Shown: piece by piece, positions 1 through 23,101 of the stretch
Layout of the letters: the number at the start of each line of letters is the position of its first letter
Numbering within the stretch: position 1 is the first letter of the stretch
From: a virus
Virus record (IMG/VR): IMGVR_UViG_3300023198_001440
Coordinates: 1 to 23,101 of that record
Strand: one strand, 5' to 3'
Length of the DNA stretch: 23,101 nt
Made by a program: the position numbers and the translations under genes
Notes under the pieces: model-generated
Told to the model about the DNA's origin: nothing
The model's database searches: none
The model's input: the letters and a program-made list of their open reading frames with translations, nothing else

Positions 1-1063
1 CTGAACCTGTTGCAGTTGTCCCTGCCCCTTTTTGGAAGAAGGCTGCAAAGGTTGTGTTAGCATCTGCCCAGGCGATTAAATCAATAACATTGTCAAACTC
101 GTCTGACTTAACTAAAAGTTCTGGTGTGGTATCGGCCTCAGCAAGGCCTGCCAAATCATCTGCTTGGTCCAAACCAATGCCTGAAGAGATATTATCTCCA
201 GCATATGTACCTCTATAAAATTCAAGAACGAATTTAGCGGTGTCAATTGTACCCGCTACCATTTTCGCTCCATACCCTCTTGTTATTTTTGTTCCTGCAA
301 CTCCGCCAGAATAAGCAACAGCTGATCCAGTAACTGTACCTGTAGTAGTAATAGTAGGAGACCCTGTGTAAACACCTTCCCCAACTGGAGCAGTTATTAC
401 AATCTCACCAGCTGTATTATCGCTAGAAATAACTTGAACAATATTCCTTGCTTTAATATCTGCAACTAATTGAGCAGTTATTGCGGGAATTGTAATTCCT
501 CCCCCAGTAGTGATAATTATATCTGCAACTGTAAGGGTGGCTGTTCCTACCTCTATCTTAAATGTATCTGTGTCGGCACCTGCTAAAGTAACAGTAACAG
601 TTGATTGAGCAGAGGTTTCATCACCTTCAATTCCGTTCCCTGCTATACCCTCTGTTAAAGGTTGAGCTATAAAAGTACCACCATTAGATGCGCCACCTAC
701 CCATGTATATGTAATTGAAGCAGGCGCTGTTGCAGCTGCTCTAACATAAGTTAGGCTTGAAATGCCTGCTTGTGCTCCTCCACCAGGAAGAAACATCGGT
801 CCTCCTAATAACCACCAAAGTCCTCCACCAACGAATTGTTGGAAGTCTCTTACGTTATCGAAAGTGTAAAGAGCATCTTTACCGCTTGAAATTGTACCAT
901 TGATTCCTGCTCCACCGCCCCAATTGGCGCCTGAACCAGTATCTATAACCAAAGTGTTGCCGAAGGCTAGATCCAACGCTGGATTTTTGATTCCTGACTT
1001 AATAGTTGAATAGGCACCAGGGATTTTGATTACTTTATTGTCGAAGAAATGCTGTGTTGCCAT
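1..1063 (-). CDS. Probable contractile tail sheath protein (N-terminal part; 3' end beyond window)
   Basis: This is an open frame from the ATG at 1063 down to the window edge, about 354 codons with no stop, so the C-terminus is missing. The translation begins MATQHFFDNKVIKIPGAYST and continues with a Gly/Trp-rich stretch (NWGGGAGINGT, GGGLWWLLGGP, YVRAAA). The opening 'KIPGAYS' segment resembles the IPGVY-type start of phage tail sheath proteins. The long beta-rich continuation with ITAP and ATLTV-like strands also fits a sheath. A sheath polymerises around the tail tube and contracts at infection. The gene follows the neck and tail-terminator genes, which is where a sheath would be expected, and has its own promoter-like box about 23 nt upstream of the ATG. 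The assignment is from pattern recognition; another large tail protein is possible. Confidence 0.6.
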   Translation of the reverse strand, partial: MATQHFFDNKVIKIPGAYSTIKSGIKNPALDLAFGNTLVIDTGSGANWGGGAGINGTISSGKDALYTFDNVRDFQQFVGGGLWWLLGGPMFLPGGGAQAGISSLTYVRAAATAPASITYTWVGGASNGGTFIAQPLTEGIAGNGIEGDETSAQSTVTVTLAGADTDTFKIEVGTATLTVADIIITTGGGITIPAITAQLVADIKARNIVQVISSDNTAGEIVITAPVGEGVYTGSPTITTTGTVTGSAVAYSGGVAGTKITRGYGAKMVAGTIDTAKFVLEFYRGTYAGDNISSGIGLDQADDLAGLAEADTTPELLVKSDEFDNVIDLIAWADANTTFAAFFQKGAGTTATGS

Positions 1064-1085
1064 GCTATATTGAAATTTATAATTG

Positions 1086-1100
1086 TAAAGATACGAAAAA
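1086..1100 (-). promoter_or_regulatory. Putative phage promoter (TATCTTTA box) for the sheath gene
   Basis: Read on the minus strand, the sequence is TTTTTTTCGTATCTTTA, ending 23 nt before the sheath ATG. The same TTCGTATCTTTA string occurs before other genes in this window (near 8150 and 22210), and a close variant occurs near 9975. It resembles the Bacteroidota -7 element TAnnTTTG. No convincing -33 TTTG partner is visible at the usual distance. The T-run just before the box may also help end the transcript of the preceding small gene. Confidence 0.5.
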
Positions 1101-1124
1101 AATTACCAGAGTAGCTATTACCCC

Positions 1125-1343
1125 TTACTTTTTATAAGGAATACCTGACTTCTCAAATAACTCACACCATTGCTTAATGGTCAGTCTTTCAGTCGGAAAT
1201 TTCTTTTTCCCAACCCATCTATCCAGTTCACCTGGAACCTTAATGTCACAAAAAGTAGCCACATCAAGTGTTCTTTCTGTCTTCTTAGGAGCCTTTTTCT
1301 TTGGGGCTTCTGCTATATTGTCTTCTTTTTTCTTAGCTGTCAT
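1125..1343 (-). CDS. Small Lys-rich protein of unknown function
   Basis: This 72-aa protein has a highly basic first third (KKK, PKKKAPKK) followed by a compact domain with 'VATFCDIKVPGELDRWVGKK' and 'KQWCELFEKSGIPYK'. I do not recognise the family. It starts 2 nt after the stop of the tail-terminator candidate and precedes the sheath, so it is co-transcribed with neck/tail genes. It may be a small tail-assembly factor or minor structural protein; that role is inferred from position only. The basic N-terminal tail could bind nucleic acid or an acidic partner. Confidence 0.6.
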   Translation of the reverse strand: MTAKKKEDNIAEAPKKKAPKKTERTLDVATFCDIKVPGELDRWVGKKKFPTERLTIKQWCELFEKSGIPYKK

Positions 1344-1345
1344 AA

Positions 1346-2023
1346 TTATTCATCTTTTAATTCTAGGAAGAAGTTGATGTTGTTAACTACCGCCTGTGTT
1401 AATAATTCAGGTGTTTTCGATGTATAATCGAAAGTCAATGTAATCCCTCTTGTAAATATTCCAGGAGGTTGTTTAGTATCTATTGGACCAAGGTCTTGAC
1501 CTCCTATTTTCATATTCCTTAATCCTTTTAAACTGAAATGATCTATTACAGCTACAAGACCCATTTTCAATAGGTGATATAACATCATCATCTCGTTTTT
1601 ATTATCTGTGAGGATGAGCAATCTATATGAAGTGCTCCATCCTCTTTCAAAATTCTTACTCCAAGTAGTTGCCCCATCTGATACGACTGGGTATGATTCA
1701 TCTACTCCAACTCCATCTGCTGCGCCACCTGATTCTGCAGGTAGAGTTATGTGAATTGAAGGATATCTAATATCACCTGGATCCCAACCTAAATGAACTA
1801 AGATGTGTCTCGGGTCTTTATTTTCAATGGTTAGTAAAGAAGTCTTCGATTGCTCGAATAAATCATATCCGCCTATACTTACAGGATTCAAGACCTTATA
1901 AAGCAAAGTATTAGATTCTGGCAATAAATCGACATTGACCACTTGCTCATAATTAGTTCTAAAAGCGGTTAAGACACCCTTAACTGCTTCATCAATTATT
2001 ACATCTGGAACTATTAAATCCAT
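1346..2023 (-). CDS. Putative tail terminator / neck protein
   Basis: This 225-aa soluble protein has no signal peptide or membrane segment. It begins MDLIVPDVIIDEAVKGVLTA and includes 'KDPRHILVHLGWDP', 'YPSIHITLPAESGG', 'WSTSYRLLILTDNKNEMMMLYHLLK' and 'GITLTFDYTSKTPEL'. An N-terminal helix, mixed alpha/beta strands with a 'YRLLILTDNKNE...LYHLLK' helix, and a C-terminal beta strand fit the fold of small tail-terminator proteins (lambda gpU, T4 gp15 type) that cap the tail tube and join it to the head. The position after the gp10-like completion protein and before the sheath supports this. It overlaps the preceding gene by 10 nt. The name depends mainly on gene order, so treat it as a candidate. 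Confidence 0.55.
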   Translation of the reverse strand: MDLIVPDVIIDEAVKGVLTAFRTNYEQVVNVDLLPESNTLLYKVLNPVSIGGYDLFEQSKTSLLTIENKDPRHILVHLGWDPGDIRYPSIHITLPAESGGAADGVGVDESYPVVSDGATTWSKNFERGWSTSYRLLILTDNKNEMMMLYHLLKMGLVAVIDHFSLKGLRNMKIGGQDLGPIDTKQPPGIFTRGITLTFDYTSKTPELLTQAVVNNINFFLELKDE

Positions 2024-2814
2024 CCTATTGATTTTAAATATTGGTCAATCGCAATACCTGTTTCAGAAGCCGTGTTTAAATCATCCATAGCTCTTTCAGC
2101 AAAAAACTCTCCCTCAAATCCAGGGTGAATCCAAGCTGCTGGGTCAGAATTATCTGAAACCATACGGAAAGATACATATCTATTTTGATTTGTCTTAGGA
2201 TCGGTCACTCTACTTATTCCCTCATGTAGGGCATTTTTGTTCTTATAGTTCTGCCATTGTAGAGGTTCAATATCCAAGATTGGAACCTTTTTAGAAATAG
2301 GGGTCGCTAAATGTTTCGGTATTTCTTCAATCTTTAAAGGTTCTGTTTTATACCCACCACCTGGAACAGATAATACTGCTGGCTTGTTTGAAACAACATC
2401 ATAAATTTCTTGAGGCATCTTTCCTGTGAAAACAGGGCTTTCTCCTATTGCACCAGGGGTTGCCCATCGGAAAGGTACAACGTTAGTCCTTATTCCTTTT
2501 GCATTTACTTTAGCATTCGGTCCAGTCAATAGGCCTTCTTTCATATCAAAAGCAGGCCATCCATCCTCTATTGCATTAGGTAGCCAGCCCGTAAGGAGAA
2601 CAGCTCCTTGACCATCTCCCATATCCACTGTAACCAGGCCCTTAATATATTCTTCTCTTGTTGCTCCTAAATTTCTTGCTGCTTCTTGCTCCCAGGTTCT
2701 AGCGTAGGCTGCTGTAACAGATTTAACCACATAGTTCATTAGCCCCTTGGTTTCCTTTTCAGTAAGAACCAAGTCCTCCATAAGTTGCTCTGTGTCTATG
2801 TAAATAGGTACCAT
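2014..2814 (-). CDS. Tail completion / neck protein, HK97 gp10-like
   Basis: This 266-aa protein has a C-terminal region 'YVSFRMVSDNSDPAAWIHPG' followed by 'FEGEFFAERAMDDL'. This SxNSDPxxWIHPG pattern is one I associate with HK97-gp10-like or tail-completion proteins of many phages. The N-terminus is helical (EDLVLTEKETKGLMNYVVKS, AYARTWEQEAARNLG). The middle contains 'WPNAIEDGWPAFDMKEGLL'-type text, also typical of gp10-like proteins. Such proteins sit between connector and tail. Its ATG overlaps the previous gene's stop, and it overlaps the next gene by 10 nt, indicating translational coupling within the neck operon. Confidence 0.65.
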   Translation of the reverse strand: MVPIYIDTEQLMEDLVLTEKETKGLMNYVVKSVTAAYARTWEQEAARNLGATREEYIKGLVTVDMGDGQGAVLLTGWLPNAIEDGWPAFDMKEGLLTGPNAKVNAKGIRTNVVPFRWATPGAIGESPVFTGKMPQEIYDVVSNKPAVLSVPGGGYKTEPLKIEEIPKHLATPISKKVPILDIEPLQWQNYKNKNALHEGISRVTDPKTNQNRYVSFRMVSDNSDPAAWIHPGFEGEFFAERAMDDLNTASETGIAIDQYLKSIGWI

Positions 2815-3401
2815 TATACAGGGACTTTATATGCATGATCAACTGTAATTGCATGTTCCCAAAAACTTGCATTTGTTACTGGGGTGATGTAAATAGTTCC
2901 TCCATTCGCTAAAAAATCAGCTCCTGCAAATAGTGGCATAACAATGTTAAATGATTGCTCAATCCCCACTCCGTATAAAAATCTTTTTGTCTCCTTAAAA
3001 ATTACCCCAGCTGTACCCCCGACATCCACCTCTACTAGAAAGGAGTTGGTGGTCCCTACATCAGAATGCCCAGTTATAGCAAGCCTTATATTATAAAAAT
3101 CATTAAGTGCATCAGGTTCAATTTTGTTTGTCGTGGAGTTCCATACAAGAGGGTGTCCCACTGGACTTTGCTGGGCCTCGAGCGCCGCGTCAATTGTTAT
3201 TGGTGTGCGAATCCCTGCTAATATTGCTTTCTTAGCTATGGATGTGTATTGGCCGTCGAGATTAAATTCCCAATGATGCCCCTGAATCGCAGGAATGCTG
3301 ATTATAAGGTCTCTCATATCTTGCTCAGTTATTGCCCCTGCGTTCTGCCCATCTGCAAATATCGCAAGTAATTCCGCTTGTGTTCTTATTGTATCCGCCA
3401 T
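2814..3401 (-). CDS. Virion structural protein with fibre-type N-terminal segment
   Basis: This 195-aa protein opens with MADTIRTQAELLAIFADGQN followed by 'AGAITEQDMRDLIIS'. This N-terminal motif (xIRTQAELLaxxadn..GxIt.qdxRDxi.S) recurs at the start of many phage fibre or decoration proteins and probably docks them on the virion. The C-terminal part (about 100-195) is beta-rich, with 'FLYGVGIEQSFNIVMPLFAG' and 'GGTIYITPVTNASFWEHAI', suggesting a jelly-roll-like module. It lies between the head-closure and tail-completion genes, an unusual place for a fibre, so it may be a head fibre or collar decoration protein. Function beyond 'structural' is inferred. Confidence 0.6.
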   Translation of the reverse strand: MADTIRTQAELLAIFADGQNAGAITEQDMRDLIISIPAIQGHHWEFNLDGQYTSIAKKAILAGIRTPITIDAALEAQQSPVGHPLVWNSTTNKIEPDALNDFYNIRLAITGHSDVGTTNSFLVEVDVGGTAGVIFKETKRFLYGVGIEQSFNIVMPLFAGADFLANGGTIYITPVTNASFWEHAITVDHAYKVPV

Positions 3402-3413
3402 TTTCTTTTTCTT

Positions 3414-4358
3414 TTATACAAATGATTCTGCAAATCCTGGGGTAAATATACCACTCATTAGATTAAACATTTGTGTTCTTTGATATTCTGTTAAATCATT
3501 ATAAATACTTTCTACTGATAAAGCCCTTATCATCGCAGTTGTCTTTTCTACTTCTCCTGGAACATCACAACCTGTTGCATCCCAGGAATTATCAAGCAAT
3601 CTATCTCCGTCAAAATTTTCAGCACCCGCCATTAAATGGGCTCTCAATGCTGTAGCGAGAACAGGCATTTGGATTGTATCTCTTCTTGCTCCTTCTTTCA
3701 CTAAGAGGGAAACCATCGAATCTCTCATTACATCCCAAATATAGAAAACAGGGTGGTGCTTATATCTTATACTTATTTGAGGGGCAACCAAGGCATCGTG
3801 TGTTGCAGTAAGGGTTATAATATTGTGTTGAATAGTATAATCAACATCTACCTCTAATTTTTGATATTTGGTTACATCATCAATATATAATCCCATCCAT
3901 TCTACTTCTTTAATATCGTAAATAGTGGTTACTATATATCGAGTACTTACTGTATCTACTGTTGGGTATAAAGTTTGGGTATGAACACCAAGTGCATCAG
4001 ACATTTCAATTTGGTCCATGAAACTTAGCTTATCCCCATTTAATGCTGTTATTTGAAGAACTCCTTGGTCTCTCCTAGCCGCTTCATCATAAGTTCTCTG
4101 GAGTTTTATCCCAGTTATGATCATTCGTGTTCGAGTAGGGTTTACGAATGCCCAGCCCGAACCCCCACAGTTTTTACAACTAGTGAGGTGATCGGCGCCT
4201 TTCACCTTGCACGGGCACTGGAGTGCTTTTGAATGGATTACATTATAACCTTTATCTCTTGTGGCAATTTCAAACTCATCCAACTGAAAGTCAGCAGCAA
4301 CAGAATTCCCATCGCTATATGCGCCTTGTAATATAGATTTGTCTGAGGTACGTGTCAT
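3414..4358 (-). CDS. Putative head-closure / neck protein with Cys4 zinc-binding loop
   Basis: This 314-aa protein carries C48-x-C50 and C61-x2-C64 in 'ALQCPCKVKGADHLTSCKNC' followed by 'GGSGWAFVNPT'. The loop resembles the 'CPCxxxx...CxxCxGxGW' segment of small phage head-closure (stopper) proteins that seal the connector after packaging. Here it is embedded in a larger protein with helical C-terminal text (MVSLLVKEGARRDTIQMPVL, VEKTTAMIRALSVESIYNDL). The gene sits directly after the connector gene with a one-base ATG/stop overlap, which agrees with a neck role. It is longer than typical closure proteins of about 110-130 aa, so extra domains are present. Confidence 0.6.
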   Translation of the reverse strand: MTRTSDKSILQGAYSDGNSVAADFQLDEFEIATRDKGYNVIHSKALQCPCKVKGADHLTSCKNCGGSGWAFVNPTRTRMIITGIKLQRTYDEAARRDQGVLQITALNGDKLSFMDQIEMSDALGVHTQTLYPTVDTVSTRYIVTTIYDIKEVEWMGLYIDDVTKYQKLEVDVDYTIQHNIITLTATHDALVAPQISIRYKHHPVFYIWDVMRDSMVSLLVKEGARRDTIQMPVLATALRAHLMAGAENFDGDRLLDNSWDATGCDVPGEVEKTTAMIRALSVESIYNDLTEYQRTQMFNLMSGIFTPGFAESFV

Positions 4359-5152
4359 TATGCAGAGGCAAAGGTAAGAACGCCTTTATAGGTTTGTTGT
4401 AGTTGAGGAAGAACTCTATCCAAATCTTTTAAATACCCAAGGATTCTCGCCCCATACCCTGCATTAGTAGCAGAAGAGGTTGTAGAAATACTTTGACTTA
4501 ATCCATCGATTCCGATAGACTTACTTGCGATACCTGCTCCAACTATTAAATCTCCTAACTGATGGAAGATACTGATCGCGGTCAATTTACCTATGGCATC
4601 TAAAATGTCAGCTGGAATAGCATCCCATCCTGTTAAATATCTTATCACCCAATAGTTTGGGATTTGCTTGTTTCCGAAATAGCCCACGTATGGGGCAATT
4701 CCTGTATAAACCACATTACTTGAAAGTGAGTTTGCAGAACCATGTATTGGAACTAGGTTGATAGTTCTATGGTACTTAATTCCGCCTGAAGTTTCTTTAG
4801 AGCTCAACCACTCAGGTGGGTAATCTATTTGAAGGGTTGTATTTAGGAACCCCTGCACTCTAAAAGGAGTTACTACCTGATAAGTGGCAGGAATGTACCC
4901 CCATTGCTTCCAACGGTCTAAATCCCAGTCACGGTTCTCTTCATATACTTGTTTCTTTAATTTCAAAACAAGGAAGTTCTCCATGTCTGTTTGCGCCGCC
5001 TCTATGAAGAAGTTTATGTCCTCATCAGACATAGGATTCCCATTCGCATCTGTGACTGGAATTCCTAGAAAATATCTGGACTTGATCTCCTCAGGTGAGA
5101 AGACCAAACCAGAATTAACATCATACTTAACTTTTAGAGTTAGCGTAGGCAT
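4358..5152 (-). CDS. Head-tail connector (adaptor) protein
   Basis: This 264-aa protein has 'SDEDINFFIEAAQTDMENFL' near the N-terminus and, toward the C-terminus, 'YWVIRYLTGWDAIPADILDA' then 'IGKLTAISIFHQLGDLIVGA' and 'GIASKSIGIDGLSQSIST'. The pattern of an early helix followed by 'Y.tGw..IP.di..ai.klaa' is typical of gp6/gp15-like connector proteins that form the ring below the portal. The extended Gly/Ser tail (TSSATNAGYGARILGYLKDL) is also seen in related adaptor proteins I recall from large phages. The position after the capsid gene and before the head-closure candidate fits. The start ATG lies 3 nt after the stop of the upstream gene. Confidence 0.7.
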   Translation of the reverse strand: MPTLTLKVKYDVNSGLVFSPEEIKSRYFLGIPVTDANGNPMSDEDINFFIEAAQTDMENFLVLKLKKQVYEENRDWDLDRWKQWGYIPATYQVVTPFRVQGFLNTTLQIDYPPEWLSSKETSGGIKYHRTINLVPIHGSANSLSSNVVYTGIAPYVGYFGNKQIPNYWVIRYLTGWDAIPADILDAIGKLTAISIFHQLGDLIVGAGIASKSIGIDGLSQSISTTSSATNAGYGARILGYLKDLDRVLPQLQQTYKGVLTFASA

Positions 5153-5155
5153 ATC

Positions 5156-5539
5156 TTATGATACAGAAGTTGGTAACTTGCTTATTAAATATTCCTTCAT
5201 CTCAGGAACTTTTAACTCAGCATACTCCTCTTCAGGAAGCTCAGCATCCACTGCCATAGCAACAAGATCATCCTTCTTAGCTTTGTTGATATTCGCAACT
5301 GCAGCCTCCCTCATTTTTTCCTGCTCAGATTTCTCGTCTTCAGGCTTGTCATCTTCAGGATCTTCATCCTTCTTAGGCTCTTCACCCGCAGGGTGTAAAC
5401 CTTCAACAAGTGCCATCAACTCTTCAGCAAGAGCATCATCTTCAACTTCTATGATGCCATTCTCATCAAATTCTACAATCCCAACTCCTATGGGCATTAC
5501 GGTCCTAGAGTTAGCCTGTTTCTTGTCTTGTAATTTCAT
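5156..5539 (-). CDS. Acidic head-associated protein with C-terminal SAP/HeH-like helical motif
   Basis: This 127-aa protein has three parts. Residues 1-52 form a small beta/alpha domain (GVGIVEFDENGIIEVEDDAL) ending in 'HPAGEEP'. Residues about 52-80 are a very acidic, disordered linker (KKDEDPEDDKPEDEKSEQEK). Residues about 85-122 read 'NINKAKKDDLVAMAVDAELP' then 'EEEYAELKVPEMKEYLISKL', a helix-extension-helix pattern like SAP, HeH or Rho-N motifs. Similar small proteins are common next to phage capsid genes, and a minor head or DNA-contacting role is plausible. It is the first gene after the capsid terminator and seems to start a new transcript that includes connector and neck genes. Function is unproven. 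Confidence 0.6.
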   Translation of the reverse strand: MKLQDKKQANSRTVMPIGVGIVEFDENGIIEVEDDALAEELMALVEGLHPAGEEPKKDEDPEDDKPEDEKSEQEKMREAAVANINKAKKDDLVAMAVDAELPEEEYAELKVPEMKEYLISKLPTSVS

Positions 5540-5550
5540 TTTGTTTTGAT

Positions 5551-5590
5551 TTTATTAAACGTTTATTAAATCGAACTTAAATATAAGAAA
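5551..5590 (-). promoter_or_regulatory. Putative promoter and AT-rich leader for the neck operon
   Basis: The box TATATTTA (minus strand, 5585-5578) fits TAnnTTTA, lies 39 nt upstream of the ATG at 5539 and directly follows the capsid terminator. The leader holds a direct repeat TTTAATAAA-CG-TTTAATAAA (5551-5570, minus strand), which could be an operator or a translation-enhancing AT-rich leader. No -33 box is evident, so confidence is modest. Confidence 0.35.
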
Positions 5591-5620
5591 AAAAGCCATG
5601 CGATTAGGCATGGCTTTCTT
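5587..5620 (-). terminator. Intrinsic terminator after the major capsid gene
   Basis: A perfect 10-bp stem AAAGCCATGC / GCATGGCTTT (5592-5601 with 5608-5617) encloses a 6-nt loop. On the minus strand it runs straight into a T-run (TTTTTTTCTTA). It lies 25 nt downstream of the capsid stop codon. This is a strong Rho-independent terminator that would separate the capsid transcript from the neck/tail transcript. Confidence 0.9.
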
Positions 5621-5644
5621 ACTATTTTCACGGACTATGCCTTA

Positions 5645-7138
5645 TTAGGCTTTCACATATGGTCCTACGTTTATATAACGTACCATTTTCTTTGGAGTGT
5701 ACAGAATTGGAGTTCCGAACAAGAAAGTGATAAATCTACGGCTCATTCCCACGATTGCAAGGTCTAGCTTGCTAATAGGAGCTAATTGCTTAAATGACAT
5801 TACATCATCTGACAATTCAGATACAAAAGCATCTTCTGAGTCAGGCAACCACCTGTTCTGGTCACGGATTATACCAGCAGCACCACCATCATACCCAGCA
5901 ACTCTCTCTGCCTCCGAAACCTTGAAGATAGGATACATCTCTACTGCTGCGTTAGCAGTAGCAGTGGTAACGTATGATCGGTAAACTACATATCCTGTAG
6001 CAGGAACGGCTCCGCCGCCATCACCAACAGTCAAGTCTACACCTGAACCAGCAACCGTAGTTACTTTAGTTGATGCATCGACGAAATTCAATGCTGACTC
6101 ACCATAACGGTTAATCGCAGAAACAGCATAGTACACAGTACCTAAGGCACCAGTATGTGCTTCACCAGCTTTGAATCGAGTTGTACCATCTACAACAGGG
6201 GCTTGAACACTAAACGTAGGTGCATTAGGTGCTTTCAATGAAGTAGCAGCATCAGTAGAAACTCTTTTCGGGAATTTCTTCATGAATTTGTCCTGCTTCA
6301 AGGCAATCTCACCAAAGCTAGTGTCAATAGCCTTAGGGTTTGAACCTGCAGTACCTCTATATCCAGAAGCACCCATCATAATACGCTGACGCGCAAAGTA
6401 ATCTTTTGACAGACCACTAATAACTGATGGAGGAGCGAACAAACTGTCCACATTGCCATAGTTAGCATCTACGTTGATAGCTGCATCTTCCAATTCATTC
6501 TGAGTCAATGACGCACCACGAAGGTCAATCACTGTGTCAGAATCCTGCCATGCACTTAAAGTTGCATACAGGTCACCAGCACCTGCTCCAATTGAAGCAT
6601 GCTGCTTATATATAGAGTTAAACTCCTGAGGCACGATATCACTATCACCATGAACCAATGACTGGTCCACTTTGCGGATTGCCCACATTGTTTTATTCTC
6701 CACTTCCTTACGCATTGCATCTACATACGACTTAACCAGCTGAGCTTGGTAAGTAACTTCACCAGTTACCTGGATGTACTTAACCAATTCGGCCTTACGT
6801 CTGTATTTAGAATCCTCAACATCTGAAAGTTCACCCTCATTGTAGAAACCACCACGGTTTACACCATATGATTCTAACTGGATGAATTCCTCAACAGTGT
6901 TGTAGGCTGCCAACTTTGGCATTGCATTCCACAATTGGATATCCTTCATTCGGAATTCCAATAGCTTTAGAGTCTTTTCAAGGGACTCAGCCTTTAAAGG
7001 TTCCTGAGTTAACAGCTGGTCAGTGGTATCCCTACCAGTGATTTGTCCAGCACTCATCGCCTTGATAAGGTCTTGGGCGGCGCTCTCATCAGAGAAGCCG
7101 TCGAAACCTTGATAATCAGATAGACTAATGTTGCTCAT
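5645..7138 (-). CDS. Major capsid protein with Ig/FN3-like insertion
   Basis: This 497-aa protein follows the protease/scaffold gene. Residues about 50-180 contain 'TLKLLEFRMKDIQLWNAMPK', 'TVEEFIQLESYGVNRGGFYN', 'YIQVTGEVTYQAQLVKSYVD' and 'MWAIRKVDQSLVHGDSDIVP'. This layout (extended arm, E-loop-like part, long spine helix, then A-domain text) is one I recognise from HK97-fold capsid proteins of large phages. Residues about 303-428 look like an inserted Ig/FN3 domain ('APNAPTFSVQAP', 'VYYAVSAINRYGESAL', 'TGYVVYRSYVTTA'). Capsid text resumes at about 440 (VSELSDDVMSFKQLAPISKL, 'FLFGTPILYTPKKMVRYINV'). It forms the shell; the insertion probably projects from the surface. A strong terminator follows. 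Confidence 0.85.
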   Translation of the reverse strand: MSNISLSDYQGFDGFSDESAAQDLIKAMSAGQITGRDTTDQLLTQEPLKAESLEKTLKLLEFRMKDIQLWNAMPKLAAYNTVEEFIQLESYGVNRGGFYNEGELSDVEDSKYRRKAELVKYIQVTGEVTYQAQLVKSYVDAMRKEVENKTMWAIRKVDQSLVHGDSDIVPQEFNSIYKQHASIGAGAGDLYATLSAWQDSDTVIDLRGASLTQNELEDAAINVDANYGNVDSLFAPPSVISGLSKDYFARQRIMMGASGYRGTAGSNPKAIDTSFGEIALKQDKFMKKFPKRVSTDAATSLKAPNAPTFSVQAPVVDGTTRFKAGEAHTGALGTVYYAVSAINRYGESALNFVDASTKVTTVAGSGVDLTVGDGGGAVPATGYVVYRSYVTTATANAAVEMYPIFKVSEAERVAGYDGGAAGIIRDQNRWLPDSEDAFVSELSDDVMSFKQLAPISKLDLAIVGMSRRFITFLFGTPILYTPKKMVRYINVGPYVKA

Positions 7139-7175
7139 TATTGTAACTTTGAGTTTTTAATATTTTATTTAACTT

Positions 7176-8072
7176 TTACTTAACGATTCGAATTTGATAC
7201 TCGTCTGCCAACCTATTAACTATTTTAGGATTGGAAAAAGTACCAGATGCTTCTAAATCGCCGATTGCAGTGACCATATCTTTATCGACATTCTCTCCCT
7301 TTTCAATATTTGAAAGTTCGAAAAGCTTATCGGTTATAGAATTCCTGTCATTAGAAATTGACATAACTGTCATTCCTTCAACAGACTTACCATCAGATCC
7401 CTCTTCAAAACGGTCCTGGAAACCTTTAGTGATCAATTTAGCTGGGGTTGGCTGACCTTCTAACTCCTCTACTCGGTCAAGAGCTTTAGTTATCGTTGCC
7501 TCTAACTCTTCGTTCTTTTCCTTTTGATCAACATACAACTGGCCTAGAGCTGTAAATTTTGGGTTTAGACTATCAACTACACCTTTAACGATTTCTGCAT
7601 TCGTGGCTGAAGGGTCGGAATTAACTTTTGCCTCGGTACCTAAATCATCTGTTTCGCTCTTCGCGACTACTTTGGTTATTTGACCACCATTTTTATCTTC
7701 TTCAGGATGACCTAAGTCTTCCTCTTTAGATCCAGCTTGTTTTCCAACAGGCATTGTAATGGTAGATATTTTAGACGTCATGTCTGCAATTGCTTTTGAA
7801 AATCCCTGAAGTGCTTTTTTAACACCTTCATCTTTGATGTCGCCATACTCATCTTCATCATCTTCATCGTTGTCCTCGCTTTTAACGATAGGCTCGTCGC
7901 CTTCAACAACAACTTCCTCTTCAGGTTTTGCGGCAGAAGCAGCTTCCTCTTCAGGTTTTGCTTCCTCTTCGCTTTTAATAACTACGTCAGCCTCAACAGT
8001 TTCTTCACTCGCTAGAGCAAGAATTTCTTTGGCTTTTTGAATACTCTCAGGGGTGATTTTAATCTTATCCAT
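7176..8072 (-). other. Possible nested in-frame scaffold ORF (internal start)
   Basis: In-frame Met301 of the protease-scaffold gene (ATG at 8072) begins 'MDKIKITPESIQKAKEILAL', exactly where the scaffold-like half starts. A promoter-like box identical to those before independent genes lies 72 nt upstream, inside the coding sequence. Production of scaffold from an internal start inside the protease gene is an established phage arrangement (lambda C/Nu3). Whether this start is used cannot be seen from sequence. Confidence 0.4.
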
Positions 8073-8972
8073 GTTTGGACTCTTTAGTGATTCTATCTGT
8101 TCGATTAAAGAATAAATTTCTTTTGACTTTATAATATCGTTGGTAAAGATACGAAAAATCTGCTCATACACTTCAGACTTGGTAAAAGTTTTTGTGTTTT
8201 TTTCAAAAAAATCATGACCAGCAACATTTTTTATGCCCCTTTTACCCTTTCTTTTTGTGCCTTCTACTGACTCAGGATAGGCAGGGGCCATGTCTCCAGT
8301 AGTCATTTTCACAACTTTGATGTTAAGATCTTTGTCTACGGTTCTGCGAATACCATCGCCATCTACGACATCAATAATATATTCTACATCCCCTCCGTTT
8401 GGATCAATAGATTCATAAACAGGCTCAATATATGAAGAGCCTTCACCCTTTATAACATCTACTAATGTGTTTGAGTTTTTTGGAGTGGGCGTGATTGCAC
8501 AGCCCGTTATTAGTGCCTTGGTAATTCTTTTCTTATTGAATGGATCTCTAGCCAAAGCCCTACCTTCTATAGAAAGGCCTAGTCGCCTATTAGGAGAGTT
8601 CTTTTTCAAAACCTTAGCTAGGTCGATAATCTCCTGGGCTTTTTGAGAATCACCATAAAGGAACCCTTCTACTATTAACTCACCGCCTTTAACAAATGCA
8701 TCGGTTGGTTCTCCAACAATAGCTGTTGGCTCAGTAGAAGATTTATGGTTGTAATTAAAGAATCCTGACTTGAGAAATTTATTAAGAACAAAACCAGAAG
8801 GCTCTAAAACCTCCTGGTCTGAATCTACATCACGTGTGCTTGCAACCCCCTTTATTTTTACTGCTTCATTTGATCCCTTCTTACCTTTTTCAATGTCAAC
8901 TGGAACGAAGAAATTGAAGTTGCCCATTTCCGTCGTCGAAATAGTGGCTTGCGGTTCCTGATTTTTCTTCAT
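7176..8972 (-). CDS. Prohead protease fused to scaffold-like region
   Basis: This is a 598-aa protein. Residues about 38-170 form an S78-type (HK97-like) prohead protease: 'KGVASTRDVDSDQEVLEPSG', 'FFNYNHKSS' with His76, and 'RRLGLSIEGRA' with Ser134, the usual catalytic His and Ser surroundings, then 'ITGCAITPTPKN'. Residues about 300-598 are helical and acidic, with repeated 'AKPEEE' segments and a coiled-coil-like stretch (QKEKNEELEATITKALDRVE), as in scaffolding proteins. The scaffold shapes the procapsid and the protease then degrades it. The ORF start overlaps the preceding gene by 77 nt; a later Met (residue 16, at 8927) would cut this to 32 nt and leave the protease domain intact. An internal start at residue 301 may produce scaffold alone. 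Confidence 0.8.
   Translation of the reverse strand: MKKNQEPQATISTTEMGNFNFFVPVDIEKGKKGSNEAVKIKGVASTRDVDSDQEVLEPSGFVLNKFLKSGFFNYNHKSSTEPTAIVGEPTDAFVKGGELIVEGFLYGDSQKAQEIIDLAKVLKKNSPNRRLGLSIEGRALARDPFNKKRITKALITGCAITPTPKNSNTLVDVIKGEGSSYIEPVYESIDPNGGDVEYIIDVVDGDGIRRTVDKDLNIKVVKMTTGDMAPAYPESVEGTKRKGKRGIKNVAGHDFFEKNTKTFTKSEVYEQIFRIFTNDIIKSKEIYSLIEQIESLKSPNMDKIKITPESIQKAKEILALASEETVEADVVIKSEEEAKPEEEAASAAKPEEEVVVEGDEPIVKSEDNDEDDEDEYGDIKDEGVKKALQGFSKAIADMTSKISTITMPVGKQAGSKEEDLGHPEEDKNGGQITKVVAKSETDDLGTEAKVNSDPSATNAEIVKGVVDSLNPKFTALGQLYVDQKEKNEELEATITKALDRVEELEGQPTPAKLITKGFQDRFEEGSDGKSVEGMTVMSISNDRNSITDKLFELSNIEKGENVDKDMVTAIGDLEASGTFSNPKIVNRLADEYQIRIVK
7913..7961. repeat. Two-copy 30-bp-period direct repeat in the scaffold region
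   Basis: The 19-base string CTTCCTCTTCAGGTTTTGC (plus strand) occurs at 7913-7931 and 7943-7961, encoding two AKPEEE segments of the acidic linker. It is probably a slippage or duplication product in a low-complexity region. Confidence 0.75.
8144..8158 (-). promoter_or_regulatory. Putative internal promoter within the protease-scaffold gene
   Basis: On the minus strand the sequence is TTTTTCGTATCTTTA, the same string as before the gene at 21634-22173 and near-identical to the sheath promoter. It encodes part of 'QIFRIFTN', so chance within coding sequence is possible. Its place 72 nt upstream of the candidate scaffold start argues for use. Confidence 0.4.
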
Positions 8973-9315
8973 GCTGTAATTGGTATTCGTACATGATATT
9001 CCATATACGTCCTAAATATCCTACTTTTTCAGCTTGATTGGGAACTTTTGCGATTTTATTTTTGAAATTATTATAGTCCAGGCTATCGGCGAAGTGAGCC
9101 ATCACACGGCCCAATTCATCATTTGAGACATAAATTCGATATCTATAGTCCGCTCGCTTGTCAATATAAATTCTTTTTTTCCTTAATTCGGGAAGAGCAT
9201 CTTTCAAGTTATAGAGGTCAACTTCATTTCGAGCTCTAATTTGCTTCATGTTCTTCTTCCGAGCGTGCCTCGCTTCGGTGACACTATAAAATCCATGTTT
9301 CGTGAATAACCACAT
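8896..9315 (-). CDS. Conserved phage protein of unknown function ('LFTKHGFYSV' family)
   Basis: This 139-aa protein begins MWLFTKHGFYSVTEARHARK and continues 'KQIRARNEVDLYNLKDALP'. The opening, an 'xxLFTxxGFxSV...IRARxxxDL' pattern, is one I recall from small conserved proteins in many phages and some bacteria, with no known activity. The middle 'YIDKRADYRYRIYVSNDELG' and 'YLGRIWNIMYEYQ' complete a compact alpha/beta domain. The last 20 or so residues overlap the protease start in another frame. It is basic and soluble. The ATG is preceded by ACGGAGT, a weak Shine-Dalgarno-like run. Genes upstream are small and uncharacterised; downstream are protease and capsid. Confidence 0.65.
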   Translation of the reverse strand: MWLFTKHGFYSVTEARHARKKNMKQIRARNEVDLYNLKDALPELRKKRIYIDKRADYRYRIYVSNDELGRVMAHFADSLDYNNFKNKIAKVPNQAEKVGYLGRIWNIMYEYQLQHEEKSGTASHYFDDGNGQLQFLRSS

Positions 9316-9374
9316 ACTCCGTTTTATTTTAGTTTAACAATTTATTTACCACCACCCATATCGGGCTTCTTCTA

Positions 9375-9617
9375 TCATTTCCCTAATTTCAATTTGATTG
9401 CTTCCTGAAGTTCAACTAATTCATTATACTCAACTGTGTGGCTGAATATATCTGAACCTATTAAAAGATCCAGTACACCGTCTAACTCTTCCAAATTGGA
9501 ATGATCCTGGAGAAAAACCTTCTCATCCCCTTCTATCAAATCTCGGAATCTCTCCGCAGACGCTGACCCATACTCATCTAAGATATACAGTTCAACTAAT
9601 TTTATCATCTTTCTCAT
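9375..9617 (-). CDS. Small acidic helical protein, unknown function
   Basis: This 80-aa protein is Leu/Glu/Asp-rich ('AERFRDLIEGDEKVFLQDHS', 'LEELDGVLDLLIGSD', 'ELVELQEAIKLKLGK') and is predicted all-helical from its residue pattern. I do not recognise a family. It starts 8 nt downstream of the preceding small gene, so both are probably on one transcript from the promoter near 9975. The negative charge and small size would suit a partner or chaperone of a neighbouring protein, but nothing in the sequence proves it. Confidence 0.55.
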   Translation of the reverse strand: MRKMIKLVELYILDEYGSASAERFRDLIEGDEKVFLQDHSNLEELDGVLDLLIGSDIFSHTVEYNELVELQEAIKLKLGK

Positions 9618-9625
9618 AATCCTTT

Positions 9626-9946
9626 CTACACTTTAAACTGAAATGATTTATTTAACAAATCCATACCTTCTTGAATACTAGCTGGATCACTTTTCATACC
9701 TTCTAACATGGCATCAACATAATTACACATTTTCATTTCGTGAGCCAATTCTTTCTTCTCCCATTCTTTCTTAGCATACTCTTGAAAACTCTCAGTAAAT
9801 AATTCAGGATTCTCTTTCTGGAATTTCTCCTTTAACTTATCAAGCTTAATTTTTAGATAAGCTTCAGTCAAATTATTTTGGCTTTCAAAGGACAATTTAA
9901 CTATATGTCCTGGGGCGAATTGATATTTTGTTGAATACTTGTTCAT
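9626..9946 (-). CDS. Small charged helical protein, unknown function
   Basis: This 106-aa protein has a beta-like start (KYQFAPGHIVKLSFESQNNL) followed by long charged helices ('YLKIKLDKLKEKFQKENPEL', 'EYAKKEWEKKELAHEMKMCN') with heptad-like spacing suggesting a coiled coil. The family is unknown. It is the first gene after a clear promoter-like box 24 nt upstream, so it probably starts a transcript running through the small genes into protease and capsid. It could be an internal head protein or assembly factor; this is inferred from location. Confidence 0.6.
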   Translation of the reverse strand: MNKYSTKYQFAPGHIVKLSFESQNNLTEAYLKIKLDKLKEKFQKENPELFTESFQEYAKKEWEKKELAHEMKMCNYVDAMLEGMKSDPASIQEGMDLLNKSFQFKV

Positions 9947-9969
9947 TGTTTTACAGTTTATTTCTTACT

Positions 9970-9984
9970 TAAAGATACAAACAA
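9970..9984 (-). promoter_or_regulatory. Putative promoter (TTTGTATCTTTA) for the head-gene transcript
   Basis: On the minus strand the sequence is ATTGTTTGTATCTTTA, with the box 24 nt before the ATG at 9946, the same spacing as at the sheath gene. It lies in an 87-nt gap, one of the few real intergenic spaces in the operon, which supports a promoter. Confidence 0.5.
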
Positions 9985-10033
9985 TAATTCAATATATCAC
10001 GTAAATTGTGAGATTTGTTTGCCCAAATGAGAC

Positions 10034-10330
10034 TTATTTTTCAGGCGTGCGGTTTATATATTTGCCACCAAGAATTTCGTAGATCTTATCCATGGCGTCA
10101 TGAATTTTTGTAAAGAAGGACATGAAATCAAGATTCCCAAAATTTCCTCCATTAACATCTTCTAGGATTTGCTCCCCAAAATCTGCTTCAAATTTCTCAA
10201 AATCCATATAATTAGTAATCCAAGCTAACTGGATGGCATCATCAGCACCTTTTAGTACATTAGATAACCAATCCACTGCTCTTTCAGCTTCATATGATTG
10301 TGTCGGGTCTTTGAGTAATTGAATATCCAT
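10034..10330 (-). CDS. Small acidic protein coupled to the large enzyme gene, unknown function
   Basis: This 98-aa protein is acidic and helical ('SYEAERAVDWLSNVLKGADD', 'QLAWITNYMDFEKFEADFGE', 'FFTKIHDAMDKIYEILGGKY'). The family is not recognised. Its ATG overlaps the stop codon of the large Nudix/kinase/ART gene (TAATG), so the two are probably translationally coupled. That coupling makes it a candidate binding partner, chaperone or inhibitor of the large protein, by analogy with toxin-partner pairs. This is a hypothesis only. Confidence 0.6.
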   Translation of the reverse strand: MDIQLLKDPTQSYEAERAVDWLSNVLKGADDAIQLAWITNYMDFEKFEADFGEQILEDVNGGNFGNLDFMSFFTKIHDAMDKIYEILGGKYINRTPEK

Positions 10331-13300
10331 TATAGTTTATGTTCTAAGGTAAGACTTGAGCCAAAATCATCATCCCATTTAGCCACTTTCAAACGAGAAA
10401 ATGGTTTCATCAATACTTCTTGCTCTCCTTGGTGATGTGATATAGGGTCAACATATAGTGAGTTCTTTATAGCCACTTTAACTTTAATGTTCCCGCTCCA
10501 AGTTCCAAAACTAGTGGATGTGGATGAGAACCTTGGCCATATTACATTATTCCCTGGCTGATGTTGATCTCTAAATAGCTTATTGTTCTCCTCACCGTGA
10601 ATGCTTATTTTTCGAGAGACCATACCAGATTTGATATATTTGTGGTCTCCCTTAAACTGCTCAGCCTTTGCCAATGCCCGCGTTGCAAGCTTAGCTATCA
10701 TTAAATATTCCGTCGCTGTTTTCTTAGCCCACTGGTTTATCATAGAATCAACTTTAATAGGATTCTTGGCTAATCCCATATCTTTAATCTCAACCAATTT
10801 AGATTGAACCTCCTTGCTAGGATGATATTGATCAACCTCTGTTGGTTCTTTCTTCTTATTAAAATCTTTAAGTAAGACTTCAGACTGCTCTTTATAATAA
10901 GCTGCCATATGCTTTTCTCCTGCATCAGATTCTTTAGCTTCAAGAATTGCTTTATTAGCTTTCCTCAATTTATGCAGATTATCGACCTTTTGAACATTAT
11001 ATAACCCATCCTTAACATGTTGGCCTATTGTCTTCGCCCCATCTTGGAGTATGTGAAACATCATTTCATTTGCTGTGAAGAATTTCTCGCCTTTTGGCCC
11101 CTTTGTCATAACAACCTTACCTTCTTCAACAATGTTCGATGTTGGAGTACCTACAGCCTCTGAGAGTACTGCGTTTATGCTTTCAAAACTATTGCCAGTA
11201 TAATATCGAGCTGCAAGAAGTTCTCTATGAGAAATTCCTATCGTGTCTATATAAGCTTCTTTCTTCGATTCAGATAACCCCATGTGTTTTTCTGCAGATT
11301 CATCTGTTTTCATATAATTGAGAACACTTATCTGATTCATCCCATCATCCACCATTTCATTAATAAACTTCTGGTCTTTGGGTGTGAACTCCATGAACTT
11401 TTCAAGCTTCTTGTAAAGATCTTTTACAGGCTTCTTCGCACTCTTATCTAGAGGGAAGAGTTTCATCTCTTTTAGATTGGTTGGGATGCCTTCAAATCTT
11501 TCTTGTAAGTTCTTTAATCTCTTATTTAGAGTTGGACGAATACTTGAAGGAATATAGCCAGGAAATTTTTTAGGCAGCTTGCCCACTTGTGTAACTAGTA
11601 AGGCATCAGAAACATCGCCGAATACTTCCGCTGTTAAAGGATTAATTTTATCATCTCTTAAAGAATCAATTTCGTCAACCTTAGGGCCGAACTCTTCTTT
11701 CTTCTTCTTCTTCCCCATTGCTCGGTATTCCAAAGAACCTCCTACATCGACTCGAACAGGGACACCGCTGGTTTTATCGATAATGATATTATCAGCCTCC
11801 AAGCCAATTACATCCCAATTACCTAAGAGAGCATCTGCGGCAAAATGTTTTGCTATCACATTATGCATCTTCTTAATATCATCATCAGTTTTTCCCATCC
11901 TCCATTCAGCCAAAGATGGGCCTTCCACAAAGCTTGTATAGTTATAATCCTTTGATGCCTTTACATTTGGTACAGGAACATCCATGAGTTTGTATAATTC
12001 TAAAGCAAGGAATTCACTTTTTCTATGGTGAGTACTTGCTGCACTCTTCCTTACAAATTTCATCCCATCCTGATCTTCAACTAAGACAGCTCCTGTAGAA
12101 CCTCCTAATTGTTTTATGACTTTATACTTATCATCTTCTACAATGTGTTCTGATTTTGATTTTGATGTAACCTTTTTCTTTTTTTCCTGCATCATACTCC
12201 ACACAGCAGCAAAAGGCATCATTATCATTGAATTTCCAGACTTAGCGTTTATAGTCTTATTCTCTTCATTTATTTTAACTATGTGAAATTCTTTAAGGCC
12301 TTCATCGGGCATGTCAAAGATCAAAGGCTTCTTCATCTTCATAGCAGTCTGAGCTAGCTTGGTCACTTGCTCATTCATATCCTTATCTACATCTTCAATA
12401 ACTTCTTCCTCTTCTCCTTTGTCTGCATCTTTAGGAAGTTTAGATTGTAGCAGTTCACCATGTTCAGGGTGTTTAGCAAAAGACATTGCCTCTTGCTCTT
12501 CAGGAGTGACCCAATAAGTTTGTAAGAAAGGTTTCCCTTTTTTAACTACTACTTTTTTAACAGGGACTTTGCCTTTATGTTTTTGAGCAGGCATTCCTTT
12601 CTCAAAAGAGGCTTCTGCTTCAAAGCCAAATCCAAGGTCAACCGTAAATGCTTTCTTAATATAATCAGGAGTTAATATCTGATTCAAATGCTCTTTAAGG
12701 TCAAGTAATAAATCAATCTCTTGCCATTGCTCTTTTGACAGCCACAATGCATTATCACTTTCTCCATCTAAAAGCGCCAAAGGTTTCGTCTCATCACACA
12801 TAACCCAATAATAATGAATCATGGCACCAGGCGCATTTATTACCTTAGCTTCGAAATACTCTTCTACTTTTAAATTAGTTTCTTCTTCAAACTCCCGAAC
12901 GATGGCTTGGTCAGCTGTTTCCCCTGGATCAATGTGGCCTCCAGGCAAGTTCCATTCTGAAGGGTGGAAGGAGTCATCCATATGTCTTCTCACAAATAAT
13001 AGTTGACCTTCTATATTGCTAAGCATGCCGACCACAAAGTGATCAACATCAGCTTTCACTATCGGATCCTCAGATTTATTGAAATACTTGATGAGCTCAT
13101 CCATATTCATATCCACCTCATAAACAGGAACAGATTGGTGTTCCCCTAATGTTTCCAAGGAAGCGGCCCAACGATGGTGGCCATCTAGGAGATAGCCATC
13201 TTTACTAATAACATATTCATTAGGTCTCTTGAATCCCCCTGCTATCATAGCTAAGACTTTGTTCTCATCAAAATCTTTCTGGGTAGGTTTGAGTTCACCT

Positions 13301-13791
13301 ATCGTTTTAGAGCTAGGGGTAATGTTCAGGTTTTTCTTTAGATCTTCGTTCTCATCAATCTGCGGAAGCTCCTTTCTTTCTTTTTGAAGTCCGTGTCTTA
13401 TTCTTCCTTTATATTGGAAATCGCCATATTCATATAAGGACTTTATTAATTCATCTCTTTTTTCCTCCAAACCTTTAGCCAGCTGTGAGGAGATTTCAAC
13501 TTGTTCTGCAATTCCTATAACAGATGCCTCTTCGGCCTTTGTGAGACGTTCAGCCATATGCTGAAGAGAAACAAGCATATCAGGAGTATCGTTCCCATCA
13601 TCGATTGCTTTTTTTAAATCACTATGTTGACTAGCCAGGGCACTTATTGTCTCTTTTGAGATTTCATGCAAAGAATTTAACTCTAAAGAGCACTGGGTAT
13701 ATCCTTTTGAGATTTCAACCAATTCTTTAGATACAGCTTTACTAACCTTGCCAAATATGACTTGGTCGATTATGTTTTTAATTGACGTCAC
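10330..13791 (-). CDS. Giant multi-enzyme protein: ParB/Srx-like, Nudix, kinase-like and ADP-ribosyltransferase domains
   Basis: Residues are numbered on the 1188-aa frame opening at 13896. A GTG at residue 36 (13791) is preferred as start because it reduces overlap with the upstream gene from 119 to 14 nt; ATGs at 13836 and 13818 are alternatives. Domains in order: helical region 40-160; ParB/Srx-like 'DGYLLDGHHRWAAS' (233-246); Nudix hydrolase 286-408 with box G320-x5-E326-x7-R334-E335-F-x-E338-E339; Lys/Glu-rich linker with 'KKVVVKKGKPFLQTYWV'; kinase-like domain about 588-750 (GGSTG 598-602, K617, E628, 'ADALLGNWDV' D688/N693, 'DNIIID', 'VRVDVGG' D717); helical region; C-terminal ART about 1065-1185 with R1095, 'FSSTSTS' 1123-1129 and E1158-x-E1160, the R-S-ExE triad. 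It is probably packaged in the virion and injected to modify host targets. Domain calls are from motifs only. Confidence 0.85.
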   Translation of the reverse strand: MTSIKNIIDQVIFGKVSKAVSKELVEISKGYTQCSLELNSLHEISKETISALASQHSDLKKAIDDGNDTPDMLVSLQHMAERLTKAEEASVIGIAEQVEISSQLAKGLEEKRDELIKSLYEYGDFQYKGRIRHGLQKERKELPQIDENEDLKKNLNITPSSKTIGELKPTQKDFDENKVLAMIAGGFKRPNEYVISKDGYLLDGHHRWAASLETLGEHQSVPVYEVDMNMDELIKYFNKSEDPIVKADVDHFVVGMLSNIEGQLLFVRRHMDDSFHPSEWNLPGGHIDPGETADQAIVREFEEETNLKVEEYFEAKVINAPGAMIHYYWVMCDETKPLALLDGESDNALWLSKEQWQEIDLLLDLKEHLNQILTPDYIKKAFTVDLGFGFEAEASFEKGMPAQKHKGKVPVKKVVVKKGKPFLQTYWVTPEEQEAMSFAKHPEHGELLQSKLPKDADKGEEEEVIEDVDKDMNEQVTKLAQTAMKMKKPLIFDMPDEGLKEFHIVKINEENKTINAKSGNSMIMMPFAAVWSMMQEKKKKVTSKSKSEHIVEDDKYKVIKQLGGSTGAVLVEDQDGMKFVRKSAASTHHRKSEFLALELYKLMDVPVPNVKASKDYNYTSFVEGPSLAEWRMGKTDDDIKKMHNVIAKHFAADALLGNWDVIGLEADNIIIDKTSGVPVRVDVGGSLEYRAMGKKKKKEEFGPKVDEIDSLRDDKINPLTAEVFGDVSDALLVTQVGKLPKKFPGYIPSSIRPTLNKRLKNLQERFEGIPTNLKEMKLFPLDKSAKKPVKDLYKKLEKFMEFTPKDQKFINEMVDDGMNQISVLNYMKTDESAEKHMGLSESKKEAYIDTIGISHRELLAARYYTGNSFESINAVLSEAVGTPTSNIVEEGKVVMTKGPKGEKFFTANEMMFHILQDGAKTIGQHVKDGLYNVQKVDNLHKLRKANKAILEAKESDAGEKHMAAYYKEQSEVLLKDFNKKKEPTEVDQYHPSKEVQSKLVEIKDMGLAKNPIKVDSMINQWAKKTATEYLMIAKLATRALAKAEQFKGDHKYIKSGMVSRKISIHGEENNKLFRDQHQPGNNVIWPRFSSTSTSFGTWSGNIKVKVAIKNSLYVDPISHHQGEQEVLMKPFSRLKVAKWDDDFGSSLTLEHKL

Positions 13792-14107
13792 CTTCAATTT
13801 TAATTGTTCCAATAGCATGTGTGAAAATATCCGCATTAGGATACACCATTTCAATGTCAAAATTATAAACACCGACAACTGCATTATCTGCAGCAATTAG
13901 CTTAAATGATATTTGAGACTGGTCTGCTGGGTCAAAAGTTCCTACTGCAGTAAAGTTTGTAGCAGGAGTCCCGACGAGTTCTCCATATATCCTTGCAGTA
14001 GTTGTATCAGGATAGGCTTCGCCATCAACAGTAAAGTCTGTGAAGACCCAATATACATCGTCTCCACGTGTTCCAAATAATTCAAATTTTAATGGTAATA
14101 CTGACAT
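13778..14107 (-). CDS. Ig-fold structural protein, BppU N-terminal-like
   Basis: This 109-aa beta-sandwich-like protein opens 'MSVLPLKFELFGTRGDDVYW' and continues 'VFTDFTVDGEAYPDTTTARI', ending 'HAIGTIKIEGDVN'. The pattern of an early 'f.i..Gd...w.f...' strand, a dl.g.tar.yi-type strand and a terminal 'GtikIegDvn' strand matches the Ig-like module at the N-terminus of baseplate upper proteins (BppU) and many small virion proteins. It probably attaches fibres or decorates the baseplate. It lies 4 nt after a Gly-rich small protein and overlaps the start of the giant enzyme gene. Confidence 0.6.
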   Translation of the reverse strand: MSVLPLKFELFGTRGDDVYWVFTDFTVDGEAYPDTTTARIYGELVGTPATNFTAVGTFDPADQSQISFKLIAADNAVVGVYNFDIEMVYPNADIFTHAIGTIKIEGDVN

Positions 14108-14111
14108 GTCC

Positions 14112-14348
14112 TTAACATTTTATAGTTCCTTTTGGTTCATCTGTTATTAAGTTAGCAGAAAGAACCTCTGTTTTAATCCCTGCTCCTATTATTTCTGTTT
14201 TTATCTTGGCACTGTGGACTAAGGTTTTTAAGCCTCCGTCGATGCTCACTAACTGTACTTTTGCGTTTTTCATATCACTAAATCTTACGGCGTCATTTTC
14301 AAAACTCCCCCCTCCTCCAGGACCATATCCATATGTTACAATACTCAT
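14112..14348 (-). CDS. Small Gly-rich N-terminus protein, unknown function
   Basis: This 78-aa protein begins 'MSIVTYGYGPGGGGSFENDA', followed by alternating beta-like segments (KNAKVQLVSIDGGLKTLVHS, 'AKIKTEIIGAGIKTEVLSAN'), a pattern of short repeated strands. I know of no family. It overlaps the 502-aa virion gene by 4 nt and precedes the BppU-like gene, so it is probably a minor part of the same surface structure. The Gly-rich start could be a flexible linker or docking peptide. Confidence 0.55.
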   Translation of the reverse strand: MSIVTYGYGPGGGGSFENDAVRFSDMKNAKVQLVSIDGGLKTLVHSAKIKTEIIGAGIKTEVLSANLITDEPKGTIKC

Positions 14349-15853
14349 GGCTGCAATACTCTTTCGAAAATAGAAGCTGCACTAGGAGCTCCTAATGCGT
14401 CTAATAAATCATAAACAAATAAAGGAGTTGCCTCGTCTTTGTCATAGATTGTTAAAGTCTTGGCTGTCGAGTCTATCTTCATCCTATTACCTAAAATTGC
14501 AAATATTGCATTTAGAGTGGAAGAAGAGATTAATTCATTATGGACGACAGAACTCCCGGTTGAATTATCGGTTAATTTCCCTAAACCTCTAAGAGTGGTA
14601 TCTCCGTTAGTAACTGTGGATTCTATTATTATCTGCCCTGAACCTAGATCAATGCTTATTTCGTCTACTCCTGTTCTATTACTCAGTGCGAGCCCGCCAT
14701 GATAATCCCTAACTATTAACGCCTGCCCTGCTCCACCACAATTTATTGTAGGGGTAAAATTGCCACCAGCAATTCCAGATTCACAATTTCTAAAATGGGC
14801 CTGTACTCCTCCTCCTAATGTAATAATCCCCGACAGCACACAGCTATTTATGGTGCCGTTCACAAATGCCAAATCTCCTATGTTACACTCCAACAAGGTT
14901 GAATTACCATCTAGTGTCCCGATAATATCAGCATTCTTGAACTCGCAATCTAAAACAAGAGCTCCTGGATTTATTGTAAGTAAAGTCCTAGATATTCCAT
15001 CTCCCTCTATTAAAAGTCCGGAGAAATCATAAGTATCTATCACTGCATCCCCTCTTATGTGTAAAGCCCCCAGCCCTCTTTCTGAAGATATCGCTAAAGC
15101 ATCTGGCCAATTATCAACAGGGGTGTCTGGTGTCCCTATGGGAAAGGTTGTCCCTGACACCGCTTTCCCACTTATATTGGCTAAATCTACTGTGACTCTA
15201 TTTTGAAATGAAGAAAATTGAATCATTTCCAACTCCTGTAAGGTGGCTGAAGATGATGACGTTAGAAGAATTTGAGTCCCGAATGTAGGAAATATAGCAC
15301 TTGTAGTTGCCCCTAAATCATCTACTGCAACTAAATTACCGCCAGAGGCTGCGCACTGGTCAATGTTCCATATCTTATAAAAATCCCCTGACACCCAAGT
15401 ATTAAGAGTGCCATCGGCCATAGGCTCAAGAAGAGTTATCTGAAATTCTGAATCAATAGTAAGAACAGTCCCGACACTTCTGTCATTAAAATTTATTATT
15501 ACAGCACCTGGGAGTATGCCATTGGTAATGAACAGTCCTGCACTGTCTATAAGAGTAGTTCCAGTAGGGTCTGGGGTAGTTACAGTTCCACTTTCATCAG
15601 AGGCTGTTCTAGCATCGAACAAAAGCTTCCCGTCTAAAAGGGTTGAGGTTATACCAACTTGAGTCCCTCCACCCAAATCTTCTTTCCCCGCTGATGAAAC
15701 TAATTCAAGCTCATCCATACCATCAACAGATTGTTCTGCCACAACTGTGGTGTCGTGGAGGTCCTGCAATACCACTTCTGTTGAAGGTAAAGCCACCTTT
15801 ATCAAGCGTGGCGATAGCGAAAAAAGATATGTTAAGTCACCTCTTACTGCCAC
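14345..15853 (-). CDS. Beta-helical virion / tail-fibre-like protein
   Basis: This 502-aa protein has an N-terminal part 'FSLSPRLIKVALPSTEVVLQ' and 'DLHDTTVVAEQSVDGMDELE', then 'FPIGTPDTPVDNWPDALAIS' with 'RGLGALHIRGDAVI', and a long run of short beta strands (CEFKNADIIGTLDGNSTLLE, 'CNIGDLAFVNGTINSCVLSG', 'GGVQAHFRNCESGIAGG') resembling a right-handed beta-helix. The C-terminus 'NRMKIDSTAKTLTIYDKDEA' then 'TPLFVYDLLDALG' is a pattern I recall from similar phage virion proteins. It is probably part of the adsorption or baseplate apparatus. No catalytic site is visible. It lies in a series of beta-rich structural genes. Confidence 0.65.
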   Translation of the reverse strand: MAVRGDLTYLFSLSPRLIKVALPSTEVVLQDLHDTTVVAEQSVDGMDELELVSSAGKEDLGGGTQVGITSTLLDGKLLFDARTASDESGTVTTPDPTGTTLIDSAGLFITNGILPGAVIINFNDRSVGTVLTIDSEFQITLLEPMADGTLNTWVSGDFYKIWNIDQCAASGGNLVAVDDLGATTSAIFPTFGTQILLTSSSSATLQELEMIQFSSFQNRVTVDLANISGKAVSGTTFPIGTPDTPVDNWPDALAISSERGLGALHIRGDAVIDTYDFSGLLIEGDGISRTLLTINPGALVLDCEFKNADIIGTLDGNSTLLECNIGDLAFVNGTINSCVLSGIITLGGGVQAHFRNCESGIAGGNFTPTINCGGAGQALIVRDYHGGLALSNRTGVDEISIDLGSGQIIIESTVTNGDTTLRGLGKLTDNSTGSSVVHNELISSSTLNAIFAILGNRMKIDSTAKTLTIYDKDEATPLFVYDLLDALGAPSAASIFERVLQP

Positions 15854-15864
15854 AACTTTTCTCT

Positions 15865-16047
15865 TTAAATTTGGTTATCAGATTCTTTCTTTTTAGAGTC
15901 TATAAAATCAACAACCCCAGATGCTTTAAGTGCCTCAATTTGTTTTTTCTTCAAATCGACACTTACTTCACCATCTTCGGTGGTTAACTTAAATTTATCT
16001 ATGGCCACATCTTTGAAGCCCGGTTTCATTTTTACTATCAATTTCAT
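15865..16047 (-). CDS. Small Lys-rich protein, unknown function
   Basis: This 60-aa protein reads 'MKLIVKMKPGFKDVAIDKFK' then 'LTTEDGEVSVDLKKKQIEAL'. The first half is beta-like; the second is a helix ending in a charged tail (DFIDSKKKESDNQI). Family unknown. It lies 5 nt after the stop of the 1016-aa protein and 11 nt before the 502-aa protein, so it belongs to the fibre operon. It could be an assembly factor for one of the neighbours; position is the only support. Confidence 0.5.
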   Translation of the reverse strand: MKLIVKMKPGFKDVAIDKFKLTTEDGEVSVDLKKKQIEALKASGVVDFIDSKKKESDNQI

Positions 16048-16052
16048 ATCTA

Positions 16053-19000
16053 TTATGGTAAGTCAACAATATTATCAACATTACGTACCACAGCAAATGT
16101 ACCACCAGTAGCGGTAAATGTCAAAGCGGAACGGAATGTCGTATATCCTTTAAGTCGAGCAATTCCAAATAATGGAATATCCGCTACATACTGCATCGTA
16201 TTACTTAAAGTTGCCCCTGCTGCTACATCAGCAACAAATACAACGTGAGCATTATCAGCTGCAGTTAAGTCAACAGCTCCTGTAACTGTTCCGACAGTTC
16301 CCGACGCTAAAGTAAACACATTGGTTGTCCTATTTACAGCGCTATATTCGAATTCGAGATAGTTACCAGTGTCGTTAGGATCAAGAATCCTCAACCAACC
16401 CGCGTCTGGCACATCACTAGGGAGCGGGGAAACTGTTCTTGTCCCTGCTGCTAATAAAATAGTAGTGTCTGCAGATTGATTATTCCCAGCTCCAACTGTT
16501 CCTATAGTAAATTCATTACGTAATATGGTCTCAAGGCCAGCCCCTGTTGATCGGTAAATACTTACACGATAATTAGCAAGTAAATTACTTGCAACGAGTG
16601 ACTGCAAGTTAGGTGGTATAATAACCACACCAGCGGCAGTTTGAGATACTACATTCTGTAAATCGGCTGCTATCAAGGTATCTTTGTCGAAGAACCATCC
16701 TCGTGCAGCATTATATACAGCACCTGGTTTCTGTCCTACTGGATCTCCCGTAGAACGTAAAGGATTATAAGTTAATATTGCTCGATAAATATTTCCTGGG
16801 AAGGTGATGGAATTATCTCCTGCTTCAAAGAAAGTATATCCCCCAGCCTCTTTGCGAGAAATATATTTACTCCACTCATAAGTTGCACCTGCTGATCTAG
16901 GATTAGCATTGGTAATGTCTCCTGACATTGTGCCGTTGTAATTCAAATCACCAGATCCTTCGCCTACATCCTTAGGCGCAGTAGCAAATGCTGCTGTGCC
17001 AGTTGGTGTATTCGTAGCGGCAGATATACCTCCAGTTAATAAATTAGTTCCAGTAAATGTTCCTGAAGTTTCTTCAATATAAATAGTACCAGCATCATCT
17101 TCAATTACAAATCCCGTAGCACCTGACACTGATTGGGTAACTACTTCCCCGTGAACAAATGTTCCAGTAGTAGACCCTCCTGTAAATCGCCTAGTGACGA
17201 TCATATACTTTATATCAGCAGAATAACCTGCGACAAGATTAGAGCCAGCCCCACCAGTTACACTTTTAGCAGAAGTGTCTCCTACGATAGTTTCTGTTGT
17301 GAAAGTAGCTGTAGATTTTAATACATAATCCACATTACCAGTAGCCCCTGTATCTGAGGCTATAACGATCCCTCTTGCTCCTGATGTTGCTCCAACAATA
17401 ACTTCACCAATTGTAAATGCTCCAGCACCACCTGCACTAAAGGCAGCCCTTAATTGACCTGTTGGATTCGATGCATCTGAGAATATGGCAAGAGAAACTG
17501 AAGCCACGCCACCAACTTGATTGTTGGGTGCATAATCATAAGTATAAGGATAAGGTCTTGCATTAATAACGACATTCCCTCCGTCTACTAGCTGGCCCAA
17601 AGCCGGTACAGTGCTATTGATTACAGTTACATCTGTATTTGTTTTAGTCTTTATTCCTACATTAATATTCCCCTCCACCCAAAACTGAGGTAGGACGAGT
17701 TTACTTTGAACAATATAAACATCAGGTTGTGGAGTTGGATTCGATGCATCATAGAAATACCCATGGTTCCCAATAGTAGGAGCTGCAATGTCTGTTTGAT
17801 AATTTGTAAAAATATTATCACCTGTTTCATCCTGGAATGACCCCGACTCAACAAATCGAAGAGAAAGATCTGGAACTAACCAGCCGTTCAAACTCTGATA
17901 AACCTGGTCCTTTACGTTAGCACCTAGAGGAACGAGATCATCCATTTGTGCTGCATCATCAAAAGTTTCAGCTGAGTAAGAATAAAGAGCATTCCATGAT
18001 CGAACAACATTTAAAGAGCCTGATGGATAGATCCCCCCTTGTGAGGCATCAGCATCATCTCTAGAGCGTTGCTCATTGATAACTCCATTTGGTATATTGA
18101 TAGCAGCTACCGTTGCAAGGATAGCTGTAGTACTTTCAGCTTGTGCAATTTTTGTAACAGTTACTAAGTTACCTCCTCGTCTAACAAGATTTATATCCTC
18201 AGTAATAGTTACTGCACCTGTCTTTCCTGCTGTAATTAATTTACCTGTACTATCCCCATCGTCAATCACAGCTAACACTCTCGCTTGGATTGCAGAGGTA
18301 CCTCCTTGGATTAAGTCCCCAACCTGAAATACCTGACCAGCTACCTGAGTATCGTAAAAAATTACATCCTCAATGTCAATATTATTATTATTGGTCCAAG
18401 CACCTCCCGATGTGTTAGAGTCCACTATGCGGATTGACCCATTAGCAGTTACTCCAGCAACTTGCTGGGCAAAGCCTATAGCCCCTGATGTTGCGTCAGA
18501 TATTTTAGCATCTTCTGGAATAGATATCGTCCCGGCATCGTAATGAATGATTACTGAATTATTTGTATTAACCGTTCCAGGGATGAGCAACTGGCCGGCG
18601 GTTTGTGTCGTAGTTAATGCTGCATCATTATCAATCCCAACCCCATCTGCAAGAGCTACACCTGTGGCTCCACCTGTGACATCTAATGAGGAGTTGTTGG
18701 TAAAGGCAGTAAATGTATTGCCATAAGCAGTTCCTGCCCCAGCGACTCCACCAATATTGTATTCAATAAAATCAACAATCATGGTCCCTGTTACAGCATC
18801 GGTTATAGTATCTCCAACTTTAAATCCGCCTTGTGCCGTAACTCCATCAAAATTTAACTCACTGAGCACTTCAAAAGTCTCATTGTCTTGAAATAAGCCC
18901 AGAACATTTGTTAATGTCATAGTTCCTGAAGCAGTAGCCCCTGTCACCGATAGCACCTTGGCAATAGCCCCAGATGTGTTTCCTTTTATAAACTCCCCAG

Positions 19001-19103
19001 CTACTACTTGGCGACCTGCGCCTGTGTCGTATGCTAATGTCCCATCTATATGGGAAAGTATCTTATTTGGGTAATCAAATAACCAGTCATCTGAAATAGG
19101 CAT
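16053..19103 (-). CDS. Very large modular virion protein (fibre/baseplate type) with repeated GxTSGA modules
   Basis: This 1016-aa protein starts 'MPISDDWLFDYPNKILSHID'. It has repeated modules built on 'GxxIxGxTSGAxAxV...TGxlxL...GxFxxxExixG': near residue 37 (EFIKGNTSGAIAKVLSVTG), 265 (GDLIQGGTSAIQARVLAV), 567 (GEVIVGATSGARGIVIAS) and 651 (GEVVTQSVSGATGFVIED). Later parts include 'GYTFFEAGDNSITFPGNIYR' and 'GWFFDKDTLIAADLQNVVSQ'; it ends 'VVRNVDNIVDLP'. The composition is Gly/Thr/Ala/Val-rich with very few Cys and no membrane segment. These features suit an elongated surface structure such as a tail fibre or baseplate wedge component. A weak promoter-like box lies 47 nt upstream. The specific role is unknown. 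Confidence 0.65.
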   Translation of the reverse strand: MPISDDWLFDYPNKILSHIDGTLAYDTGAGRQVVAGEFIKGNTSGAIAKVLSVTGATASGTMTLTNVLGLFQDNETFEVLSELNFDGVTAQGGFKVGDTITDAVTGTMIVDFIEYNIGGVAGAGTAYGNTFTAFTNNSSLDVTGGATGVALADGVGIDNDAALTTTQTAGQLLIPGTVNTNNSVIIHYDAGTISIPEDAKISDATSGAIGFAQQVAGVTANGSIRIVDSNTSGGAWTNNNNIDIEDVIFYDTQVAGQVFQVGDLIQGGTSAIQARVLAVIDDGDSTGKLITAGKTGAVTITEDINLVRRGGNLVTVTKIAQAESTTAILATVAAINIPNGVINEQRSRDDADASQGGIYPSGSLNVVRSWNALYSYSAETFDDAAQMDDLVPLGANVKDQVYQSLNGWLVPDLSLRFVESGSFQDETGDNIFTNYQTDIAAPTIGNHGYFYDASNPTPQPDVYIVQSKLVLPQFWVEGNINVGIKTKTNTDVTVINSTVPALGQLVDGGNVVINARPYPYTYDYAPNNQVGGVASVSLAIFSDASNPTGQLRAAFSAGGAGAFTIGEVIVGATSGARGIVIASDTGATGNVDYVLKSTATFTTETIVGDTSAKSVTGGAGSNLVAGYSADIKYMIVTRRFTGGSTTGTFVHGEVVTQSVSGATGFVIEDDAGTIYIEETSGTFTGTNLLTGGISAATNTPTGTAAFATAPKDVGEGSGDLNYNGTMSGDITNANPRSAGATYEWSKYISRKEAGGYTFFEAGDNSITFPGNIYRAILTYNPLRSTGDPVGQKPGAVYNAARGWFFDKDTLIAADLQNVVSQTAAGVVIIPPNLQSLVASNLLANYRVSIYRSTGAGLETILRNEFTIGTVGAGNNQSADTTILLAAGTRTVSPLPSDVPDAGWLRILDPNDTGNYLEFEYSAVNRTTNVFTLASGTVGTVTGAVDLTAADNAHVVFVADVAAGATLSNTMQYVADIPLFGIARLKGYTTFRSALTFTATGGTFAVVRNVDNIVDLP

Positions 19104-19149
19104 GATGTATTCTTATTTTAAATTATAATCTTCCTTGCAATCTTTGTCG

Positions 19150-19157
19150 TAAAGTTA
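19150..19157 (-). promoter_or_regulatory. Possible promoter (TAACTTTA) for the 1016-aa protein gene
   Basis: TAACTTTA fits TAnnTTTA and lies 47 nt before the ATG at 19103 in a 65-nt gap. It lacks the preceding TTTTTCG of the stronger examples, so it is tentative. Confidence 0.3.
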
Positions 19158-19168
19158 CCATTTATTTT

Positions 19169-19360
19169 TTAATTTTCGCTGGGCCGCCTTAAATCTTCTC
19201 TATCTTTCTTATCCTGAGGCATTGCAATCAACCTTCCATTTCTAAAGTATATGGGGTTCCCTGTTTGATCATTTATCTTCATTGTGACACCACAATTGCC
19301 ACAAAAGCCTTTGATAATCTCTCCTGTGGGACAATATGGGCACTCTCTTCCTTGACTCAT
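19169..19360 (-). CDS. Zinc-ribbon microprotein
   Basis: This 63-aa protein has C7-x2-C10 and C20-x2-C23 in 'MSQGRECPYCPTGEIIKGFC' followed by 'GNCGVTMK', a classic zinc-ribbon knuckle pair. The remainder is polar with a charged C-terminus (PQDKKDREDLRRPSEN). Its ATG shares one base with the preceding gene's stop, so it is translationally coupled to the 681-aa fibre-like protein. Zinc ribbons bind metal and often contact protein or nucleic acid. Its presence between two giant virion genes is odd; it could help fold or assemble them, or be a regulator carried in the operon. Confidence 0.65.
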   Translation of the reverse strand: MSQGRECPYCPTGEIIKGFCGNCGVTMKINDQTGNPIYFRNGRLIAMPQDKKDREDLRRPSEN

Positions 19361-21405
19361 TATGGTAGATTTACTCTCGTATCAGTATCCATGGTAAATG
19401 GCACATTTAATCCATTAACATCTATGGTTGTAAATGCGGGGGGTGCTTTATACCCTTTAAGTCGGGGTATAACCTTAACATCTGTATCAACAGTGTAGGC
19501 ATAGGTATCTGTAAATACCCCAGAAGCATTTGTAAGTCCCGTTGATACTAAGGTCTTGGCTGGGTCTAGCTCAATCCTTACTCTTACACCAACAGCAGCT
19601 GACCCATCTAACCTTTTACAGGTCACATTCAGTGTTTTTGTGTTAACAACAGTAACAGTAGTCCCCGCATCAACTTTTGATATAGTAGGAGTGCCTCCGC
19701 CCTCCAATACATTTATTACCACGGTAGCCGCAGCGGGGAAATCTACCCGAACATCATTTGTATTTCCTGAAAATTGAATATTACGGAAATTATAAGTTGT
19801 AGTTCCTGTGCTCGTTCCTTTTAATAAAATACCATTAGTACAATTAAGGATTGTTATATCTCTAACTGTATCTGCAGTAGGATCGGCAGAGCCAAGGTCT
19901 AAAGCAGCATGCTTAGCATTAGATGTAGAATTTGAAATTACTGCTTTTCTTAGTATGGCTCCACTTCGCACCCTAATAGCTCCCATTGAGGTATAATTAG
20001 AACCAATAGACTCAAGATTAGCTGTTCCAAATTCAACATCACCACTCATGTTACAGTTAGCTAAGCTACCGACTGGATTGACAGTATATGTAGTGGTAAC
20101 TTTAAACCTAACGTAATAAAAATTTCTATCTGTGTCTACTGTTAATTTAGCCCAATCGTCAGGCATGGCGAACCTAACTTTATAAGTACCTGGGGTTGCT
20201 TTAAAGCTATTAGTTCCATCAGTGACATCAGTACAAGCAACCCAAGCAGATCCATTATAGTATTCCCAAACTCCTGTTCCAACTGTTCCTGCTGTACTAA
20301 TTACTATATTTAATTCATTAAATTTCTCTTCATGACCATATATACTTCCAGATGTATTTGCAGATTCAATGTTAGGCATAAATAAAACATCAGCTGTTCC
20401 GGGATCTCCAGCATCAACTGTATCATCTGTATATGTAGTATTAAACCAAATAGCAAAATAACGTAAATTATCTTGTCTTGATATTGTTGGGCCAATGAAA
20501 TTACAGCCATAGAATCCTGTATCAATTAAAGCATCAACGGCCTCAATGTGGAAGGGGATAAGTCCTCCTGATAGAAAGGAGTTTCCTCCTGCACCAGAGG
20601 CGGTAATACCTGTGCCTATCTTAGTGCCAAAGTCAGCACTATTAACACCGCCAGAGCTACCTACAAACTCTAATTTATGGAAAGTTGATGAAAGTTCCTG
20701 ATCTTCAAAGTTCCATATTTTGTTAGAATCAGCAAAGTCAGAAGCGGTGGCAGCTGCCGTAGCTCCAAATCTAAACCTCCCTAACGCATAGTAAATACCA
20801 TTTACATCTTTAAATACACCCCTTCCATCTGTGGCATCATTTGCTGCGATAGCAGCAGAATCCCCGGCAGTTCCTAATATATGCAACTCTCTACCTCTAA
20901 TGATTTGGTCATTAAAAAATAGGGAGTTAATACCATTCGGAACGATGGTAATGTTATTGATGTGACCAAACGAGCGCACACTGTTTAAGGCAAGCGTACC
21001 AGAGGTAACATCAGCTGCCTTTCGTGGGTCTACACAGAAAGCATTCCACATACCTTTAACTGATCCAAGAGCCTTATCATTTCCTCCTACATAATATTCA
21101 CGATAATTAGCTGTGCCTGAAGTAGAGCCCAGGCGTATTCTATGGCCACCATTAACAAATGTATTTACCTCATTTGTACCAACAGCCAGCCACATGAGAA
21201 TATGTTGATCCTCCACATTAACAGCAACAGCCAGAGTGTGCATTATCCCCTTCAGCCCTGTACCGTTTGGATCAGAGTTAATGGAGTTAGTACCTTGCGC
21301 TTTAAGGGTTATAACGCTGGTACCCTGCCCACCTACTGCTGTCCATAAAGTTGCTGATTCAGCACTATTTATAACTGTCCAATCGGGTGTTACTGTGATT
21401 GCCAT
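19360..21405 (-). CDS. Large tail-fibre-like protein with C-terminal Ig-type domain
   Basis: This 681-aa protein begins 'MAITVTPDWTVINSAESATL'. The first half is rich in Gly/Asn strands with beta-helix-like texture ('FHKLEFVGSSGGVNSADFGT', 'LIPFHIEAVDALIDTGFYGC', 'LRYFAIWFNTTYTDDT'). Residues about 375-445 form a beta-sandwich-like module ('GVWEYYNGSAWVACTDVTDG', 'KVRFAMPDDWAK', 'NFYYVRFKVTTTY'). The C-terminal 90 residues resemble a carboxypeptidase-regulatory or Ig-like domain ('LNVTCKRLDGSAAVGVRVRI', 'GLTNASGVFTDTYAYTVDTD'), ending 'DTDTRVNLP'. These features suggest receptor-binding or baseplate structure. It is in an operon with small genes on both sides. No enzyme motif was seen. Confidence 0.65.
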   Translation of the reverse strand: MAITVTPDWTVINSAESATLWTAVGGQGTSVITLKAQGTNSINSDPNGTGLKGIMHTLAVAVNVEDQHILMWLAVGTNEVNTFVNGGHRIRLGSTSGTANYREYYVGGNDKALGSVKGMWNAFCVDPRKAADVTSGTLALNSVRSFGHINNITIVPNGINSLFFNDQIIRGRELHILGTAGDSAAIAANDATDGRGVFKDVNGIYYALGRFRFGATAAATASDFADSNKIWNFEDQELSSTFHKLEFVGSSGGVNSADFGTKIGTGITASGAGGNSFLSGGLIPFHIEAVDALIDTGFYGCNFIGPTISRQDNLRYFAIWFNTTYTDDTVDAGDPGTADVLFMPNIESANTSGSIYGHEEKFNELNIVISTAGTVGTGVWEYYNGSAWVACTDVTDGTNSFKATPGTYKVRFAMPDDWAKLTVDTDRNFYYVRFKVTTTYTVNPVGSLANCNMSGDVEFGTANLESIGSNYTSMGAIRVRSGAILRKAVISNSTSNAKHAALDLGSADPTADTVRDITILNCTNGILLKGTSTGTTTYNFRNIQFSGNTNDVRVDFPAAATVVINVLEGGGTPTISKVDAGTTVTVVNTKTLNVTCKRLDGSAAVGVRVRIELDPAKTLVSTGLTNASGVFTDTYAYTVDTDVKVIPRLKGYKAPPAFTTIDVNGLNVPFTMDTDTRVNLP

Positions 21406-21410
21406 AGTAT

Positions 21411-21614
21411 TTAGTCAATCGATTCATCAATCCATGATTTAGCTAAGTCTATATCTTCGATTTCCTCCTCTATAAGAGACCCAAGTTTTTTGATACGATA
21501 AGTTTCGACTTTAACCCGTCTCCTCTCTCTATCAGCCTCGAATTTTATTAGCTTTTCAATATCAAAGCCTTTGTAATTCTCAACAAAGGTGACATTCTCA
21601 CCATGTATCACCAT
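21411..21614 (-). CDS. Small charged helical protein, unknown function
   Basis: This 67-aa protein reads 'MVIHGENVTFVENYKGFDIE' followed by a strongly charged middle (KFEADRERRRVKVETYRIKK) and an acidic end (EEEIEDIDLAKSWIDESID). Family unknown. It lies 5 nt before the 681-aa gene and 19 nt after the upstream structural gene, so it is in the fibre operon. A small chaperone or minor structural part is possible, but nothing specific is visible. Confidence 0.55.
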   Translation of the reverse strand: MVIHGENVTFVENYKGFDIEKLIKFEADRERRRVKVETYRIKKLGSLIEEEIEDIDLAKSWIDESID

Positions 21615-21633
21615 ATTACTTAAAATTATCCTG

Positions 21634-22173
21634 TTATACTAAAACTGTTATGGCTGAGCCATCATTCCCGGTTCGGGATAAACTTAATGTGTTTGCGGTT
21701 GCATAAGCAGACAGGTCTGTTTCATGCTTTACCTCTCTTTTCAATACTGCAAAGCTCCCTTCTAAAGCAACATCGTCAATAAAGCTACCGCTAGATGCTG
21801 TAATTTGCATAACTGTAACATTCCCGCCAGCTGCAATTCCTGAAGTAGTCAGTTCCACTGCTGGGACTGCTGCAACAGCTCCTGAGGGAGTTCCATCAAG
21901 GTTTGTTGTTGCATTAGCTATAACTATTGTCGCTGTTCTACCATCAGCTCCTTTAAAAAGAAGATTAGCTGCAGAAGGGTTTGTTACTACGAACCCGGAG
22001 TCTTGAAGAATAGCTGCTGCATGTAATGCAACAAAATTAGCTGCAGTAGTTGCTAGTGTGGTATCGAAAGTTGCAAGATATGCAGTTCCATCTATCGATA
22101 CGTTAGCTGTTCCACTAGTGCCTGTTAGGGCAATGTTTAATTGTTGAGGAGTGAATAACTTGTAAATATTCAT
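21634..22173 (-). CDS. Beta-rich virion structural protein
   Basis: This 179-aa protein begins 'MNIYKLFTPQQLNIALTGTS' and continues 'GTANVSIDGTAYLATFDTTL' then 'ATTAANFVALHAAAILQDSG'. This alternation of 'G.a.v.idG..y...f' strands with an 'a.nFv..ha..l...Gf.vt' helix and 'LLFKGADGRTATIVIANATT' is a domain I associate with phage structural proteins of unknown precise role. The C-terminal part (YATANTLSLSRTGNDGSAIT) is beta-rich. It is the first gene of the fibre-region transcript, preceded by a strong promoter-like box, so it may be abundant. Confidence 0.6.
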   Translation of the reverse strand: MNIYKLFTPQQLNIALTGTSGTANVSIDGTAYLATFDTTLATTAANFVALHAAAILQDSGFVVTNPSAANLLFKGADGRTATIVIANATTNLDGTPSGAVAAVPAVELTTSGIAAGGNVTVMQITASSGSFIDDVALEGSFAVLKREVKHETDLSAYATANTLSLSRTGNDGSAITVLV

Positions 22174-22206
22174 GTGTCTAGACTTTAATTATTTTGAATT
22201 TCAGGT

Positions 22207-22221
22207 TAAAGATACGAAAAA
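22207..22221 (-). promoter_or_regulatory. Putative promoter (TTTTTCGTATCTTTA) for the fibre-region operon
   Basis: On the minus strand the sequence is CTTTTTCGTATCTTTAA, 34 nt before the ATG at 22173. It is the same string as the internal motif near 8150 and nearly the same as the sheath promoter. A TTGG sits about 10 nt upstream of the box, too close for a standard -33 element. Confidence 0.5.
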
Positions 22222-22255
22222 GACCAATGTTAACGCTACTTATGCAAAAAAAATA

Positions 22256-22366
22256 TTAGCGGGGGTTTCTCCACCCAAGCTGTTTCGCTGTTTTTCTTCT
22301 GTGGCAATTGGCGCAACGAATTTCACATTTTTCAATTTCTACCTTGCAACAATTACATATTTTCAT
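22256..22366 (-). pseudogene. HNH-endonuclease-like micro-ORF, probable remnant
   Basis: From the ATG at 22366, 36 codons read 'MKICNCCKVEIEKCEIRCAN' then 'CHRRKTAKQLGWRNPR'. The segment 'EIEKCEIRCANCHRRKTAKQ' is the characteristic C-terminal zinc-binding end of small HNH-type nucleases common in phages. The 'MKIC..C' start resembles their N-terminal Cys pair. The central region of about 100 residues, which holds the catalytic His and Asn, is absent, so the protein cannot be an intact nuclease. It looks like an in-frame deletion product. A TATATTTA box preceded by TTTTTTTG lies just upstream. The frame can be extended upstream to 22456, but that would run into the tRNA-Ser gene. Confidence 0.4.
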
Positions 22367-22370
22367 ATTA

Positions 22371-22385
22371 TAAATATACAAAAAA
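22371..22385 (-). promoter_or_regulatory. Possible promoter (TTTTTTTGTATATTTA) after the tRNA cluster
   Basis: A TAnnTTTA box lies only 4 nt before the HNH-like ATG and 13 nt after the tRNA-Ser(GCT) 3' end. The short distance would give a leaderless or nearly leaderless message. The T-run could alternatively mark the 3' end of the tRNA transcript. Confidence 0.3.
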
Positions 22386-22391
22386 ATCGAG

Positions 22392-22474
22392 CGGAGAGCA
22401 GAGGTACGACCCCCAATCCTTTCAGATCCATTCCCGTAGCAAGGGAAGAACACCACCTGGTGAAATTACTCTCC
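22392..22474 (-). tRNA. Divergent tRNA-Ser (GCT)
   Basis: The acceptor GGAGAGT pairs with GCTCTCC, with G as discriminator base (Ser-type). The anticodon arm TTCCC-TTGCTAC-GGGAA is perfect and gives anticodon GCT. A long variable region contains a short stem (ATC/GAT). The D-arm does not pair normally, and the T-loop (around GTCGTAC) lacks the usual TTCRA. No CCA is encoded. It may be a functional but derived tRNA or a decaying one. Confidence 0.6.
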
Positions 22475-22481
22475 GTATATG

Positions 22482-22562
22482 TGAGACAGGAGAGATTCGA
22501 ACTCCCATAGAATTAACGACGAATTTACAGTCCGCTGATTTCACCTGCTTACCATCTGCCCC
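22482..22562 (-). tRNA. tRNA-Tyr (GTA)
   Basis: The acceptor is GGGGCAG/CTGTCTC with several wobbles and discriminator A. The D-stem is TGGT/ATCA with GG in the loop. The anticodon arm is GCGGA-CTGTAAA-TTCGT (anticodon GTA), with a 12-nt variable region as expected for bacterial tRNA-Tyr. The T-arm is GGGAG-TTCGAAT-CTCTC. No encoded CCA. Confidence 0.85.
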
Positions 22563-22567
22563 ATATG

Positions 22568-22656
22568 CGGAGAGAGTAGGACCCGATCCCAAGACAACTA
22601 AATGCCCCCTAGTTTTCAAGACTAGTCGCCGCTCCAATGCAGCTGCTTCACTCTCC
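22568..22656 (-). tRNA. tRNA-Ser (TGA), somewhat divergent
   Basis: The acceptor is GGAGAG/CTCTCC with discriminator G. The anticodon arm CTAGT-CTTGAAA-ACTAG is perfect and gives anticodon TGA. The variable region is long, as in class II tRNAs. The T-arm is weak (TTGGG-ATCGGGT-CCTAC) and the D-arm is long and poorly paired. No encoded CCA. Confidence 0.7.
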
Positions 22657-22661
22657 GTATG

Positions 22662-22736
22662 TACTAACAGAGGGACTCGAACCCTCGAAAAACAGCGCTT
22701 AAAACTGTCGTGTATTCCCACGTCCACCATGCTAGC
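22662..22736 (-). tRNA. tRNA-Leu (TAA) with short variable loop
   Basis: The acceptor is GCTAGCA/TGTTAGT with discriminator A. The D-stem is GTG/CAC with a GG-containing loop. The anticodon arm is ACAGT-TTTAAGC-GCTGT (anticodon TAA) and the T-arm GAGGG-TTCGAGT-CCCTC is perfect. The variable loop is only TTTTC, whereas bacterial tRNA-Leu normally has a long variable arm. No encoded CCA. Confidence 0.85.
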
Positions 22737-22742
22737 AATTTG

Positions 22743-22817
22743 TACTCTTAGAGAGACTCGAACTCTCGAAAATTGGGTCCTAAAGCCAATGCGTATTCCC
22801 ACGTCCGCCATAAGAGC
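22743..22817 (-). tRNA. tRNA-Leu (TAG) with short variable loop
   Basis: The acceptor is GCTCTTA/TAAGAGT with discriminator A. The D-stem is GCG/CGC with the same D-loop (GACGTGGGAATA) as the neighbouring Leu tRNA. The anticodon arm is TTGGC-TTTAGGA-CCCAA (anticodon TAG) with a C-C mismatch next to the loop. The T-arm is GAGAG-TTCGAGT-CTCTC. The variable loop is TTTTC. Its similarity to the adjacent tRNA-Leu suggests tandem duplication. Confidence 0.85.
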
Positions 22818-22819
22818 AT

Positions 22820-22851
22820 AAAAAAAGCCTCCTGAAATTAATCAAGAGGCT
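22820..22851 (-). terminator. Intrinsic terminator directly upstream of tRNA-Leu (TAG)
   Basis: The stem AGCCTCTTGA / TCAGGAGGCT (one G-T pair) with a 6-nt loop is followed on the minus strand by seven T residues. It would end transcripts arriving from the right. The T-run ends only 2 nt before the 5' end of tRNA-Leu (TAG). Confidence 0.85.
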
Positions 22852-22881
22852 CATTAGTAGATCCTTGCAAGTATTTTTAAC

Positions 22882-22950
22882 TTAGAACATACCTTTAGCC
22901 TCTATCATCAGATAACTCGATAAGAGACTATATAGTACTGTTCTATTCAT
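22882..22950 (-). other. Possible small transcript with a 22-codon micro-ORF
   Basis: Between tRNA-Arg and the terminator lies a TATATTTA box (22955-22962) followed by an ATG at 22950 opening 22 codons (MNRTVLYSLLSSYLMIEAKG then MF and stop). A transcript from this box to the terminator would be about 130 nt, so this could be a small RNA, a leaderless micropeptide or a spacer. Nothing conserved is recognised. Confidence 0.3.
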
Positions 22951-22954
22951 ACGC

Positions 22955-22962
22955 TAAATATA
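22955..22962 (-). promoter_or_regulatory. Possible promoter (TATATTTA) in the tRNA spacer
   Basis: This TAnnTTTA box lies 26 nt downstream of the tRNA-Arg 3' end and is oriented toward the terminator at 22820-22851. It has no supporting upstream element. Confidence 0.25.
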
Positions 22963-22987
22963 CATTCCTTTTTATTTAAAAACCAAG

Positions 22988-23059
22988 TACCTCTAGAAAG
23001 ATTCGAACTCTCATCTCACGGTCCGTAGCCGCGCATTCTCTCCGTTGAACTACAGAGGC
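22988..23059 (-). tRNA. tRNA-Arg (ACG)
   Basis: The acceptor is GCCTCTG/TAGAGGT with discriminator A. The D-stem is GTTC/GAAT with a GG-containing loop. The anticodon arm is CGCGG-CTACGGA-CCGTG (anticodon ACG; A34 is normally deaminated to inosine by host TadA). The T-arm is GAGAG-TTCGAAT-CTTTC. No encoded CCA. Confidence 0.9.
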
Positions 23060-23070
23060 ATTTAAAATAG

Positions 23071-23101
23071 AAGTGCCGACGGGGCTCGAACCCGCATTTT
23101 C
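23071..23101 (-). tRNA. Partial tRNA (3' part only, identity unknown)
   Basis: The minus strand at the window edge gives a T-arm GCGGG-TTCGAGC-CCCGT followed by the acceptor 3' strand CGGCACT and a T in the discriminator position. The anticodon lies outside the window, so identity cannot be read. Confidence 0.75.

What the first reader, a model, noticed from the sequence alone, without database searches (positions are those of the whole stretch)
22662..22817. Two tRNA-Leu genes with class I (short) variable loops
Both Leu tRNAs (anticodons TAA and TAG) have a 5-nt variable loop, TTTTC, yet keep a Leu-like D-arm and discriminator A. Bacterial tRNA-Leu normally has a long variable arm that serves as an identity feature. 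They share an identical D-loop, suggesting duplication. The tRNAs may be minimised, be charged by a relaxed synthetase or have another role, such as resisting host anticodon nucleases.
Basis: partly seen in the sequence, partly recalled or inferred. Interest (0 to 1): 0.55.

Follow-up and report, generated by a model that had tools for sequence, protein, structure and literature searches.

The report
Phage leucine tRNAs without long arm
Two leucine tRNA genes in this phage lack the long extra arm that textbook bacterial leucine tRNAs carry, and many other large phages turn out to do the same for leucine but almost never for serine or tyrosine.

Summary
Both tRNA-Leu genes (22662-22736 TAA, 22743-22817 TAG, minus strand) are class I, with a 5-nt variable loop, TTTTC. 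In an arm-length-neutral sample of 120 IMG/VR loci, 64 of 185 tRNA-Leu have 4-7 nt and 121 have 10-20 nt, against 1 of 55 tRNA-Ser and 1 of 28 tRNA-Tyr at 4-7 nt. Named phages of Vibrio, Proteus, Acinetobacter, Citrobacter and Cronobacter share it, as does Lbo-JY46 with the same gene order. By a strict pattern, sampled Bacteroidota and Pseudomonadota genomes nearly lack it, while at least 17 of 80 Actinomycetota genomes have it. Sixteen members covary as one cloverleaf. A classifier blind to anticodon and arm calls both window tRNAs Leu. Best reading: working leucine tRNAs charged by host LeuRS, which in E. coli reads A73 and the D/T elbow, not the arm (PMC9976931 passages). SerRS needs the arm, which fits the isotype bias. 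Whether arm loss is neutral or evades arm-reading toxins is open. Charging was not tested, and the window pair has exchanged the A15-U48 Leu identity pair.

The parts
22662..22736 (-). tRNA-Leu(UAA), class I: V loop TTTTC, D-loop GACGTGGGAATA, G1-U72, A73; CCA not encoded
22743..22817 (-). tRNA-Leu(UAG), class I: V loop TTTTC, same D-loop, C31/C39 mismatch, G1-U72, A73; CCA not encoded
22568..22656 (-). tRNA-Ser(UGA) with a long variable arm, missed by ARAGORN; only a sub-threshold tRNA-Sec match (25.6 bits, 22570-22655); ends set by hand from pairing
22482..22562 (-). tRNA-Tyr(GUA) with a longer variable region (9-nt insert relative to the Rfam consensus)
22988..23059 (-). tRNA-Arg(ACG), class I as expected for Arg
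23070..23101 (-). 3' part of a further tRNA cut off by the end of the contig; isotype unknown
   Evidence: sequence read directly

Best explanation
They are functional leucine tRNAs of a large phage, probably of a Flavobacteriia host, that have lost the class II arm and fold as class I tRNAs. Shown by sequence: cloverleaf kept by compensatory changes, leucine-type core and A73 kept, arm absent, some tertiary-core bases different from long-arm Leu. Inferred: the host LeuRS charges them because bacterial LeuRS reads A73 and the D-loop/T-loop elbow, not the arm or anticodon; they then decode UUA/UUG and CUN codons when host tRNAs are limiting or attacked. Because SerRS depends on the arm, and TyrRS probably too, only leucine tRNAs are free to lose it, which matches the isotype bias across phages. 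The first two rivals below are about why the arm was lost and are compatible with this.
For: Comparative cloverleaf: 96.9% of cells paired, 18 of 20 pairs with two-sided changes, 0 of 500 shuffles as good, slid controls 32-48% paired. Blind classifier (leave-one-out 125 of 131 for long Leu, 78% overall) ranks Leu first for both window genes, by 11.1 and 7.4 log units. Their nearest tRNAs are other Leu, and the best match outside short Leu is a long-arm Leu for both. Isotype bias in the arm-neutral sample: 4-7 nt in Leu 64 of 185, Ser 1 of 55, Tyr 1 of 28 (one more Tyr has 8); in 50 phage loci chosen for a short Leu, Ser 1 of 39, Tyr 0 of 18. E. coli LeuRS rules: passages of PMC9976931. No tRNA-synt_1 match in 11 phage records. 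In 23 ORFs that I chose, all six Leu codons are used, TTA most (199 of 545).
Against: No charging data. The window pair has G15-C48 (if the D-loop insert is placed before 15; C15/C48 by strict numbering) instead of the A15-U48 pair that is an E. coli Leu determinant, and the 8 canonical Leu tRNAs examined in two Chryseobacterium genomes keep A15-U48. TAG has a C31/C39 mismatch and folds poorly alone. 10 of 119 phage loci carry both arm classes. The classifier is weaker on other short Leu: called Leu in 29 of 56 C13-type and 22 of 29 other phage cases, 47 of 102 C13-type bacterial cases. In an archaeon LeuRS does read the arm (PMC9976931 passage). Host and its LeuRS are not known.
Confidence: 0.75

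Rival explanations
1. Arm loss is selected because host antiphage toxins recognise or cut class II tRNAs at the variable arm; arm-less Leu tRNAs stay usable, while Ser and Tyr cannot follow because their synthetases need the arm.
For: MenT3 needs the long variable loop for strong modification of tRNASer (PMC11541572 passages). VapC52 cuts a tRNASer in the variable loop and contributes to phage defence (PMC13273310 passages). Phages use their own tRNAs against tRNA-targeting defence (PMC10264068, PMC11555353 passages). 7 of 11 such phage records have an RNA_ligase match over cut-off, without a control set of phages.
Against: No such toxin shown in the hosts concerned; both toxins are mycobacterial. 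MenT3 disfavours the tested long-arm tRNALeu because of loop orientation, and tRNALeu is not mentioned in the VapC52 paper. Many phages keep long-arm Leu (121 of 185), T5 among them. Actinomycetota genomes carry class I Leu.
Confidence: 0.2
2. Neutral drift: relaxed constraint plus small deletions in phage tRNA genes; no advantage.
For: E. coli LeuRS tolerates arm loss; short Leu occur with two different cores.
Against: Outside the seeds only 1 of 245 Bacteroidota and 0 of 199 Pseudomonadota genomes match the class I pattern, so the arm seems to be under selection there; some core bases differ along with the loss.
Confidence: 0.35
3. The genes carry another amino acid or are anticodon-switched copies of other class I tRNAs.
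For: Class I fold; G15-C48 is the usual Levitt pair of non-Leu tRNAs (recalled); over all 194 distinct short Leu, the nearest tRNA outside the set was a long Leu in only 84.
Against: For the window pair the nearest tRNAs are Leu and the blind classifier says Leu.
Confidence: 0.08
4. Decaying pseudogenes.
For: TAG folds poorly alone and has one stem mismatch.
Against: TAA differs from its L068 relative at 6 of 75 positions, which fall as three paired double changes on my reading of alignment A1. The same C31/C39 mismatch is present in Lbo-JY46.
Confidence: 0.05
5. The host itself uses class I tRNA-Leu and the phage copied it.
For: Two Chryseobacterium genomes hold a class I Leu(UAG).
Against: There it lies in a dense extra tRNA array, and the 8 canonical Leu genes examined are long-arm. 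The one further Bacteroidota hit is in such an array too. 61 of 61 Bacteroidota genomes match the long-arm pattern.
Confidence: 0.07

Closest known systems
Canonical bacterial class II tRNA-Leu (E. coli, Chryseobacterium)
   Same: Anticodon, A73, A14, G18G19, A20a, 3-bp D-stem with 13/22 not a standard pair
   Different: No long arm; U21 where the 8 Chryseobacterium genes examined have G21; G15-C48 (or C/C) instead of A15-U48; D-loop one base longer
Class I tRNA-Leu of Actinomycetota genomes (mainly UAA and CAA)
   Same: Leu anticodon, A73, 5-nt variable loop
   Different: Those mostly have C13, G21, A9, C12-G23 and V such as CCAGT; the window has G13, U21, G9, G12-C23, V TTTTC
Cluster-encoded tRNALeu(TAG) with short variable loop in Mycobacterium mucogenicum-clade tRNA gene clusters (PMC6582537, passages)
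   Same: Short-loop Leu in a tRNA gene cluster beside a normal long-arm gene elsewhere
   Different: One case noted in passing in Actinomycetota
Human mitochondrial tRNALeu(UUR)
   Same: Leucylated without a long arm (PMC9976931 passage)
   Different: Organellar enzyme, proposed contacts in acceptor and anticodon stems
Leu-Leu-Ser tRNA block of Leptolyngbya phage Lbo-JY46 (PP438436)
   Same: Same order TAG, TAA, Ser(UGA), both Leu class I
   Different: About 64% identity per Leu gene; shorter D-loop and U48

Membership tests
Canonical class II tRNA-Leu | Long variable arm (10 nt or more) | tested here: not met
   V = TTTTC, 5 nt
Canonical class II tRNA-Leu | A15-U48 Levitt pair (E. coli Leu determinant) | tested here: not met
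   G15-C48 or C15/C48 depending on placement of the extra D-loop base
Leucine tRNA (isotype) | Leu anticodon UAA / UAG | tested here: met
Leucine tRNA (isotype) | A73, A14, G18G19, A20a | tested here: met
Leucine tRNA (isotype) | Overall sequence assigns to Leu without anticodon or arm | tested here: met
   classifier rank 1 for both
Leucine tRNA (isotype) | Charged with leucine by LeuRS | not testable with these tools
   needs aminoacylation
Class I tRNA | 4-5 nt variable loop in a conserved cloverleaf | tested here: met
   covariation on 16 sequences
Actinomycetota-type class I tRNA-Leu (C13/G21 core) | C13, G21, A9, V such as CCAGT, ACAGT or ATGTT | tested here: not met
   G13, U21, G9, TTTTC
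U21/U-rich-loop class I tRNA-Leu (grouping made here) | U21 with a U-rich V loop | tested here: met
   20 distinct U21 sequences incl. both window genes; V mostly ATTTT, TTTTC, GTTCT; the U21 enrichment itself is modest, p = 0.035
Defence-evading phage tRNA | Resists a host tRNA-targeting effector | not testable with these tools
   no effector or host known

The most novel reading that the evidence does not exclude
Large phages repeatedly convert their leucine tRNAs, and only those, from class II to class I as an immune-evasion step. The arm is a handle used by host tRNA-attacking toxins, and leucine is the one class II isotype whose synthetase lets the phage drop it. The window pair goes furthest, having also exchanged the A15-U48 Leu pair, which may make it a poor target of host factors while still accepted by a tolerant LeuRS.
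Probability: 0.2. Interest if true: 0.85.

Novelty: new variant of a known kind. Interest (0 to 1): 0.6.

Why it matters
The rule that bacterial-type Leu, Ser and Tyr tRNAs are class II is broken in about a third of sampled phage tRNA-Leu, and almost only for Leu. That gives a natural, many-times-repeated experiment on which parts of tRNALeu the synthetase reads, and a testable prediction about defence systems that read the variable arm. Annotation that relies on a long arm may mislabel such genes.

Tried and rejected
Alternative fold with a long arm: impossible with 5 nt between stems and not seen on folding. Recent tandem duplication: not favoured, 54 of 75 identical and TAG closer to a Vibrio phage gene. 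Phage-encoded LeuRS: no tRNA-synt_1 match in 11 records (the window, a fragment, was not in that search). Host copy: class I Leu in Chryseobacterium sits in an extra tRNA array, not among the canonical genes examined. Two class I patterns gave 0 and 8 loci; of the latter, three (L068, L110, L125) hold a Leu tRNA on my reading. A protein near the array had one relative only. Plasmids gave two records with weak hits. The closest phage by capsid protein, Chryseobacterium phage MA9V-3, has two tRNA matches, both called Gln, none Leu. In T5 the one Leu gene in the 25-kb stretch fetched is long-arm.

Limits of the counts. Among the 56 Leu genes of those loci that do not match the pattern, 27 are short. 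Relatedness among the loci was not corrected. The named phage loci were fetched by similarity to the window pair or its surroundings and are biased to short Leu: I fetched nine of the 40 records listed (242 matched at E up to 10, many by short pieces); eight of the nine have a short Leu, Vibrio phage Hades a long one. No long-arm control pattern was run over the Pseudomonadota and Actinomycetota sets.

Literature: (one library of open papers; listings and passages seen). The only specific statement found on a short-loop bacterial tRNALeu is in PMC6582537. PMC2474678 says in figure legends that some Tyr, Leu and Ser tRNAs of its 571 have short variable arms, without naming which in the passages seen. 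Term searches inside PMC13015707, PMC12482277 and PMC10264068 for variable loop or arm gave none.

Full report
WHAT IS THERE. The window is a 23,101-base virus record. Its major head protein is 61% identical to a protein of Chryseobacterium phage MA9V-3, so a Flavobacteriia host is likely but inferred. At its right end, all on the minus strand, lie tRNA-Arg(ACG), tRNA-Leu(UAG), tRNA-Leu(UAA), an unannotated tRNA-Ser(UGA), tRNA-Tyr(GUA) and the end of a further tRNA. Both Leu genes have the 5-nt variable loop TTTTC, as reported. Ser and Tyr keep longer variable regions.

STRUCTURE. Sixteen class I tRNA-Leu (window, L068, Lbo-JY46, Vibrio phage SJ1, Proteus phage RP7, five further metagenomic viruses, two Chryseobacterium arrays) align with few gaps. 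For the cloverleaf, 96.9% of 320 cells form standard pairs, 18 of 20 pairs show changes on both sides, no shuffle of 500 reaches this, and slid partners give 32-48%. The sequences were chosen as tRNAs by ARAGORN, so some pairing is built in; the covariation is the informative part. The two window genes agree at 54 of 75 positions, with the agreement in the D-arm (16 of 18), V loop (5 of 5) and T loop (7 of 7), and little in the anticodon stem (2 of 10). That looks like a shared tertiary core rather than a fresh copy.

HOW COMMON. ARAGORN found 851 tRNAs there: Leu 64 with 4-7 nt and 121 with 10-20 nt; Ser 1 of 55 with 4-7 nt; Tyr 1 of 28, and one more of 8 nt. Measured from the raw pattern without ARAGORN, 38 matches have 4-7 nt and 93 have 11-18 nt, none between. 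38 loci hold a short Leu, 10 of them beside a long one. Among named phages, 20 of 22 tRNA-Leu in ten fetched regions are short, in nine of the ten: Lbo-JY46, Vibrio phages SJ1, X1, PG07 and 1.081.O, Proteus phage RP7, Acinetobacter phage vB_AciJM_313, Cronobacter phage LPCS28 and Citrobacter phage Ci1. These regions were found by similarity to the window, so this is not a rate. Vibrio phage Hades, fetched in the same way, and T5 have a long-arm Leu.

HOSTS. With the same pattern restricted to 4-5 nt, 3 of 247 Bacteroidota genomes match; two are the seed genomes, and the third sits, like the seeds, in a dense extra tRNA array. With a long-arm gap, 61 of 61 match. In Pseudomonadota only the seed of 200 matches. 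In Actinomycetota 17 of 80 match, one being the seed. In the genome scan 118 of 120 hits were called class I Leu, mainly UAA and CAA. In one complete Actinomycetota chromosome both matches to the arm-neutral pattern are class I. So phages of Bacteroidota-like and proteobacterial hosts carry a tRNA class that sampled genomes of those phyla almost lack by this pattern, while many Actinomycetota seem to have it natively.

TWO CORES. Most short Leu of the phage and bacterial sets (169 distinct) have C13 with G21, mostly A9 and C12-G23, and V loops such as CCAGT or ATGTT. A second group (20 distinct, including the window) has U21, mostly G9 and G12-C23, and mostly U-rich V loops such as ATTTT. The second group's D-arm otherwise looks like that of long-arm Leu, and the nearest tRNA to each window gene outside short Leu is a long-arm Leu, which suggests arm loss from a class II ancestor. 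The U21 link is modest among genes not chosen by the pattern: 8 of 14 non-C13 short against 6 of 29 long, p = 0.035. For short Leu as a whole the nearest outside tRNA is a long Leu in 84 of 194, so the origin of the C13 group is open.

LEUCINE IDENTITY. PMC9976931 (passages) summarises E. coli work: A73, A15-U48, G18G19, A20a and the D/T contacts matter; the arm's sequence and folding do not; tRNALeu lacking anticodon arm and long arm stays active. In an archaeon the arm is read. Among 27 short viral Leu not matching the pattern, A73 27, A14 27, A15-U48 26, GG 23, A20a 23. The window pair keeps A73, A14, GG and A20a but not A15-U48. Aligned with its relatives it reads G15-C48 (13 A-U and 3 G-C in 16 sequences; the three are one related group, perhaps one event), or C15/C48 by strict numbering. 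Eight canonical Leu tRNAs from two Chryseobacterium genomes keep A15-U48. This is the main doubt about charging. A classifier trained without short Leu and without anticodon or arm length puts Leu first for both window genes, but does so for only 29 of 56 C13-type and 22 of 29 other short phage Leu.

MECHANISM. Most likely the genes supply leucine tRNAs charged by the host enzyme; no tRNA-synt_1 match was found in 11 records with such tRNAs. The isotype bias follows if LeuRS ignores the arm while SerRS needs it (PMC7609411 and PMC11541572 passages) and TyrRS probably does (recalled). Why the arm is lost is not shown. Neutral loss is the simplest; evasion of arm-reading toxins is the bold reading. 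MenT3 needs the long loop of tRNASer, though it disfavours the long-arm tRNALeu tested. VapC52 cuts a tRNASer in the variable loop and contributes to phage defence. Phage tRNAs are known to counter tRNA-targeting defence. RNA_ligase matches over cut-off occur in 7 of 11 of these records, without a control.

VERDICT. It is a new variant of a known kind: tRNA-Leu in class I form, recurrent in phages.

Noticed in passing
window 22568-22656 (-): tRNA-Ser(UGA) missed by ARAGORN, with a non-standard T loop (ATCGGGT in place of TTCRANY); Lbo-JY46 has the same kind (GTCGGGT) at the same place in the array.
   Followed up: partly
window 22662-22736, 22743-22817, 22988-23059: All three of these tRNAs have a G1-U72 first pair; 9 of 16 aligned class I Leu do too.
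   Followed up: partly
window 22743-22817 and L005 6176-6248: The same C31/C39 mismatch in the anticodon stem of tRNA-Leu(UAG) in two diverged phages.
   Followed up: no
L151, L177, L192, L205 and other viral loci: tRNA-Ile(UAU) with a 22-24 nt variable region and, in L151, L177 and L192, a very small D-arm; 7 of 29 tRNA-Ile in the sample have 21-24 nt (anticodons of the other three not looked at).
   Followed up: no
L005 8945-9028; L068 307-393; L110 4633-4719, 6852-6936: tRNA(CAU) with a long variable region in phages that also carry class I Leu.
   Followed up: no
L424 7940-13881 and L425: Two Chryseobacterium genomes hold an extra dense tRNA array; in L424 it is followed by a protein that reads like a T4-type RNA ligase (my reading, not searched), suggesting a tRNA backup and repair island.
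   Followed up: partly
genome loci L262-L379: Actinomycetota genomes commonly carry class I tRNA-Leu, mainly for UUR codons; I saw no paper on this beyond PMC6582537 in my searches.
   Followed up: partly
L005 (PP438436): Lbo-JY46 is labelled a Leptolyngbya phage but has Bacteroidota-like promoter motifs (recalled consensus) and its tRNA block resembles this window; its host label may deserve a check.
   Followed up: no
L450, L451 (MA9V-3): Two tRNA-Gln(UUG) calls of identical sequence with a 26-nt variable region in Chryseobacterium phage MA9V-3.
   Followed up: no
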